From: Candidatus Margulisiibacteriota bacterium
GTDB taxonomy: Bacteria; Margulisbacteria; WOR-1; JAHJIW01
Reading direction: 5' to 3'
Assembly (NCBI GenBank): GCA_018823125.1
Contig: JAHJIW010000005.1
Span: forward strand, 1-64,000
DNA: 64,000 nucleotides
Shown: positions 1 to 64,000 of the stretch, piece after piece
Layout of the letters: every line of letters begins with the position of its first letter
Position numbering within the stretch: the first letter of the stretch is position 1
Position numbers and translations under genes: made by a program
Notes under the pieces: generated by a model
Seen by the model: the letters and a program-made list of their open reading frames with translations, nothing else
What the model was told of the DNA's origin: nothing
The model's database searches: none

Positions 1-1023
1 CCGATCTCAAATAATATAATAATAAATATTGATTATGTTGATATTGACCCGTTAAGAATTGCTCGTCACGTTGCGTTAGAGGCGGCGGGGGGAGTCAGTA
101 TGAGTTATCAGGTATCAGCCTGGCCGCTGCCTAGTCCCTTATGCGGATCATGCGCGGATATTATGTTTTTATTTGGGCCTTATTTCTACGAAAAGTATTT
201 AAGAAGCGGTGGTTTTTGTAATAATAGCATTATCTATAACGGGTATTTATCGGACTATTCGTTTAATCCAGCCAAAGAAAACGCAGAAAAACTCAGGCAA
301 AGCCTGGCAAAAAAAGGAGCCAAATTTATTATCTGCTATTTTGATGAAAACTCATCTGATTCGAAAATGAGTCTAATTCCCAATAATCGCAGTTCCTTTA
401 TCTATAAAAAGCTGTTTGACATGATAATCAACGATAATAATATTGGCTTGATTTGTAGTCCAAAGCGTCCCAAGACGTTAACTGAGAGGTTGCCGGAAAT
501 CAAAGACCTTATGGCAAAAGCCAAAGATACCGGACGATGTATATTTATGCCGGGTGAATATTTTACCGATAATTATCCCAATGAACCGGCCCAGGCTGCG
601 GACCTCGTGATTTCGTTATTGGTGGGGGGAACTGCTTCATTAGAAAGTGTGTTGGCGGGAAGTAGGGTGGTATATTTGGATTTAGAGGGATTTCATTCCC
701 TTCCTGAGTATCATTTTGGGAAAGGTAAAATTGTATTTGATGATCTTGATGAATTAATCGAAGCAATATATAAATTTAGAAATAATAAAGAATTATTTAA
801 TGATTTTGGCAATCGAGATCTGGTAACAGCGCTAAGCCGCAAGGATCCCTTTCAAGATGGCATGGCCGCTCAGCGTATGGGCCAATATATAAATTGGTTG
901 CTGCAAAAATTTAATGCAGGAGCTTCAAGAGAAGCGGCCCTGCTTTATGCCGATGAGCAGTATCGGAAGCAGTGGGGCGCCGCCAATGTTTTAAAAGGTG
1001 ATGTAAAAGTATGCGCGAAATAG
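1..1023 (+). CDS. Surface-carbohydrate transferase-like protein, 5' partial
   Basis: The frame is open from the first base, so the true start lies left of the window; the ATG at 100 is internal or a late alternative. About 340 residues are visible. Around residues 207-227 a glycine-rich segment (GGTASLESVLAGSRVVYLD) resembles the donor-nucleotide-binding region of GT-B folds in CDP-glycerol/polysialic-acid-type transferases, where a Thr/Ser-rich loop precedes 'E(A)xxxG.PVV'. No signal peptide or membrane segment is visible in the part seen. It overlaps the start of the next gene by 13 bases, so the two are probably co-translated; the neighbour has a similar C-terminal fold. A role in attaching or processing the nonulosonic-acid sugar made downstream is inferred from context only. 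The exact substrate cannot be read. Confidence 0.6.
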   Translation, partial: PISNNIIINIDYVDIDPLRIARHVALEAAGGVSMSYQVSAWPLPSPLCGSCADIMFLFGPYFYEKYLRSGGFCNNSIIYNGYLSDYSFNPAKENAEKLRQSLAKKGAKFIICYFDENSSDSKMSLIPNNRSSFIYKKLFDMIINDNNIGLICSPKRPKTLTERLPEIKDLMAKAKDTGRCIFMPGEYFTDNYPNEPAQAADLVISLLVGGTASLESVLAGSRVVYLDLEGFHSLPEYHFGKGKIVFDDLDELIEAIYKFRNNKELFNDFGNRDLVTALSRKDPFQDGMAAQRMGQYINWLLQKFNAGASREAALLYADEQYRKQWGAANVLKGDVKVCAK

Positions 1024-2831
1024 TAATAGCTTTTAATCCACAGGAATTGATGAATTATTTAAAGAATAATCCTAAAAGCTGTGGTTATATTAATTTAAGC
1101 TCTCAAAATATTGATCTGGAAACGATTTCGCAGTTAAAAGGGTTGAGGAAAATTAAATCACTGAGATCTGATAAAGCGGTAGTTGAAAAATACTTGAAGG
1201 AATATATTGCTTTGATGGGAAAATTAAGCGCAAAATATCATTCCTTGGGATGGTGGATATACAGTACTGCCTCCAAAGATTATCACGGCTCGCAATTATT
1301 CAATAATCTATTTGTATTTTATAGTTTAATCCAACAAATCGAGAATAACCCAGGAGATTCTATCGTCATTTTTGATCCGCCCAGGCAAATTATTTCATCA
1401 TTGCGAAAATATTGTAAAAATAGGAACCTGGACTTCAGATTATTACAAAATCATATTATGCAGCTATTTGCTGCGATTAAAAGAAAACTGCGGATGTTTA
1501 GATTAATGCAGATATTTATGTTTGATGAATGGAGAAAGATCTTTATTGCTAAATTGTATTTATCAAATAAATATCGAAACAAAAATTATCTCAAAAGCGA
1601 TGCTTATTATGTATTAAGAACCTGGCTTTTATTGAAAAACGCTCGCCTCCGCCCCTACGTAGATGAATATTTTGGTATGCTGCCCGAACATCTATTAAAA
1701 GCAAATAAGAAATTGATGATCATTGCTGGAATTATTGGAAACTATAAGGACGTAGTTAGGGAGATTGCAGCTAATGAGGCCTATGATATTTATCCCCAGG
1801 AATTCTTTTTGAAGTATCGCGATCCGCTCATGGCGGTGATAAAAAGTATTCATAATCGCATTAGAATTACAGAAAAGACGTATTTTATGGGGTTAGATGT
1901 TACGGATCTAATTAACAATACGTTGGATGAAGAACAAGAAAATATCTATACGTTGCGCAATTATATATATAACTATTATGTTAAAAGACTCTTGCAGCGG
2001 CATTTAATTGAAAGATACATTTTAACGCACGAAAACTACCCGTGGGAGAAAATCAGCATTGATACTTTGCGACGCCATTCTCCGCAAACACAAATTATTG
2101 GTTATCAGCATAGCGCGCTTTATCCAGCCCTGACCAATGTTTATCTATCTGATACCGAAAAAGAAACGATGCCTTTACCGGATCGAATTGTTACCTTGGG
2201 GAAGATTACCAAGGATTTTTTAATTAACCGCGGTAATTATGATGCAAATATGCTCCAGGCCGGCTGTGCGCTTCGATTCAATATCCACAATACTACTGAG
2301 AAAGTTGTGCAACCAAAAGTAAAGAATATCCTGGTAGTTTTAGGGTGTTTCCCGCGTGCAAAACTGATGATTGATTTTGTTGTAAATGCAATCGGAGGGG
2401 TAGAAAATTATACGATCAGGTTAAGGCCGCATCCGGCTTCTCCCATAGCAAAATATCGATATTATCTGCAACATGATATTGCTGATTATGCTAATGTTTC
2501 GGTTTCTAGTAATGAAGCTATCGCTGCAGACTTAAAATGGGCGGATGTGGTTGTTTATGATGTGAGCGCAGTAGGGCTAGAAGCCTTAAGCTGCGGGAAA
2601 CCGGTTATCCACTTAAAGTTTGAGGATCTATTAGATTTTGATTCACTGATCAATTGCGAATACTTAAAATGGGAAGCGGGTACTCCCGAAGAATTACGCA
2701 TGGCGCTTGAAAGCATAGCGATGCTTTCTAATGAAGAATACTTCGAACAAGTAAATAAAGCTAAGACTTATGTAAGTGAATATTTGCATGACGTTTCTGA
2801 GGAGAGGTTGAATGTTTTTTGTGAGAATTGA
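1011..2831 (+). CDS. Surface carbohydrate biosynthesis protein (CDP-glycerol/TIGR04326-like GT-B)
   Basis: This 606-residue protein begins at an ATG inside the end of the previous gene, with AAAGG upstream. Its C-terminal third carries an RPHP motif near residue 470 and, near 514-540, 'VVVYDVSAVGLEALSCGKPVIHL'. That pair is characteristic of GT-B enzymes of the CDP-glycerol glycerophosphotransferase/capsule-transferase type and of the TIGR04326 surface-carbohydrate family known from leptospiral LPS loci (family assignment from memory). The N-terminal 300 residues are Lys/Tyr-rich and show no motif I know. No membrane segments are evident, so it is likely cytoplasmic or peripheral. It sits directly before radical SAM and nonulosonate synthase genes, so transfer of a nonulosonate or related residue is a reasonable inference, not a demonstration. 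Confidence 0.6.
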   Translation: MREIVIAFNPQELMNYLKNNPKSCGYINLSSQNIDLETISQLKGLRKIKSLRSDKAVVEKYLKEYIALMGKLSAKYHSLGWWIYSTASKDYHGSQLFNNLFVFYSLIQQIENNPGDSIVIFDPPRQIISSLRKYCKNRNLDFRLLQNHIMQLFAAIKRKLRMFRLMQIFMFDEWRKIFIAKLYLSNKYRNKNYLKSDAYYVLRTWLLLKNARLRPYVDEYFGMLPEHLLKANKKLMIIAGIIGNYKDVVREIAANEAYDIYPQEFFLKYRDPLMAVIKSIHNRIRITEKTYFMGLDVTDLINNTLDEEQENIYTLRNYIYNYYVKRLLQRHLIERYILTHENYPWEKISIDTLRRHSPQTQIIGYQHSALYPALTNVYLSDTEKETMPLPDRIVTLGKITKDFLINRGNYDANMLQAGCALRFNIHNTTEKVVQPKVKNILVVLGCFPRAKLMIDFVVNAIGGVENYTIRLRPHPASPIAKYRYYLQHDIADYANVSVSSNEAIAADLKWADVVVYDVSAVGLEALSCGKPVIHLKFEDLLDFDSLINCEYLKWEAGTPEELRMALESIAMLSNEEYFEQVNKAKTYVSEYLHDVSEERLNVFCEN

Positions 2832-2842
2832 GGAGAGCGCTG

Positions 2843-3844
2843 ATGATAGATAAACTGGTAAATAAAGCTAGACTGGTCAAGGTAACTCCTGACTACTTTG
2901 AGATATTGGGAACCGATATGGAAGAAGATGCTAATCAGCTTTTTGGTGAAGCCTTTGCTGCTTACCGGGAAGCTTGGGTGAAGAATCCCAAAGAAAATAT
3001 CGTAAGCGATTTTCCGCTTCATTTGGATGTTGAGGTAACCAATACCTGTAATTTAAGATGCACCATGTGTCAAATTCCTTTTGGCAAAATGAAGCCAGGT
3101 AGTATGGATATTGAATTGTATAAGAAAATATTAGATGAGATAAAGCGAAATTCACTTCCTTCGATAAAGTTTAATTTCCGGGGTGAGCCCTTGATGCATT
3201 CCCGGATAGTTGAGTTTGTAAGATTAGCAAAGGAAGCCGGGGTGCTGGAAGTACAATTTAATAGTAATGGGGCATTGTTAAACGATGATTTATCCAAAGC
3301 TCTGATTGACGCCGGTTTGGACCGCATTAAATTTTCAATTGATGGGGTCACTCCAGAAGTTTATAACTCAATCAGAAAGGGGACCACCTACGATAAAACC
3401 ATTCCCCGAGTGCTAAGATTTATTGAGATCAGAAATGCATTGGGTAAAAAGTTGCCCAGCGTGCAGGTCCAAATGGTTTATATGGAATCCAATCATAACG
3501 AAGCCCAAAAATACATAGAATTTTGGCAAGCTAAGGCTAATCGTATCGGGTTTTCGCGTTATCGTAGCAGCCAAAATCGATTGGGCGAAAAGGAAAGTGT
3601 TCAAAAGCTTGGTAAAAGATTTCCTTGTCACCAGCTGTGGCAGAGAATGGTTGTACTATGGGATGGAACGGTCCTAATGTGCTGTGGTGATCACCATATG
3701 CAATGTCCAATTGGGGACATCCATGAATCTTCGCTGGCGGATATTTGGCATAGTAAGAAACTAAATAATATCCGGCGTTTACATCTAGAACACAAATTTG
3801 ACGATGTTCCGGCCTGTGTGGGGTGCGAGGTTAATTATTTATGA
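2843..3844 (+). CDS. Radical SAM/SPASM protein
   Basis: Radical SAM enzyme of 333 residues. The Cx3Cx2C cluster (CNLRCTMC) is at about residues 69-76, followed by the 'FRGEPL' glycine region and 'KFSIDG' strand. A C-terminal SPASM-like domain has Cys in CHQLW, MCCGDH, CPIGD and CVGC, for one or two auxiliary Fe-S clusters. The start is set at ATG 2843 because AGGAGA lies 6 bases upstream; the in-frame TTG at 2828 lies before that site and is unlikely. The end overlaps the next ATG (ATGA). SPASM proteins in polysaccharide loci are usually uncharacterised sugar- or peptide-modifying enzymes. Here it precedes a divergent NeuB homologue, so modification of that sugar or of its acceptor is possible. 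Substrate unknown. Confidence 0.8.
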   Translation: MIDKLVNKARLVKVTPDYFEILGTDMEEDANQLFGEAFAAYREAWVKNPKENIVSDFPLHLDVEVTNTCNLRCTMCQIPFGKMKPGSMDIELYKKILDEIKRNSLPSIKFNFRGEPLMHSRIVEFVRLAKEAGVLEVQFNSNGALLNDDLSKALIDAGLDRIKFSIDGVTPEVYNSIRKGTTYDKTIPRVLRFIEIRNALGKKLPSVQVQMVYMESNHNEAQKYIEFWQAKANRIGFSRYRSSQNRLGEKESVQKLGKRFPCHQLWQRMVVLWDGTVLMCCGDHHMQCPIGDIHESSLADIWHSKKLNNIRRLHLEHKFDDVPACVGCEVNYL

Positions 3845-4854
3845 GGCGAAATAATAAAAGTAAACCGTCAATATTTCCTCTGCTAATTGCAGAAGTTGCC
3901 AATTGTCATGGAGGGAGCAAGCAATATATTGAGCAGTTGGTTGCTCAATTATTGAAAACTAAAGTTGACGCAATAAAATTTCAGCCGATTATCGCTCGAG
4001 AATTTATGTCTTTTCAACATAGCATGTTTAAGGTATTCAAATCGCTGGAATTTTCTCGGAGAACCTGGCAACAATTAGGGAAAAGAGTTAAAAAATCTGG
4101 GAAAAAGCTGCTTTTTGATGTTTATGGGGAAGTTTCCTTAAAGTTTGCGTTGGAGGCAGGGGCGGATATCCTTAAGATTCATGCCATGGATTTTGATAAT
4201 TTTGATTTTATAAAAACGGTTCTTAAACATAAAAAACCGTTGATTATTTCGACTGGAGGGGCAACTATAGACGAGATTGATCAAGTGATGAAGGTTACAA
4301 AAGGGCATCCGATTTGTTTGATGGTTGGGTTTCAAAATTTCCCTACTCCTGCAACTGAGGCAAATCTGGACCGGATCGACCTTTTGAAAAAAAGATTTGG
4401 ATGTCCGATAGGATTTATGGATCATGTTGGTAATGACAGTGTATTTGCTATGGTGCTGCCTTGTTTGGCACTGCTGCGCGGTGCTTCTACAATCGAAAAA
4501 CACGTTTATTTAAAAACACGGAAAACAAAATATGATTGGCAATCAGCATTAGATCCTAAGGCGATTGACGACTTAGCTGTTCTTTTGCGTAACACTTTGG
4601 ATGCCAAGGGCAAAGATAAATATGTACTTAGTAAACTGGAGAATAATTATAGAGAAAAATACCGCAAAAATGCGGTGGCAAAAAGAGATTTATCAAAAGG
4701 TAAAAAAGTTAAGGCTGGCGATATTGAATTTCTAAGAGGTGAGTTTTCTAAGAAGCAGACCCCAATTTATCGCAAAGATATGCCCGGCTTGTTATCTAAA
4801 GGGTTGAAACGCAAGGTAGTTGCCGGCCAGACGTTAGTTAAGGAGATGTTTTAA
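3841..4854 (+). CDS. Divergent nonulosonic-acid synthase (NeuB family, with SAF domain)
   Basis: NeuB-type PEP-condensing synthase, 337 residues: TIM barrel to about residue 270, then a C-terminal antifreeze-like SAF domain (KGKKVKAGDIEFLR, GLKRKVVAGQTL). The first strand reads IAEVANCHGG, followed by DAIKFQP. The two probable metal-ligand histidines of the family are kept, in 'GFMDHVGND' and 'STIEKHVYL'. The usual 'GYSDHT' and the Asp/His/Ser-rich substrate loop are changed ('YDWQSALDPKAID'). The reaction should still be aldol-type condensation of PEP with a six-carbon N-acyl sugar, but the substrate may differ from that of the canonical paralogue 750 bases downstream. It overlaps both neighbours (ATGA and TAATG). 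Being a duplicate with altered substrate motifs makes it one of the more interesting genes here. Confidence 0.78.
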   Translation: MRRNNKSKPSIFPLLIAEVANCHGGSKQYIEQLVAQLLKTKVDAIKFQPIIAREFMSFQHSMFKVFKSLEFSRRTWQQLGKRVKKSGKKLLFDVYGEVSLKFALEAGADILKIHAMDFDNFDFIKTVLKHKKPLIISTGGATIDEIDQVMKVTKGHPICLMVGFQNFPTPATEANLDRIDLLKKRFGCPIGFMDHVGNDSVFAMVLPCLALLRGASTIEKHVYLKTRKTKYDWQSALDPKAIDDLAVLLRNTLDAKGKDKYVLSKLENNYREKYRKNAVAKRDLSKGKKVKAGDIEFLRGEFSKKQTPIYRKDMPGLLSKGLKRKVVAGQTLVKEMF

Positions 4855-5594
4855 TGAAAGAGATTGTAGGGTTAGTGGCAGTAAGAACTGAATCAACTCG
4901 GTTGCCAAATAAGGCTTTTCGTTTGCTGAACGGCAAGCCTTTGCTTGAGGTATTGATTGACAGGTTAGCTGAGACGCCGTATCTCGATGATTTTGTTATC
5001 TGTACCACCCAAAGTTCAGCGGATGATAAAATTGAAAATTTCTGCAAAGAAAAACAGGTAAAATGTTATCGTGGTGAGGTCAAGAATGTTCTCGGCCGGT
5101 TTATTGGTGCTTCTGCAATGGTCCCTTCAGAATATGTGGTGCGGATTACCGGAGATAATCCTTTATCAGATTTTTATAATATGCATCAGTGTTTCGAATA
5201 TTTAAAATCAAAAAAAGCTGATTATTCACGGCCGGAAGGCGTGCCGCTGGGAACCGCTTGTGAAGTTATTCTAACCAAAGCCTTGCATGAATTAGATGAC
5301 AAGTCATTGGCGCATGATCTGTCCGAATACATGACTTATTTTTTTGAATTGGCTCCTTTTATCAAAGATGATTTGTACCAGGTTGAAGATCAATATAATT
5401 TTCCGGATTTGAGATTAACTGTTGATTATGAAAAGGATCTTTTATTTATTCAGGAAATCGTAAAGCATTTCAACGGGAAGATTCCCGCTTTGTCGGAGAT
5501 CGTCTCTTATTGCCGGTCGCTTCCAGACTATCCAAAAGTAAAAAGCGACGCGGCTATGGAAGCAGAAATAAAAAGCAAAATTATCTTTAAGTAA
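4854..5594 (+). CDS. spsF: SpsF/acylneuraminate cytidylyltransferase-like protein
   Basis: Cytidylyltransferase-fold protein of 246 residues related to SpsF and CMP-KDO/CMP-sialate synthetases. The N-terminus has a nucleotide loop (VAVRTESTRLPNKAFRLLNGKPLLE), then 'VICTTQSSADDKIENFC', 'RGEVKNVLGRF', and the metal-binding 'RITGDNPLSD' near residue 100. The start codon shares its A with the preceding TAA. Being sandwiched between two NeuB-family synthases, as in spsE-spsF pairs, it probably activates the acid made by one of them as a CMP-sugar. The family also contains members of unknown reaction, so the exact nucleotide and sugar are inferred. Confidence 0.72.
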   Translation: MKEIVGLVAVRTESTRLPNKAFRLLNGKPLLEVLIDRLAETPYLDDFVICTTQSSADDKIENFCKEKQVKCYRGEVKNVLGRFIGASAMVPSEYVVRITGDNPLSDFYNMHQCFEYLKSKKADYSRPEGVPLGTACEVILTKALHELDDKSLAHDLSEYMTYFFELAPFIKDDLYQVEDQYNFPDLRLTVDYEKDLLFIQEIVKHFNGKIPALSEIVSYCRSLPDYPKVKSDAAMEAEIKSKIIFK

Positions 5595-5607
5595 TAGGGG
5601 GATAGCT

Positions 5608-6669
5608 ATGGAAAAGGAAATTAATCTGGGCAATGGCGTTAAATTAGGAGGCGAAAATCATTGTGTCATTTTGCTGGATGCTGGAGTAAATCATAACAAT
5701 GACGTTGCGCGTGCCAAACTGCTGATGAAGACGGCCAAAGATGGTGGTGCAGATGCCATTAAATTTCAAACCTACACGGCGGGCGGGATTAGCACCCGTA
5801 AAGCCCCGCGCTATTGGGATCCCAAGCTGGATACCGATGGTGGCGGGAGTCAGTATGACATGTTCAAGAAAGTCGATGCTTTACCCAAAGCAGCATATTA
5901 CGAACTAAAAGATTATGCTAAAAAGTTAAAAATTGCATTTACATCTTCTCCATTTGACATGGAAAGTGCCCGGTTTTTGATTGAGTTAGACGTTGATTTT
6001 TATAAAATTGCTTCGGCCGAAGTGACTAATCTGGAAATGATCCAGTTGGTGGCAGAAACCGGTAAACCAATCATTCTTTCGACCGGGGCCTGTACCATTG
6101 ATGAAGTTAAGGAAGCCCTGCAAGTAATTTTTAAAACTGGGAATCGGCAGGTTGCTTTACAGCACTGTGTTTTAAGTTATCCCTGCAAAGATGAAGATGC
6201 CAATTTAGCGAAAATGACTAAGCTTAAACAGTTATTTCCTGATCTTCCGGTTGGTTATTCGGATCATACCTTAGGTACTAAGATTCCGTTAGCGGCCATT
6301 GCCCTGGGTGCCAAGTCTATTGAAAAGCATTATACCGTTGATAAGAGTTTGCCAGACAGTCCAGACCACGGATTGTCGCTCAGCGCAGATGAGCTGCCCG
6401 GTTTTATCCATGATGCGCGGCAGGTGGAAGCTTCGATCGGAGTTTATCATGATGGTTTTTATCAGGCAGAAGAAAAAGCTTGTCAGTATGCGCGCAAAAG
6501 TATTGTGGCGGTAAAGCCCATTCGCAAAGGAACTAAAATTACGGCTGAGATGCTTTCCTGTAAGCGACCTGGAACTGGAATCTACCCAAAGTTTTTAAAA
6601 CAAGTGGTGGGTAAAGAAGCCAAAATCGATATCGCTGAGGATGCAATCTTGCAGTGGGATATGGTATAG
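5608..6669 (+). CDS. neuB: N-acetylneuraminate/legionaminate synthase (NeuB/SpsE family)
   Basis: Canonical NeuB-family synthase, 353 residues, preceded by a GGGGG ribosome site. Motifs in order: DAGVNHNNDVARAK, DAIKFQTY, TSSPFDMESA, DFYKIASAE, KPIILSTGA, LQHCVLSYP, GYSDHTLG and SIEKHYTVDK, then a 'PDSPDHGLSL' substrate loop and a C-terminal SAF domain from about residue 285. The two metal-binding histidines (SDH, EKH) are present. It condenses PEP with an N-acetylmannosamine-like or 2,4-diacetamido-6-deoxy sugar to give a nine-carbon acid in the cytoplasm. The adjacent LegB-type dehydratase and GDP-sugar-type nucleotidyltransferase favour legionaminic-type over neuraminic acid, but the sequence alone does not separate LegI, PseI and NeuB. 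Confidence 0.88.
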   Translation: MEKEINLGNGVKLGGENHCVILLDAGVNHNNDVARAKLLMKTAKDGGADAIKFQTYTAGGISTRKAPRYWDPKLDTDGGGSQYDMFKKVDALPKAAYYELKDYAKKLKIAFTSSPFDMESARFLIELDVDFYKIASAEVTNLEMIQLVAETGKPIILSTGACTIDEVKEALQVIFKTGNRQVALQHCVLSYPCKDEDANLAKMTKLKQLFPDLPVGYSDHTLGTKIPLAAIALGAKSIEKHYTVDKSLPDSPDHGLSLSADELPGFIHDARQVEASIGVYHDGFYQAEEKACQYARKSIVAVKPIRKGTKITAEMLSCKRPGTGIYPKFLKQVVGKEAKIDIAEDAILQWDMV

Positions 6670-6670
6670 G

Positions 6671-7393
6671 ATGAAAGTCAGTGTAATTATTGCCAGTTAT
6701 AAATATGGAAGGTACTTGAAGGCGGCAATTGAAAGTGCGCTTAATCAAAGTTTTGATTCTGCACTGTATGAAATTATTGTTGTTTATCGGGAATCGGGGG
6801 ATGAAACGGTTGCCATACTGGAAGAATATAAGAAGACACCTAATTTCTGTATTATCAAGCAGGCTGGCAAGGGCCTGGCCAATGCGAGTAACCTGGGAAT
6901 AAAAAACGCTTCGGGAGAATATATTATTAGATTAGATGCGGATGATATATTTTATGAAAATATTTTAGCCGAAGAAGCTAAGGTCTTAGATTCTAATCCG
7001 GAAGTGGATTTCGTCTACCCGGATTATGTTTATTATGTTGAAAAAGAAAATAAGCGTATCCGGAAATATTTGCCGGATTTTGATAAGCAAGAACTTATTG
7101 GTCGCGGGGACTTTTTAAGCGGAGGCACCATGTACCGGAGGACGCTTTTTGATAAGGTAGGATACTATGATGAAACGTTGCAGACGTTAGAAAGCTATGA
7201 ATATATTTTAAGGCTGATCCATCATAATATTCGCGGCTATCACGTAGCACTTCCGTTATTTGAATATCGGTTGCATGAAAATAGTATGAGTCAAGATGTT
7301 GCATTAGGTGAGCAGACGGGCAAAATGATTGCCAATAAATTCGGGGTGAACTATACGATCGGGGAACATCATCCCAGAAGGATAGAGATATAA
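6671..7393 (+). CDS. Family 2 glycosyltransferase
   Basis: GT-A glycosyltransferase of 240 residues. The start chosen is ATG 6671, one base after the previous stop; an in-frame extension back to 6641 would only run into the upstream gene. The N-terminus (VSVIIASYKYGRYLKAAIESALNQSF) is typical of GT2, and the metal/nucleotide motif is 'RLDADDIFYEN' near residue 95. 'SGGTMYRRTLFDKVGYYDETL' matches the GT2 acceptor-side region. No membrane segments. It sits inside the nonulosonate operon, so it may add a hexose next to that sugar; the donor cannot be deduced. Confidence 0.85.
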   Translation: MKVSVIIASYKYGRYLKAAIESALNQSFDSALYEIIVVYRESGDETVAILEEYKKTPNFCIIKQAGKGLANASNLGIKNASGEYIIRLDADDIFYENILAEEAKVLDSNPEVDFVYPDYVYYVEKENKRIRKYLPDFDKQELIGRGDFLSGGTMYRRTLFDKVGYYDETLQTLESYEYILRLIHHNIRGYHVALPLFEYRLHENSMSQDVALGEQTGKMIANKFGVNYTIGEHHPRRIEI

Positions 7394-7395
7394 CC

Positions 7396-8106
7396 ATGAA
7401 AAAAGCAGTGATTATGGCAGGTGGAGAAGGGATCAGGTTGCGTCCTTTGACCTACGCGTTACCCAAACCGCTCTTGCCGATCGGTTCGTATACCGCGATC
7501 GAATACGTAATAAAAATGTTGGCGGAAAATGGCGTAGGGGAAGTATTTATTTTGGTTCATTATCAGCATCAGAAATTCGAAGTCTGTTTAGCGTATCAGA
7601 AAAAGTATGGCATAAAAATTAAATTGGTTAAAGAGGAAAGTAAATTGGGTACATTTGGTGGGTTGATCCATATCAAAAAGGAGTTAACTGATCCATTTTT
7701 GATTATCAATTCTGATATTATTACCCGCCTGGATGTAAAGGATATGTTTCGGGTCCACGATCAAAAAAATGCGGTTTGCACCTTAGGCGTTAGGAATTTT
7801 GCGCAAAAGGTGCCTTACGGAGTAGTCGAACTTGATAAAGATGATAATTTTATCGGTGTGGTGGAAAAACCGGTTAACAATTATTTAATTAGTGCCGGTA
7901 TTAATATTTTTTCGCCGGACGCCCTTAGTTATCTGGATGGCAAAAAATTAGATGTGCCGCAGGTAGTAGAACGTTTAAGCAGTGAAGGTAAAAAAATTGG
8001 GGTTTATAAAATTGATCGACCGTGGCTGGATATCGGACAGGCCAAAGATTATGAAAAAGCGATCGAGTTGTTAGAAATGGTGGAGGACCAAAATGACCAG
8101 GCCTAA
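7396..8106 (+). CDS. Sugar-1-phosphate nucleotidyltransferase (PtmE/GDP-sugar type)
   Basis: Nucleotidyltransferase of 236 residues with the signature MAGGEGIRLRPLTYALPKPLLPIG at residues 8-31, the Mg-binding 'INSDI' near 110, 'VPYGVVELD' and 'VEKPV', and a terminal 'PWLDIGQAKDYEKA'. This layout resembles the catalytic half of PtmE/LegE, which makes GDP-GlcN for legionaminic acid, without its CBS domains. RmlA- or mannose-1-P guanylyltransferase-type activity is an alternative. It overlaps the following SDR gene by 14 bases, showing tight coupling. In a locus with LegB and NeuB homologues, supplying the GDP-amino-sugar precursor is the most economical role, but this is inference. Confidence 0.78.
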   Translation: MKKAVIMAGGEGIRLRPLTYALPKPLLPIGSYTAIEYVIKMLAENGVGEVFILVHYQHQKFEVCLAYQKKYGIKIKLVKEESKLGTFGGLIHIKKELTDPFLIINSDIITRLDVKDMFRVHDQKNAVCTLGVRNFAQKVPYGVVELDKDDNFIGVVEKPVNNYLISAGINIFSPDALSYLDGKKLDVPQVVERLSSEGKKIGVYKIDRPWLDIGQAKDYEKAIELLEMVEDQNDQA

Positions 8107-8971
8107 TAAAATTCTGGTGACCGGGTCATCCGGATTTATCGGTAAATATTTTATCAATAAACTAAAGTCAGAAAATATCGAATTCGTTGAATGCGATTTA
8201 GCTTTAGGTACGGATATCTTGGATTTAGATGCGGTTTTAGCGCTTCCACCAGTGGATACGGTGGTACATTTAGCCGCGAATACCAACGTGCAGGAAGCTT
8301 TTAAAAATCCATATGGTTTATATCATGATAATATTTTAGGGACCTTAAATGTTTTGGAATATTGTCGACAAAAAAAAGTTAAGCGGATCGTGTTTTCTAG
8401 TTCCTACGTTTACGGAAAACCGCAATACTTACCGGTTGATGAAAAGCATCCGATTGAGATTGATAATCCGTACGGCAGAAGTAAGCTGATTGGCGAATCA
8501 TTGGTTTCTGCGTTCAGTAAGGATAATAATATGGATGCGGTGATTTTAAGGAACTTTAATATTTTTGGCGCTCATCAAAACTCCCGGTTTTTGATTGCAA
8601 CTATTTTAGATCAGTTGTTTTCAGATGCTAAAGAGATTAGCTTAAAAGATTTGTCTCCCAAACGAGATTTTATTTATATAAAAGATATTATTGACGCATT
8701 TTTTGTTAGTTGTCAGCTTGAATCTTTAAAGGGCATTAATATTTTTAATCTGGGAATTGGGCAGTCGTATTCGGTTGAAGAGGTTCTGGCGTTAGTTTTT
8801 AAAGTAAGTGGGGTCCGTAAACCCGTTGTGGGATTAGGGGTTTCCAGAAGAAACGAGATTCCAGATACGGTAGCTGATATTAAACAAGCCAAAGAGCAAT
8901 TGGGTTGGCAACCGAGTTTCACTTTTGAAGAGGGACTTAAAGACATGCTTAAAATTGAGGGGCGGATTTAA
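8093..8971 (+). CDS. NAD-dependent sugar epimerase/dehydratase (extended SDR)
   Basis: Extended short-chain dehydrogenase, 292 residues. The Rossmann motif is VTGSSGFIGKYF (about residues 9-20), with 'VVHLAANTNV' and the catalytic triad in 'SSSYVYG' and 'NPYGRSK'. The C-terminus 'AKEQLGWQPSFTFEEGLKDML' is typical of UDP-hexose 4-epimerases and related decarboxylases/dehydratases. It overlaps the nucleotidyltransferase gene and ends immediately before the cytidylyltransferase gene (stop and start adjacent). A step in making the amino-sugar precursor of the nonulosonate is likely from context; the precise reaction is not determinable. Confidence 0.82.
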   Translation: MTRPNKILVTGSSGFIGKYFINKLKSENIEFVECDLALGTDILDLDAVLALPPVDTVVHLAANTNVQEAFKNPYGLYHDNILGTLNVLEYCRQKKVKRIVFSSSYVYGKPQYLPVDEKHPIEIDNPYGRSKLIGESLVSAFSKDNNMDAVILRNFNIFGAHQNSRFLIATILDQLFSDAKEISLKDLSPKRDFIYIKDIIDAFFVSCQLESLKGINIFNLGIGQSYSVEEVLALVFKVSGVRKPVVGLGVSRRNEIPDTVADIKQAKEQLGWQPSFTFEEGLKDMLKIEGRI

Positions 8972-9676
8972 ATGTATAAAGGAAAAAAGGTACTAGCGAT
9001 TATCCCGGCGCGGGGAAGGAACGACGGGATAAAACATATGAATATGCGTGAATTAGGTGGTAAACCCCTGATTTATTACACGATTAAGGCTGCGCAGCAG
9101 TGTGATTTTATTGATAAGTTGGTAGTTTCAACCGAAGATGCCGAAATTGCTGAATACGCAAAATCCCTTGGGGTCGAGGTTCCGTTCTTGAGATCGTCTG
9201 AGCTGGCAGGGGAAACGGTAGTCATGCAAGATATTATTGATGAGATTTTATCCTTTTATAAAAAGAGGGGAGAGCAGTACGATTATTTATTAAATTTCTA
9301 CCCTAATGCACCTTTTAAATCGAAAGAACTAATCTTAAAGTTTGTAGATAAAATTGCGGATTATGATTGTGTGATCCCTTTATTTGCTCACAAAAATTAT
9401 TTTTGGGAAGAAAAAGGAAATCAGGTTCACTTAACCATTGATAAACAAAGAACTACTCGTAAAACGGCAATCAAAAAATATGAAGAATTAGGTGGAATTT
9501 ATGCTTTTAATCTGGCCAGTGAAAGATGGCGGGGTGGGCCGGACGCGAAGATTGGTTTTTGCGAATTGGATTTTCATGATTCACGGATGGTTAATTCGGT
9601 TTACGATTTAATTATGTTAGATCGGCTGGTTACCTTGCCGAAAACCTTGGTAAATGATTTATTAGATTTTGAATAA
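8972..9676 (+). CDS. neuA: CMP-nonulosonate cytidylyltransferase (NeuA-like, atypical P-loop)
   Basis: Cytidylyltransferase-like protein of 234 residues. It starts as IIPARGRNDGIKHMNMRELGGKPLIYYTI. The family consensus is IPARGGSKGIPRKN, so the nucleotide-binding loop here carries R-N-D-G and H-M-N in place of G-S-K-G and R-K-N. The later 'VVSTEDAEIAEYAK' is normal, while the usual 'LQPTSPLR' is 'FYPNAPFKS'. It probably activates the product of one of the two NeuB homologues as a CMP-sugar, but the altered loop leaves room for another nucleotide or weaker activity. The ATG directly follows the preceding TAA. Confidence 0.72.
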   Translation: MYKGKKVLAIIPARGRNDGIKHMNMRELGGKPLIYYTIKAAQQCDFIDKLVVSTEDAEIAEYAKSLGVEVPFLRSSELAGETVVMQDIIDEILSFYKKRGEQYDYLLNFYPNAPFKSKELILKFVDKIADYDCVIPLFAHKNYFWEEKGNQVHLTIDKQRTTRKTAIKKYEELGGIYAFNLASERWRGGPDAKIGFCELDFHDSRMVNSVYDLIMLDRLVTLPKTLVNDLLDFE

Positions 9677-9689
9677 GAGGAGAAGAATT

Positions 9690-10682
9690 ATGAGCTTAAA
9701 AAATAAAAAGGTTTTAGTTACTGGGGCAGAGGGTTTTATCGGTAGTTATCTGGTAGAAGAACTTTTAAACCGGGGGGCCAAAGTCAGGGCCTTTGTTTTA
9801 TATAACTTTTCTAATAGTTGGGGATGGCTGGATACATTAAAAAAAGAAGACCAGGCAAAAATCGAAATCTTTACCGGAAATATTTGTGAAGCCTACAACG
9901 TGAGAAAGGCCATGGAAGGGGTAGACGTGGTGTTTCACCTCGGCGCTTTGATTGCTATCCCATATTCTTATTATTCTCCGGAATCTTATGTTTCGACCAA
10001 TGTAATGGGAACGCTAAATGTTTTGCAGGCAGCGCGCGAAGCAAAAGTGGAAAAGTTTGTGCATACTTCAACCAGTGAAACCTACGGCACCGCTATTTAT
10101 GTGCCGATCGACGAGAAGCACCCCTTACAGGGACAGTCTCCTTATTCAGCTTCAAAAATTGGAGCCGATATGATTGCAGAAAGCTTTTATCGTTCGTTTG
10201 GGATGCCGGTAGCGATTTGTCGGCCATTTAATACCTTTGGCCCCCGACAATCGGCGCGGGCCATTATTCCTACGATTATTAGTCAAATTGCGGCGGGTAA
10301 GAAAAAAATAAAATTAGGATCGTTAACTCCAGTGAGGGACCTTACTTTTGTTAGAGATACAGCCTTGGGCTTTGTCAAGATTGCTGAATCAAGTAAAAGC
10401 ATTGGTGAAGTTATCAACCTCGGAAGCGGAGTAGGCATTACCATAGGAGATTTGGTAGAAAAAATAATAACATTGATGGGGACCAAGGTGGAAATTGAAT
10501 GTGAAGAAAAGCGGGTGCGCCCGGAGAAAAGTGAAGTTATGAAGCTTATTTGTAATAATAAAAAAGCCCTTGAGTATGTTGGCTGGAAACCGGCATATTC
10601 ATTAGATCAAGGATTGACCGAAACCATCGATTATATCAAGAATAATTTAAATTATTATAAACCGGATATTTATAATGTCTAA
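9690..10682 (+). CDS. legB: NAD-dependent 4,6-dehydratase, LegB type
   Basis: Extended SDR of 330 residues, very like LegB (first enzyme of CMP-legionaminate synthesis, acting on GDP- or UDP-GlcNAc). Distinctive features are the Rossmann loop VTGAEGFIGSYL, 'FNSWGWLD'-like 'FSNSWGWLD' near residue 50, 'AALIAIPYSY'-type 'LGALIAIPYSYYSP', 'HTSTSETYGTA', 'YVPIDEKHPLQGQSPYSASK' with catalytic Tyr/Lys, and 'RPFNTFGPRQSARA'. The start is ATG 9690, preceded by AGAGGAGAAG; an upstream in-frame start at 9669 overlaps the previous gene and lacks a site. The LegC aminotransferase that should act on its product is not in the window. Confidence 0.85.
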   Translation: MSLKNKKVLVTGAEGFIGSYLVEELLNRGAKVRAFVLYNFSNSWGWLDTLKKEDQAKIEIFTGNICEAYNVRKAMEGVDVVFHLGALIAIPYSYYSPESYVSTNVMGTLNVLQAAREAKVEKFVHTSTSETYGTAIYVPIDEKHPLQGQSPYSASKIGADMIAESFYRSFGMPVAICRPFNTFGPRQSARAIIPTIISQIAAGKKKIKLGSLTPVRDLTFVRDTALGFVKIAESSKSIGEVINLGSGVGITIGDLVEKIITLMGTKVEIECEEKRVRPEKSEVMKLICNNKKALEYVGWKPAYSLDQGLTETIDYIKNNLNYYKPDIYNV

Positions 10683-10704
10683 CCAAGGAATTGATGCTTA
10701 AATT

Positions 10705-11661
10705 ATGAAATTTTCAGTAGTAATTCCATTATATAAAGGTGCTCCTTTTATCGAGTCCACCCTGGATAGTGTGTTGGCGCAGACCTATAATAATTATGAA
10801 ATTATATTAGTAAATGATGAATCTCCAGATAACGTGGGGGAAATTGTTAAAAAGTATATTGCGGATCATCCGGGGGTTAAGTTTATTTATATCGAACAAA
10901 AAAACAAGGGGCTCGGGGGAGCTCGCAATTCCGCGCTTAAGCAGGCTTCGGGAGATATTATCGCTATTTTAGATCAGGATGATATCTGGTATCCGGAAAA
11001 ATTGGCCAGGGTTGCCAAAATCTATCGGGAGCATCCCGAGATATCAATTACCACCCATAATTTACACGATCTTAGGGATGGAAAAATTGTAGGGGTGCTC
11101 AAAAATGGTCCCGGAGCTGCGGATATGCAGCGCGCTTTATTATATTCTGGAAATTTGCTTTCTACTCCGGCGGTGACTTTTAAAAAATCTATCATTGAGG
11201 ATGTTGGATATTTTTCTGAAGATAAGGAGCAATCCTTTCTTTGCGAAGATTATGATCTTTGGTTGCGGGCGGCGGCGGCCGGACATAAATTTTATTTTAT
11301 GCCGGAGATTTTGGGTGGCTATACCTTACATGCCAATAATTTTACTAATTCACATCGGGAGCGCATGTATCAGAGTGTAATCAACATCATTTCTAGCCAA
11401 TATTTAAAACTTAACAATAAAAATATTTTTGATTGGTTCCGTTTTCGTAGAGCCAAAGCTAATATGTATTATAATTGGTCTTACTATTTATTGGCATCCG
11501 GACGCCCGCTCAAACATTCTCTTAAATACTTATGGAAATCTTTTAAAACTGACCCGTTGTTTTTTTCGTTGTACGTAAAAGTTGGCAAAATAATTGCCAG
11601 AAAAATATTACCAAAAAGGAAAATAGGTGGTGGAAATGAAAAAATTAAAATCAAAAATTAA
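10705..11661 (+). CDS. Family 2 glycosyltransferase
   Basis: GT2 enzyme of 318 residues. Typical N-terminal 'FSVVIPLYKGAPFIESTLDSVLAQTYNNYE', 'VNDESPDN', and the nucleotide/metal motif 'AILDQDDIWYPEKL' near residue 90; acceptor-side 'CEDYDLWLRAAAAG'. The last 60 residues are basic with Trp/Tyr clusters ('WFRFRRAKANMYYNWSYYLL') that could contact the membrane. It overlaps the wbpA start by 26 bases, so translation is coupled. Donor unknown; GlcNAc3NAcA-type uronic acid made by the next three genes is one candidate by position only. Confidence 0.85.
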   Translation: MKFSVVIPLYKGAPFIESTLDSVLAQTYNNYEIILVNDESPDNVGEIVKKYIADHPGVKFIYIEQKNKGLGGARNSALKQASGDIIAILDQDDIWYPEKLARVAKIYREHPEISITTHNLHDLRDGKIVGVLKNGPGAADMQRALLYSGNLLSTPAVTFKKSIIEDVGYFSEDKEQSFLCEDYDLWLRAAAAGHKFYFMPEILGGYTLHANNFTNSHRERMYQSVINIISSQYLKLNNKNIFDWFRFRRAKANMYYNWSYYLLASGRPLKHSLKYLWKSFKTDPLFFSLYVKVGKIIARKILPKRKIGGGNEKIKIKN

Positions 11662-12940
11662 TAGTAAAGGGGCTAACGTTGCGGTCATTGGGTTGGGATA
11701 CGTGGGCTTACCGTTGGCGGTATCCTTTGCGCTGCAGGGCTTTAAGGTGATGGGAATCGAGCAAAATAGACGGCGGAAAAAAGAGATTAATCAATGTAAA
11801 AACTATATTGCAGATGTATCTGATAAAGAACTTAGCCGGGTGGTTAAGCAAAAGAAACTTAAAGCTTATGACGATTTTAAATGTTTAGCCAAGGCGGATG
11901 TAATTTGTATTTGTGTGCCTACGCCGCTGGATAAAAATAAGCAGCCGAATATATCTTATGTTCGATCGGTTACGGATCAAATTGCAAAGTACCTAAAGAA
12001 AGACCAGTTGATTATTTTAGAAAGTACGACTTATCCGGGTACGACCGAAGAAATTATCCTGCCAAAATTGCAAACTAAGGGCATGCAGGTTGGCAAAGAC
12101 TTTTTCCTGGCATTTTCGCCGGAGAGGGTTGATCCGGGTAATAAACAGTTTAAGACTAAAGATATCCCGAAAGTACTGGGGGGAGTAACTCCCCAATGTG
12201 CGGAACTTGCCAAAATCTTCTATGGAAAAATCATATCTAATGTCCACGTGGTTTCATCGCCGCGGGTCGCTGAAATGGAAAAATTGTTGGAAAATGTTTT
12301 TCGCAGTGTGAATATTGCTTTGGTGAATGAGCTAGCTATTCTTTGTAAAAAAATGGATATTAATGTTTGGGAAGTGATTGATGCCGCTAAGACCAAACCC
12401 TATGGTTTTATGCCATTTTATCCGGGGCCTGGTATCGGGGGGCATTGTATTCCGCTGGATCCTTTCTATTTATCATGGCGGGCACGCGAATTTGATATTA
12501 CCACCCGCTTCATTGAATTAGCGGGGGAAGTAAACGAAAAAATGCCCGAATATGTGGTTCAACTGTTACAGGATGGGCTAAACCAAAACCGCCAGAGCTT
12601 AAAGGGAGCCAAAGTTTTAGTTCTAGGAGTTGCTTATAAAAAAGATATTGCCGACTGGAGGGAATCTCCGGCTTTGAAAATCATCGAGATCCTGAAAGCC
12701 AAGGGGGCAATGGTTAGCTATAACGATCCCTTTATTCCTAAAGTTAAGATTAACGGTAAAATGCATACCTCGGTCAAATTAAATAATAAAGCATTGCAGC
12801 AAAGTGATTGTGTTTTAATTGCCACTAACCACTCACAATATGATTATGAAAATATAGTAAATCGATCCGGGTTGGTTATAGATACCCGTAATGCCACGGC
12901 TAACGTGGCTCGCCCTTCAGCGAGGATAATTAAGATCTAA
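11636..12940 (+). CDS. wbpA: UDP-N-acetylglucosamine 6-dehydrogenase (WbpA)
   Basis: Nucleotide-sugar dehydrogenase of 434 residues that oxidises C6 of UDP-GlcNAc to the uronic acid with NAD+. Evidence: GLGYVGLPLAVSFA near residue 16, 'CVPTPLDKNKQPNISYV', 'ESTTYPGTTEE', 'FSPERVDPGN', and the catalytic-cysteine loop 'GPGIGGHCIPLDPFYLSWRA' near 265, followed by 'TRFIELAGEVN', which is WbpA-like. The start chosen is ATG 11636 with AGGTGG five bases upstream; GTG 11627 would overlap that site. It leads a wbpA-wbpB-wbpD set with stop/start overlap to wbpB. A WecC-type ManNAc dehydrogenase is less likely given the flanking genes. Confidence 0.88.
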   Translation: MKKLKSKINSKGANVAVIGLGYVGLPLAVSFALQGFKVMGIEQNRRRKKEINQCKNYIADVSDKELSRVVKQKKLKAYDDFKCLAKADVICICVPTPLDKNKQPNISYVRSVTDQIAKYLKKDQLIILESTTYPGTTEEIILPKLQTKGMQVGKDFFLAFSPERVDPGNKQFKTKDIPKVLGGVTPQCAELAKIFYGKIISNVHVVSSPRVAEMEKLLENVFRSVNIALVNELAILCKKMDINVWEVIDAAKTKPYGFMPFYPGPGIGGHCIPLDPFYLSWRAREFDITTRFIELAGEVNEKMPEYVVQLLQDGLNQNRQSLKGAKVLVLGVAYKKDIADWRESPALKIIEILKAKGAMVSYNDPFIPKVKINGKMHTSVKLNNKALQQSDCVLIATNHSQYDYENIVNRSGLVIDTRNATANVARPSARIIKI

Positions 12941-13938
12941 TGAATAAAAAAATAACTATTGCTCAAATTGGTTTAGGTAATTGGGGAAAGAATCTCTTCA
13001 AGAATTTTTCTTTGCTCTCTGATTGTCAGATGAAATATGGTTGTGATTTAGATCCTGAGATAATTGAAGCCTACACCCGCGATTATCCTCAGGCCAGATT
13101 TACCAATAATTATGAGCAAGTACTGGCAGATCCAGCAGTTGAGGCAATTGTGGTGGCCACGCCAGCGCCGGCTCATTTTAAACTTGCCAAAATGGCGTTG
13201 GAAAAAGGAAAACATGTTTTTGTCGAAAAACCGATTACTTTGGATGTGGGGCATGCCGACGAGCTAGTGAATCTGGCAAAAAAGGTAAATAAAAAGCTCA
13301 TGGTAGGGCATTTGTTGCTTTATCAACCGGCGATCACCAGATTAAAAAAGATTGTTCAAAATGGCGATTTAGGTAACGTTTATTATCTTTATACCCAGCG
13401 ATTGAATTTAGGCAAAGTTCGTAATACCGAAAATGCCATGTGGAGCTTAGCTCCGCACGATATATCGGTGGTATTACACCTTTTAGGTAAATCACCGGTA
13501 AGTGTTTCAGCACTGGGGGCTGCATATGTCCAAAATGATATTGAGGATGTCGTTTTTATAAGTATACGATTTGATAGCGGAGAAATTGCCAATGTGCACG
13601 TAAGCTGGCTGGATCCAACTAAAACTAGAAAAACGATTGTCGTGGGTAGTAAAAAAATGGCGGTATTTGATGAGGTTAATGATAATACTTTATCACTGTT
13701 CGACAGGGGCGCCGACCATCAAAGCAATGGCAAGGTGAATCTCAGATCAGGGAATGCAGAAATTGTTAAAGATATTGCAAAAGAAGCACCTCTCAAGCTA
13801 GAGTGCCAACATTTTATTGATTGTATCACGAAAAATCAGGAGCCTTTAAGTAATGGACAGAATGGCTTGGAAGTATTAAAAGTTCTGGCCGCTGCCGATC
13901 GCTCTTTAAAGAATGGAGGAAAAAATGAGTTACTTTAA
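12940..13938 (+). CDS. wbpB: UDP-GlcNAc-uronate 3-dehydrogenase (WbpB, Gfo/Idh/MocA family)
   Basis: Gfo/Idh/MocA oxidoreductase, 332 residues. Rossmann start '[17 protein letters not shown]', '[30 protein letters not shown]' (family EKP motif near residue 95), then '[13 protein letters not shown]' and '[13 protein letters not shown]'. It should oxidise C3 of UDP-GlcNAcA to the 3-keto sugar, working with an aminotransferase (WbpE) that consumes the ketone. That aminotransferase is not encoded in this window. The ATG uses the final A of the wbpA stop. The end overlaps the next gene by 14 bases. Confidence 0.82.
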
Positions 13939-14497
13939 ACATGAGACCGCGGTGATTGATGAACCAGTTGAAATCGGAGAGGGAACTAAGATCTGGCACT
14001 TTTCCCATATTTCTTCTGGGGTAAAAATTGGGAAGCAGTGCAAACTTGGCCAAAATGTTTTTGTGCAGAATAATGTTAAGATCGGTAATTTCGTAAAAAT
14101 ACAAAACAATGTTTCGGTTTACGGGGGCGTGGAACTGGAAGATTATGTTTTTTGCGGACCGTCAATGGTCTTTACAAATATTTTAAATCCACGTTGTAAA
14201 TATCCTCAGGAAACTTCGGATAAATACCATAAGACGCTAGTGCGGGAAGGGGCTTCATTAGGAGCTAACTCAACCATCGTTTGCGGGATCACCATTGGCA
14301 AGCATGGTTTTGTTGGAGCCGGATCAGTGGTGACTAAGGATGTTCCAGATTATGCCATGGTTTATGGTAATCCGGCCAGGATTAAGGGGTGGATGTGTGA
14401 ATGTGGAACCAAACTAGTGTTTTTAAATGATCGGGCCGGCTGTTCCAAATGTAAATGTAATTATCAAAAGGTAGGAGATAAAATTAATTTATTGTGA
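13925..14497 (+). CDS. wbpD: UDP-3-amino-GlcNAcA N-acetyltransferase (WbpD, left-handed beta-helix)
   Basis: Hexapeptide-repeat acetyltransferase of 190 residues. It shows '[26 protein letters not shown]' followed by further imperfect hexapeptides, '[19 protein letters not shown]' and '[27 protein letters not shown]', then the WbpD-type tail '[18 protein letters not shown]' with paired Cys (C..C, CSKCKC) resembling a small zinc-binding end. It acetylates the 3-amino group to give UDP-GlcNAc(3NAc)A. The start is ATG 13925 with GGAGGA five bases upstream rather than ATG 13913, which precedes the site. Confidence 0.87.
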
Positions 14498-16950
14498 AAC
14501 CAAAATCGCTACTCACGTTAATATTATTTACTGAAAAATATCCTTATAGCAATGCCGGGGAAAAATCTTTCCTGGATCCGGAGCTTAAGCAGCTGCGCCA
14601 AGAGTTTAACCGTATCATTATTGTGCCGCGACAAAAATCCGCGGTTGAACATTCTCTTTCAAATGAAGTTGAAGTAGAAGATGCCTTTGCTGATTATCTA
14701 CAAAAGAAAATGTCGCGCAGCTATATAATTTCAAGGGTGTTGAGGTCGAGCCTCTTCCATCAGGAATTATTTAATCGACCAGTGGTTTTATTTAATCCTA
14801 AAGCTTTAAAAAAGTTGATCATATTTGTTGCCGAAACCGAAAGAACTAAAGATTGGCTATCTACTTTCCTGAGTAACAATAAATTCGATTTACAAAAAAG
14901 TGTCTTTTATACCTATTGGTTAAATGAGATTACTGCTGCTCTAGGTTTGATTAAGCAAAAAAGTACTGGGATTAAGTTGGTTTCCAGAGCCCACGGGTAT
15001 GATCTTTACGAAACGCGCTATGATCCTCCGTATATACCTTGTCGCCGGGCATCGCTTAAGGCTCTGGATAAACTCTTTCTTATTTCTGAAAATGGTAAAG
15101 ACCACATTACTAAAGCTTATCCTTTTGTAGTTGATAAATGTGCAGTAGCTCGCCTCGGAACTCAAGACCCTGGTTTTAAAAATCAAAGATCAAAGGACGG
15201 GGTTTTACGTATCGTTTCCTGCTCAAGCATGATCCCACTGAAGCGGCTTGATCTGCTAACACGAGGAATTAACAAATTGGCGCGGGATCGTACTGATCAA
15301 ATGATTGAATGGCATCATTTTGGCGACGGAGAAATGAGATCCGCGATCGAGCAATTATGTAATAATATTTTGCCTAATAATGTGACTTATACTTTTCATG
15401 GTTCGGTACCAAATGAACAATTAATCAGCTTTTACCGCAATAATCCGGTGGATATTTTCATTAATGTTAGTTCTTCAGAAGGGATTCCGGTTTCGATTAT
15501 GGAAGCTTTGAGCGTGGGGATCCCGGTGATTGCGGCAGCGGTGGGGGGGATTCCTGAAATTGTCTCAGCTGCCCATGGTCAACTTTTGGCAACCGATCCG
15601 ACCGCGGATGAAGTAGCGCTGGCGCTGGGGGAGATGTTGAAAAATAATGAAGCAATTGAAAGGAAACGAAAAGCAAGTAGGGAAAAGTGGCAGAGTGATT
15701 ATAGTGCCGAACGAAATCATCGTAACTTTGCTCGTCAGCTTTTAAATTGTTTTAATCTGGATAGGTGGCTGGATTTAAATACGATTCAGGACCAGGATAT
15801 TATTTGTGTAACGCTCTCAGACTGGGACGAACCCAAACGTTGCCGACATCATTTAATGTCGATATTAGCTAAAAACAATCGAGTGTTGTTTGTTGAAAGA
15901 CCGGTTAATCTGAAATTATTGCTAAAGGGTTCTGCGGAATGGAAACGGTTGCTCAAGGTTTTTAAGGGGATTCGACATAAGCAAGATGAATTATATCTAT
16001 TTGCTGCGCCGCCGGTTCTGCCAGGAGGCGACTGGATTCCTTGGATAAACAGGATTAATTATCAAGTAATCTTGTTCGCACTTAAGCGGGCATTAGCTAA
16101 ATTAAAAGTAAATAATCCGATCCTGTGGTTATTTGCGCATGATTCATGGAGCCTAGTTGGTAAACTCAATGAGAAAGTGTCAATTTATTATTGCAATGAT
16201 CCCTTTGCAAAGTTTGCGCCGCCCGGCAATAAACGTGAAGGGATTAGAAAGATAGAGCGAAAATTGACGGAAATCGTTGATTATGTTTTTGTGGTTAGCC
16301 AGGAGTTGCTGAAGGATAAATCTCAATATAATCAAAAGACATATTTGATTCCGCATGCGGTGAGCGAACGATTTATAAGCCAAGATGAAAGCTTGATGCC
16401 GGATGACCTTAAGGGTATTAGTTCACCTAAAATAGGCTATGTTGGCGTGGTGCACGGGCTTTTTGATTTTGAGCTTATTGAACATATGGCAAAACAAAGA
16501 AAAGACTGGCAGATTGTTTTTATCGGGCCGATCGCTGAGGGAAAACCAGAAGATGTAAAGCGATTCTTTAGACTATGTAAATTGGAAAATGTGCATTATT
16601 TAGGAGGAAAGAACCAGGATGATCTAATTCATTATTTAAGGACTTTGGATGTTTGTATTATTCCATTGGCCAATAGTAAATTGAAGGAAACTTTGTGGTT
16701 GCCATTAAAATTCTTTGAATATCTTGCTGCAGGCAGACCAATTGTTTCCAGTATGGAAATGCAAGGGGCTCGGGACTACCCTAATTTTGTTGTTAGAATT
16801 ACAAATGATAAGGTACAATTTGTTGCATCTGTTGAAAAGGCTTTGAGCGAAGAAAAGGAAGAGAATATTAGAAGTAGAATTAATATCGCTAGCGAAAATA
16901 CTTGGGAGAAAAGGCTTGAGAAAATAATGGGTTTTATTATAAATCAATAG
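14494..16950 (+). CDS. Two-domain glycosyltransferase (GT4 fused to TuaH-like GT)
   Basis: An 818-residue protein made of two GT-B modules. Residues 1-420: '[13 protein letters not shown]', '[10 protein letters not shown]', '[13 protein letters not shown]', 'HHFGDGEM', '[26 protein letters not shown]', like colanic-acid-type GT4. Residues 430-818: '[14 protein letters not shown]', 'LFVERP', '[11 protein letters not shown]', 'VFVVSQELL', 'IPHAVSERF', '[16 protein letters not shown]', '[16 protein letters not shown]', like TuaH-type GT1/GT4. Each half looks complete. The GTG start overlaps the wbpD stop (GTGA). Its last 80 coding bases are repeated, in decayed form, after the next gene. A single polypeptide adding two consecutive sugars is inferred. 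Confidence 0.82.
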
Positions 16951-16968
16951 ATTGGAGAGGTGAAACGG

Positions 16969-17628
16969 ATGGAAAATATTAGAGACTTGTATATAAAAAG
17001 ATTTAGCAACAAGGAGTGTTTACAAAAGGCAAAGCTGTGGGAAGTTTTATGCAGTTGTTTTCTTCAGAAATATATTCCTGCTGATTCGGTGGTTTTAGAT
17101 GTTGGGGCAGGATATTGTGATTTTATTAATAATATAAAAGCTAAGGATAAATATGCTGTAGATCTAAATAATGACACCGTAAATTTTGCGCTTCCAGATG
17201 TGAAGGTTGTTAATGCAAATTCCAATAATCTTTCCTTTTTGGATAATGATACGGTTGATGTAGTTTTTATGAGCAATTTTTTGGAGCACATGGCTAATAA
17301 GTTTGAAATAAATCGGACTCTTACTGAGATCCATCGCGTTTGTAAAATTGGAGGCAAAGTGATAATAATCCAGCCTAACATCAGATTCATATATAATGAA
17401 TATTGGGATTTTTATGATCATAATATTCCGTTGAGTGATAGAAGTATGGTTGAAGCATTAAAAATAGTTGGTTTCAGAGTTGATAAAGTAATTCCAAGGT
17501 TTCTGCCTTTTACCACAAAAAAATGGATACCCAAGTACGGTTTTCTTTTAAAGTTGTATCTCAGATTACCTATCGTCTGGCATATTTTAGGAAAGCAAAT
17601 GTTTATACTTGCTCGAAAGGTAAAATAA
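16969..17628 (+). CDS. SAM-dependent methyltransferase (class I)
   Basis: Class I methyltransferase-like protein of 219 residues. SAM-binding motif I is 'VVLDVGAGYCDFINNI' near residue 43; later 'DTVDVVFMSNFLEHMANK' and 'EIHRVCKIGGKVIIIQPNI' match motifs II-III. The start is set at ATG 16969, with GGAGAGG eight bases upstream; GTG 16960 is within that site. It lies between the end of the double glycosyltransferase and a decayed copy of that same end, which suggests that this gene was inserted as a unit. It probably methylates a glycan hydroxyl or carboxyl; acceptor unknown. Confidence 0.82.
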   Translation: MENIRDLYIKRFSNKECLQKAKLWEVLCSCFLQKYIPADSVVLDVGAGYCDFINNIKAKDKYAVDLNNDTVNFALPDVKVVNANSNNLSFLDNDTVDVVFMSNFLEHMANKFEINRTLTEIHRVCKIGGKVIIIQPNIRFIYNEYWDFYDHNIPLSDRSMVEALKIVGFRVDKVIPRFLPFTTKKWIPKYGFLLKLYLRLPIVWHILGKQMFILARKVK

Positions 17629-17634
17629 AGTGAT

Positions 17635-17718
17635 GTTAGAAGTAAAATTAATATTGCTAGCGAAAATACCTAGGAGAAAAGGATTAAGGAAATAATGGTG
17701 GTTATTAGAAATGATTAA
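17635..17718 (+). pseudogene. Decayed duplicate of the 3' end of the double glycosyltransferase gene
   Basis: By eye, bases 17633-17712 match 16865-16944 at about 68 of 80 positions with no gaps. Read in the parental frame, the copy encodes [11 protein letters not shown], then an in-frame TAG (17671-17673) where the parent has TGG (Trp), then EKRIKEIM and a TAA at 17716. It is too short to encode anything and has a stop, so it is a relic. The next gene's ATG (17711) lies inside its last bases. Confidence 0.82.
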
Positions 17719-19303
17719 AAGAGCTCTAATATTCGGCGAAGGTCGTATTAATATATTGCTATTAATTATTCTATTTTATGTTGTTGGCCACCTCCCTTTT
17801 ATGTTTGCTCCTTTTGTTAACTTGGAAAGCTGGTATGCTGGCGCAGCAGATTTAGTTTCTCAAGGGAAAGTAATTGCAGCTGCGCATTTCTTTGAAGTAA
17901 CTATTGCTAATCCAATTTCTTCAGTCTTTGGCATCATACCTTTTTATAAATTATTTGGAATTACAGAATTTTCCGCAAGATTATTTTCGTTATTTTGTGG
18001 GGGTTTTGCAATACTTATTACCTATGTGATGGGGAAGAGATATTTTTCAGAACACGTAGCGATCTTGGCATCTCTTTTGGTTTGTTTTAATCCTGTGTTT
18101 TGGTTATTTAGCGGCTTAGTCTTTACGGACGCCCCATTTTTCTTTGCTTCATCGCTGGCTATGTTTTTGTTTTTCTTTGCCTTAGAAAAAGATTCGTTTT
18201 TGTTGCACTTTGTGTCGGGCATAATATTTGGATTATCCTTCCTATTAAAAATGAATGCGGCAACTTTTGTTCCTGCAATTTTTATCATTTGCATTTTGCA
18301 TGTTTTTAGTAAAAGAGAAAATTTACAAGAAAAGTTTTTGTCGATTGCAAAATTGACTTTTCTTTATGCGGCCGCCATAGGAGTGATCTTTTTGCCGTAC
18401 ATTGTTTGGTCATTTGGCAATCTTGGATATTTAATCCCCCCTGCTTATCAACAGGGTGTTGGTTTGACAATGCCAGCACTATTCTCAAATTTCCTTTTAA
18501 AATTTTCAAACTTTTGGGGATACGTGTTATGGATTGGTATTTTTTCCGGTCCGATTTTTTTGGTAATTTATTATGATCTTTTTAAGCAATTTGGTGTAAA
18601 AAAAGTCCTAATTTATTCAATTGCAGGGTTAATTTTATCTTTTGTTTTAACGTTTTATATGCGTGAATCTGGAGAGTTGAATTTGGGATGGCTTAAATTC
18701 TTTTTTAATGAAATAGAACTATTTATCATAAGCGGAATACTTCATTTTGTTGGCTTGTTAGTGGTTTTTGGATTCTTTATTCAAGGAATAAAATCTAAAT
18801 CAATCGTCCGTTATCTTGCTGTTTGGTTTTTTGTTGTTATTATTTCTCATTCTTTTGTTAAGGTTGCAGCACAGCGCTATTTGTTGTTTATCTTGCTCCC
18901 CTTAAATCTTTATCTAGCAAAAATAGTTATGCAAAATATGACAAACCATTTATTAAGAGTGGTTAATTATTTTATAATTGTGGGATCTTTTATTATATTC
19001 ATATCTCTCGATGTTTTTAATAGTGCCTATTTTGCAGCAGAAGGCTACGCTGCTGCAGACCTTGCCCATTTTATAAATAAAGAGCAATTAAAAGGAATTG
19101 ACCCTCATCCAAACCACGGAGCTAATCCGCATTCCGGCTATTTAATTAATAAGGATTTATATGTTGAAGGAGATGAGCGTCCTAAATATATAACAATTAT
19201 TGCTGGTCGAAAACAAAGGATCGATAATATGATTAAGGATTTTGGGGTTAAGCCTTTTGGGATTATAATAAAACGCTTTGTCATAATAAAAAATGTGGAG
19301 TAA
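17711..19303 (+). CDS. GT39-like polyprenyl-linked glycosyltransferase, multi-pass
   Basis: Integral membrane protein of 530 residues with about eleven hydrophobic segments. The first extracytoplasmic loop carries 'FVNLESWYAGAADLVSQGK' and is followed by 'IPFYKLFGITEFSARLFSLFCGG', an order typical of ArnT/GT39 (PMT) transferases, where an acidic residue after the first helix is catalytic. A polar C-terminal tail from about residue 430 ends 'FVIIKNVE'. Such enzymes use polyprenyl-phosphate sugars on the outer face of the inner membrane. The start codon lies within the duplicated relic upstream; GGTGG nine bases before it may serve as ribosome site. Donor sugar unknown. Confidence 0.75.
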   Translation: MIKRALIFGEGRINILLLIILFYVVGHLPFMFAPFVNLESWYAGAADLVSQGKVIAAAHFFEVTIANPISSVFGIIPFYKLFGITEFSARLFSLFCGGFAILITYVMGKRYFSEHVAILASLLVCFNPVFWLFSGLVFTDAPFFFASSLAMFLFFFALEKDSFLLHFVSGIIFGLSFLLKMNAATFVPAIFIICILHVFSKRENLQEKFLSIAKLTFLYAAAIGVIFLPYIVWSFGNLGYLIPPAYQQGVGLTMPALFSNFLLKFSNFWGYVLWIGIFSGPIFLVIYYDLFKQFGVKKVLIYSIAGLILSFVLTFYMRESGELNLGWLKFFFNEIELFIISGILHFVGLLVVFGFFIQGIKSKSIVRYLAVWFFVVIISHSFVKVAAQRYLLFILLPLNLYLAKIVMQNMTNHLLRVVNYFIIVGSFIIFISLDVFNSAYFAAEGYAAADLAHFINKEQLKGIDPHPNHGANPHSGYLINKDLYVEGDERPKYITIIAGRKQRIDNMIKDFGVKPFGIIIKRFVIIKNVE

Positions 19304-19309
19304 ATCACT

Positions 19310-20776
19310 TTGGCTAAATTAATGAATAGTTTCATTTCGTCTAAAAAGATTAACTCATTTATTAAAAATAATATTAAGTATGTTTTTTTTCTAGTGCTTA
19401 TTTATATGTCATATCGGATGGGGATGGATGTCGCGGCTAAAAAATATTTCGGAATAGTAGTATTAATTTTAATTGGTTTTTGGCTTTTTGTGTTTTTAAA
19501 TAAAAAAAGCGCAGTTTATATTTTGATTGTATTGATCCCCTTTAGCTACGTAATAAAAATATTGATGACAACCATCGGCATTCCTTTTGCCGGAATCTTT
19601 GGAGCTTATAAGGATTTAATGATTATTATGCTCATGTTTACAATTATGGCTAGGATTGCGATCGAATCGTCGCATACGTTTAAAGCTTCAAAACTGCACT
19701 GGCCTATCATCATGTTTTTATTGGCGTCCTTGTTTCCTTTTTTAACAACGTTAATTTCTTACGGAATGCTGGATGCAATTCTAGGCCTGCGCCGCACGAT
19801 TATCTATGTTTTAATGTTTTTTATAGTAATTAATGTTCTTAAGGATCGTGAGGACGTAATTAAGTTTTCAAATACCATGTTTGTTATTGGGTTTTTACTA
19901 TGTCTGGGAGGATTATTGCAGTTGTTGTTCTTTCGTGGGACTCTTTTACGTACTTCTATAGCGGCCTTGTCGCCAGGCATAGGAATAACAGCATTGCGAC
20001 CGTATTCAGTTTTTCATGGCCCCCCTGAATTTGCCACTTTTACGGCCTATTTTTCTGGTTTTTTTCTGGCGATGAGCTTTTATTTTAAAAATATTAAATG
20101 GAGCCGCATTTTTTCGGTATTGTTGCTGATTACGTTTTTAGTCCTTTTGTTTTCGTTTACCCGCAGTGCGTGGGGAGCTTTTGTTTTGAGCTGCATGATT
20201 TGGGGTTTACTGAAACCCAAAATTGCCTTTCGGCGCGTAGGTTTGATAGTGATAATCGGAATAGTCATTGCTAGCATCTTTATTTTTAATCCATTAATTC
20301 TTTATCGGTTTAGTCAGATTTTTGACCCGGAAGAAGGATCGCGCAAGCACCGCTCCTTAGATTGGAGGGAAAGATACGCGGTAACCAAGATAAAAGATAT
20401 CCCTTCAATTTTGTTTGGACAGGGTTATGTTTATGGGGTTCGGTCTTCGATTATGCTTGAGCGTGATAAAGCTGAAGGGAAGGACGTTCAATATATCCAT
20501 AATTTTTATCTACAGCTTTACTGGGAGATGGGGCTTTTTGGGCTCATTAGTTTTACGTGGCTTTTAGCCGCTTATCTGGCTTTGCTGCTCAAAACTGAGA
20601 GGTTACTTAAGGATGAATATCTCAAAGGGATTGCAAACGGGATGTTCGTGGCAACTTTAACTTACATAATTTCTTTGTTTTTTAATCCTTTAACGTTTAC
20701 TATGACTTCTATATTTTTTGCTTTTGCCGGTGTTGCAGTGCTTATGCAGCGAATTGCAATCAGCGAGCAGAATTAG
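19310..20776 (+). CDS. O-antigen polymerase/ligase family protein (Wzy/WaaL-like)
   Basis: Multi-pass protein of 488 residues with about eleven to twelve membrane segments. The Wzy_C/O-antigen ligase signature is the region 'LLFSFTRSAWGAFVLS' near residue 280, followed by a large extracytoplasmic loop (about 345-400) containing 'DPEEGSRKHRSLDWRERY', 'GQGYVYG' and 'IHNFYLQLYWEMGLFGL'. The late 'H(N)..L...E.G..G' pattern is typical of the family. The TTG at 19310 has TGGAG nine bases upstream and is preferred; an ATG at 19322 has no such site. A role in polymerising repeat units or ligating glycan to its acceptor is expected. The window has a second family member at 48548. Confidence 0.82.
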   Translation: MAKLMNSFISSKKINSFIKNNIKYVFFLVLIYMSYRMGMDVAAKKYFGIVVLILIGFWLFVFLNKKSAVYILIVLIPFSYVIKILMTTIGIPFAGIFGAYKDLMIIMLMFTIMARIAIESSHTFKASKLHWPIIMFLLASLFPFLTTLISYGMLDAILGLRRTIIYVLMFFIVINVLKDREDVIKFSNTMFVIGFLLCLGGLLQLLFFRGTLLRTSIAALSPGIGITALRPYSVFHGPPEFATFTAYFSGFFLAMSFYFKNIKWSRIFSVLLLITFLVLLFSFTRSAWGAFVLSCMIWGLLKPKIAFRRVGLIVIIGIVIASIFIFNPLILYRFSQIFDPEEGSRKHRSLDWRERYAVTKIKDIPSILFGQGYVYGVRSSIMLERDKAEGKDVQYIHNFYLQLYWEMGLFGLISFTWLLAAYLALLLKTERLLKDEYLKGIANGMFVATLTYIISLFFNPLTFTMTSIFFAFAGVAVLMQRIAISEQN

Positions 20777-20802
20777 ATTACTTTGAATAAGGAAATCATT
20801 AA

Positions 20803-20859
20803 ATGAAAATAATGCGGTTAACCAATGCATATCTCCCTGAAATCAGGAGGATAATGTGA
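20803..20859 (+). pseudogene. Truncated 5' end of a GT4 gene; possible leader for the next gene
   Basis: An 18-codon frame, ATG 20803 to TGA 20859, encodes MKIMRLTNAYLPEI and then diverges. The first 42 bases match the start of the GT4 gene at 22365 (MKVMFLTNAYPPEI) at about 34 of 42 positions. Its TGA overlaps the GTG start of the radical SAM gene (ATGTGA), so if translated it could couple translation of that gene. AAGG lies 10-13 bases before its ATG. Origin as a cut-off gene copy is inferred; an unrelated short leader is possible because this N-terminal motif is common in GT4. Confidence 0.6.
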
Positions 20860-22313
20860 ATATATTATTCATTTATTCATTATATGATGCTGATTCTCCA
20901 GAAAAGCCAATGTATACTCCAGAGTATATACAATTTGGCATTTCATATATTTCTGCGCTTTTAAAAAAACATGGACACCAAACCAAATTGTTAGTTCTGA
21001 GTAGGCTTTTTGGGAACAAAAACACTGAAATTATTGATGCCGTAATTCACGAATTTCAACCAAAATTAATTTGTTTTACTGCGGTTAGCACTGAATATAA
21101 TTTTATTTCAAGTTTAGCGAAATACATAAAGGGCCGTTATGGAAATATTTATCTATTAGTTGGTGGGCCGCATGCTTCTTTGAACCCTCATGATGTTATT
21201 AATGATGATTTTGATGCGGTGTGTGTTGGTGAGGGTGAATACCCTACGCTTGAATTAGTTTTACAATTAAAAAAAGGTAAAATTCTTACAAAGATTCCTA
21301 ATCTGTGGATAAAGCATAGTACAGAAGTTGAGATGAATGCGACCCGCCCATTTATTCAAGATCTTGATAATTTGCCATTTCCTGATAGAGAAATGTGGAA
21401 GGAATGGATTGATGAACAACCTGGGTCAAGGTATGCGGTTTTATTAGGTCGCGGTTGTCCATTTCAATGTACTTATTGCTGTAATCATGCTTTAAAGAAG
21501 TTGGCAAAAGGACCCTATGTTAGGTATCGATCTCCAGAAAATATTATAAAAGAAATTGAAGACATTGCGATTGCTTCCCCAAAAACAAGAGAGCTTTATT
21601 TGGAAATTGAAACTATAGGAGCAAATAAAAAATGGGCAATGGATTTGTGTGCACAGTTGAAAAATTTAAATGCAACGTTTGAGCAGCCATTTACTTTTGG
21701 GGTCAATATAAGGATTATGCCTAATGTTGATTATGATGAATTATTTGCGACATTGAAAGAAAGTAATTTTAAATCTATAAATATTGGACTTGAGTCTGGA
21801 AGTGAGAGAATACGCAGAGAAATTCTAAAGCGGAATTACTCTAACCGCGATATTATTAGCGCTGTTAATTTGGCTAGGAAATATGGGTTGAAGGTTAGCT
21901 TTTATAATATGTTAGGCTTTCCTACTGAAACTTTGGCTGATTTTATGGAAACCATCAAAATTAATCGTACTTGTATGCCTGATTATCATAATACTTCGAT
22001 CTTTTTTCCATATCCAGGAACTTCTTTATACGCTTTATGTAAGGAGCATGGATTATTAAAGAAACCCCTTGATGTTGATATGGAAAGAAACAGAGCCGTC
22101 TTAGATCTTAAGTCATTCACAAAGAAGCAAGTGCAAAAAAAATATGTATGGTTTGACTATTATATTTATAAAGGGCGTAAACCCATGTATAAAATATTAA
22201 TGAGAATTTTTGTATTAAAGCTTAGGTCAATATCTCTTGTTGGCCATTTTTATAATCGCCTTAAACGGTCATTTATGTATAAGTGGATGAGAAATAAATT
22301 AAGAGATAAATAG
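20856..22313 (+). CDS. B12-binding-domain radical SAM protein (BchE-like)
   Basis: Radical SAM protein of 485 residues with an N-terminal cobalamin-binding-like domain: 'YIQFGISYISALLKKHGHQ', 'VGGPHASLNPHDVI', 'DAVCVGEGEYPTLEL'. The cluster motif CPFQCTYC is at residues 201-208 with an extra Cys at 209. Later 'SINIGLESGSERIRREILKRNYSN' and 'FYNMLGFPTET' are typical of the class B methyltransferase/BchE group. The start is GTG 20856 with AGGAGG five bases upstream; ATG 20854 is followed immediately by TGA and cannot be used. Such enzymes methylate unactivated carbons or rearrange rings; in this locus an unusual sugar or lipid carbon is a candidate, without proof. Confidence 0.85.
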   Translation: MNILFIYSLYDADSPEKPMYTPEYIQFGISYISALLKKHGHQTKLLVLSRLFGNKNTEIIDAVIHEFQPKLICFTAVSTEYNFISSLAKYIKGRYGNIYLLVGGPHASLNPHDVINDDFDAVCVGEGEYPTLELVLQLKKGKILTKIPNLWIKHSTEVEMNATRPFIQDLDNLPFPDREMWKEWIDEQPGSRYAVLLGRGCPFQCTYCCNHALKKLAKGPYVRYRSPENIIKEIEDIAIASPKTRELYLEIETIGANKKWAMDLCAQLKNLNATFEQPFTFGVNIRIMPNVDYDELFATLKESNFKSINIGLESGSERIRREILKRNYSNRDIISAVNLARKYGLKVSFYNMLGFPTETLADFMETIKINRTCMPDYHNTSIFFPYPGTSLYALCKEHGLLKKPLDVDMERNRAVLDLKSFTKKQVQKKYVWFDYYIYKGRKPMYKILMRIFVLKLRSISLVGHFYNRLKRSFMYKWMRNKLRDK

Positions 22314-22322
22314 TATAATAAT

Positions 22323-22344
22323 ATTAGATCGATGGGGATCTAAT
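22323..22344. repeat. Perfect 8-bp inverted repeat with 6-base loop
   Basis: ATTAGATC, then GATGGG, then GATCTAAT, between the radical SAM stop and the GT4 start. There is no T-run after it, so it is a poor intrinsic terminator. It could be an mRNA hairpin before the GT4 ribosome site (GGGAG, about 22349-22353) or a protein-binding palindrome. Confidence 0.5.
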
Positions 22345-22364
22345 TATTGGGAGATTTGTTCTAA

Positions 22365-23603
22365 ATGAAAGTAATGTTTTTAACAAATGCATATCCTCCT
22401 GAAATAGGAGGTACCGCAAACCTGTTTTTTGAGCTGGCCCAGGCTTTAAAAGGTCGTGGGCATTCGATTTCTGTGGTAACTTGTGTGCCGCGCGATATTC
22501 CTATAGAAATTAATCCCCATGCACAGCAGAGTGGAATAGAAAAAGAGAATAGAAAAGAAGCGGAAGTGATTAGAGTTAAAATTCCTAGATTAAATCATAG
22601 AATACCTTTCATGAAAGAATTTGAGCATTTTATTAATGTGTGGCTTTATATAATTGCTTGTTTGAAATGCAAAACTTCAGATGTTATTTTAATAACTTCT
22701 CCTCCATTGGTCATTGCTTATGCAGCATTAATTTGTGGATTTTTTAAAAAGGCAAAAGTAATCCTTAATGTCCAGGATATTTTTCCGCAAAACTTTATTG
22801 ACTTAGGAGTCATGAAGAATAAACCTCTAATAGCATTAAGTCGGTTTTTAGAAAAGGATATATATAAGCGTGTGGATTGGTTAACGGTGATGTCTCAAGG
22901 GAACAAAAAGATTATAGATGAAACCTCGCAGCAGCCTGGAAAAGTGTCCGTTGTTGAGAATTGGATTGATGCCGATTATATTGTTCCCGGCGAAAAAATG
23001 AACGAATTTAGAAGTGAGTTTGGGTTGGGCGATAAGTTTGTTTTGTCTTTTGCCGGTTGTATGGCTGATTCGCAAGACATGAAAATTATTTTGGATAGTG
23101 CCAAGCTTTTGGAAAAGGAAAAAGATATTATATTTTTGCTGGCGGGAAACGGACCCAAATATGATGTGGTAGTGAAGATGGTTAGCGATAGCGGTTTAAA
23201 TAATGTCAAACTGATCCCCATTCAGCCGCGTGAAAAATATGTCCAGCTTTTGGCGGCATCGGATGTGGGTATGGTTACTTTAAACCCATTAGTGAAAACG
23301 CCTACGGTTCCGTCAAAGATAAAGAGTATTATGTCTGCGAGTCGTCCGGTTTTAGCTAGTTTTCCTGAAGGGGGAGATGCGCCGCGGTTAATTCGTGATG
23401 CGGATTGTGGAGTGGTTGTAGCGGCAGGAGATACGTTAGCTTTTACCGATGCGATACTTAAATTATATTGGAATACCGAGCTGTGCAAAACACTTGGTCA
23501 AAATGGCCGAAAATATGTCTTAGAACATTTGACCGTTCAAAAAGGTGCCGAAGCGTATGCAAACATATTTAATCGAGTTTATAAAGATGGAGTAGGGTGT
23601 TGA
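22365..23603 (+). CDS. GT4 glycosyltransferase, WbuB-like
   Basis: GT-B glycosyltransferase of 412 residues. N-terminus 'VMFLTNAYPPEIGGTANLFFELAQALKGRGH', central 'LNVQDIFPQNFIDLGVMKN' and 'MSQGNKKII...NWID', C-terminal 'GNGPKYDVV', 'SDVGMVTLNPLVKTPTVPSKIKSIMSASRPVLAS', and 'GLGQNGRKYVLEH'-type tail. This pattern is shared with the paralogue at 28227 and with WbuB, an L-FucNAc transferase of E. coli O26, so an amino-deoxy sugar donor is plausible. The start of a second copy survives as a relic at 20803. It overlaps the next gene by 7 bases. Confidence 0.85.
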   Translation: MKVMFLTNAYPPEIGGTANLFFELAQALKGRGHSISVVTCVPRDIPIEINPHAQQSGIEKENRKEAEVIRVKIPRLNHRIPFMKEFEHFINVWLYIIACLKCKTSDVILITSPPLVIAYAALICGFFKKAKVILNVQDIFPQNFIDLGVMKNKPLIALSRFLEKDIYKRVDWLTVMSQGNKKIIDETSQQPGKVSVVENWIDADYIVPGEKMNEFRSEFGLGDKFVLSFAGCMADSQDMKIILDSAKLLEKEKDIIFLLAGNGPKYDVVVKMVSDSGLNNVKLIPIQPREKYVQLLAASDVGMVTLNPLVKTPTVPSKIKSIMSASRPVLASFPEGGDAPRLIRDADCGVVVAAGDTLAFTDAILKLYWNTELCKTLGQNGRKYVLEHLTVQKGAEAYANIFNRVYKDGVGC

Positions 23604-24304
23604 ATAAAACCGAAAAATTATATATTGAAGGAGAATATTTAAAAAATAATCCATCTTGGCATGCAGAGGATTCTTCCTGGAAGGCAGTCCAGATTGTTAA
23701 GCTGTTGGACCGAAATAAGATTGAGCCAAATTCAATTTGTGAGGTTGGGTGTGGGGTGGGTGAGATATTAAGCCAATTGCAAAAAAAACTAGGAAAAAAA
23801 GTTGAGTTTTGGGGCTACGAAATATCTCCACAAGCTTATGAAATTTGTAAGAACAAGGAGAATTCAAAATTACATTTTGCATTGAGAGATATCTTAAAAG
23901 AGGGAAGCGCAACTTGCGAGGTGATGCTTTTAATTGATCTGATTGAGCATCTGGAAGATTATTATGACTTTTTAAGAAAAATAAAAGATAAAAGCCAATT
24001 TAAGATCTTACATATTCCTTTAGATTTGTCGGCGCAGGGTGTATTGCGGAAAACACCCCTTTTAAGGAGCCGTAAATTAGCCGGGCACCTTCACTATTTT
24101 AATAAAGAGTTAGCTTTGCAGCTTCTTAAGGATTTGGAGTATAAAATTCTAGACGTCGTTTACACTTCGGGAGCTACCGATTTGCCGGCTCGTTCGGTGG
24201 TATCTTTTATATCAAAACTTCCCCGCAAAATACTATATTACTTTAACCAGGATTTTGCGGTGCGCCTTTTGGGAGGGTATTCGTTACTGGTTTTAGTGAA
24301 ATAG
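23597..24304 (+). CDS. SAM-dependent methyltransferase (class I)
   Basis: Methyltransferase-like protein of 235 residues. Motif I is 'SICEVGCGVGEILSQLQKKLG' near residue 47, followed by 'FWGYEISPQAYEICK' and 'VMLLIDLIEHLEDYYDFL'. GTG 23597 (with GGAG about 5 bases upstream) or TTG 23600 could serve as start; both overlap the GT4 stop. The C-terminal third, 'HYFNKELALQLLKDLEYKILD', is like sugar-O-methyltransferases encoded near GT4 genes. Acceptor unknown. Confidence 0.8.
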   Translation: MLNKTEKLYIEGEYLKNNPSWHAEDSSWKAVQIVKLLDRNKIEPNSICEVGCGVGEILSQLQKKLGKKVEFWGYEISPQAYEICKNKENSKLHFALRDILKEGSATCEVMLLIDLIEHLEDYYDFLRKIKDKSQFKILHIPLDLSAQGVLRKTPLLRSRKLAGHLHYFNKELALQLLKDLEYKILDVVYTSGATDLPARSVVSFISKLPRKILYYFNQDFAVRLLGGYSLLVLVK

Positions 24305-24316
24305 AAGGGAAAAAGT

Positions 24317-25447
24317 ATGCGCATTTTACATGTAATTCAGTATTTTACGGCTACCAAGGGTGGTTCGGTTTTTAATGTTTATAATTTATCCAAATATTTA
24401 AGCCGGCGTGGTCACGAAGTTACTATTTTTACCACCAAAAATGAGTTTGATCCTGAGTTTGCGGCTACTCTCCATCCGGTTAAAGTAGTTCCATTTAAAA
24501 GCTACTTGGGTTTTTTGCGTTATTCTCCGGAGATGGGGAGGGTGCTTGAAGATACAATCAACAATTTTGATGTGGTGCACTTAAATAACTACTGGAGCTA
24601 TCAAAACCTAGCAGTTTCGCGCAGCGCGATCAAACATAAAGTTCCTTACGTTTTGTCTCCGCACGGATCGCTGCCGATTATGATGAAAGGGCATGCACGG
24701 AAAATATTATTTGAACGTCTCTTTGGTCATAAAATATTAAATAATGCATCCAAAATTGTTGCGGTTAGTGAAATGGAATATAAACAGGTAATTAGCAAAG
24801 GGGTTTTGCCGGAAAAAGCCCAGGTTATTCCTAATGCGGTTGACTTGTTAGAGGATACCCAGTGTGAAAAAGGAACTTTCCGCCGTAAGTTTGGCATTAG
24901 CAATGATGAAAAAATTGTATTATTTTTAGCCCGGATTCATCCGATTAAAGGGGTCGACCTTTTAGTTAGAGCATTTTACGAATTAACTAAGATCAGGTCG
25001 GATGTAAGGTTGGTAATTGCCGGTCCTGACGAAAATTTCCTGCCGCAAGTTTTAAAGGAAATTGAGAACTTTGGAATAATGGATAAGGTTGTTATCACCG
25101 GACCTTTATACGGCAAAGACAAATTTGCAGCATACATGGATGCCGATATTTATGTGCTTCCTTCCCGTTACGAAATTTTTGCCATTTCCATTTTAGAAGC
25201 TTGTTCTTGCGGGACGCCGGTCATTGTTACCGAAAATCAGGGGATTGTTAATTTTATTAAGGGGAATGCGGGGGAGGTAGTTCCTTTCCGTTGGCAAGAG
25301 TTTTCGCGCTCGATGGAGAAGCTTTTAGCGGATGAAAAATTGCGGGCAGAATATGGACGCCGTGCAGAAAAAATGGTAAAAGAAATCTTTTCCTGGGATA
25401 AAGTTATTGACCAGTACGAAAATGTTTATAAAGAGGTGGTAAGGTAA
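24317..25447 (+). CDS. GT4 glycosyltransferase
   Basis: GT-B family 4 enzyme of 376 residues: 'ILHVIQYFTATKGGSVFNVYNLSKYLSRRGHEVTIFTT', 'VHLNNYWSYQNLAV', 'PYVLSPHGSLPIM', 'VIPNAVDLLE', 'ILFLARIHPIKGVDLL'-like 'FLARIHPIKGVDLLVRAF', and the donor-site 'PSRYEIFAISILEACSCGTPVIVTE' near residue 285 with the EX7E pattern. AGGGAAAAAG precedes the ATG. Donor and linkage unknown; the HPIKG loop is common in retaining GT4 acting on nucleotide hexoses. Confidence 0.88.
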   Translation: MRILHVIQYFTATKGGSVFNVYNLSKYLSRRGHEVTIFTTKNEFDPEFAATLHPVKVVPFKSYLGFLRYSPEMGRVLEDTINNFDVVHLNNYWSYQNLAVSRSAIKHKVPYVLSPHGSLPIMMKGHARKILFERLFGHKILNNASKIVAVSEMEYKQVISKGVLPEKAQVIPNAVDLLEDTQCEKGTFRRKFGISNDEKIVLFLARIHPIKGVDLLVRAFYELTKIRSDVRLVIAGPDENFLPQVLKEIENFGIMDKVVITGPLYGKDKFAAYMDADIYVLPSRYEIFAISILEACSCGTPVIVTENQGIVNFIKGNAGEVVPFRWQEFSRSMEKLLADEKLRAEYGRRAEKMVKEIFSWDKVIDQYENVYKEVVR

Positions 25448-25448
25448 A

Positions 25449-26417
25449 ATGCCTAAAGTATTTTTAGATTACATTAACGGCGAATACCAGAAAAAAATCG
25501 AAGCCGCATTAAATTGGCTTAAGGTTGATGCCTTTATTAAAAAAGATGCGCAGGTTTTTATTAAGCCCAATTTAACTTATCCCCGTTTTAAGCCTGGGGT
25601 GACAACTACTCCGCAATTACTGGAGGCTTTGATCCGGGTATTATTGGATCGAGGGTGTAAAGTTATCGTGGGGGAGTCCGATGGCGGCTATAACTCACAT
25701 GCAGTCAAAGACGTTTTTCATGATTTTGGTCTTTATGAATTTGAAAAGAAGTATGGTATTCGGGTGGTAAACTTATCAAAACTGCCATACGAGTTTATCA
25801 ATATTCGTAAATTTGGCCGCGATTTTAAGATAGAGATTCCAAAGCTCCTGGTGAATGAAATTGATTCCTTCATCACTTTGCCGGTGCCCAAGGTCCATGC
25901 GATGACCAAAATTAGTCTTTCCTACAAAAATCAATGGGGCTGTGTGCCTAATGTTATGCGTTTGCGTTACCATTCGGTTTTTGATGAGGCCATTTTTGCC
26001 ATTAATCAGAAACTTAAAAATAAAATTACCATTATTGATGGAACTTACGGTTTGACCCGCAGTGGACCCATGGCGGGAGATGCAATTGAATTAGGTTGGC
26101 TTTTGGCTTCTACTAGTTTTGAGGCTGCGGATCTGATTGCAGCTAAATTGATGAAATATGATCTTAAAAAAATAAAACACTATCGTTTAGCTTATAAAAA
26201 TGGATTAATGCCTAAGGAAAAGGATATTGAGTTTAATCAGGATTATCACAAATTTATTTCTGATAAATTTTATTTGAAAAGAGATATGTGGAGTTATCTG
26301 GCGCTTTCTTCTTGGCTACACCCGTCGATTAGTCATTTCTTTTACGAATCAATGTTTGCAGATATATTACATAAGATTATGTATACCTTCCGGGAAAGAC
26401 CGGTCAGTGATAAATAG
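25449..26417 (+). CDS. DUF362 domain protein
   Basis: This 322-residue protein has the DUF362 core: 'VFIKPNLTYPRFKPGVTTTPQLLEALIRVLLDRGCKVIVGESDGGYNS' (about residues 35-85), then 'VNLSKLP' and 'FITLPVPKVHAMTKISLSYKNQWGCVPN'. Many DUF362 proteins carry ferredoxin-type clusters; this one has no such Cys arrangement. Function of the family is not established. It is one base after the GT4 stop and is followed by a GNAT-like protein and a polysaccharide deacetylase, an arrangement suggesting a shared role in modifying the glycan. No signal peptide is seen, so a cytoplasmic site is likely. Confidence 0.8.
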   Translation: MPKVFLDYINGEYQKKIEAALNWLKVDAFIKKDAQVFIKPNLTYPRFKPGVTTTPQLLEALIRVLLDRGCKVIVGESDGGYNSHAVKDVFHDFGLYEFEKKYGIRVVNLSKLPYEFINIRKFGRDFKIEIPKLLVNEIDSFITLPVPKVHAMTKISLSYKNQWGCVPNVMRLRYHSVFDEAIFAINQKLKNKITIIDGTYGLTRSGPMAGDAIELGWLLASTSFEAADLIAAKLMKYDLKKIKHYRLAYKNGLMPKEKDIEFNQDYHKFISDKFYLKRDMWSYLALSSWLHPSISHFFYESMFADILHKIMYTFRERPVSDK

Positions 26418-26425
26418 GAGCGAGG

Positions 26426-27385
26426 ATGGAGTTTAAGCTAAAAAAATCAAATGAACTTAGCTCTCTTGAGAAAGAACAAATCTGTGCTTTGTTTGAACGG
26501 GTGTTTGGTAAGCAAAAACCCCTTGATAAATTTAAGCGGCAGTTTGAGAGCACGGTTTTGGGCTATTCTTATCACGGTTTGATGGTTGAGCATGAAACAA
26601 TCGTAGGGAGTTATACGGCCATCCCTTTTAAGTACCGATTTTTTGGGAAAAATTTAGTCTTTGCTTTGTCGGTTGATACCATGATTGATGAGGCCTTCCG
26701 CGGTTCTCCGTTTAACTTAAAGAAAGTTGCAAATTTAGTGTATGACACTTTAGTTAAAGATAAGGTTCCTTTTGTATTTGGGTTTCCTAACGAAAATGTT
26801 TATTTGGTAAGAAAAAAATTATTACAATGGCACGACATTGGTCAGCTAAATTATTACGTTTTGCCGATTGAGATTGGTGCATTTAAGAAAATTTTAAGTT
26901 GGTTGAATTTCGGTTCAAAAATTGTTTCCAAAATTGTTAATTCCTTTTCGAAGCAGATTAATCTGCAGAAAATGATTGAGCCAAAACCTTATCCCGTTGA
27001 AAAAGAAGTTGATGCCAACTTTATGCGTTATCGCTACGATGATACTTATAAAGTAGTAAAGGGAATGGGTGATAGCTATTTTGCCTATAAGTTGGGGGAA
27101 GAAAAAGGGGTTAACGGAGCGTATTTGATCGATGTGTTTCCGTTGCAGAAAAAATGGTTGGCAAGCGCCGTAAAATATATCTATGAGAATGAAAAAAGAA
27201 TTGATGCAATTCTGTATGCCGGTAAGCTTCCTTTTTCGGCGATTAATTTATTTAAGGTTCCTAAGAGCCTGGCGCCGAAAGATATTAAAATGTCAGGTAA
27301 AATATTAATTGACACATTAGTTGATGATCGGATATTTGATATCACTAACTGGAACGTAAATTTGTCTAATTTTGACGTGCGCTAA
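26426..27385 (+). CDS. GNAT-fold acyltransferase-like protein
   Basis: A 319-residue protein with a GNAT-like N-terminal half: 'HGLMVEHETIVGSYTAIPFKYRFFGKNLVFALSVDTMIDEAFRGSPF', where 'D.M....RG' matches the acetyl-CoA loop, then 'PFVFGFPNENVYLVRKKLLQWHDIGQLNYYVLPIE', a pattern of uncharacterised GNATs in polysaccharide loci. The C-terminal 150 residues have no motif I recognise. Preceded by GGAGCGAGG. It could N- or O-acylate a glycan residue; donor and acceptor unproven. Confidence 0.7.
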   Translation: MEFKLKKSNELSSLEKEQICALFERVFGKQKPLDKFKRQFESTVLGYSYHGLMVEHETIVGSYTAIPFKYRFFGKNLVFALSVDTMIDEAFRGSPFNLKKVANLVYDTLVKDKVPFVFGFPNENVYLVRKKLLQWHDIGQLNYYVLPIEIGAFKKILSWLNFGSKIVSKIVNSFSKQINLQKMIEPKPYPVEKEVDANFMRYRYDDTYKVVKGMGDSYFAYKLGEEKGVNGAYLIDVFPLQKKWLASAVKYIYENEKRIDAILYAGKLPFSAINLFKVPKSLAPKDIKMSGKILIDTLVDDRIFDITNWNVNLSNFDVR

Positions 27386-27405
27386 ATGGTGCATGAGGAG
27401 CAAAG

Positions 27406-28215
27406 ATGGTAAATAATATTCTTAGTTTTGATGTTGAAGAGTGGAATAGCTCTTTTTATCTAGATAAGGATGCTTCGGTTAAAGAAAGCCGAGTGGGCTT
27501 AAGTATTAATAAAATTTTAGAAATTTTATCCAGTAAAGATATTAAAGCAACATTTTTTGTGGTGGGGAAGCTTGCCGAACAAAATGAAGATATTGTAAAA
27601 ATGATTGATGCGGCAGGACACGAGGTTGCCTCCCATGGTTATGCTCACCTTCCGGTTACTACTCTGTCACCAGAAGAATTTCGCCGCGACTTAAAGCAAT
27701 CCATTGCGGTATTAGAAAAAATTACTAACAAAAAAGTTTTAGGCTATCGAGCGCCGGGTTACACCATTACGCGCAATAATCTTTGGGCAATTGACATTAT
27801 TCGTGAATGCGGACTACGTTACGATTCAAGTATTTATCCGGTTTCCTTGAGAGTTTTTACCAGTGGGGGTGCGGCTGGTTTTCAGCAGGGTGAATTTATG
27901 ATCAGCAAAGATCTTAAAGAATTTCCTTTAATTACTGCAGATGTTTTAGGAGTTAAATTGCCGGTAGCCACCACGTCATATTTTAGGATTTTTCCGTACC
28001 TGGTAACTAAATGGGCGATTAAGCGACTTAATCAGCAAGGGATGCGGACCTGTTTAAATTTTCATTCATGGGAGTTTGATCCGGAGCATCCTAAAGTTAA
28101 GCTTCCTTTTCCGCAAAACGTTAAACATTATTTCAATCTTTCAAAAACCGAGCCAAGATTTAAGCAATTAATTTCTGATTTTGATTTTATAAGCTGTAGG
28201 GAAGCGATTGAATAG
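27406..28215 (+). CDS. Polysaccharide deacetylase (CE4/NodB family)
   Basis: NodB-homology deacetylase of 269 residues. The first Asp motif is 'LSFDVEEW' at residues 5-12; the metal-binding His pair is in 'HEVASHGYAHLP' (about 72-83), then 'KVLGYRAPGYTI' and 'YDSSIYP'. The tail 'TCLNFHSWEFDPEHPKV' supplies the late His. The layout and DVEEW start match the XrtA/exopolysaccharide-associated deacetylases rather than secreted chitin deacetylases; no signal peptide is visible, so it probably acts in the cytoplasm on a sugar or lipid-linked intermediate. Good GAGGAG site nine bases before the ATG. Confidence 0.87.
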   Translation: MVNNILSFDVEEWNSSFYLDKDASVKESRVGLSINKILEILSSKDIKATFFVVGKLAEQNEDIVKMIDAAGHEVASHGYAHLPVTTLSPEEFRRDLKQSIAVLEKITNKKVLGYRAPGYTITRNNLWAIDIIRECGLRYDSSIYPVSLRVFTSGGAAGFQQGEFMISKDLKEFPLITADVLGVKLPVATTSYFRIFPYLVTKWAIKRLNQQGMRTCLNFHSWEFDPEHPKVKLPFPQNVKHYFNLSKTEPRFKQLISDFDFISCREAIE

Positions 28216-28226
28216 GTAAATATTAT

Positions 28227-29459
28227 ATGCACGTTTTAATTATTTGTGAATCTTTTCCGCCCGAAACTAAATCGGCTTCAACGCTTTATTATCAGTTGGC
28301 GGAATCGCTGGTTAAAAAAAATCACCGGGTTACGGTAGTTACCCGCATGCCTAAATATAATCTGGCGGATGGGGCAACCACTAAAAATGTTCCGCGGCGT
28401 GAAAATTTGGACGGAATCGACATCCATCGTTTACAAACGCCGACGGTCGCCAGAAATATTCCATTGATCAGGGGATTCGAGCACTTTCTGCTGGCATTTA
28501 TTTTCTTTTGGGGAGCCTTTGCGATTAAAGATGTGGATGTTATCCTGGTTTATTCTCCGCCGCTGCCCCTGGGAATTGCCGGACATTATTTAGGTAAAAT
28601 TAAAAAGACGCCGGTAGTAGTTAATGTTCAGGATTTAATTCCGCAAGGCATCATTGATATCGGACTTTTAAAAAATAAATTCTTGATCAAATTATCTAAA
28701 ATGATGGAAAGATTTGTTTACCAGAAGGCCGATTACTTAACCGTTCCTTCAGACGGACACGTAACTTACTTACTTAAAAAAGGTGCTGCACCAGGCCGGG
28801 CGGCAACCGTCCATAACTGGGTTGATGTAAATATCATTAAACCTGCGGCAAAAACTAACGCTTTTAGCCAGCAGTATAAGCTGGGGAATAAGTTTATTGT
28901 ATCATTTGCCGGTACGATTGGATTTGGGCAAGGGCTCAGCGTAGTGATCGAGGCTGCCGAAATTTTACGGAATCAACCTGATATTTTGTTTGTACTGGTA
29001 GGGGACGGGGTGGAAAAGAAGAAGCTGCAAGACCGGGCTGAAAGCAAGCATTTAAATAACGTTTTATTTATTCCTACCCAGCCGGTGAGTATTTATCCCC
29101 AAATTTTACACGCTTCGGATGTTTGTTTGGTAACTTTACGCAAAGAACTTACTACGCCCACCGTGCCGGGTAAGCTTGCCAGCATCTTAGCGGCGGGCAA
29201 GGCGGTCATAACTAGTTTGCCGTTGGGAGGAGATACCCCTAAAATTGTGGACAAATTTCAGTGTGGAATCTGTGTTAAACCGGACGATTCGCAGGAGCTT
29301 GCCAAAGCGGTGCTTAAATTATATAATAATCGTCAGTTAGGTGAGCAAATGGGGCTCAATGGGAGGCGGGCTGCAGAGCAATCTTTTTCGCGTGATAGTG
29401 CGGTTTTTGCTTACGAAGAAATCTTCCAAAATTTATTAAAAGGATGGAACCATGTTTGA
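28227..29459 (+). CDS. GT4 glycosyltransferase, WbuB-like (probable L-FucNAc transferase)
   Basis: GT-B family 4, 410 residues, paralogous to the enzyme at 22365: 'VLIICESFPPETKSASTLYYQLAESLVKKNH', 'VNVQDLIPQGIIDIGLLKN', 'VHNWVDVN', 'FAGTIGFGQGLSVVIEAA', 'SDVCLVTLRKELTTPTVPGKLASILAAGKAVI'. It overlaps fnlA by 8 bases and so is coupled to the UDP-L-FucNAc operon. In E. coli O26, wbuB sits beside fnlABC, which supports transfer of L-FucNAc as the likely role (context-based). Confidence 0.85.
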   Translation: MHVLIICESFPPETKSASTLYYQLAESLVKKNHRVTVVTRMPKYNLADGATTKNVPRRENLDGIDIHRLQTPTVARNIPLIRGFEHFLLAFIFFWGAFAIKDVDVILVYSPPLPLGIAGHYLGKIKKTPVVVNVQDLIPQGIIDIGLLKNKFLIKLSKMMERFVYQKADYLTVPSDGHVTYLLKKGAAPGRAATVHNWVDVNIIKPAAKTNAFSQQYKLGNKFIVSFAGTIGFGQGLSVVIEAAEILRNQPDILFVLVGDGVEKKKLQDRAESKHLNNVLFIPTQPVSIYPQILHASDVCLVTLRKELTTPTVPGKLASILAAGKAVITSLPLGGDTPKIVDKFQCGICVKPDDSQELAKAVLKLYNNRQLGEQMGLNGRRAAEQSFSRDSAVFAYEEIFQNLLKGWNHV

Positions 29460-30456
29460 TAATAAATCTATAATGGTTACGGGTGGGACGGGGTCGTTTG
29501 GCAATGCTTTTTTTGAAGCGGTTTTTAAAAAATATAAGCCCAAGCAGGTAATTATTTTTAGCCGGGATGAAAAAAAACAGCATGATATGCGCATTAAGTT
29601 AAATAATCCCTTGCTCAAATTTTTTGTGGGGGATGTGAGAGACCGTAATGTAATTTTTGATGCAATGAGGGGTGTCGATTATGTTTTTCATGCAGCGGCA
29701 TTAAAACAAGTTCCTTCATGTGAATTTTTTCCGATGGAGGCAGTGAAAACTAATATTTTGGGAGCTAATAATGTTTTAGATGCGGCAGAGCATAATGGCG
29801 TTAAAAAGGTAGTGGTATTAAGCACCGATAAAGCGGTTTATCCCATTAATGCCATGGGCATGACTAAAGCCATTATGGAAAAGTTGATGATTGCCCGGTC
29901 TTATGATTCTCAATCAAAAACCGTGTTTTGTGGAGTGAGATACGGCAACGTTATGTATTCGAGAGGTTCGGTTATTCCTTTGTTTGTTAGTCAGATTAAG
30001 GAGAATAAGCCGCTTACTGTAACTATTGCCGGTATGACTCGATTTTTATTGCCGCTTTCGGTTGCGGTAGACTTAGTATTATTTGCTCTGGAGCGTGCCG
30101 AAAATGGAGATATTTTTGTGAGGAAGGCTCCGGCGGCTACGATGGGTGACTTAGCGCGTGCCTGTATCAATATTTTTAAGGCCAAAAACGAAATCAAGGA
30201 AGTTGGCATTCGCGAAGGCGAAAAGATGCATGAAACGCTGGTAACCCAGGAAGAACTGATGGTGGCAGAAGAATTTGATAAATATTATCGCATCCGCAGT
30301 GATCGCAAAATTGATTACGATGAGTTTTTTACTAAAGGGCATGCGGCAAAGATACCTAAAGAAGGGTATAACTCGTCAAATACGCAGCGACTCAGCATAG
30401 CCGATACTGAGAAATTATTACTTTCTTTACCGGAAATTCAAAGTGCATTGTCATGA
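29452..30456 (+). CDS. fnlA: UDP-GlcNAc 4,6-dehydratase/5-epimerase (FnlA/CapE)
   Basis: Inverting 4,6-dehydratase, 334 residues, first step of UDP-L-FucNAc synthesis. Rossmann motif 'MVTGGTGSFGNAFFEAVF', 'VFHAAALKQVPSCEFFPMEAVKTN' and 'STDKAVYPINAMGMTKAIMEK'. The catalytic Tyr of ordinary SDRs is Met here (M-G-M-T-K), as in the FnlA/FlaA1 group, with the SDK/TDKAV triad present. 'KKVVVLSTDKA' and 'RYGNVMYSRGSVIPLF' fit CapE. It is followed with a 4-base overlap by fnlB. Ends 'LLSLPEIQSALS'. Confidence 0.92.
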   Translation: MFDNKSIMVTGGTGSFGNAFFEAVFKKYKPKQVIIFSRDEKKQHDMRIKLNNPLLKFFVGDVRDRNVIFDAMRGVDYVFHAAALKQVPSCEFFPMEAVKTNILGANNVLDAAEHNGVKKVVVLSTDKAVYPINAMGMTKAIMEKLMIARSYDSQSKTVFCGVRYGNVMYSRGSVIPLFVSQIKENKPLTVTIAGMTRFLLPLSVAVDLVLFALERAENGDIFVRKAPAATMGDLARACINIFKAKNEIKEVGIREGEKMHETLVTQEELMVAEEFDKYYRIRSDRKIDYDEFFTKGHAAKIPKEGYNSSNTQRLSIADTEKLLLSLPEIQSALS

Positions 30457-31580
30457 AAAAAATTCGCGTTGGCATAACCGGATATACAGGATTTATTGGC
30501 TCGCATCTGGTTGATCGTCTTTCGCGAGAATCAAATATCAGCATCGTCCCCATTGATGACTCATTATTTCAATCTGCGGAACAGCTTAAAGACCCCATTA
30601 AAAATTGTGATTGTATCGTGCATTTTGCCGGGATGAATCGGGGAGAAGAAAAAGAAATCTACGCTACTAATATCAGGCTATCCCAAACCCTGGTTAAATG
30701 TTTTGAGGAAACGGACAAAAAACCACATTTAATTTTTGCCTCATCAATTTTAAGTAATGCAGATTCAGCTTTTGGTCGATCAAAAAAAGAGTCTTGTGAT
30801 ATTTTTGCGGATTGGGCGAAACGCAATAAAGCCAATGTTTCCTTGCTGACGATTCCCAATGTCTTTGGGGATCGCGGAAAACCTTTTTATAATTCGGTAA
30901 TAGCTACTTTCTGTTATCAGTTAACCCACGGTCAAGAGCCCAAGGTTATTCAAGACCGCGAAATTGAACTTATTTATATTAATGAACTTATTGATACTAT
31001 TGTTAAAGTTATCAATCAGCCTTCTCAGGGAATCCAAAATATTCGAATTCCAGGAACCAAAAACATAAAAGTTTCGGAACTGCTTAAGATCCTCGAAAAC
31101 TTTAAAGATTGTTTTTTTAAAAAAAGAGTGGTGCCTTCGCTGACCGAACCTTTTTTAATAAACTTATACAACGTTTTTCTTTCTTATCTAGATTACGATG
31201 ATTTGAGCTTCACTCCGCAGGTACATGGTGATGAGCGCGGAGAATTATTTGAGATTGTTAAACTTGCTCAGGGTGGTCAAGTATTTTTCTCTACCACTAA
31301 ACCCGGAATTGTTAGGGGGAATCATTACCACATTCGAAAACTTGAGAAGTTTTGTGTTTTAAAAGGAAATGCGATTATCCGGATGCGAAGAATTGGCACC
31401 GATAAAATTCAAGAATTTAAGATTGATTCCAGAAAGCCAACCTTCATTGATATTCCAATTTTTCATACCCATCACATTGAGAATGCTGGCCAGGATGACC
31501 TGCTGACGCTTTTTTGGAGCAACGAACTTTTTGATGCTGCCGATCCAGATATCTTTTATGAGGAGGTTGTTAAATCTTGA
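30453..31580 (+). CDS. fnlB: UDP-4-keto-6-deoxy sugar reductase/epimerase (FnlB/CapF)
   Basis: Two-domain enzyme, 375 residues. An N-terminal SDR (GITGYTGFIGSHLVDRL; 'SSILSNADSAFGRSKKESC') is joined to a C-terminal cupin from about residue 250 ('HGDERGELFEIV', 'RGNHYHIRKLEKFCVLKG', 'HTHHIENAG'). This fusion is diagnostic of CapF/FnlB, which 3-epimerises and then reduces the product of FnlA to UDP-L-TalNAc-type sugar. The cupin metal histidines are visible in 'NHYH' and 'HTHH'. Stop and start overlap with fnlA (ATGA) and with fnlC. Confidence 0.92.
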   Translation: MKKIRVGITGYTGFIGSHLVDRLSRESNISIVPIDDSLFQSAEQLKDPIKNCDCIVHFAGMNRGEEKEIYATNIRLSQTLVKCFEETDKKPHLIFASSILSNADSAFGRSKKESCDIFADWAKRNKANVSLLTIPNVFGDRGKPFYNSVIATFCYQLTHGQEPKVIQDREIELIYINELIDTIVKVINQPSQGIQNIRIPGTKNIKVSELLKILENFKDCFFKKRVVPSLTEPFLINLYNVFLSYLDYDDLSFTPQVHGDERGELFEIVKLAQGGQVFFSTTKPGIVRGNHYHIRKLEKFCVLKGNAIIRMRRIGTDKIQEFKIDSRKPTFIDIPIFHTHHIENAGQDDLLTLFWSNELFDAADPDIFYEEVVKS

Positions 31581-32716
31581 AAAGTAAACTAAAAGTGATG
31601 ACCATACTTGGTACCCGGCCCGAGATTATCCGCCTTTCAAGGGTGATGGCGCTTTTGGATAAATGGGTAAACCATATTGTTGTGCATACTGGCCAAAATT
31701 ATGATTATGAACTTAACGAAATTTTCTTTAAGGATTTAAAAGTGCGTAAGCCAGATTACTTTCTAGGAGTAGATTGTTCTTCACTTGGAAGTATTTACGG
31801 GAACATTTTGATTGAGATTGAAAAAGTATTATTAAAAGAAAAACCGGATGCGGTATTGATTTTAGGGGATACCAATAGTGCGATTGCAGGAATTATGGCA
31901 AAAAGAATGAAAATTCCTATTTATCATATGGAAGCTGGTAATCGCTGTTTTGATTTTAATGTGCCCGAAGAGATTAATCGAAGAATCATTGATCATATCA
32001 GTGATTTTAATTTGGTTTATACCGAACATGCTCGCCGCAATTTATTAGCCGAGGGAGTCCATTCCCGACGGATTTATCTTACCGGTTCACCGATGAAAGA
32101 AGTGCTGGATACTTATAAAGCCAAGATAAAAACGTCCAAAATTCTTCAAAAACTCAAACTGCAAAAAAATAAGTATTTCATCGTAAGCATGCATCGCGAA
32201 GAAAATGTGGATAATAAAGAGAATCTTTTGGCTTTATTGAAATCATTAAATGATCTAGCCAAAGCATATAATTTGCCCATCATTGTTTCTACTCATCCGC
32301 GCACCCGGAAAAAACTTAAGGCGATCCCTAAGTTAAAAATCCACAAAAATATCAAGTTTTTAAAACCATTTGGTTTTATGGATTATTTAGCTTTACAAAT
32401 GAATGCTTTTTGTGCGATATCCGATAGTGGAACGATTAGCGAAGAGTCTGCCATCCTTTCGTTTCCGGCAATTACGATCAGAAATGCGATGGAACGACCG
32501 GAAGCGATGGACTCTGGCAATATTATATTAACCGGATTAGACTCGGAAACTATCATGGATGCGGTTAGCTTGGTAACCGGTGAAACTGCGGCAATTAAAA
32601 ACAGTAAAATACCATTTGAATACGAAATTAATGATGTGTCGGCTCGTGTTGTTAAATTAATTGTGGGAACTGCAAAATTGAGTCACATTTGGGATAACAT
32701 CACTCCGCAGATATAG
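31577..32716 (+). CDS. fnlC: UDP-sugar 2-epimerase (FnlC/CapG, WecB family)
   Basis: Non-hydrolysing UDP-GlcNAc 2-epimerase family, 379 residues, last step to UDP-L-FucNAc. 'VMTILGTRPEIIRLSRVMALL', 'HTGQNYDYELNEIFF', 'LILGDTNSAIA', 'HMEAGNRCFDFNVPEEINRRIIDHISD', 'MHREENVDNKEN', 'SDSGTISEESAILSFPAITIRNAMERPEAMDSG'. The substrate-pocket motif 'NRCFDFNVPEE' with Phe in place of Arg/Asp of WecB is typical of CapG. TTG 31577 overlaps the fnlB stop, has AGGAGG ten bases upstream and gives the family's usual N-terminus; ATG 31598 is an alternative. Confidence 0.9.
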   Translation: MKSKLKVMTILGTRPEIIRLSRVMALLDKWVNHIVVHTGQNYDYELNEIFFKDLKVRKPDYFLGVDCSSLGSIYGNILIEIEKVLLKEKPDAVLILGDTNSAIAGIMAKRMKIPIYHMEAGNRCFDFNVPEEINRRIIDHISDFNLVYTEHARRNLLAEGVHSRRIYLTGSPMKEVLDTYKAKIKTSKILQKLKLQKNKYFIVSMHREENVDNKENLLALLKSLNDLAKAYNLPIIVSTHPRTRKKLKAIPKLKIHKNIKFLKPFGFMDYLALQMNAFCAISDSGTISEESAILSFPAITIRNAMERPEAMDSGNIILTGLDSETIMDAVSLVTGETAAIKNSKIPFEYEINDVSARVVKLIVGTAKLSHIWDNITPQI

Positions 32717-32743
32717 ATCCATATTTTCGAAAGGAGAAAATCA

Positions 32744-33586
32744 ATGATATTGGTGACGGGTGCAAATGGTATGGTTGGTTCGTACGTAAAAGAGGTTTTG
32801 GCAGATGAAGACCTGGTATTAACGGATATACCTGAAATGGATGTTTGTGACAAAAGTAAGGTTTTTTCTTTGGTTGAAAAGCACAAACCAGCCTTAGTGC
32901 TACATTTGGCGGCGGAAACAGATGTGGATAAATGCGAAAAGGAAGTAGATCACGCCTATCGTACCAACGCCATGGGAGTGCAAAATGTAGTTTTAGCCTG
33001 TCAAAAATTTGGTGCCGAGATGGTGTACATTAGCACCGGCGGTGTTTTTAACGGAAAACCAAAGCAGGTGCACACTGAGTTTGATCATCCGGATCCATTA
33101 AACATTTACAGCATGGCTAAATATGAAGGGGAAAAGATTGTTCAGGATTTGTTAAATAAATATTATATTTTTCGAGCCGGTTGGATGATTGGTGGTGGTC
33201 CGGCAAAAGACAAGAAGTTTGTTGGTAAGATTATTGAACTTTGTAAGACCCGCAAAGAATTAGATGTAGTTGACGATAAATTTGGTAGCCCTACCTTTGC
33301 CCGCGATTTTGTTAAGGGAATTAAAAAGATTATCAAAACCGGTAACTACGGTTTATACCATTTAGTTAATAGTGGGGTCTGTAGCCGTTATGAAATTGCA
33401 CTAGAAATAGTTAAATTACTTAACGTGAAGGTTAAGGTTAATCCGGTGTCTTCTGACCGGTTTCCTTTGCCGGCGTCCCGGGCAGCTTCGGAAGCGATGA
33501 GAAATTATAAACTTGAGCTGTTAGGAATCAACCCCATGCCGGACTGGAAAAACGCGTTAGGTGAATATGTCAAAGAATGGAAATAA
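32744..33586 (+). CDS. RmlD-like NDP-sugar reductase (possible WbvR-type)
   Basis: Reductase of the RmlD/extended SDR family, 280 residues. 'LVTGANGMVGSYVKEVL', 'HLAAETDVDKCEKEVDHAYRTNAMG', 'YISTGGVFNG', catalytic 'NIYSMAKYEGEK', and 'FRAGWMIGGG'. It follows fnlC, separated by 27 bases with AAGGAG before the ATG, and precedes a GT4 gene. In pathways for UDP-L-RhaNAc/UDP-L-QuiNAc (WbvB-WbvR-WbvD), an RmlD homologue acts on the FnlA-type product; that role would branch the FnlABC route here. An alternative is a second dTDP-rhamnose reductase. Family solid, substrate not. Confidence 0.75.
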   Translation: MILVTGANGMVGSYVKEVLADEDLVLTDIPEMDVCDKSKVFSLVEKHKPALVLHLAAETDVDKCEKEVDHAYRTNAMGVQNVVLACQKFGAEMVYISTGGVFNGKPKQVHTEFDHPDPLNIYSMAKYEGEKIVQDLLNKYYIFRAGWMIGGGPAKDKKFVGKIIELCKTRKELDVVDDKFGSPTFARDFVKGIKKIIKTGNYGLYHLVNSGVCSRYEIALEIVKLLNVKVKVNPVSSDRFPLPASRAASEAMRNYKLELLGINPMPDWKNALGEYVKEWK

Positions 33587-34673
33587 GAAAAAAACGGTTT
33601 TAATTATTGTAAGTAAACGCCTGGATTTCGGGGGCGGGGAGCGCGTGGCCAGCGCGATGGCGGAAGAATTAATCTTAACTTCTGATTTTTATCCAATCCT
33701 TTGCACCCTTAAAGATGTTGATCCTCATCAAGTTGAATCCCGTCGCTTTCCGGTCATGGCTTTAAATAATAAAAAAGAGTTAGTGCTTTCAAATTTTATT
33801 AAACTATTTTGGATTATCTTAAAGTATCGGATAAAAGTTGTGCATGCGCACGGTCACCATGCTGCCTTTTATGCTTTTTTACCTGCATTTTTACTAAGGG
33901 TTAAAAAGCGAATTTGGCATTTTCATGCGGTACCCGGTGAAAATCTTAAAAAGTTTCATTTATTTTTTAAGCTTTTGTTTAAGTTATCCACAGATATAGT
34001 TGCTTGTTCAAAAGCAGTTGCGCAGGCGCTCTTAGAAGAATTTAATGCTCCCGCATCAAAATTACGAGTAATCTATAATGGTCTTGCAAACCTGTCTGCC
34101 CCGCCGGTTGGAAAGCCACAGCATAATAAATATAATTTTCAACCTTGTTTAGGAATGGTTGCCCGCATTGACGGTCAAAAAGGGCACGATGATATGCTTG
34201 CAGCTTTGCGATTGCTGCGAGAAAAACATCCAAAAATTGGAGTAGTTTTTAGAGGTGACGGGGAATATGCCGGCATTTTAAAAGAAAAAATAAAGGCGCA
34301 GGGATTGACCGCTGCGGTTTGTTTTGCGGAAAAGGTTGAACCTGATCAGCTCGGGCCACTCTATACTTCTTTTGATATATTTGTCTTGCCGTCCTTAATG
34401 GAGGCGGGACCCATCTCGATTTTAGAAGCCATGTATTTTAGTGTGCCGGTGGTGGCCACGGCAGTAGGGGGAGTTGAAGAAATGGTTGATAATCAGGTTG
34501 ACGGATTGCTGGTTCCTCCTCGCCAGCCCAAAATGCTAGCGGAAGCAATTACCAAACTTATTAATGATCAAAATCTTTATAAACAAATTCAATCTAATGC
34601 GTTGGAAAAAGTTAAGCGGTTTACCATGAAAAATACAGTTTCCGAGTTGAAGCAAATTTATGCTGGAGCATAG
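33567..34673 (+). CDS. GT4 glycosyltransferase
   Basis: GT-B family 4, 368 residues. 'LIIVSKRLDFGGGERVASAMAEELI', 'VVHAHGHHAAFYAFL', 'WHFHAVPGENLKKFH', 'VIYNGL', 'LGMVARIDGQKGHDDMLAALRLL', 'VFRGDGEYAGIL', 'LPSLMEAGPISILEAMYFSVPVVATAVGGVEEMVDNQVDGLLVPP' near residue 270 with the EX7E donor motif. It overlaps the reductase by 20 bases. ATG 33567 is preferred over GTG 33561. It is the last gene before a probable promoter at 34.7 kb, so it may end that operon. Confidence 0.88.
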   Translation: MSKNGNKKKTVLIIVSKRLDFGGGERVASAMAEELILTSDFYPILCTLKDVDPHQVESRRFPVMALNNKKELVLSNFIKLFWIILKYRIKVVHAHGHHAAFYAFLPAFLLRVKKRIWHFHAVPGENLKKFHLFFKLLFKLSTDIVACSKAVAQALLEEFNAPASKLRVIYNGLANLSAPPVGKPQHNKYNFQPCLGMVARIDGQKGHDDMLAALRLLREKHPKIGVVFRGDGEYAGILKEKIKAQGLTAAVCFAEKVEPDQLGPLYTSFDIFVLPSLMEAGPISILEAMYFSVPVVATAVGGVEEMVDNQVDGLLVPPRQPKMLAEAITKLINDQNLYKQIQSNALEKVKRFTMKNTVSELKQIYAGA

Positions 34674-34689
34674 TAAATTAGTTAAATGT

Positions 34690-34719
34690 TTGGTGGCGCG
34701 GGTTTAGATTAGGTATAAT
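34690..34719 (+). promoter_or_regulatory. Probable sigma70-type promoter for gmd
   Basis: A perfect TATAAT is at 34714-34719, with TTGGTG at 34690-34695 (18-base spacer; three or so matches to TTGACA). It lies in the gap between the GT4 stop and the gmd start, which itself has a normal AAGGAG site. Predicted transcript start about 34726, so the leader would be short but not absent. Confidence 0.45.
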
Positions 34720-34741
34720 TAGATTAAGGAGAGTGAGTTTA

Positions 34742-35710
34742 TTGAGAGCATTAATTACTGGCATTACCGGACAAGATGGTTCCTATTTAGCTGACTTTTT
34801 ACTGGGCAAAGGATATGAGGTATATGGCATGGTGCGCCGCTCCAGTACCGAGAGCTTTGAACGTATTAATCATATAATTGATAAAGTTACCCTTAAACAG
34901 GCCGACCTTTTAGACCAACTTTCGTTGATTGAGCTTATTAAAGATTCCAAGCCGGATGAAATTTATAATTTGGGTGCGCAATCATTTGTGCCCACATCCT
35001 GGAATCAACCGGTGCTCACCGGTGAATTTACCGCTTTGGGCGTAACCCGTGTGTTAGAGGCCATTCGTCTGGTAAATCCAAAGATTAAATTTTATCAAGC
35101 TTCGTCCAGTGAAATGTTTGGAAAAGTGAGAGCGGTTCCTCAAAACGAATCAACTCCTTTTCATCCGCGCAGCCCCTATGGGGTAGCTAAAGCTTACGGG
35201 CATTTTATTACCGTAAATTATCGCGAGTCATATGATATTTTTGCTTGTTCAGGGATTTTATTTAACCACGAGAGTCCGCGGAGAGGAAAGGAATTTGTAA
35301 CTAGAAAGATTACTAGTGAAGTGGCAAAAATCAAGTTAGGAAAGGCTAAAAAATTATATCTTGGCAATCTGGAGGCAAAGCGGGACTGGGGATTTGCGGG
35401 GGATTATGTCGAAGCCATGTGGTTAATGCTGCAACAAGCACAAGCGGATGATTTTGTGATTGGCACCGGTGAGACGCACAGCGTAAAAGAATTTGTAGAA
35501 ATTGCTTTTGATCACGTCGGGCTGGATTACAAAAAATACGTGGAGTCCAAAAAAGAATTTTTTAGACCAGCCGAAGTTGACCTTTTGGTAGCCGATAATA
35601 CAAAAGCTAAAAAAGTGTTGGGCTGGCAGCCTAAAGTCAGTTTTGATGAATTGGTAAAAATGATGGTGGATGCTGACCTTAAGTTACAAGAAATGGCCAG
35701 GGTCGCTTAA
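34742..35710 (+). CDS. gmd: GDP-mannose 4,6-dehydratase
   Basis: Extended SDR of 322 residues, near the usual Gmd length. '[33 protein letters not shown]', '[12 protein letters not shown]', '[48 protein letters not shown]' and '[18 protein letters not shown]' are Gmd signatures. It converts GDP-mannose to GDP-4-keto-6-deoxymannose in the cytoplasm. The start is TTG 34742, nine bases after AAGGAG, giving the family N-terminus; GTG 34733 directly abuts the site. The following reductase starts at the next base, so the pair makes GDP-D-rhamnose or a related 6-deoxyhexose. Confidence 0.93.
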
Positions 35711-36664
35711 ATGAAAGCGCTCATCACTGGGATTAATGGCTTTGCCGGAAGTTTTCTAGCTGAGTCCTTGGTGGGTAGTAATGCGGTGGTTGCAGGAACC
35801 ATACAACCGGGCACCACATTAGAAAATATTGCCACGATTAAAGATACGCTTTCTCTGTTTGAGGTAGATTTATTAGATCAAGAAAAGCTGGCTATAGTAT
35901 TTAACTCTTTTTCTCCAGATGTTATTTTTCACTTAGCGGGAGCTAGCAGCGTAAAAGAATCATTTGATCACCCTGCTAAATTTTTAAACGTAAACGTAAT
36001 GGGAAGCCTCAATCTTTTGGAAAATGTAAAAAAGTATGTTCCGCAAGCTACCGTTTTATTAGTTACCTCAGGTGCAATTTATGGAGAAAGCCTTTCTGCG
36101 GACAACCTGGTTGACGAGCAGAGTAGGGTCTTACCTAAAAGCCCTTATGCCGTGAGTAAAGCGGCCCAAGACATGTTAGGCAGAGTTTATGTGCAGGCGG
36201 CGAATCTAAAAATAGTTATTGCCCGTCCCTTTAATCACATTGGACCCCGGCAGTCGGATGATTTTTTTGTTTCTACCGTAGCTCGACAAGTTGCCGAGAT
36301 CATTAAGGGTAAAAAAAGCCCCGAGTTGAATTTGGCTAATATCGAAGTCTATCGCGATTTTACCGACGTTAGAGACATGGTTGCGGCTTATCTGCTTTTA
36401 TCCCAAAAAGGAAGAGCTGGGGAAGCGTATAATATATGTTCTGGGAAACGATATTTTCTTAAAGACATTGTAAATATGTTTATTGAGCTATCCGGTAAAA
36501 ATATCGCTATTAAGCTTGATCCGGCGCGTTTAAGAAAGCTTGATTTGGTAGATATGCAAATTGATAATTCTAAAATTATTCGTGCCACTGGATGGAAGCC
36601 AGAAGTTGAAATCCAGCAATCGCTCAAAGACACTCTGGGGTACTGGTTATCAAAAGTTGCTTAG
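35711..36664 (+). CDS. rmd: GDP-4-keto-6-deoxymannose reductase (Rmd)
   Basis: Extended SDR of 317 residues directly after gmd. 'ALITGINGFAGSFLAESLV', 'IFHLAGASSVKESFDHPAKFLNVNVMGSLNLLE', 'VTSGAIYGE', 'KSPYAVSKAAQDMLGRVY', and 'IARPFNHIGPRQSDDFF', the last typical of Rmd, which reduces the C4 ketone to give GDP-D-rhamnose. GDP-talose or GDP-fucose synthases differ in this region, so D-rhamnose is favoured. The catalytic Tyr/Lys pair (Y-A-V-S-K) is present. This end of the operon precedes a separate promoter for the WecA-type gene. Confidence 0.85.
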   Translation: MKALITGINGFAGSFLAESLVGSNAVVAGTIQPGTTLENIATIKDTLSLFEVDLLDQEKLAIVFNSFSPDVIFHLAGASSVKESFDHPAKFLNVNVMGSLNLLENVKKYVPQATVLLVTSGAIYGESLSADNLVDEQSRVLPKSPYAVSKAAQDMLGRVYVQAANLKIVIARPFNHIGPRQSDDFFVSTVARQVAEIIKGKKSPELNLANIEVYRDFTDVRDMVAAYLLLSQKGRAGEAYNICSGKRYFLKDIVNMFIELSGKNIAIKLDPARLRKLDLVDMQIDNSKIIRATGWKPEVEIQQSLKDTLGYWLSKVA

Positions 36665-36685
36665 GTTATTTTGATAGCGTATAAT
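36657..36685 (+). promoter_or_regulatory. Promoter for a leaderless WecA/TagO mRNA
   Basis: TTGCTT (36657-36662), 17-base spacer, TATAAT (36680-36685). The ATG is at 36692, only 6 bases after the -10 box, so initiation at the usual distance would fall on or next to the start codon. There is no ribosome site before that ATG. The -35 box overlaps the end of rmd. Confidence 0.6.
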
Positions 36686-36691
36686 TATTAC

Positions 36692-37729
36692 ATGCTAAAT
36701 TACTTCTGGCTTTTTGCGTTGGGAATCATTTTTTCTGTGACCCTTACCCCCTTAGTAAAAATTGTTGCCTACCGCTTTAATGTTCTCGATAATCCGGACC
36801 ATCGCAAAATTCATGATAATCCAATCCCACTTTTAGGTGGAATTGTAATATTTTTATCGGTTATGCTAACTTTATTGTTTGCCGGGCTGGTCCCCAGAGA
36901 AGTACTAGTAATTTTTTTGGTTAGTTTGATTTTTGTAGCCTTTGGTTTATTGGATGATGCGGGCATTAAAATCCGTGCTCGTTATAAAATTTGGTCGCAT
37001 CTGGCTTTTTCTTTTTTGTTTGTTTATCTTTCTGGTGTTTACCTTGATTTCTTTAGAATTGATTTAATTAATTGGGTGCTCACCGCCTGCTTTATTACTT
37101 TTATGACTAATTCTTTTAATATGTTAGACGGGATGGATGGTTTGGTGACCGGCATCACCTGCATTGCAGCTGGATTCTTTTTTCTTTTTGGAATCACTAC
37201 TAATCAGGTTGCAGTTTCCATGATTTCGATTGTGATTTGTGGGGCCTGCTTAGGTTTTTTACGTTATAATTTTAATCCGGCTACCATTTTCTTGGGTGAA
37301 GCGGGATCAACTTTGCTGGGTTTTCTGATGGCTTTTTTAGCTATTAAACTCTATGTGCCAGCTTTATGGACCATTGCCTTAAACTTAAAAATTGCTAACT
37401 TATCTTTAGTGGGCTTTATTATTCCCTTGGTTCTGCTAGGGATCCCCATTTTTGATACTTATTTTGTTTTTGTGAACCGATTTTTTCATCATGTTGAATT
37501 TAGTACACCCGGCAAGGATCATTCGCATCACCGGATTCATTTGATGGGGCTTTCACACAAAAATACGGTATTAATTCTATATATGGTTCAAATTGTTTTA
37601 GGATTAATTGCCTACGGGATGGTAAACTCCACGATTCATCAATTTTTTGCGATGCTGGGCTTACTAGTTATTTTGACTATATTTGCTACTGTATTTTTGA
37701 CCCAGGTTAAAGTTTACGACACTATTTAG
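36692..37729 (+). CDS. wecA: Polyprenyl-phosphate N-acetylhexosamine-1-phosphate transferase (WecA/TagO)
   Basis: Multi-pass PNPT-family protein, 345 residues, about ten membrane segments. 'DNPDHRKIHDNPIPLLGGIVIF' near residue 35, 'FGLLDDAGIKIRARYKIW' with the DD motif, 'NSFNMLDGMDGLVTGI' catalytic Asp region, 'NFNPATIFLGEAGSTLLGF', and the cytoplasmic HIHH-like loop 'DHSHHRIHLMGLSH'. It starts chains by moving GlcNAc-1-P (or a relative) from UDP onto undecaprenyl phosphate. Start chosen as ATG 36692 by membrane-helix position and promoter; TTG 36671 would lie upstream of the -10 box. A WbaP-type enzyme at 51192 gives a second initiation route. Confidence 0.9.
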   Translation: MLNYFWLFALGIIFSVTLTPLVKIVAYRFNVLDNPDHRKIHDNPIPLLGGIVIFLSVMLTLLFAGLVPREVLVIFLVSLIFVAFGLLDDAGIKIRARYKIWSHLAFSFLFVYLSGVYLDFFRIDLINWVLTACFITFMTNSFNMLDGMDGLVTGITCIAAGFFFLFGITTNQVAVSMISIVICGACLGFLRYNFNPATIFLGEAGSTLLGFLMAFLAIKLYVPALWTIALNLKIANLSLVGFIIPLVLLGIPIFDTYFVFVNRFFHHVEFSTPGKDHSHHRIHLMGLSHKNTVLILYMVQIVLGLIAYGMVNSTIHQFFAMLGLLVILTIFATVFLTQVKVYDTI

Positions 37730-37741
37730 CTCTGTTATAAT
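37713..37741 (+). promoter_or_regulatory. Promoter for a leaderless flavoprotein mRNA
   Basis: TTTACG (37713-37718), exact 17-base spacer, TATAAT (37736-37741). The ATG is at 37749, 7 bases after the -10 box. The intervening bases are ACCTCCC, with no ribosome site. The -35 lies within the last codons of the WecA gene, so the flavoprotein has its own promoter. Confidence 0.65.
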
Positions 37742-37748
37742 ACCTCCC

Positions 37749-38903
37749 ATGACTTTACAAAAACGCAAGATTGTTATTGTGGGGGCGGGGCCAGTAGGCT
37801 GTTACTTGGGGCAACTGCTTAAACGAGACGGATATTCTCCTCAAATTATTGAAGAAGACTCAGAAATTGGTCGCCCGATACGCTGTGCCGGGATTATTGG
37901 GCAGGGTATTTTTAAGGACATGGAAATCCCCCCGTCTAAAGAATCGATATTAAACGAAATCCAAGGTGCTGAAATCTCATATAAGGATTCGTCCTTTGTT
38001 ATAAAAAGGAACCAAGTGGCTTTTATTATTGATCGTGCAGTTTTCGATCAGTCACTTAGCCGAGGGCTGGATGTCGCATTAAATACAAAATTTACGGGAT
38101 TATCCAGGATCGGTGGAAGATATAAAATCGAAACTAATAAGGGTGATTTCACTGCAGATATAGTAATCGGGGCGGATGGCCCAAACTCAAAAGTTAGGAA
38201 GCTGGCCGGCCTTAGAGGCAACATTAAGCTGCATAAAGGACTGCAGTATAGAATAAAAAATGAGCAATACGGGGGAGAATTAGTAGACGTTCAATTTATT
38301 CATCCTTTCCATGAGTTTTGCTGGGTAATTCCGGAAGGCAATGGGATCATTCGAGTTGGTGCGATTTCTCAAAGGCCGCATAAAGATTTGGAAAATTTTA
38401 TTAAAGAAAAAGGCATTAAGGGTGAAATAGTTGAAAAAAACGGCGGGTTAATTCCCATTGGTTCTACAGCCATCGTATCAGAGAATATTGCGGTAGTAGG
38501 GGACGCTGCTTGTCAGATTAAGCCGATTACATCCGGTGGTATATATTACGGAATGAAATCGGCTGAAATTTTGGCTAAAGCCATCCGCAATGGGAATTTG
38601 GCCGATTATCAAAAAGATTGGCGAGAGAAGTTTGGGCAAGAAGTAGATTTTTGTTTATTGGCGCGCGGTGTCATGGAAACACTGAATAATGGGACCCAAG
38701 AAAGAATATTTAATTATATGAAAGATAATGCGCATTTAATTGAACAATTGGGAGATTTTGAAAATCACTCATCGGTGATTTGGGGCTTGGCCGCCAATCC
38801 CAAAACTTACCAGACGATTGGAATTACTGCTTTCGACTTATTAAGAAACCCAAAATTCATCAAGGGTACCATTAATCGCCTTAAACATCGGATTTTTAAG
38901 TAA
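37749..38903 (+). CDS. Geranylgeranyl reductase-family FAD protein
   Basis: Flavoprotein of 384 residues in the geranylgeranyl/digeranylgeranylglycerophospholipid reductase group. The FAD loop is 'IVIVGAGPVGCYLGQLL' at about 8-24, then 'GRPIRCAGIIGQGIF' with the family Cys, 'VAFIIDRAVFDQSL', 'IVIGADGPNSKVRKLAG', and 'VVGDAACQIKPITSGGIYYGMKSAEILAKAI'. The family reduces isoprenoid double bonds. It follows a polyprenyl-phosphate sugar transferase and precedes a DUF218 gene, so the lipid carrier is a candidate substrate. Nearby tetrapyrrole or quinone genes that would suggest another role are absent. Own leaderless-type promoter. Confidence 0.82.
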   Translation: MTLQKRKIVIVGAGPVGCYLGQLLKRDGYSPQIIEEDSEIGRPIRCAGIIGQGIFKDMEIPPSKESILNEIQGAEISYKDSSFVIKRNQVAFIIDRAVFDQSLSRGLDVALNTKFTGLSRIGGRYKIETNKGDFTADIVIGADGPNSKVRKLAGLRGNIKLHKGLQYRIKNEQYGGELVDVQFIHPFHEFCWVIPEGNGIIRVGAISQRPHKDLENFIKEKGIKGEIVEKNGGLIPIGSTAIVSENIAVVGDAACQIKPITSGGIYYGMKSAEILAKAIRNGNLADYQKDWREKFGQEVDFCLLARGVMETLNNGTQERIFNYMKDNAHLIEQLGDFENHSSVIWGLAANPKTYQTIGITAFDLLRNPKFIKGTINRLKHRIFK

Positions 38904-38924
38904 GTAATTCCTCATGGAGATAAA

Positions 38925-39548
38925 ATGCTAACTAATTTGCTGAAACATCGATTGGTTAAGTGGGTTTTGATTGGATTGATCGTAATCGTTGTTTTATTTT
39001 CATTCAAAACTTCTATCCTGCAAGGTTTATCTTCATTTTTAGTTATTGCCCATCCATTGGAAAAGGCGGATGCCATTGTGGTTTTAGGTGGGGAGAACGG
39101 AGAGCGGGTATATTCTGCCAGTAACCTGTATAAAAAAGGCTATGCCCCTCTAATTATTTTAACTGGTGGGAATTTGGCTTGGCGGTTGTCCGAAGTTGAT
39201 GTGATGAAAAAACAGGCACTTTTTTATGGGATACCTGCTAGTAAAATTATTACAGAGAATAAATCTTTGTCTACGCTAGAGAATGCAAAATTTATTATGC
39301 CGATTTTAAAAGAGCGGGGTATTGAAAAAATAATTTTAGTTACTTCTCCTTACCATATGCGACGGGCATATCAAACGTTTAATAAGCAATTGCGAAAGGA
39401 AAAAATTGATGTAATTGCGGCTCCGGTGCCTCCCAATAAATACACAACTTATAATCCTAATCGCTGGTGGGAAAGACACGAAGATAAACAGTTTGTTATA
39501 ATGGAATACATAAAGCTATTCTCGTATTTTGTAAAAAGGTATATATAA
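38925..39548 (+). CDS. DUF218 (YdcF/SanA/ElyC) family membrane protein
   Basis: A 207-residue protein with an N-terminal membrane helix (about residues 13-32: VLIGLIVIVVLFSF) and a DUF218 domain: 'EKADAIVVLGGENGERVYSASNLYKKG', 'IILTGGNLAW', 'ESKSLSTLENAKF'-type 'ENKSLSTLENAKFIMPIL', and 'VTSPYHMRRAYQTF'. ElyC of E. coli, a member, affects the undecaprenyl-carrier pathway, although the biochemistry is unclear. The position after the WecA and isoprenoid-reductase genes fits a carrier-lipid or envelope role. TGGAG lies 6 bases upstream. Confidence 0.85.
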   Translation: MLTNLLKHRLVKWVLIGLIVIVVLFSFKTSILQGLSSFLVIAHPLEKADAIVVLGGENGERVYSASNLYKKGYAPLIILTGGNLAWRLSEVDVMKKQALFYGIPASKIITENKSLSTLENAKFIMPILKERGIEKIILVTSPYHMRRAYQTFNKQLRKEKIDVIAAPVPPNKYTTYNPNRWWERHEDKQFVIMEYIKLFSYFVKRYI

Positions 39549-39557
39549 GGAATGTCC

Positions 39558-40583
39558 ATGAAAAATGAAATTGTTTTGGTGACGGGTGGGGCCGGTTATA
39601 TTGGAGCGGTGCTGGTGCAAGAATTATTAGCTCAGGGCAAAAAAGTACGGGTTTTTGATAAGTTGTACTTTGGCGATGCTCCGCTTGCTTCCTTTAAAGA
39701 CAAAATTGACTTAGTGCAAGGTGACGTAAGAGCTTTTCCTGAGAAAGCGCTGGAAGGAGTGGGGGCCGTCGTCCATCTGGGTTCTTTATCTAATGATCCG
39801 ACCGCTGATTTTGATCCTCAGGCTAATCATGCGATAAATTTTGAAGGGACCATGCGAGTTGCGGAAGCATGTAAGAAAAAAGGAGTAAAACGTCTTTCTT
39901 TTGCTTCTTCATGTGCGATTTATGGTTTTCATCTGGAGGATATTGCAGATGAAAATTTTCCTCCCAATCCCCAATCTGAATACGCTCAATCTAAGCTGGA
40001 TGCCGAAAACGGGCTGAAAAGTTTGATTTCAAATGACTTTTGTCCGGTCATATTTAGGCAAGCCACCGTTTTTGGGTTTTCTCCCCGCCACCGCTGGGAT
40101 TTGGTAGTTAATACGATGACTAAAGATGCCTTTCAAAAAGGAATCATTCAGGTTTATTGTGCGGGTGATATGTGGCGGCCCTTGGTGCACGTAAAGGATG
40201 TTGCCCTGGCTCATATTAATGCAATTGCGGCTCCTGAAAATAAAGTTAAGGGCGAGATCTTTAATCTAGTGTATGAAAATCATCATATTTTAGAACTTGG
40301 TCATATGATAAAAGACATTTTAAAAACTAAGCGAGCGGTTAAGGTTGACGTGCAAACCGGCACTAAAGAATCCCGCAGTTATCGGGTTTCTGGTGATAAA
40401 TTAAAGCAAAAACTAGGATTTACTGCAGCTTTATCAATTGAAGCAGCCGTCAACGAAATTTGGGGCCTTTTATCATCCGGCAGATACACAGATTTTTCTA
40501 ATCCAATTTACTATAATATTGACTGGATGAAACTTTTAGTAGATATGGAACAAAAACTTAAGATAACGGGGAAGGTGTTTTGA
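39558..40583 (+). CDS. NAD-dependent sugar epimerase/dehydratase (extended SDR)
   Basis: Extended SDR of 341 residues. 'VLVTGGAGYIGAVLVQELLAQGKKVRVFD', 'VVHLGSLSNDPTADFDPQANHAINFEGTMRVAEACKKKG', 'FASSCAIYG', 'SEYAQSKLDAENGL', 'FRQATVFGFSPRHRWDLVVNTM' and a tail 'SYRVSGDKLKQKLGF'. The Tyr/Lys pair is present. Similar proteins occur in NDP-6-deoxyhexose/heptose pathways with RmlC-like epimerases, as here. ATG 39558 is 7 bases from AAGG; the ATG at 39552 is too close. The exact sugar is not determinable. Confidence 0.78.
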   Translation: MKNEIVLVTGGAGYIGAVLVQELLAQGKKVRVFDKLYFGDAPLASFKDKIDLVQGDVRAFPEKALEGVGAVVHLGSLSNDPTADFDPQANHAINFEGTMRVAEACKKKGVKRLSFASSCAIYGFHLEDIADENFPPNPQSEYAQSKLDAENGLKSLISNDFCPVIFRQATVFGFSPRHRWDLVVNTMTKDAFQKGIIQVYCAGDMWRPLVHVKDVALAHINAIAAPENKVKGEIFNLVYENHHILELGHMIKDILKTKRAVKVDVQTGTKESRSYRVSGDKLKQKLGFTAALSIEAAVNEIWGLLSSGRYTDFSNPIYYNIDWMKLLVDMEQKLKITGKVF

Positions 40584-41143
40584 TGAAATTTTCAAAAACG
40601 AAGATTGATGGGGTGATCGTGATTGAGCCCCGGGTTTTTGGTGATCACCGCGGTTTTTTTATGGAAACCTATAAAAAAAGCGTTTTTGCTAATAATGGAA
40701 TTAAGGAAGATTTTGTGCAAGATAATCATAGCCGGTCAGTTAAAGGTGTTTTGCGTGGTCTCCATTATCAACTTAATACCCATCCGATGGGAAAACTAGT
40801 GAGAGCATTGGTCGGGGAAGTGTTTGACGTCGGGGTCGATTTAAGAAAAGGATCACCGACTTATGGTCAGTGGTTTGGAGATCTTTTATCTGCAGAAAAC
40901 AAAAAAATGATTTATTTTCCACCGGGGATTGCCCACGGGTTTTGCACGGTGAGTGAGGTTGCAGAAGTATTTTATAAATGTACCGGTGAATATAATAAAG
41001 AAAGTGAGCGGGCCTTAATCTGGAATGATCCCGAAGTTGGTATTAAATGGCCGATCAAGGATGATCTAATCATATTGTCAGACAAGGATAAAATTAACCC
41101 GGGCTTAAAAAATGTGGAAACCGATTTTGTGTATGGTCAGTAA
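40583..41143 (+). CDS. rmlC: dTDP-4-dehydrorhamnose 3,5-epimerase-like cupin (RmlC)
   Basis: RmlC-family cupin of 186 residues. 'FGDHRGFFMETYKKSVFANNGI', 'DNHSRSVKGVLRGLHYQ' with catalytic His, 'LVRALVGEVFDVGVDLRKGSPTYGQWFG', 'FPPGIAHGFCTVSEVAEVFYKCTGEYNKESERALIWNDPEVGIKWP' with the family Tyr/Asp. It epimerises a 4-keto-6-deoxy nucleotide sugar at C3/C5. ATG 40583 (GGGGAAGG upstream) overlaps the previous TGA. The companion rmlD is 20 bases downstream, but no RmlA/RmlB pair is recognisable nearby, so the nucleotide is uncertain. Confidence 0.85.
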   Translation: MKFSKTKIDGVIVIEPRVFGDHRGFFMETYKKSVFANNGIKEDFVQDNHSRSVKGVLRGLHYQLNTHPMGKLVRALVGEVFDVGVDLRKGSPTYGQWFGDLLSAENKKMIYFPPGIAHGFCTVSEVAEVFYKCTGEYNKESERALIWNDPEVGIKWPIKDDLIILSDKDKINPGLKNVETDFVYGQ

Positions 41144-41163
41144 GTAAAAGGAGTGATGGTAGA

Positions 41164-42027
41164 TTGAAAATTGCTTTAATTGGGGCCGATGGACAATTAG
41201 GTACGGATTTACAGAAAGTTATTCCTGCCGCAGAACTAATCCCCCTTACCATTAAAGATATTGATATTACTGACTTGAACCGTGTAGAAAAAGTTTTGCT
41301 TAAATATAAGCCGAATGCCATTATTAATACGGCGGCATTTCACCGCGTGGATGACTGTGAAGCAGACGATTCTTTAGCCTTAAAAGTAAATGCCACCGGA
41401 GTCAAAAACTTATGTCAGGCGGCTTTGAAAAATAACAGTGTTTTATTGCATCTTTCTACAGATTACGTGTTTGATGGATCCAAAAAGACGCCTTATACCG
41501 AAAATGATTGTCCTTGCCCGGGTACGGCATACGGAATTTCCAAATTAGCGGGGGAGCAATATATTCGTTATTTGCTTGATAAATATTTTATCGTGAGAAG
41601 TTCAGGATTATTTGGGACTCGGGGATGTATGGCGTCTGGAGGACTAAATTTTATTGAGTTAATGCTAAAGTTAGCCCGTGAAAAAGATAAAGTGAGGGTA
41701 GTGTCGGATCAGATTATTTCGCCTACTTATACGTTGGATTTAGCTAAAAAGATATATCAACTGCTTCAAACCGAACATTTTGGAACTTATCATATTACCA
41801 ATAACGGCAAGTGTTCCTGGTATGAATTTGCTAAAAAAGTATTCGAATTAACCAATACCAAGGTGGTATTAGAAAAAACTACTGCTGCTGAGTTTAAGGC
41901 TAAAGCTAAACGACCAGCGTATTCGGTATTAGATAATTCTAATCTACGTCGTTTGGGTATGGATGACCTGCAAACTTTGGATCAGGCGCTAGTCGCTTAT
42001 TTAAAAGAAAAGGACTTACTAAAGTAA
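41164..42027 (+). CDS. rmlD: dTDP-4-dehydrorhamnose reductase (RmlD)
   Basis: RmlD-family reductase of 287 residues: 'IALIGADGQLGTDLQKVI', 'INTAAFHRVDDCEADDSLALKVNATGVKNLCQAAL', 'HLSTDYVFDGSKKTPYTENDCPCPGTAYGISKLAGEQYI' with catalytic YGISK, and 'VRSSGLFG'. It finishes L-rhamnose synthesis in the classic pathway. The start is TTG 41164 with AGGAG about eleven bases upstream; ATG 41156 runs into a stop three codons later. A second RmlD-like enzyme at 32744 is only distantly alike. Confidence 0.87.
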   Translation: MKIALIGADGQLGTDLQKVIPAAELIPLTIKDIDITDLNRVEKVLLKYKPNAIINTAAFHRVDDCEADDSLALKVNATGVKNLCQAALKNNSVLLHLSTDYVFDGSKKTPYTENDCPCPGTAYGISKLAGEQYIRYLLDKYFIVRSSGLFGTRGCMASGGLNFIELMLKLAREKDKVRVVSDQIISPTYTLDLAKKIYQLLQTEHFGTYHITNNGKCSWYEFAKKVFELTNTKVVLEKTTAAEFKAKAKRPAYSVLDNSNLRRLGMDDLQTLDQALVAYLKEKDLLK

Positions 42028-42032
42028 TTGAC

Positions 42033-42761
42033 ATGACAGATTTAGCAATTGTAATTCCAGTTTATAACGAAGGCGAATCCTTCCGTAAAGTTTTCGATGA
42101 AATTCACAGTAAAGTAAAAACTTCTTTTAAGATATATGCGGTCTACGATTTTGACGAAGATACCACTGCTCCAATAATCAAAAACCTTGCACAGCAATAT
42201 CCACAACTGATCATGGGCGTTAGAAATAATTATGGTCGGGGAGTAGTGGGGGCGATAAAAACCGGGTTTGAAACGGCATGCGAGCCAGTAATTTTAGTTA
42301 CCATGGGAGATCTTTCGGATGATCTTTCGGATGTAGATAAGATGTTTAGCCTGATAAAGAATCAAGGCTACGATGTTGTTTGTGGCTCTCGATATATGAA
42401 AGGTGGACGACAAGAAGGTGGACCAAAGCTTAAAAAGCTATTATCAAGGTTTGCCGGCCTCTCTCTTAAGCTTTTATCCGGCTTGCTCACGCATGACCCT
42501 TCTAACAGCTTTAAAATGTATCGCCGGTCTGTTTTGCAGTCAATAGCATTAAAAAGTGACGGTGGATTTGAAATCGGCATGGAAATTACGGTAAAAGCTT
42601 TCCTGAAGGGATATAAAATAACCGAAATCCCAACCATCTGGAAGGATCGAACGGCGGGTAAATCCAACTTTAAACTGGTGCAGTGGATCCCTAAGTATTT
42701 ACGTTGGTATTTTTTAGCCGTTTCCGGTAGAATAAAGCAACTTATTGCTGGGAGAAAATAA
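42033..42761 (+). CDS. GT2 glycosyltransferase, polyprenyl-phosphate-sugar synthase type
   Basis: GT-A family 2, 242 residues. 'LAIVIPVYNEGESFRKVFDEIH', 'AVYDFDEDTTAPIIKNLAQQYP', 'GVVGAIKTGFETACEPVILVTMGDLSDDLSDVDKMF' with DxSDD in the metal position, 'GSRYMKGGRQEGGPKLKKLLSR' and 'PSNSFKMYRRSVLQSI', 'TIWKDRTAGKSNFKLVQWIPKYLRWYF'. That order is typical of dolichyl-phosphate-mannose synthase-like enzymes, which would load the GT39-type transferases at 17711 and 44996. It has no C-terminal membrane helices. Confidence 0.85.
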   Translation: MTDLAIVIPVYNEGESFRKVFDEIHSKVKTSFKIYAVYDFDEDTTAPIIKNLAQQYPQLIMGVRNNYGRGVVGAIKTGFETACEPVILVTMGDLSDDLSDVDKMFSLIKNQGYDVVCGSRYMKGGRQEGGPKLKKLLSRFAGLSLKLLSGLLTHDPSNSFKMYRRSVLQSIALKSDGGFEIGMEITVKAFLKGYKITEIPTIWKDRTAGKSNFKLVQWIPKYLRWYFLAVSGRIKQLIAGRK

Positions 42762-43958
42762 ATGAGCTTAAAATATGATATCTGTGTGGTAGGAGGCTGT
42801 GGGCACGTGGGTTTACCGCTGGCGGCGGCCTTTGCCAAAAAGGGTTTAAAAGTATGTATATACGATATTAATGCAGCAGCGTTAAAAACAGTGCAAACCA
42901 AAAAAGCCCCGTTTCTGGAAAAAGGCCTGGATAAAATCCTTAAAAAAACCGTTGATAAAACCTTATTTTTAAGCAATCAGCCGGCGGTTGTTTCTCAGGC
43001 CAAGTTTGTAGTCGTGGTCATTGGCACCCCAGTAGATGAATATTTAAATCCAAAATTCAATGACATTCGCAGCTTTTTTATAAAATTAATGCCTCAATTT
43101 CGCCAGGGTCAAATTTTGATTTTGCGCAGTACGGTTTTTCCGGGTACCAGTGCGCTGATTAATAAGCTGTTTAAAAAACATCGCAAGCAGGTTGAAGTTA
43201 CGTTTTGTCCGGAAAGGATCGCGGAAGGAAAAGCCTTAGAAGAGCTTTCTGAACTTCCACAGTTAATATCCGGATTTAGTCGAAAAGCAATCACGCAAAT
43301 CGAAAAATTATTTTCTAAGATAGCAAAAGAAACCATTGAATTAACACCGCTGGAAGCAGAATTAGCCAAGATTTTTATTAATTCTTTCAGGTATCTGCGT
43401 TTTGCGATTGCTAATCAGTTTTTTCAAATTGCTAATTCTCACGGCGTGGAATATTACAAAATCTATCATGCCATTACACATAATTATCCGCGGGCCAAAG
43501 GTTTTGCTAAGGCTGGATTTGCGGCTGGGCCCTGTCTTTTAAAAGATACCATGCAGCTGGCAGCCTTTAGCCGCAATACGTTTTTCTTGGGTCATGCAGC
43601 GATGTTAATTAACGAAGGTTTGCCAAATTATATTATGTCACAACTTAAACTAAAGTTTGATCTGGCAGAAAAAAAAGTTGGAATTTTAGGAATGGCTTTT
43701 AAAGGAGACAGTGATGACCCCAGAGATTCGCTTTCTTATAAATTAAAAAAGTTACTGGAACTTGAATCCCAGGAAGTTTTTTGTCAGGATGCCTACATTA
43801 AAGATAAGCGCTTCGTTAAAACCCCTCAGGAATTAATCCGACGTTCCGATATCGTAATTATTGGCACCCCGCACACGCAATACCGCAAACTTACTTTTGG
43901 CGGTAAACAAGTTGTGGATATTTGGGATTTATACGGAAAGGGAGTAATGTTTAAATGA
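42762..43958 (+). CDS. Nucleotide-sugar dehydrogenase (UDP-Glc/GDP-Man DH family)
   Basis: Two-fold oxidising dehydrogenase of 398 residues. 'CVVGGCGHVGLPLAAAFAKKGLKV', 'VVVVIGTPVDEYLNPKFNDI', 'LRSTVFPGTSALINKL', 'FCPERIAEGKALEEL', and the catalytic-Cys loop 'AGFAAGPCLLKDTMQLA' near residue 255, which differs from the WbpA-type 'GIGGHCIPLDP' of the other dehydrogenase. 'KVGILGMAFKGDSDDPRDS' completes the family pattern. It oxidises a C6 hydroxyl to a uronic acid; substrate not fixed. The ATG directly follows the upstream stop; the 3' end overlaps the next gene (ATGA). Confidence 0.87.
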   Translation: MSLKYDICVVGGCGHVGLPLAAAFAKKGLKVCIYDINAAALKTVQTKKAPFLEKGLDKILKKTVDKTLFLSNQPAVVSQAKFVVVVIGTPVDEYLNPKFNDIRSFFIKLMPQFRQGQILILRSTVFPGTSALINKLFKKHRKQVEVTFCPERIAEGKALEELSELPQLISGFSRKAITQIEKLFSKIAKETIELTPLEAELAKIFINSFRYLRFAIANQFFQIANSHGVEYYKIYHAITHNYPRAKGFAKAGFAAGPCLLKDTMQLAAFSRNTFFLGHAAMLINEGLPNYIMSQLKLKFDLAEKKVGILGMAFKGDSDDPRDSLSYKLKKLLELESQEVFCQDAYIKDKRFVKTPQELIRRSDIVIIGTPHTQYRKLTFGGKQVVDIWDLYGKGVMFK

Positions 43959-44974
43959 AAATTTTAGTTACCGGTTCTCATGGTTTTATCGGCGGCTATG
44001 TGGTTGAGGAATTTCTCAAGCAGGATTGGGAAGTGGTGGGGATCGATAATTTTTCTAAGTACGGGAATATTACTAAAAGTTATGATAAAAATCCTAAGTT
44101 TAAATTAGTCGAGGGGGATGCTAAGGACGTTGGCCTGATGAAGAAAATGCTCCTGGGCTGTGATCATCTTTTGGCCGGAGCAGCGATGATTGGCGGAATC
44201 TCACTTTTTCACGAATATGCCTATGATCTGCTGGCCGAAAATGAACGTATCATGGCTTCAACTTTTGATGCGGCGATTGACGCACATAAAAATTCTAAAC
44301 TTAAAAAAATTACGGTAATGTCTTCTTCGATGGTTTTTGAAAGTACCGCACTATATCCAACTCCAGAGGGAGAGCAACTGAAATGCCCACCCCCGTTATC
44401 TACCTACGGTTTTCAAAAACTGGCCTGTGAATATTTTGCTAAAGGGGCTCAGGAGCAGTATAAATTACCTTATACCATTATCCGCCCGTTTAACTGTATT
44501 GGAACTGGGGAACAGCGTGCTTTATGTGACAAGGAAATTATGTCAGGCAATGTTAAATTGGCAATGAGTCATGTGGTTCCTGATCTAGTGCAAAAAATAT
44601 TAAAAGGGCAGGATCCATTGCATATTTTGGGTAGCGGCAAACAAATTCGGCATTATACTTACGGAGGCGATTTAGCGCGAGGAATAAGATTAGCGGTAGA
44701 AAGTAAAAAAGCACTAAATCAGGATATTAATTTATCTACCCCGGTTTCTACCACTGTATTGGAGCTGGCAGAAGTTATTTGGAAAAAGATCAATCCAGAT
44801 AAACCTTTTAAATATGTTTCTGATAAACCTTTTCAATATGATGTGCAAAAGCGGATTCCAGATACTACCAAAGCCGAAAAACTTTTAGGTTTTAAAACAA
44901 AAGTGTCACTTTCCGAAGCTCTGGATGAAATTATCCCCTGGGTGGCTGAGCAAATTAAGCTAGGAAACATATAA
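43955..44974 (+). CDS. NAD-dependent sugar epimerase/dehydratase (extended SDR)
   Basis: Extended SDR of 339 residues. 'ILVTGSHGFIGGYVVEEFLKQDWEVVGIDNFSKYGN', an unusual 'LLAGAAMIGGISLFHEYAYDLLAENERIMASTFDAA', 'TVMSSSMVFEST', 'PPLSTYGFQKLACEYF' with Tyr/Lys, 'IRPFNCIGTGEQRA'. Such AAMIGG-type enzymes occur beside nucleotide-sugar dehydrogenases and probably act as epimerase or decarboxylase on the uronic acid; here the dehydrogenase gene overlaps it. Last plus-strand gene before the minus-strand pair. Confidence 0.82.
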   Translation: MKILVTGSHGFIGGYVVEEFLKQDWEVVGIDNFSKYGNITKSYDKNPKFKLVEGDAKDVGLMKKMLLGCDHLLAGAAMIGGISLFHEYAYDLLAENERIMASTFDAAIDAHKNSKLKKITVMSSSMVFESTALYPTPEGEQLKCPPPLSTYGFQKLACEYFAKGAQEQYKLPYTIIRPFNCIGTGEQRALCDKEIMSGNVKLAMSHVVPDLVQKILKGQDPLHILGSGKQIRHYTYGGDLARGIRLAVESKKALNQDINLSTPVSTTVLELAEVIWKKINPDKPFKYVSDKPFQYDVQKRIPDTTKAEKLLGFKTKVSLSEALDEIIPWVAEQIKLGNI

Positions 44975-44995
44975 AAAAAGATGGGTGTCTAGCAG

Positions 44996-46345
44996 TTATT
45001 GTTTTTTCTTTGATTCTTCCGCCTTATCCCCGTATAAATTAAAGCTAAAGAATATTACTAGTGGTACTAAATAAAGAATAACCCGATTAAGCAGCGTTCC
45101 ATCCAAAATAAAGTTGAATGCGCCGGTAAAGATTAAGGGATAAAAAATGGCAAGTAAGCTGAGTAATATTAATCCGATGCCAAACAGATTATGCATTCTT
45201 GGTAATTTTTTATAAAATAATATACATACTATAATCAGGCCTGCCCACAGTAGATGCCAATTACCCGAAAAGAATAATTTATCAGAAACCACGGCAAAAA
45301 AGGTTGCCGACCTTTCGGCCAGCGCGCTGAGTGAAGCCGAGGATAGCATAGCGGAAAGCGAGTAATAATGCCTTTCAGAAGTTAGCTGATTGAATATAAT
45401 CCAGGGTATGGATAATAGCAGGAGGGCAAGAAAAATAATCCAATATTTTTTTATTTCATTCCTTTTATGAATTGCTAAAAAGATGATTAGTAAAATTAAA
45501 GAAATTCCCGCCAGATAAAGACCGGCCCTTTTTGCCCATATCCCAATTCCTAAAAATGCAAAAGAAACAAATAAATCATTTCTTCGATGATCTCTGAAGT
45601 ACCTTAATAGATAAATAGCCCCGATGGAATAAAAAGCCATCATCGCAAAATCTAGATATGCAGTGGTGGCATGAAAATCCATAAAGGGAATTGAGGCGAG
45701 CAGTGAAGCTCCGAGTAAGCTTATGTTTACGCTCAAATTTTTCCTTAAATTTACATAAACAATAATGAGGAGAGAAATAAAGAGCATGGGGCCAATAGCT
45801 TTGGTAGCGATGTCATTCCAATTTCCTTGGCAAAAAAGCATCCAGGCTTGATTTACCATAACGAGTGGCGGGTAATCTTCAATTCTGACATGCAAATAGG
45901 GGGTGAAATAAGTCCCCTTAAAAAATATTCCTTTTACAATTCTACTATACCGAGCAACCGCATCCCAGGCTAAAACCGGCTTAATGAGTGCGCTGGTAAA
46001 TACCCAACCTACTTTAATGAATAAATAAATAAGCAGTAATATGCTGAACTTATTTATTTTGTTGCTGGGACTAAGCTTAAAAGATGCATTTCTTTTCGGA
46101 AAAATATTTAGAATGATAAATAATATATAAACCGGCAGCGTAAGTAATAAAATTGATATTAAAGATAATTTGTAGAATGGCATCAGTAATAACATGAGCA
46201 GCCCTAGTATTCCTATCCCTAAAGGATAGCTTAGCCCGATGTTTTCGAGAAGATTATCCCTTTTGATGCAACAAACTGCGGTGAATCCTAATAGGAAAGG
46301 GATCATGATTCCAAATATTAATTTTACTAAAGCAAATAAGTTCAT
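44996..46345 (-). CDS. GT39-like membrane glycosyltransferase
   Basis: Integral membrane protein of 449 residues with about eleven hydrophobic segments. The first long extracytoplasmic stretch has 'VLAWDAVARYSRIVKGIFFKG' near residue 125 and 'RIEDYPPLVMVNQAWM', similar in placement to the acidic catalytic loop of PMT/GT39-type transferases. 'FATTAYLDFAMMAFYSIGAIYLLRYF' and 'GIWAKRAGLYLAGISLI' resemble the middle helices of the group. The C-terminal tail is charged (GDKAEESKKKQ). It overlaps the upstream minus-strand gene by 4 bases, so the two form an operon read against the rest of the locus. Donor unknown. Confidence 0.7.
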   Translation of the reverse strand: MNLFALVKLIFGIMIPFLLGFTAVCCIKRDNLLENIGLSYPLGIGILGLLMLLLMPFYKLSLISILLLTLPVYILFIILNIFPKRNASFKLSPSNKINKFSILLLIYLFIKVGWVFTSALIKPVLAWDAVARYSRIVKGIFFKGTYFTPYLHVRIEDYPPLVMVNQAWMLFCQGNWNDIATKAIGPMLFISLLIIVYVNLRKNLSVNISLLGASLLASIPFMDFHATTAYLDFAMMAFYSIGAIYLLRYFRDHRRNDLFVSFAFLGIGIWAKRAGLYLAGISLILLIIFLAIHKRNEIKKYWIIFLALLLLSIPWIIFNQLTSERHYYSLSAMLSSASLSALAERSATFFAVVSDKLFFSGNWHLLWAGLIIVCILFYKKLPRMHNLFGIGLILLSLLAIFYPLIFTGAFNFILDGTLLNRVILYLVPLVIFFSFNLYGDKAEESKKKQ

Positions 46346-47427
46346 TGTTTCTGGTAGATTTTTCCTCCGGTTTTTGTCTCGTGGATCAGTTTCATGTTTT
46401 TGATAGCTTCGATTGGAAGGTTATATTTAAAAACCAAGATATATTCCGGGGTGCCGATGCCGGTTCTTGGATATAGATAATAGGATGGTTTGGGGTCTGT
46501 AGGCAGACTGGTATAAAGAGCGCAAATTGATTCGGGAGGAGTTTTGGATTCACAAAACTTTATGAATTCGTATAAATCAGGAAAGCCAAGCGCCTGCGCA
46601 TATTTTTGATCTAATGTTTTTCCCGCATAGTTTTTAAAATCAATTTTTAGTTGATGCCACTCATTATAAAGATTATTGCATTCTGATAAGCCCCATAATG
46701 CCAGAAAGATGATTAGTAGGCTGATGCTGGTTTTGTCCCATGCCAATTGGAATTTTTTACTTAGGATTAAATTGCGGATCAACAAACTTATGAAAGAGAA
46801 AGATAAAACCCAATAAAAATAATAGTTTAAAGGTTTGCCCCAGATCTTGCTGCTGGCAATAACATTGATGGTGCTGCCAATCACGATGCGTCCTTTTGGT
46901 CCCCAATACTCTTGCCAGCCTGATAAGAAATTTGTGAATAAATTGGTCCGGGTGAGTTTGATATAATCGATTTCAGCTTGCCCTGATCCTTGAAAAGGGG
47001 AAAGTGCTAATCTCAAAACTTTTGAGCTCCAGGCGGGGTGGGCATGTCTTAGATTTATATAATAAGTTTTAAACTGGTTGGAACGCCCGAGATCAAAGTT
47101 TACTAGTTTATTTGAGTTAAACTGCGGATCAAAATCAGTTGCCCAGAAGATGCTGCCGACGCCCGTGTTCGAAGCTTTCATCTTTATGATTAGCATGTCG
47201 AAATTATCGGCAAAACAAAAGAGGGGGGGGCTGACTACGTAGGGGAACTGAGAATTCGAAGTTATATTCATATTACCGTTGCGATAAACTACTTTTGTAT
47301 TAGGATCCGGAGATTCCCATTTTAATTCGTTTGAGTTAGTATTAAATTGGTATTCAAATGAGGTTAGCCCTTTGGCCGGGCAAGTGATTAAAACTAATAA
47401 TATAAATATGCTTATAATGTAATGCAT
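46342..47427 (-). CDS. Uncharacterised membrane protein with N-terminal beta-rich exported domain
   Basis: I do not recognise this family. The 361-residue protein has a likely signal peptide or anchor (residues 1-19, ending CPAKG), a beta-rich extracytoplasmic region to about 160 that reads like a carbohydrate-binding jelly-roll ('MLIIKMKASNTGVGSIFWATDF', 'TYYINLRHAHPAWSSKVLRLALSPF'), two membrane helices (about 203-221 and 231-249), and a C-terminal exported part with 'ICALYTSLPTDPKPSYYLYPRTGIG'. The YYLYPR type of motif is also seen after membrane helices of GT39-like proteins. It is coupled with the GT39-like gene downstream, so it may be its accessory subunit or acceptor receptor. Inference only. 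Confidence 0.65.
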   Translation of the reverse strand: MHYIISIFILLVLITCPAKGLTSFEYQFNTNSNELKWESPDPNTKVVYRNGNMNITSNSQFPYVVSPPLFCFADNFDMLIIKMKASNTGVGSIFWATDFDPQFNSNKLVNFDLGRSNQFKTYYINLRHAHPAWSSKVLRLALSPFQGSGQAEIDYIKLTRTNLFTNFLSGWQEYWGPKGRIVIGSTINVIASSKIWGKPLNYYFYWVLSFSFISLLIRNLILSKKFQLAWDKTSISLLIIFLALWGLSECNNLYNEWHQLKIDFKNYAGKTLDQKYAQALGFPDLYEFIKFCESKTPPESICALYTSLPTDPKPSYYLYPRTGIGTPEYILVFKYNLPIEAIKNMKLIHETKTGGKIYQKQ

Positions 47428-47448
47428 GATTGAATCTTCTTGATAAAT

Positions 47449-47454
47449 ATTATA
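47449..47454 (-). promoter_or_regulatory. Possible -10 box of the minus-strand operon
   Basis: On the minus strand this reads TATAAT, 21 bases before the ATG at 47427, with AAGAAG as a weak ribosome site between. No clear -35 is present. The plus-strand GT4 gene starts just to the right (ATG 47466), so this 40-base interval is a divergent promoter region; a plus-strand -10 (TATTAT at 47448-47453) overlaps it. Confidence 0.35.
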
Positions 47455-47465
47455 GCATAGAACCT

Positions 47466-48563
47466 ATGACTGAAATGAAAATTGCCTTGGCGCATGACTA
47501 TTTAAACCAAATGGGTGGAGCCGAAAGAGTAGTGTTGGAGTTTCATGAAATATTTGGCGACGCACCTCTTTTTACTTCGATTTATGACAAGTCAGTGATG
47601 CCGGAAGAATTTGCGGCAATGGATATCAGAACCTCTTTTATGCAAAAATTACCGCTGGTATTTAAATATTTTAAGCTTTACCTGTTATTGTATCCTTTGG
47701 CCTTTAGAGGTTTTAATCTTTCCGCATTTGATGTGGTGTTATCAAGTACTACCGCTTTTGCCAAAGGAGTACGGAAAAGAAGGGGAGCCCTTCATTTTTG
47801 TTACTGCAATACTCCGGCCAGATTTATTTGGATGTTTGAACATTACATGCAAAGAGAAAGGTATCCCGCTTTCTTTAAAACACTTTTAAAAATGTTAACG
47901 ATTCCTTTGCGATGGTGGGATCGTAGCGCTGCCCGCGACGTAGATTTTTTCATTGCAAATTCAAAGAATGTTGCAGAGAGGATTAAAAAGATTTATAAGA
48001 GAGATTCTGTTATAATTTATCCACCGGTGGATACCCAAAAGTATTTGCCAATTGAAACCATTGAACCCTATTATTTAGTTGTTTCCCGTTTGAATACATA
48101 TAAACGAATTGATATTGTTATTAAGGCCTTTAATGAATTAGGGCTTCCTTTGAAAATTATTGGAGAAGGGCCGGACCGAGGAAATTTAGAGAAATTAGCC
48201 AAAGCTAATATTGAATTTCTGGGAAGATTGAGTGATCAGGAAATTCAGAAGTATTTTGCTGGTTGCCGGGCTTTTGTTTTTCCCGGTGAAGAAGATTTTG
48301 GCATAACTCCTCTTGAAGCCATGTCTTGCGGGAGGCCAGTATTGGCATACGCCAAAGGTGGTGCACTGGAAACCGTGGTGGATGGCAAAACCGGAGTATT
48401 GTTTCATGAGCAAACTAAAGAGGCCATCATTCAAGCCGTAAAAAAATTAGCAGGATTAAATTTGGATAGAGCACAAATCAGGGCTCAGGCAGAAAAATTT
48501 GACGTATCCGTATTTAGGGCACAGCTAAAGGAGTTTATAGAAGATAAATGTCAAAAAAAATAA
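47466..48563 (+). CDS. GT4 glycosyltransferase, WbaZ/mannosyltransferase-like
   Basis: GT-B family 4 of 365 residues. 'IALAHDYLNQMGGAERVVLEFHEIFGDAPLFTSIYD', 'SSTTAFAKGVRKRRGALHFCYCNTPARFIWMFEHYM', 'DFFIANSKNVAERIKKIYKRDSVIIYPPVD', 'YLVVSRLNTYKRIDIVIKAFNEL', 'GEGPDRGNL', 'FPGEEDFGITPLEAMSCGRPVLAYAKGGALETV'. This is the WbaZ/WbdA-type pattern of mannosyl or related transfer. ATG 47466 or 47475 are both possible starts; neither has a ribosome site. It overlaps the next gene by 16 bases. Confidence 0.88.
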   Translation: MTEMKIALAHDYLNQMGGAERVVLEFHEIFGDAPLFTSIYDKSVMPEEFAAMDIRTSFMQKLPLVFKYFKLYLLLYPLAFRGFNLSAFDVVLSSTTAFAKGVRKRRGALHFCYCNTPARFIWMFEHYMQRERYPAFFKTLLKMLTIPLRWWDRSAARDVDFFIANSKNVAERIKKIYKRDSVIIYPPVDTQKYLPIETIEPYYLVVSRLNTYKRIDIVIKAFNELGLPLKIIGEGPDRGNLEKLAKANIEFLGRLSDQEIQKYFAGCRAFVFPGEEDFGITPLEAMSCGRPVLAYAKGGALETVVDGKTGVLFHEQTKEAIIQAVKKLAGLNLDRAQIRAQAEKFDVSVFRAQLKEFIEDKCQKK

Positions 48564-51181
48564 ACACTAAAGCCGCCAAAGCCACGAAAAAATTTTCTAG
48601 TAAATACTTTGATATTGCAATTGAAGTATTGTTTTTTGCGATAATCTTTTTAGCCCCTACCATTTTTGATCGACGCATTGGGATTGTTTTCTCTTTAACT
48701 AAGGCAACTGCAATCTATTCTTTTTTAGCGGTGATCTTAGGTGTTTGGGCAATTAAAATATTAATAACTGGTGAACATAAGTTTATTAAGCTCCCCACCA
48801 ATTGGCCGGTTTTATCATATGTTTTAGCCTGCACGGTTGCTACCATAACGTCTGTAAATGTTTATGTAAGCTTGGTAGGGTTTTATGGCAGATATGAGGG
48901 CTTAATAACCTTATATACTTATGCGCTTTTGTTTTTCATTGCTTCAAATTACATTTTTAATCTAGATCTTTTAAAAAGAATGATTGCTACCGTGGCTTGT
49001 GCCGGAACCATGATGGCCGTTTATTCGATTGTTCAGCGAATGGGGATTGATCCTTATGCCTGGGGTGGAGTTCCAACCCGTGCTCGGGTTATTGCTACCA
49101 TTGGACAGCCTAATTTTGCCGCTGCATATGTGGTGATGGCCTTTATGCTGGTATTGGGTTTCCTTTTTCATGAAAAAAAGCTTGCGGGAGCAGTGCAGCC
49201 CAAAAAGAATGCAGCCAAAATGAATTGGCTAGAACAACTGTCGATTGTTTCTTATTATCTAATTGCTCAAATAACCTTTTTAGTGATGATCTATAATTTA
49301 AGCGCCAGGAATGCTTTGCTTTGGTATATTGGATTTGCGGTTATCACTATTTCGGCCCTCTTTTTTGCCTATAATTTTGAAAAATTAAAAGGGATATTGT
49401 TGAATATCGTACTTTTTGTTAGTGCGGTTATGTTATATATTTCTCTGCTTTATACCCAGAGCCGGGGCGGATACATGGGCTTCTTTGTTGGGTTATTTCT
49501 TTTCTTTTTATTAATCGATAAACAAGTATTATTTAGGAACTGGAAAAAAATTGGGATTTTATTTATTTTGATCAGTTTGATAACCTTCTACGTTTTTGTT
49601 TTTGCAAAAGAATCGCCACTGGAGCGATTTACCAAAGAAGTAAAATTTGAAAGCCCCGTAGCAGAAGAAATTGAGACAAAAGATGCAGTAAAAGTAGAGA
49701 AAAAAATGATCCTTTCGGGTGCGGCTGGATCCCGTACCGAAACCTGGAAATCAGGGTTTAAAATTATTTCGGAATATCCATTTTTTGGGATTGGTCCAGA
49801 AGTATTGAAAATGGTTTTTCCAAGATACGAAACCTGGCATTTTCGTTTTAGAGAAGCATTTCACGTAAAGCAAGATCGTTGCCATAATTCAATTTTTGAT
49901 CAAGGGGTAACCCGGGGAATGGTCTCTCTCTCGCTATACGTATTTTTGCTGTTTTTAGTGTTTAAAGGCGGATATCAATCCCTTAAAGGTGCTGCGATTG
50001 AAAAAAGAATATTTATTGCGGCGCTGATTGCGGCGATGGCATCCTATATAGTTCAAAATCAATTTAGTTTTGGGGTAGTGGCGATTGGTTCATTATTTTG
50101 GATCATGATGGGGGTTACTTCGCGTTTTTCTTTTGTGCCTGAAGAAGAAGCGCTTCCTGAAAAAACTTTTGATATTGAAGATGTGCCGTGGATACCGATA
50201 GGAATTATTGTGGTAATAGTATTATATGTAATATATTTAGCTTTGCTTCCCTTCAGGGGCGATATGTATTTTAAAGCAGGAAAGACTTATGCGGAAATGC
50301 AAAACTTTCCTGAGGCCGTAAAAAATTATGAAAAATCCCTGGCGATTTTTCCGTACGAAGGCGGAGCAAATACCCATTACGGAATTGCATATTTAAATTA
50401 TGTCAGAGCAAATCAGCTTTCAATTAATGAGTTTGATAAGATCAAGCAGATTTTTGTCAGGGCAATGCATATGGATCCTTACAATGCAGATAATTTATAT
50501 ATTTTAGGTAAGGTTTATCTTATGGTAGCCAATGCCAAAGGGCAGGATGCGATAAAGCAATCAATTGAAATGACGAACAAAGCGTTAGCCATTGATCCTT
50601 ATTATGCTGAAGCATATTTAACTTTAGGTTACGCACATAATTTATTGGGAAAAAGAAAGGAAGCTGCGGATTATTTTGTCAAGGTTTTTACGATTAATCC
50701 AAATATTGATGAAGCGATGAGCAGAGCGGTTGAGTCTTTTAATTCGTATAGCGGAGGAAGACAGGAAGGGATTAAGGCTTTTCTCGCAGTATTAGAAAAA
50801 TATCCGCCGGAGGAATTTCCTAGGCGTGGGTATAATACTAGAATTGCAAAGTATCTAGCATCTTTATATATAGCTAACGGTCAGCCTAACAAAGCAGAAG
50901 AACTTTACATTAATATTTTACACCAGGAACCAGATAATATCCAAATCCAAGCTAATTTGGCGAATTTATATTTGGATAGAGGAAATTTGGGGAAAGCTTT
51001 TAATATCTTAAAAGAAGCGGTGGTGGTTGCTCCGAAAAGTGTTGAGGTTCACAATGCTTTAGGAAGATATTATGTAATGACCAGAGATTTTGTAAAAGCA
51101 CGCCAGGAGTTTGAACAAGTATTGCAAGTTGATAAGAATAATAGTTATGCAGAAAATATCTTGTCTAAGTTAGGAAAATAA
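48548..51181 (+). CDS. O-antigen ligase-family protein with C-terminal TPRs
   Basis: An 877-residue protein: about twelve membrane segments to residue 565, then TPR repeats to the end. The ligase/Wzy_C motif is 'LLYTQSRGGYMGFFVGLFLFFLL' near residue 300, followed by the loop 'SGFKIISEYPFFGIGPEVLKMVFPRYETWHFRF...KQDRCHNSIFDQGVTRG'. TPR examples: 'YAEMQNFPEAVKNYEKSLAIFP', 'NKALAIDPYYAEAYLTLGYAHNLLGKRKEAADYFVKVFTINP', 'NLANLYLDRGNLGKAFNILKEAVVVAP'. It may ligate or polymerise the glycan, with the TPR part binding a partner outside the membrane. ATG overlaps the GT4 stop. Confidence 0.88.
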   Translation: MSKKINTKAAKATKKFSSKYFDIAIEVLFFAIIFLAPTIFDRRIGIVFSLTKATAIYSFLAVILGVWAIKILITGEHKFIKLPTNWPVLSYVLACTVATITSVNVYVSLVGFYGRYEGLITLYTYALLFFIASNYIFNLDLLKRMIATVACAGTMMAVYSIVQRMGIDPYAWGGVPTRARVIATIGQPNFAAAYVVMAFMLVLGFLFHEKKLAGAVQPKKNAAKMNWLEQLSIVSYYLIAQITFLVMIYNLSARNALLWYIGFAVITISALFFAYNFEKLKGILLNIVLFVSAVMLYISLLYTQSRGGYMGFFVGLFLFFLLIDKQVLFRNWKKIGILFILISLITFYVFVFAKESPLERFTKEVKFESPVAEEIETKDAVKVEKKMILSGAAGSRTETWKSGFKIISEYPFFGIGPEVLKMVFPRYETWHFRFREAFHVKQDRCHNSIFDQGVTRGMVSLSLYVFLLFLVFKGGYQSLKGAAIEKRIFIAALIAAMASYIVQNQFSFGVVAIGSLFWIMMGVTSRFSFVPEEEALPEKTFDIEDVPWIPIGIIVVIVLYVIYLALLPFRGDMYFKAGKTYAEMQNFPEAVKNYEKSLAIFPYEGGANTHYGIAYLNYVRANQLSINEFDKIKQIFVRAMHMDPYNADNLYILGKVYLMVANAKGQDAIKQSIEMTNKALAIDPYYAEAYLTLGYAHNLLGKRKEAADYFVKVFTINPNIDEAMSRAVESFNSYSGGRQEGIKAFLAVLEKYPPEEFPRRGYNTRIAKYLASLYIANGQPNKAEELYINILHQEPDNIQIQANLANLYLDRGNLGKAFNILKEAVVVAPKSVEVHNALGRYYVMTRDFVKARQEFEQVLQVDKNNSYAENILSKLGK

Positions 51182-51191
51182 TTAGAAGTAT

Positions 51192-52607
51192 ATGCAAAAA
51201 AAAGGTTTAATTCTTCCTCTTTTAGTAATTGTTGATAGTTGCTTGATCGTACTAGGTTTTATTCTTTCCTATCATCTTCGGTTTAATGTTTTCCACTTTA
51301 TTGGTCCGGTTAGTGCGGTTCCCGTTTCCGAATATTTGGGTGCCATGGTATTTATTGTTTTTGTGTGGCTCGCGATTTTTAAGCTGTTTGGTTTATATGA
51401 AGAAAAAAGAAGTGTACAGCTTTTTGATGAGATTGCAAATTTATTTTTAGTGGTTTCGGTTGCTTCGTTAATATTAGCCAGCTTACTTTTCTTGTATCGA
51501 GAACTGTGGTTTTCCAGACAGGTAATTGGTTATTCGTGGTTCATTTGCTTTTTGTTGCTGGCCTTTGCCCGTTTGATAATTGGTAAATCGCAAAACTTTT
51601 TATTTGTAAGAGGAGTGGGGGTAAGCCGGCTTTTAATTGTTGGAGCGGGAGAGGTGGGCCAGGCTTTGGCGGTTCGCTTAATTGGCCAGCCGCAACTAGG
51701 CATAAAGGTAATTGGATTTTTGGATGATGATCCAATTAAATTAGGCAAGGATTTTTCGGGAGTCCCGGTTTTAGGAAATGTTGCTAAGATTAAGGCAATA
51801 ATCCGAGCTAATAAAGTTGATGAAGTGGTAATTTCTTCTGCCGATTTCCCTTCTGCCCAGGTTTTAGATATTATCACTGAATGTGACGGGTTGGGAGTCG
51901 AATTTAAACTGGTTCCCGGATTGCTTGAAATTATGGCTTCGCGGGTTGATACGGGTGAAATTGCCGGGATTCCATTGGTTACCATTGCTGAAGTACAGTG
52001 GGTTGGGTTTAAGGCAGTAGTTAAGCGTATCGTTGATTTTATCTTATCTTCACTACTATTAATTATTCTGGCACCGTCCTTTTTAATGCTAATTATTGCA
52101 ATTAAGCTTGATTCGCGAGGGCCGATATTTTTTAAACAAGAAAGAGTGGGTAAAGACGGACAAAGATTTTTTGCCTATAAATTCAGATCTATGGTGGAAG
52201 ATGCCGAAGCGCAATTTACTAAAGTAAAACACTTGTCTGAGGTCGAAGGTAATATATTTAAAATTAAAAATGACCCCCGCTTGACTCGGGTAGGAAAGTT
52301 TTTGCGTAAATTTAGCTTGGATGAGCTGCCGCAGCTCTTTAACGTTTTTATCGGTGAAATGAGCTTGGTGGGGCCCCGTCCGCCGCTCCCGCGAGAAGTA
52401 CAAAACTATACCAGTTGGCATAAGAAACGATTGCGGATTACCCCCGGAGTGACTGGTTTGTGGCAAGTATCGGGAAGATCAGAAATACCCTTTGAAGAGA
52501 TGGTGCGATTGGATATTTACTATATTGAAAACTGGTCGCTCTGGCTCGATTTTAAAATATTGCTACTGACTATTCCTGCGGTTTTAACCGGAAAAGGCGC
52601 TTATTAG
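51192..52607 (+). CDS. wbaP: Polyprenyl-phosphate hexose-1-phosphate transferase (WbaP/EpsE type)
   Basis: Initiating phosphoglycosyltransferase of 471 residues: four or five N-terminal helices to about 120, a Rossmann-like domain ('LLIVGAGEVGQALAVRLIGQPQLGIKVIGFLDDDP'), a further helix near 285, and the catalytic Bac_transf domain ('FFKQERVGKDGQRFFAYKFRSMVEDAE', 'FLRKFSLDELPQLFNVFIGEMSLVGPRPPLPREV', 'RLRITPGVTGLWQVSGRSEIPFEEMVRLDIYYIENWSLWLDFKILLLT'). It loads hexose-1-P onto undecaprenyl phosphate to start the repeat unit. It ends 5 bases before a convergent gene, without a visible terminator. Confidence 0.92.
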   Translation: MQKKGLILPLLVIVDSCLIVLGFILSYHLRFNVFHFIGPVSAVPVSEYLGAMVFIVFVWLAIFKLFGLYEEKRSVQLFDEIANLFLVVSVASLILASLLFLYRELWFSRQVIGYSWFICFLLLAFARLIIGKSQNFLFVRGVGVSRLLIVGAGEVGQALAVRLIGQPQLGIKVIGFLDDDPIKLGKDFSGVPVLGNVAKIKAIIRANKVDEVVISSADFPSAQVLDIITECDGLGVEFKLVPGLLEIMASRVDTGEIAGIPLVTIAEVQWVGFKAVVKRIVDFILSSLLLIILAPSFLMLIIAIKLDSRGPIFFKQERVGKDGQRFFAYKFRSMVEDAEAQFTKVKHLSEVEGNIFKIKNDPRLTRVGKFLRKFSLDELPQLFNVFIGEMSLVGPRPPLPREVQNYTSWHKKRLRITPGVTGLWQVSGRSEIPFEEMVRLDIYYIENWSLWLDFKILLLTIPAVLTGKGAY

Positions 52608-52612
52608 CAATG

Positions 52613-55390
52613 TTATCTCAGTACGATAATTTTCCCTTTTTCTACTTGTGAGGCTGCTCCAGTTGATTTTAGAATGAAGGTATAGACTCCGTTGGCAACT
52701 TTTCTGCTGAATTGGTTGGCTCCATCCCAGGGAATAGCAGTTTTTCCGTTTGCGGTATAGGTATTTTTAAAAATGATTTCGCCGCCCTGATTAAAAATAT
52801 ATAAAACTACATTGCTGGAAATTGAAGCATCAAAGAGGATGAGGTAGCTTTCGGAGTCGGGATTAAACGGGTTAGGTCCGTATTGCAAATTGGAAATGGT
52901 GCTGGCGGAAATCCCTGCAATATCCGCAAAGATGTTGACCGTATCAAAAGCCAAATTTCCGGCATAGTCTTCGGCTCTTAATTCAACTTGGTTCGAACCT
53001 TTATCTAATTTAATTACTTGAGCGTAAGAGTTATCAGAACCGGACGGGGAAAAGGATGATGCAATTTTTCCGTTGGAAAAAATAGAAATGGTGTCAATAT
53101 CATCTCCGCGAGCAAAAAAGTTTAGGGTATATTCTTCCTCATCAATGTTGATGTTTTCGGGCAGATCAATTTCGACTTCCGGCGGAGTTAAGTCAATATT
53201 TAAAGTGAAATTATATGGATCAGAAATATTACCAGCTAAATCTCTTAAGGTTGCGGTAACTTCGTACGAACCTTCGGCTAACGGCATAAAGGGAATAAAC
53301 TGCAATTCGATATTCGTAAAGGTGGCGTGGCCCTCAACGCTGGCTCCATCTAAGGTTACGTCAATTAGGGATCCGGCTAAATCAATTCCGGATCCTTCAT
53401 CCGTGGCGGCTAAGTTTATGGTTTCGTGTTTATTAGAATAGCCGTGATTTCCTAGAAAAGCTTCTTTGGGGGATGGGGGCTGATTATCCAGAAATAATGA
53501 TAAGCTGGTTTCCCCGATGTTGCCGGACTGATCTGCGACTTTAAGGTTAATGGGGAGTTTTCCAAAAGGAGAATCCTCAGGGATCAAGATCATTCCAGAG
53601 GCTTTGCCAGATTCTTTATCATAATAAATTGCTCCATCTAATTCTGGTGCAGCAGGTGAACTAATTTGTATTTCTGATTCGTCTTCGAGATCATCTTGAT
53701 AGTCTGCAACCTCTAATTCCACAAATAAAATTTGACCGCTGCCCACGTAAGATTCGCCCGAAGGAGATAGGATGGTGATCACTGGGTAAGGAGGATAGAA
53801 AGAAATACTTAGCTGATGTTGAGTAGTATTTCCAGCCTCGTCGGTTGCCACTAAATTAAGTTTGTTTAGTCCCTGCGAAAGGCTGCAAATTTTATCAAAT
53901 TTTCCAGTGCTGTCTACGATGGCGATTGCATTATTAATAATGAGGCTTGAGTTAATTTCGTTAATGCTCCCGCCAATGGTGATGTAATTGGTATCAACTA
54001 TAGTTGTATCGTTTTCCGGATAAAATACTTGTATAATCGGAGCAGTTTTATCAATTATGACAGTTGAACTGATATTTTGGTTTTCATTCCCTGCCAGATC
54101 TTTTATCCCAGCAAGTTTTAGTACGTGCGGACCTTCTTCAATGGGATCAAAAATCTTAAATCGTAATGATAGTTTTTTATCCTCTATGACTTTATCATTA
54201 ATGTAACATTCTGCCTCATCCAGAAATAACGATAAAGCATCGTATTCGGAAATGCCCTCGCTAAAGGTTAAAATTACTTCATTTTCTCCGACGTTAAAGG
54301 TGTAATTTGAAGAAGCTTCCAAGCTAGGCGGAAGCGAATCAATTGAAAAGGTATAAACTACTGGATAACTTTGGCTTGCGAATCCATTGCTAACTTCAGC
54401 TTTTAAATAGTAATTTTGATTTTCTTCTAAAACGTTTAACGCAAAGCTGGTTTTGCAGTTAGTGTTAATTATTTCGAAAGATGAAATTTCTGATATGGAA
54501 AAGTCAGTTTTGGGGCTTACCGATAATTTAACTTCGATTGGTGCCAATGCGGTGTTTTCTACTTCGAAAGAGATTAGCTTTGTAGTAAAGACTTTATTTT
54601 GAGCAATTTCACTTATATTAGGCATGCTGATTGCGGGTGGATCAAATGCGAAAATTTCGAGCTCAGCCGGTTCTTCGCTAATATTAACCGGAAGCTTGAG
54701 TGATTTAACTTCCAGGATTGTCGGCGAGGATGCGATGAGTTTTCCATCGTTTTCTGAAAGAAAAAGATATTTAATGTAAGAATCGCCGGTAAAAATAGTT
54801 TCTTTTAAAATTAAAACGGTTTTATCAGTCGATAATGAATCGAGCAGGGCAGCATTTGGGCCAAGGGGAAGGTCAACTAACTTTGTAAAGTCTTGGGAAT
54901 AAATCCCAAGTTTATCGTCCTGAGACAATGCAATTAAATCCGGTTGGATAAAAGCAGCGCGCGCAAATGATTTCCCGTCGGTAAATAGGGTGGCGCTATC
55001 TAAAAGATAATTATTTTTAAATTTAAAAAATCTTGCTGATAAATCAGAAATCAATACGATACTGATTATGTCATCTTCAATTTTAATATCACCAATTTTC
55101 TCCGAGAAAGATTTAGACGGAATTTCCATTAAAACCTCAGGAGTTGAAAATAATGAATAATCATCATTCGAAATTGAATAAAATAATTTATTATCTTCGA
55201 ACCAGGCCGTAAACAATTTGCCTTCCGTTTTGCCGATAAATTTTTCAGATTTATCTAAAAGGGTAGTATCAACGATTTGGTAAGAAGTGGAGAGGTCTGC
55301 GGCGTGGATGGAACTGGAAAATATGAATACAGATAACACAAATGTGCATACCCATAACAGATTCAAGCTGTTTAAGCGTCGATGTTTCAT
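52613..55390 (-). CDS. Large secreted Ig-like repeat protein with FlgD/T9SS-like C-terminal domain
   Basis: A 925-residue exported protein. Residues 1-30 form a signal peptide (basic MKHRR, hydrophobic core, SIHAADL). Residues about 30-270 may form a beta-propeller-like part; then come several Ig/Bap-like repeats with 'DKTAPIIQVFYPENDT', 'LVATDEAGNTTQ', 'ADQSGNIGETSLSLFLDNQPPSPK', 'LAGNISDPYNFTLNIDLTPPEVEI'. The last 90 residues have 'YGPNPFNP', 'VVLYIFNQGGEIIF', 'WDGANQFSRKVANGVYTFILKSTG' and end 'GKIIVLR', matching FlgD_Ig/T9SS-type C-terminal domains. The short leader has no ribosome site. Surface adhesin or structural role is inferred. Confidence 0.82.
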   Translation of the reverse strand: MKHRRLNSLNLLWVCTFVLSVFIFSSSIHAADLSTSYQIVDTTLLDKSEKFIGKTEGKLFTAWFEDNKLFYSISNDDYSLFSTPEVLMEIPSKSFSEKIGDIKIEDDIISIVLISDLSARFFKFKNNYLLDSATLFTDGKSFARAAFIQPDLIALSQDDKLGIYSQDFTKLVDLPLGPNAALLDSLSTDKTVLILKETIFTGDSYIKYLFLSENDGKLIASSPTILEVKSLKLPVNISEEPAELEIFAFDPPAISMPNISEIAQNKVFTTKLISFEVENTALAPIEVKLSVSPKTDFSISEISSFEIINTNCKTSFALNVLEENQNYYLKAEVSNGFASQSYPVVYTFSIDSLPPSLEASSNYTFNVGENEVILTFSEGISEYDALSLFLDEAECYINDKVIEDKKLSLRFKIFDPIEEGPHVLKLAGIKDLAGNENQNISSTVIIDKTAPIIQVFYPENDTTIVDTNYITIGGSINEINSSLIINNAIAIVDSTGKFDKICSLSQGLNKLNLVATDEAGNTTQHQLSISFYPPYPVITILSPSGESYVGSGQILFVELEVADYQDDLEDESEIQISSPAAPELDGAIYYDKESGKASGMILIPEDSPFGKLPINLKVADQSGNIGETSLSLFLDNQPPSPKEAFLGNHGYSNKHETINLAATDEGSGIDLAGSLIDVTLDGASVEGHATFTNIELQFIPFMPLAEGSYEVTATLRDLAGNISDPYNFTLNIDLTPPEVEIDLPENINIDEEEYTLNFFARGDDIDTISIFSNGKIASSFSPSGSDNSYAQVIKLDKGSNQVELRAEDYAGNLAFDTVNIFADIAGISASTISNLQYGPNPFNPDSESYLILFDASISSNVVLYIFNQGGEIIFKNTYTANGKTAIPWDGANQFSRKVANGVYTFILKSTGAASQVEKGKIIVLR

Positions 55391-55405
55391 GGTCTTGATA
55401 ATGAG

Positions 55406-55434
55406 ATTCTAGCACCACCGAAATTGGACTGCAA
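55406..55434 (-). promoter_or_regulatory. Extended -10 promoter for the secreted Ig-like protein
   Basis: Read on the minus strand: TTGCAG (55434-55429), 17-base spacer, TAGAAT (55411-55406) preceded by TG-C, an extended -10. The ATG at 55390 is 15 bases beyond, giving a leader of about 8-9 bases without a ribosome site. Confidence 0.6.
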
Positions 55435-55472
55435 TAGACCTTTTTATAATACCGAATAAAGTAAATTTAAGG

Positions 55473-55478
55473 TATAAT
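55473..55478 (+). promoter_or_regulatory. -10 box for the trmH-pheST-mutS operon
   Basis: TATAAT with 10 bases to the ATG at 55489, so the leader would be about 3-4 bases. No good -35 is seen at the expected place. A second TATAAT at 55445-55450 with TTGGAC upstream (15-base spacer) could add a longer transcript. The region is divergent with the Ig-like gene. Confidence 0.5.
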
Positions 55479-55488
55479 ACTTACTCTT

Positions 55489-56256
55489 ATGCTAACCAGT
55501 TTATCCAATCCTAAAATTAAAGAAATTTTGCGTCTTAAAGGCAAAAAACAAAAGGCCCAAAGTGGTAAATTCATTATTGAAGGAATTCACCTGCTGCAAG
55601 AAGCAATCCAGTCTTCTAGTTTGTATGACATTGACCAGGTTATATTTTCTTCATCTTTTAATCAGCCAGACCTTTTAGGGCAGCTTCGTGCGCTTGAGGT
55701 TTCGGATCAGGTTTTTAATAAAATGACTGAGCTGGAAAATCCCGAAGGGATTCTGGCGGTTTTGAAAAGCAAATCCTTTTCCTTAGAAGAATTACTTAAA
55801 TCCAATCCTAAAGTAACAATTTTTGGGGTGGAGATCCAAGATCCGGGAAATTTAGGTGCTATCTTTCGCACTGCAGAGGCACTGGGAGCCGATAGCATAA
55901 TCTTATCAAAAGGAACGGTTGACCCGTTTAATTCAAAGGTAGTGCGGGCATCGATGGGATCAATTCTTCGTTTGCCGTTTTGTATCATTGCGGATGCGCA
56001 GGATGCCATTAAAACTCTGAAAGCAAAGGGATTTGACGTAGTTGGAACCCACGCTAAACGAGGGCAAAATCTGCGCGAAATAGAGTTTAGTTATCCGTTA
56101 GTAATTGTCATGGGGAGTGAGACGCGGGGTTTACCTGAAAAATTGGTTGATAATATAACCAAATTTGTTAAGATTCCCATATCCGCAAAAGTTGATTCTT
56201 TAAACGTAGCTATGGCTGCCGGGATAATTTTGTACGAAGCAGCGAAAGGGAAATAA
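55489..56256 (+). CDS. TrmH/SpoU-family RNA 2'-O-methyltransferase
   Basis: SPOUT-class methyltransferase of 255 residues with a small N-terminal substrate domain ('KGKKQKAQSGKFIIEGIHLLQEAI') and the three SpoU motifs: 'GVEIQDPGNLGAIFRTAEALGAD' near 115, 'IVMGSETRGLPEKLVD' near 205, and 'IPISAKVDSLNVAMAAGIILYEA' at the end. It probably methylates a ribose in 23S rRNA or tRNA (RlmB/TrmH-like; target not resolvable). It shares its stop with the pheS start (TAATG), a common arrangement for this gene next to pheST. No unusual features. Confidence 0.9.
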   Translation: MLTSLSNPKIKEILRLKGKKQKAQSGKFIIEGIHLLQEAIQSSSLYDIDQVIFSSSFNQPDLLGQLRALEVSDQVFNKMTELENPEGILAVLKSKSFSLEELLKSNPKVTIFGVEIQDPGNLGAIFRTAEALGADSIILSKGTVDPFNSKVVRASMGSILRLPFCIIADAQDAIKTLKAKGFDVVGTHAKRGQNLREIEFSYPLVIVMGSETRGLPEKLVDNITKFVKIPISAKVDSLNVAMAAGIILYEAAKGK

Positions 56257-57272
56257 TGTTAGAAAAGATCCAACAGCTAACCGAAGAAGCGGTAGCCGCC
56301 ATTGAACAGGCAGCCAGTTCGACCGATTTAGATTTACTGAAAGCAAAATACCTGGGTAAAAAAAGCGAAATTTTAGCAGCTTTAAAGTCTTTAAAAGACC
56401 TTTCCCCAGAAGAAAAACCAAAAGTAGGGCAGCTGGTTAACCAAGCCAAGATTAAAATAACTAATTCTCTGTCCGAAAGAAGAGCGGTTTTACAAAAAGC
56501 TTCCCAAAAAGCTACAATTTCTAAAGAAAAAATCGATGTAACTTTACCCGCCAGAGGACCGCGGCTCGGTAAACATCATCCCATTACTTTAGTTTTAGAA
56601 GAAGTTAAAAAGATTTTTAAGGAAATGGGCTACGTGGTGGCGGAAGGGCCGGATATCGAATCTGAGTATAATAATTTTGAAGCTTTAAATATCCCCAGCT
56701 TTCATCCTTCGCGTGATATGCACGATACTTTTTATCTGAAGTCCGGCGATTTATTGCGGACCCATACTTCTCCGGTCCAGATTCGCTACATGAAAAAAAA
56801 CAAACCGCCTTTTGCGATTATTGCTCCGGGACGGGTTTATCGACGCGATGCGGACGTAACTCATTCGGCGGTCTTTCATCAAGTTGAGGGATTGCTGGTG
56901 GATAAAAAGGTTACTTTTGCGGATTTAAAAGGTACTTTATCCTATTTCTTGCATCAATTTTTTGGAAAAAACCGCCGGGTTAGATTTAGACCCAGTTATT
57001 TTCCGTTTACCGAACCATCGGCTGAGGTGGATGTGGAATGTATTATGTGTAGCGGAAAAGGATGCCGCGTCTGTAAAGAATCCGGCTGGCTGGAAATTTT
57101 AGGAGCCGGCATGGTAGATCCCAATGTATTTAAAGCGGTGGGTTATGATCCTGAAAAGTATCTGGGTTTTGCTTTTGGCGTAGGGATTGAACGTTTGGCG
57201 ATGCTGAAGTACGGCATCGATGATATCCGGTTGTTTTTTGAAAACCGGATTAATTTTTTAGAACAGTTTTAG
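56256..57272 (+). CDS. pheS: Phenylalanine-tRNA ligase alpha subunit
   Basis: Class II aminoacyl-tRNA synthetase alpha chain, 338 residues, near the family norm. An N-terminal coiled-coil (about 1-90) precedes 'FHPSRDMHDTFYLKSGDLLRTHTSPVQIRYM', 'PGRVYRRDADVTHSAVFHQVEGLLVDK' (motif 2) and 'LGAGMVDPNVFKAVGYDPEKYLGFAFGVGIERLAMLKYGIDDIRLF' (motif 3). Two Cys pairs in 'CIMCSGKGCRVCKESGW' suggest a zinc site seen in many bacterial PheS. It charges tRNA-Phe as an alpha2beta2 enzyme with pheT, which begins 8 bases later after AGGAGG. Confidence 0.97.
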   Translation: MLEKIQQLTEEAVAAIEQAASSTDLDLLKAKYLGKKSEILAALKSLKDLSPEEKPKVGQLVNQAKIKITNSLSERRAVLQKASQKATISKEKIDVTLPARGPRLGKHHPITLVLEEVKKIFKEMGYVVAEGPDIESEYNNFEALNIPSFHPSRDMHDTFYLKSGDLLRTHTSPVQIRYMKKNKPPFAIIAPGRVYRRDADVTHSAVFHQVEGLLVDKKVTFADLKGTLSYFLHQFFGKNRRVRFRPSYFPFTEPSAEVDVECIMCSGKGCRVCKESGWLEILGAGMVDPNVFKAVGYDPEKYLGFAFGVGIERLAMLKYGIDDIRLFFENRINFLEQF

Positions 57273-57280
57273 GAGGTTAA

Positions 57281-59692
57281 ATGCGCATCCCGTTGGATTG
57301 GTTAAAAGAATACGTTGATGTTGATATTTCTCCGGAAGATCTGGCAGATAAGTTAACCATGCATGGTACCGAAGTGGTCGCCATTGAATTCCACGGGAAG
57401 GGATTAGAAAAAGTTGTCGTGGGTAAGGTTAAATCCAAAGAACAGCATCCCAAAGAAACTGGTTTTTTTGTTTGTAATGTGGATGTCGGCAAAGAGCTGA
57501 TTCAGGTATTAACCGATGCCGCTGGTATTAAAGTAGGAGATAAGGTTCCGATTGCGCTTGAGGGCGGAACGGTAGCCCGCGACATCACAATTAAAAAAAT
57601 GGAACTCCACGGCGTTCAGAGTTTCGGCATGCTTTGTAAGCCCCATCATTTGGGACTTCCCGAATCTCCGGAAATCATGAAAATGCCGCTCGACGCATCA
57701 GTTGGTAAAGACGTGAAAAAAGTAATTGGTTTGGGCGGATACGTAATTGATGTGGATGTGCTGCCCAATCGCGGCGATTGTCTATCGATTAGAGGGGTGG
57801 CCAGAGAAGTTTCTGCAATATTGGATCAAAAGTTAAAAAATAAAAAAGGAATCTTCAAACGTTATAAAAAGGGAGATTATCCCAAAGTAACGGTTCAAGT
57901 ATCCGATAAAACTGGTTGTCCCCGTTATTGCGCTAAAGTGATCAAAAATGTAATGATTGGACCTTCGCCGGAATGGCTGCGTAACCGACTGTTGTTATGC
58001 GGAATTCGTCCGATTAATAATGTGGTTGACGTTACTAATTATATTTTACTGGAGATGGGACAGCCGATGCATGCTTTTGATCTGGATTTAATTGCCGGAA
58101 ATAAAATAACGGTTAGATTAGCGCACAAAGGCGAAAAAATTAAAACGATTGACGGCAGCGATATTAAACTGGATGAAAAGAGCATGGTGATTGCAGACAA
58201 AAATCAAGCCGTAGCTTTAGCAGGAGTGATGGGTGGCCAAAATTCAGAAGTAAATGAAGGAACCCATACCATTTTACTTGAATCCGCATTTTTTAATCCG
58301 GTCAGTGTCTATCGCACTTCAAGGAAAATGAAAATTCGTACCGAGTCTTCGATTCGTTTTGAAAAAGGGGTTGATCTGGAAGTGGTAGCAGAGGCCCTGG
58401 AGCGCGGGGCACAACTACTGGCGGAGCTCGCCGGAGGTGAAGTTTCTCCTCAAAAAATTGATGTATTAAGCCAAAGTCTTAAGAAAAAAACGATTGAGCT
58501 TAATTTAGCGCAGCTGACCAGGGTTTTTGGAAAAGATATTGGGGTCACGGGTGTTAAAAAGATATTAGTTTCACTTGGCTTTGAGTTTATTTCGGGAAGT
58601 GAGCGTTCCGGAGTTTTAAACTTTGCCGTACCTTTTGCCCGGGCCCGTGATATTGAACGCGAAATTGATTTAATTGAGGAAATCATTCGAATTTATGGTT
58701 ACGAGCGCGTTCCGCGCAGTATTCCCAATACCACTTTTGACGGCAAACAAACCAATGCCTTTGATGAATTTATAGAAAAGGCGAGGGATGTTTTGGTTTC
58801 GACTGGTCTTTTTGAAATTAAAACTTTTTCGATGATTTCTCCTAAGGATTTTACTAAGCTGGATATTCCCGAAGGTGGCCTGGCGCGAGAAGTTCCAGTT
58901 TTAGCTAATCCTTTTACTGAGGATGAAGCCTTGCTGCGACCGACCTTGCTGCCCGGGCTGCTCAAGGTTTCCGAGCATAATCAAAACTGGCAGACTGCGG
59001 AAACCGCAATTTTTGAGCTGGATAAAATATTTAAATCCGACAAAGGAAAAGAAAGCCAGGAAGAAGTTTGCGCCGCCGTTTGTTTAACCGCACTGCCGTT
59101 AAAATCGATCTGGAAAAAAGAAGACAAGCAAAAGATTGATTTTTATACTTTAAAAGGAATGCTGGAAAATGTTTTGAGCACTGCTCAAGTATCAAATTTT
59201 GAAATTAAACCTTTGGTGCATCAATTTTTACAGCCGGGAACGGCGGCGGTTTGCAGAGTGGGGAAGAGCGAAGTAGGTTATTTAGGTAAGCTGCATCCGG
59301 ATATTCAATCCAATTATGGAATTAAAAATCCGGTTTACGTCTTTGAAATCAACTTAAGTCAATTGTTTAAGCACGCCAACCTGGCTAAAAAGTATGTGCC
59401 ACTGGCAAAATATCCTTCCGTGGCGCGTGATATTGCCATGATTGTTTCTTCTGAAACCGCGTACGACCTGGTCAAAGACGTAATCCTGGGAGCCGCCGGC
59501 AAATTAGTGGAGGAAATTAAATTATTTGACTTTTATACCGGAAAACCGGTGCCGGAAGGATATTATAGTTTAGCGCTGCGGGTAACTTACCGCGATAAGC
59601 AAAAAACGCTTTCTGATACGGAAGTAAATAAAATCCACACCAAAGTTTTAGATAAGTTGAAAAATCTGTTAAAAGTTGAAATTCGAATGTAG
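57281..59692 (+). CDS. pheT: Phenylalanine-tRNA ligase beta subunit
   Basis: Beta subunit, 803 residues, the usual length. In order: the N-terminal EMAP/OB-type tRNA-binding domain (about 40-150, 'VGKVKSKEQHPK', 'VCNVDVGKELIQVLTDAAGIKVGDKVPIAL'), B3/B4 editing domain ('NRLLLCGIRPINNVVDVTNYILLEMGQPMHAFD'), B5 ('FEKGVDLEVVAEALERGAQLL'), the catalytic-like fold and a C-terminal FDX-ACB domain ('PLAKYPSVARDIAMIVS', 'ALRVTYRDKQKTLSDTEVN'). No gaps or frameshift seen. AGGAGG lies six bases before the ATG. It stabilises PheS and edits mischarged Tyr. Confidence 0.97.
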   Translation: MRIPLDWLKEYVDVDISPEDLADKLTMHGTEVVAIEFHGKGLEKVVVGKVKSKEQHPKETGFFVCNVDVGKELIQVLTDAAGIKVGDKVPIALEGGTVARDITIKKMELHGVQSFGMLCKPHHLGLPESPEIMKMPLDASVGKDVKKVIGLGGYVIDVDVLPNRGDCLSIRGVAREVSAILDQKLKNKKGIFKRYKKGDYPKVTVQVSDKTGCPRYCAKVIKNVMIGPSPEWLRNRLLLCGIRPINNVVDVTNYILLEMGQPMHAFDLDLIAGNKITVRLAHKGEKIKTIDGSDIKLDEKSMVIADKNQAVALAGVMGGQNSEVNEGTHTILLESAFFNPVSVYRTSRKMKIRTESSIRFEKGVDLEVVAEALERGAQLLAELAGGEVSPQKIDVLSQSLKKKTIELNLAQLTRVFGKDIGVTGVKKILVSLGFEFISGSERSGVLNFAVPFARARDIEREIDLIEEIIRIYGYERVPRSIPNTTFDGKQTNAFDEFIEKARDVLVSTGLFEIKTFSMISPKDFTKLDIPEGGLAREVPVLANPFTEDEALLRPTLLPGLLKVSEHNQNWQTAETAIFELDKIFKSDKGKESQEEVCAAVCLTALPLKSIWKKEDKQKIDFYTLKGMLENVLSTAQVSNFEIKPLVHQFLQPGTAAVCRVGKSEVGYLGKLHPDIQSNYGIKNPVYVFEINLSQLFKHANLAKKYVPLAKYPSVARDIAMIVSSETAYDLVKDVILGAAGKLVEEIKLFDFYTGKPVPEGYYSLALRVTYRDKQKTLSDTEVNKIHTKVLDKLKNLLKVEIRM

Positions 59693-59704
59693 CAGGTGCA
59701 TAAC

Positions 59705-62182
59705 ATGGCGGATCAAACCCCCATGGTGAAGCAATATCACGAAATAAAATCCCGGTACCAAGATGCCATTTTGTTTTTCCGCTTGGGCGACTTCTACGAA
59801 ATGTTCTATGATGATGCGCTTTTAGCCTCGCGCGAACTTGAAATTACACTAACCGGCCGTGGCCACGCTGAAAAACGCATGCCGATGTGCGGGTTTCCGC
59901 ATCACGCCGCCGATAACTATATTGCCAAACTAATTGACCGCGGATATAAAGTTGCAATTTGTGAGCAAGTAGAAGATCCCAGCGTGGCTAAGGGAGTAGT
60001 ACGCAGAGATGTAGTTAAAGTTGTTACCAAGGGGACGACTTTGGATGCAAATATGCTGCCGGCTAAAAAAAGTAACTATTTGGTTGCAGTCTCGGTATCT
60101 AAAAAGCAATACGGAATTGCGGTGCTGGAAGCTTCGACCGGCGAATTTAAAGTATGTGTACTGGATATGATGGCCGACGTTTTAGGGGAAGTGGGCCGCC
60201 TCAATCCTTCTGAAATTTTAATTTCGGATATGATTAAGGAAAAAGATTTATCGGATTACGTTCAATTACATCAAATTCCACAAACGGTTTATAAAGATAC
60301 TTACGATGTTGAGGTTGCGGCTGACAAACTTAAAATCTTATTTAAAGTCAAAAGTTTAGATTCTTTTGGAATGAGCGGATTTGAGGCGGCTTTACCGGCT
60401 GCCGCAAAAATAGTTGATTATTTACAGGAAACCCAAAAAACCGCACTTTCACATATCAATTCGGTTATCCCATATCAGCTTTCCGATTTTATGTTCATTG
60501 ACGCCCCGACCCGGAAAAATCTGGAACTGGTTGAAACGGTGCGGGATAAATCTTTTAGAGGGAGTTTGCTGTGGGTCTTGGATCAAACTGGTACATCCAT
60601 GGGAAGCCGTTTGCTGCGCAGCTATCTTTTAGCTCCGCTATTAAAAGTTTCGGATATTAATCGTCGATTGGATGGTGTGGCCGAATTAGCCAAAGATACC
60701 GCCGGCAGAGAAGAATTATCTAGACTTTTAAATGATGTTTTTGATATTGAAAGACTAACCGGAAAAGTTGCCAGCTCCCAGGCCAATGCCCGGGATTTAG
60801 TTTCCTTAAAATCATCGCTTGAAAATTTACCAAAATTTAGAAATGCGCTGAAAAACAGGGCATCGGCAATTCTTAAAAGTATCGCAGCCTTGCCGGACTT
60901 GAATGATATTGTATTAACCATAGCAAAAGCCATTGAAGATAATCCGCCGTTTACGATCAAAGAGGGCGGCATTATTAAAAAAGGCTATTCGGCTGAATTA
61001 GATGAATTGAAGGATTTAGCTAAGGGCGGAAAAGACTGGATTTTAGCATTAGAAGATGCCGAGCGAAAACGGACCGGCATCAAATCGCTTAAAGTTGGCT
61101 TTAATAAAGTTTTTGGCTATTACATTGATGTCAGCAAATCTAATTTGGATAAAGTTCCCGAAAACTATATCCGCAAACAAACTTTGGTTAATAACGAGCG
61201 TTTCATCACCCCCGATTTAAAAGAAAAAGAATCTTTTATTTTAAATGCCGACCAGCGTCTGAAAGAAATGGAGTATAAAGTTTTCTGTGACATTCGCGAA
61301 CAACTTAAATCAAATATTGCCGGACTAAAATCTGCGGCAGAAAAACTAGCCACCCTCGATGTCTTACTCTCATTTGCTAACGTAGCGGTTTATTCAAATT
61401 ATGTGCGCCCTTCTGTAAATGAATCATCGGAAATAATTTTAAAAGGATCGCGTCACCCGGTAATTGAAAAAACCCTGGGTGAACATAAGTTTGTGAAAAA
61501 CAACATCCAAATGCTGAAGGATTCGCGCTTCCTGTTGATAACCGGCCCTAACATGGCCGGAAAAAGTACCGGTATGCGGCAAGTGGCGCTTTGCTGCTTA
61601 TTAGCGCAAATCGGCAGCTTTATCCCGGCCGATAGCGCTGAAATCGGCATAACTGACCGTATTTTCACCCGGATTGGTGCTATGGACGATATTTTCTCGG
61701 GTCAATCAACTTTTATGCTGGAGATGACCGAAACCGCCAATATTTTGTTTAATGCTACGGAAAAAAGCTTGATTATTTTGGATGAAATCGGGCGGGGAAC
61801 TTCAACTTTTGACGGAATGAGTATTGCGGCGGCAGTCGCCGAATATATTCATAATAAAATTAAAGCCAAAACTATGTTTGCTACTCATTACCACGAAATT
61901 ACTCAATTAGCAGATAAACATGAAGGCATGCAAAATATGAACGTGGCGGTAAAAGAAGAAGGGGATCACATCACTTTCTTATATAAATTAGTTAAGGGGC
62001 CGGCGGATCAAAGCTATGGAATCCAGGTGGCTCGTTTAGCGGGTCTTCCCACTGAAGTAATTAAACGGGCTAAAGAAGTTTACGGCACTCTCGAAATGGT
62101 AGAAAATAATTTGGGACAATCTAAAAAGGCCCAAAGTAAAAAGACCAAAACAAAAAATAAAGATCAGATGGGGCTATTTTAA
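59705..62182 (+). CDS. mutS: DNA mismatch repair protein MutS
   Basis: MutS of 825 residues. Domain I mismatch-reading motif 'FRLGDFYEMFYDDA' (GxFYE) near residue 25; 'GRGHAEKRMPMCGFPHHAADNYI'; Walker A 'TGPNMAGKSTGMRQ' near 610; 'FTRIGAMDDIFSGQSTFMLEMTE'; Walker B/signature 'LIILDEIGRGTSTFDGMSIA'; and 'TMFATHYHEIT'. The C-terminus is short and Lys-rich before 'DQMGLF', like many bacterial MutS. ATG 59705 has GCAGGTG upstream; GTG 59696 is inside that site. MutL is not in this window. Confidence 0.96.
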   Translation: MADQTPMVKQYHEIKSRYQDAILFFRLGDFYEMFYDDALLASRELEITLTGRGHAEKRMPMCGFPHHAADNYIAKLIDRGYKVAICEQVEDPSVAKGVVRRDVVKVVTKGTTLDANMLPAKKSNYLVAVSVSKKQYGIAVLEASTGEFKVCVLDMMADVLGEVGRLNPSEILISDMIKEKDLSDYVQLHQIPQTVYKDTYDVEVAADKLKILFKVKSLDSFGMSGFEAALPAAAKIVDYLQETQKTALSHINSVIPYQLSDFMFIDAPTRKNLELVETVRDKSFRGSLLWVLDQTGTSMGSRLLRSYLLAPLLKVSDINRRLDGVAELAKDTAGREELSRLLNDVFDIERLTGKVASSQANARDLVSLKSSLENLPKFRNALKNRASAILKSIAALPDLNDIVLTIAKAIEDNPPFTIKEGGIIKKGYSAELDELKDLAKGGKDWILALEDAERKRTGIKSLKVGFNKVFGYYIDVSKSNLDKVPENYIRKQTLVNNERFITPDLKEKESFILNADQRLKEMEYKVFCDIREQLKSNIAGLKSAAEKLATLDVLLSFANVAVYSNYVRPSVNESSEIILKGSRHPVIEKTLGEHKFVKNNIQMLKDSRFLLITGPNMAGKSTGMRQVALCCLLAQIGSFIPADSAEIGITDRIFTRIGAMDDIFSGQSTFMLEMTETANILFNATEKSLIILDEIGRGTSTFDGMSIAAAVAEYIHNKIKAKTMFATHYHEITQLADKHEGMQNMNVAVKEEGDHITFLYKLVKGPADQSYGIQVARLAGLPTEVIKRAKEVYGTLEMVENNLGQSKKAQSKKTKTKNKDQMGLF

Positions 62183-64000
62183 TGAAAACCATAAATTTAA
62201 TTTTAGGTATTCATTGTCATCAGCCGATCGGCACGGCAGATCACATTATTGAAAAGGCTTACCGCAATAATTACTTTCCATTTTTTAATGCCTTAAAAGA
62301 ACATCCGCGCATAAAAATTACGGCTCACTTTAGCGGATATCTTCTAGAATGGCTGGAAAAATATCATGGTGAATTTATTGAATTGCTGCAGGAGTTAACC
62401 CGCCGGAGCCAGCTTGAATTTTTGGGAGGCGGGTACTACGAGCCGATCCTGCCGATTTTACCATCGGGGGATCGCCGCGGACAGCTAAAGCTTTTAACCG
62501 AAAAAATCAATAAACTTTTTAAAGTTTCTCCGACCGGGGCCTGGTTAGCCGAGCAGGTTTATGCTCCCGAAATAATTGAGGATTTGGAATTGCAGGGAAT
62601 TGAATATATTTTGCTGGATGATTTTCATTTTCAAAAGTCTCAGATCGAAGCCGAATCCCTCTTTAATCCTTTTATTCTGGATCGCTTTGGGCATTTGCTG
62701 AAGGCTTTAGCCATTCATAGTTTTTTAAAACAGCTGCTGCCGGCTCAGCCTCCGGATAAAGCAGTGTTACTGCTGAAAAAATTATCCAGTCTAGGCGGTG
62801 AGCGGGTGGCAGTAGTGACGATAGATAACGAGATTGAAGAACAATATTTAAGCAAATTATTTGGTTTGATTGAAGCTAATTTAACCTGGATTTCAAGTTT
62901 GCGGCCGGCGGACTATTTTGAAAAAGTGAGTAAGGCACAAAAAGTTTACGTGGGCGAAGGTGCGGCGCGCGAGGTAGCGGAGCAGGCGGGAGGCGCTTTT
63001 AATAATTATTTTTCTAAATATCCGGAAGCCAACGGGATCTACAAAAAGATGCTTTCGGTCAGCAAAAAAATTCAAATGCTGAAAAGAGGAAAAACCATCG
63101 TTGCGGCTAAAACCCGGGAAGAAAAAATAAGAGAAGCTGAGAGTGAGTTGTATAAAGCGCAGTTTAATGAAGCCTACTGGCCGGCTAAATCCGGCGGCAT
63201 AAATTTACCCTTGGTGCGAAGAGAAGCATATTCACATTTAATTGCAGCCGAAAATCTGGTTTACGGTTTAACCCACGGTAATCAAAACTATTGTGAATTA
63301 TCGATCCTGGATTTTGATGGTGACGGAAACCCTGAGGTTTTGGTGACCAATCGATTATTAAATGCCTATTTTTCACCCACTTACGGTGGATCTTTGTTCG
63401 AGTTGGATTATAAGCCCGAAAACATAAATCTGTTGGATACCTTTGCGAGATATAAAAATAAAGGGCTCAAAGCGTTGGAAGCCGGGTCAGATAAGTACCG
63501 TAAAGTAAGTTTATTGGATCACGTTTTAGAAGAGGGGACCAATATCGAAGATTTTAGAAATAATAAATATAAATTATTTGCGGATTTTGCGGATGGATTA
63601 TATACCGTACTGCCGCGCAGAAAAAGCGGTGAAGTATCGTTACGTTTTTCCAGAGAAGCCAATGCTAACTCGGGCCCGCTTAAAATTTCTAAAACGGCTA
63701 CTTTCCATGCGGGACAATCTGCTTTTATAATTGAATACGAAATAAAAAATTGTTCGGATAAGATGATGAATTTTTTATTTGGAACCGAATTCTGCCTGAC
63801 CTGGGTCAACAAAAAAATGGCGGAGCATATCGAAGATATCGAAGGATTGGATAAAATTAAGTTGTTTGACGCAAAACAAGGAGTTAGTGTATCATTTAAG
63901 CTCAGTAAAGCGGCGAACATTTGGAAATATCCAATTGTAACTAGTCTGGTCAATCAGGGCGGCACTCAAGAGTTAAAGCAAGGAGTAGTGGTTTTTCCTA
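62182..64000 (+). CDS. GH57 amylase/4-alpha-glucanotransferase-like protein, 3' partial
   Basis: The frame stays open to the window edge (606 codons visible), starting at ATG 62182 that overlaps the mutS stop (TAATG). GH57 features: 'GIHCHQPIG' at 9-17 (motif 1), 'FLGGGYYEPILPILP' near 90, and 'WLAEQVYAPEI' with candidate nucleophile Glu at 124. Asp 215 in 'TIDNEIEEQ' sits where the acid/base Asp is expected, but the family's 'DDGEKFG' context is gone, and the later 'YWHGVFGG' is 'YWPAKSGG'. Beyond about residue 330 the sequence resembles the DUF1925/DUF1926 beta domains of 4-alpha-glucanotransferases. It probably handles alpha-glucan, but altered specificity or loss of activity is possible. 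Confidence 0.8.
   Translation, partial: MKTINLILGIHCHQPIGTADHIIEKAYRNNYFPFFNALKEHPRIKITAHFSGYLLEWLEKYHGEFIELLQELTRRSQLEFLGGGYYEPILPILPSGDRRGQLKLLTEKINKLFKVSPTGAWLAEQVYAPEIIEDLELQGIEYILLDDFHFQKSQIEAESLFNPFILDRFGHLLKALAIHSFLKQLLPAQPPDKAVLLLKKLSSLGGERVAVVTIDNEIEEQYLSKLFGLIEANLTWISSLRPADYFEKVSKAQKVYVGEGAAREVAEQAGGAFNNYFSKYPEANGIYKKMLSVSKKIQMLKRGKTIVAAKTREEKIREAESELYKAQFNEAYWPAKSGGINLPLVRREAYSHLIAAENLVYGLTHGNQNYCELSILDFDGDGNPEVLVTNRLLNAYFSPTYGGSLFELDYKPENINLLDTFARYKNKGLKALEAGSDKYRKVSLLDHVLEEGTNIEDFRNNKYKLFADFADGLYTVLPRRKSGEVSLRFSREANANSGPLKISKTATFHAGQSAFIIEYEIKNCSDKMMNFLFGTEFCLTWVNKKMAEHIEDIEGLDKIKLFDAKQGVSVSFKLSKAANIWKYPIVTSLVNQGGTQELKQGVVVFP

Follow-up and report, generated by a model that had tools for sequence, protein, structure and literature searches.

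What does a radical SAM enzyme do beside a nonulosonic acid synthase and a cytidylyltransferase? The question is raised by three consecutive forward-strand genes in the stretch of Candidatus Margulisiibacteriota DNA analysed here (64,000 nucleotides, hereafter the window). The host genome is 1.73 Mb in size (94% complete), and the nearest named relative with the locus is a WOR-1 bacterium. ORF and domain calls confirmed the gene layout proposed in a preliminary description: a twitch-type, BtrN-like radical SAM protein (rSAM, 333 aa; 2843–3844, ATG at 2843 and stop ending at 3844), a divergent NeuB-type ulosonic acid synthase (NeuBx, 337 aa; 3841–4854) and an SpsF-like CTP_transf_3 cytidylyltransferase (SpsFx, 246 aa; 4854–5594), joined by an ATGA overlap at the rSAM/NeuBx junction and a TAATG overlap at the NeuBx/SpsFx junction. 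To our knowledge, the enzymes behind the known nonulosonic acids are dehydratases, aminotransferases, acetyltransferases and aldol-type synthases. The open-licence papers searched contained none combining 'radical SAM' with 'legionaminic' or 'nonulosonic', which agrees with the earlier statement that no established pathway was known to link a SPASM protein to a nonulosonate synthase. The reading we favour, with a probability of about 0.6, is that the trio is a surface-polysaccharide pathway module in which a BtrN-type radical step acts together with NeuBx and SpsFx to give a CMP-activated ulosonic acid; the trio probably builds an unusual acidic surface sugar.

The radical SAM identity of the first protein stood up well (PF04055, 5e-20), and the CX3CX2C motif is present with C69, C73 and C76 invariant. 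The SPASM label, on the other hand, did not hold. The protein matches PF13186 (SPASM, 2e-15) and has only four conserved cysteines after the radical SAM domain (C262, C280, C325 and C328), predicted to form a single auxiliary cluster, and it is therefore of the twitch type; a full SPASM enzyme, with seven cysteines and two auxiliary clusters, was rejected. BtrN (2-deoxy-scyllo-inosamine dehydrogenase) is the best PDB match both by sequence (E 8e-13) and by fold (4m7t, E 5e-14; model pLDDT 89.8), and residues 261–328 of rSAM, the region of the auxiliary-cluster cysteines, align to it without gaps. Further fold matches are BlsE, DesII and SpeY, enzymes that act on sugar-type substrates. Overall identity to BtrN is only ~20%, rSAM has an N-terminal extension of ~50 residues, and BtrN makes a precursor of an aminocyclitol antibiotic whereas rSAM adjoins a NeuB/SpsF pair. 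BtrN, itself of the twitch type, ligates its auxiliary cluster through four Cys residues and catalyses the oxidation of a secondary alcohol on a cyclitol (PMC9012708). Also invariant among the rSAMs of the trio clade is RIGFSRYRS, an Arg-rich stretch and possible anion-binding site.

NeuBx belongs to the NeuB family (PF03102, 119.5 bits, 2e-34, against a gathering score of 22.1) and falls far under the equivalog cut-offs of TIGR03569 and TIGR03586 (NeuB_NnaB and PseI; 132 vs 400 and 112 vs 340 bits, respectively). Its model (pLDDT 93.6) most resembles PseI (TM 0.83) and NeuB (TM 0.79), and the fold is common to NeuB, PseI and SpsE (PDB 1xuu, 8h2c, 1vli and 6ncs; TM 0.6–0.83), with which NeuBx also has the metal/PEP residues in common and, as judged by fold, a putative AFP-like C-terminal domain. 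The metal-binding His pair (H195, H221) and the PEP-binding Lys and Ser residues (K46, K112, S137) are kept, and the alignment to Nme NeuB shows counterparts of K53, Q55, K129, S154, H215, H236, D247 and R314. The C-terminal domain gives no PF08666 match; the KRPGTGI motif is lost except for its Arg (R299, the counterpart of R314), and this Arg is in turn lost in the orthologue from one WOR-1 genome, G064 (locus L045). Four positions differ from Neisseria NeuB (E134D, N184Q, Y186F and S213M); the first three changes are common to all four NeuBx orthologues, and the position of S213 is Ala in the orthologue from genome G074 (locus L023). In NeuB, Asn184, Tyr186 and Ser213 lie at the ligand site and Arg314 is essential (PMC6795526). 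Since the metal/PEP residues are kept while several sugar-site residues are changed, we infer that NeuBx still works as a synthase condensing PEP, but with another acceptor.

The assignment of the third gene as a cytidylyltransferase was supported by its CTP_transf_3 domain (PF02348, 85.7 bits, 5e-24), from which the activity is predicted. SpsFx orthologues are 62–72% identical, and the sole solved relative is the cytidylyltransferase 6oew. A NeuB-type synthase gene adjoining an SpsF-type cytidylyltransferase gene is also seen in Bacillus spore-coat clusters, as the SpsE-SpsF pair; we know of no twitch radical SAM gene in the Bacillus sps operon. The spiro-SPASM model TIGR04321 aligns by its N-terminal part to SpsFx and by its C-terminal part to rSAM. 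The scores (102 bits for one protein and 23 for the other, against a cut-off of 250) place neither protein in this family, whose members are one long protein lacking a NeuB part, as opposed to the separate genes found here.

The preliminary description took the stop/start overlaps as evidence that the three genes form a functional unit. We dropped this argument because the entire 17-kb cluster is just as tightly packed, with intergenic gaps from -29 to +82 bp (-13, 11, -4, -1, 13, -29, 2, -14, 0, 10, 22, -23, -1, -26, -4, 9 and 82 bp between the first consecutive genes), so that the overlaps within the trio are not distinctive. A scan for promoters and terminators gave no excess over shuffled sequences. 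The better evidence for a unit is conservation, and for close orthologues this part of the claim was upheld by the linkage in three genomes. Close rSAM orthologues, taken as those with 59–74% identity, were found in two WOR-1 genomes (G063 and G064) and in G074, a MAG titled Clostridia and belonging to another phylum; in all of these readable loci, NeuBx and SpsFx genes lie beside the rSAM gene. Orthologues of NeuBx and rSAM occur in the same 3 of the 74 genomes of the phylum, and neither was seen without the other among the genomes examined. In G063 the trio has the same order (74, 57 and 68% identity for rSAM, NeuBx and SpsFx, respectively). G064 has a contig break inside rSAM, followed by NeuBx, a methyltransferase, a B12-binding radical SAM protein and SpsFx.

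In G074, too, the trio has the same order (60, 49 and 62% identity). The phylum of this MAG was represented by three genomes in the comparison, and the contig is only 16 kb long, making mis-binning possible. The genes upstream of the trio in G074 encode a CMP-transferase, an HMGL-like aldolase and a PfkB kinase, the last two lying directly upstream (L023, 3880–6667); the trio thus remains contiguous although its flanking genes in G074 are not those found in WOR-1. In a further genome, G067, an SpsFx orthologue lies beside the same B12 radical SAM and methyltransferase genes as in G064; the preceding 7.5 kb (L235, 1–7501) reads N, and the locus is therefore unusable as a counter-example to the linkage. 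The close trio is accordingly known from only four loci, plus the one in G067 with masked upstream DNA. According to the preliminary description, a radical SAM gene found independently of the NeuB/SpsF pair in most relatives would speak against the association. This was not observed for the 59–74% orthologues, since the trio is kept in G063, G064 and G074, but it is largely true of the wider family (~20–37%).

The genes around the trio point to surface-carbohydrate synthesis; those given below with coordinates are on the forward strand. The window begins at the contig end, and the first gene (1–1023) is therefore truncated; its ORF, open from base 1, is what is left of the 3' portion of a longer surface-carbohydrate gene, the matching proteins in L022 and L046 being 658 and 671 aa long, respectively. 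It is followed by a gene for a large surface-carbohydrate protein, a probable glycosyltransferase (1011–2831; weak TIGR04326/TIGR04396 matches), which lies directly upstream of the trio, has the same position beside rSAM in G063 and G064, and has a relative in the G074 locus. Homologues of both proteins were also found in L048 (9096–19499) together with KdsA/KdsB/KdsC-like genes and an rSAM paralogue, company which hints that the two proteins use CMP-Kdo-type donors. Downstream of the trio come, in order, a second, canonical-type NeuB/LegI synthase (5608–6669; PF03102 2e-78, SAF 7e-15; 68–80% orthologues in L022 and L023), a GT2 gene, a PtmE-like sugar-1-phosphate nucleotidylyltransferase (7396–8106; PF00483; conserved in L022, L235 and one rhizobial locus), an NAD-dependent SDR, possibly a sugar reductase or epimerase (8093–8971; PF01370), a second CMP-NulO-type cytidylyltransferase (8972–9676; PF02348; best NCBIfam model PseF, below cut-off) and a LegB sugar-nucleotide 4,6-dehydratase (9687–10682; TIGR04180, 485 bits vs a cut-off of 475). 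The cluster thus contains two synthases and two CMP-transferases, and rSAM adjoins the divergent pair. No aminotransferase was noticed among the genes of the window, the DegT matches of the genome being on other contigs.

Distant relatives of rSAM (~20–37% identity) occur in mixed contexts, most of them not beside NulO genes in the collections searched; they are common in glycan clusters generally, and most rSAM paralogues of the phylum also sit elsewhere than in NulO loci. The association of rSAM with NulO genes is recurrent. In two rhizobial megaplasmids a 33% relative is found in the order LegB-(PtmE)-SDR-rSAM-(acetyltransferase)-NeuB-SpsF-SpsG-like, and the SDR genes directly upstream of rSAM in both loci encode 36–37% relatives of the SDR in the window. 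Scanning a viral collection for the motif KFN[FYW]RGEP gave six rSAMs. A CMP-transferase gene lies at most four genes away in four of the six, as compared with 3 of 62 distinct motif-less rSAMs (p = 6e-4; three of the six had helped define the motif); the remaining 59 motif-less rSAMs have no CMP-transferase within four genes. NeuB proximity was not enriched in the motif-bearing viral rSAMs (p = 0.3). In L083/L215 the rSAM gene overlaps SpsF, and NeuB and a terminase gene are on the contig; in L072/L216 it adjoins a GT2/CTP_transf fusion and NeuB, in L221 it adjoins a CTP_transf/GT2 fusion, and in L061/L214 it lies near a B12 radical SAM gene and a GT2/CTP_transf fusion. The contig of a fifth (L220) carries NeuB and a weak CMP-transferase-like gene, and that of the sixth (L217) is too short to judge. 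The fusions in L061, L072 and L221 are single proteins that combine a GT2 glycosyltransferase with a CTP_transf_3 domain, in both orders. Among the distant relatives, the rSAM/CMP-transferase pair is the most recurrent association.

Other rSAM relatives pair with DegT aminotransferases. In L040 (7968–10066) and L041 (7995–10039), which are Deltaproteobacteria and Lawsonia plasmids, a DegT-type aminotransferase gene comes directly after the rSAM paralogue, and asparagine synthase is encoded nearby; such a layout would be expected if a radical dehydrogenase supplied a transaminase with its substrate. The rSAM tree gives good support to the clade of the close trio and to that of the phages, but does not join the two. 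A single clade for all NulO-linked members is unsupported, the NulO label requiring at least six changes on starred branches, and since the tree does not unite them, the distant NulO-linked cases may differ in function. A plasmid search with NeuBx returned only generic NeuB/PseI proteins (23–27%), and a search of annotated phages with rSAM only weak matches. Neither the NeuBx motif GFQxFPTP nor the rSAM motif MCQIPF led to any relatives when viral sequences were scanned for them.

Taken as a pathway, the trio would work as follows. NeuBx would condense PEP with a sugar acceptor, putatively an unusual aldose, to an ulosonic acid, which SpsFx would activate with CTP to the CMP form. By means of a 5'-deoxyadenosyl radical, rSAM would act on the sugar, most probably oxidising a secondary alcohol to a ketone (a two-electron step) or catalysing the related epimerisation; it may do so on the acceptor, ahead of the condensation, or on the acid, whether free or linked to CMP. 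The large glycosyltransferase-like proteins encoded at 1–2831 would then transfer the product. Several points count against this scheme: the trio itself has neither an aminotransferase nor a reductase dedicated to a ketone made by the radical step, the close trio is known from few loci, most distant rSAM relatives lie away from NulO genes, and the rSAM tree does not unite the NulO-linked members.

In a possible, though rather doubtful, alternative, rSAM acts on a CMP-linked sugar or on the ulosonic acid itself, after NeuBx, its true partner being SpsF and the link to NeuB secondary. A close rSAM/CMP-transferase partnership is favoured by the spiro-SPASM model, which spans both proteins, and by the phage pairs; the pair is commoner than rSAM/NeuB, as judged by the viral counts given above and by the overlapping genes in L083, and the Arg-rich stretch could serve as an anion-binding site. 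Set against this, NeuBx is always present in the close orthologues, between rSAM and SpsFx, and NeuB is on the same contig in L215, L216 and L220. It is unlikely that rSAM merely hitch-hikes, modifying another sugar, a lipid or a protein of the same polymer independently of the NeuBx/SpsFx product: two phyla have retained the linkage despite different flanking genes, and rSAM occurs independently with NulO genes in rhizobia and phages, even though members of the wider family are common in glycan clusters that lack NulO genes, DegT aminotransferases being one example of their neighbours, and the tight packing of the cluster makes overlap alone uninformative. Quite improbable, finally, is that the product of NeuBx and SpsFx is an ordinary acid of the legionaminic or pseudaminic type and that the divergence reflects drift alone. 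The kept metal/PEP residues and R314 counterpart would fit such a role, as would the LegB, LegI and CMP-transferase genes next door, but a separate canonical LegI and CMP-transferase are present in the same cluster, and E134D, N184Q and Y186F are common to all four NeuBx orthologues.

In the favoured reading, the radical step would open sugar positions beyond the reach of the known nonulosonic-acid enzymes, and new acidic sugars would be predicted on bacterial and phage surfaces. The broader proposal that the BtrN-like rSAM family performs an undescribed step in CMP-ulosonic acid synthesis, on the sugar of a NeuB/SpsF-type pathway, and has been repeatedly acquired by several phyla and phages in compact glycan cassettes, is put forward tentatively, as somewhat short of an even chance. 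The conserved trio represents a small, testable gene set that offers a BtrN-like enzyme candidate partners, and it may help to show what the spiro-SPASM family does.

Two further observations concern radical SAM genes outside the trio. The same polysaccharide region of the window encodes a B12-binding radical SAM protein (20856–22313), relatives of which lie between NeuBx and SpsFx in G064 (L045, 2589–4091), beside SpsFx in G067 (L235) and next to rSAM in the phage contig L061. The genome also carries a second NulO-type locus on contig C3 (L231, 30000–46000), with genes for a DegT aminotransferase, a B12 radical SAM protein, a Gfo/Idh-type oxidoreductase, SpsF, a GSA-like aminotransferase, a TIM-barrel protein and NeuB.
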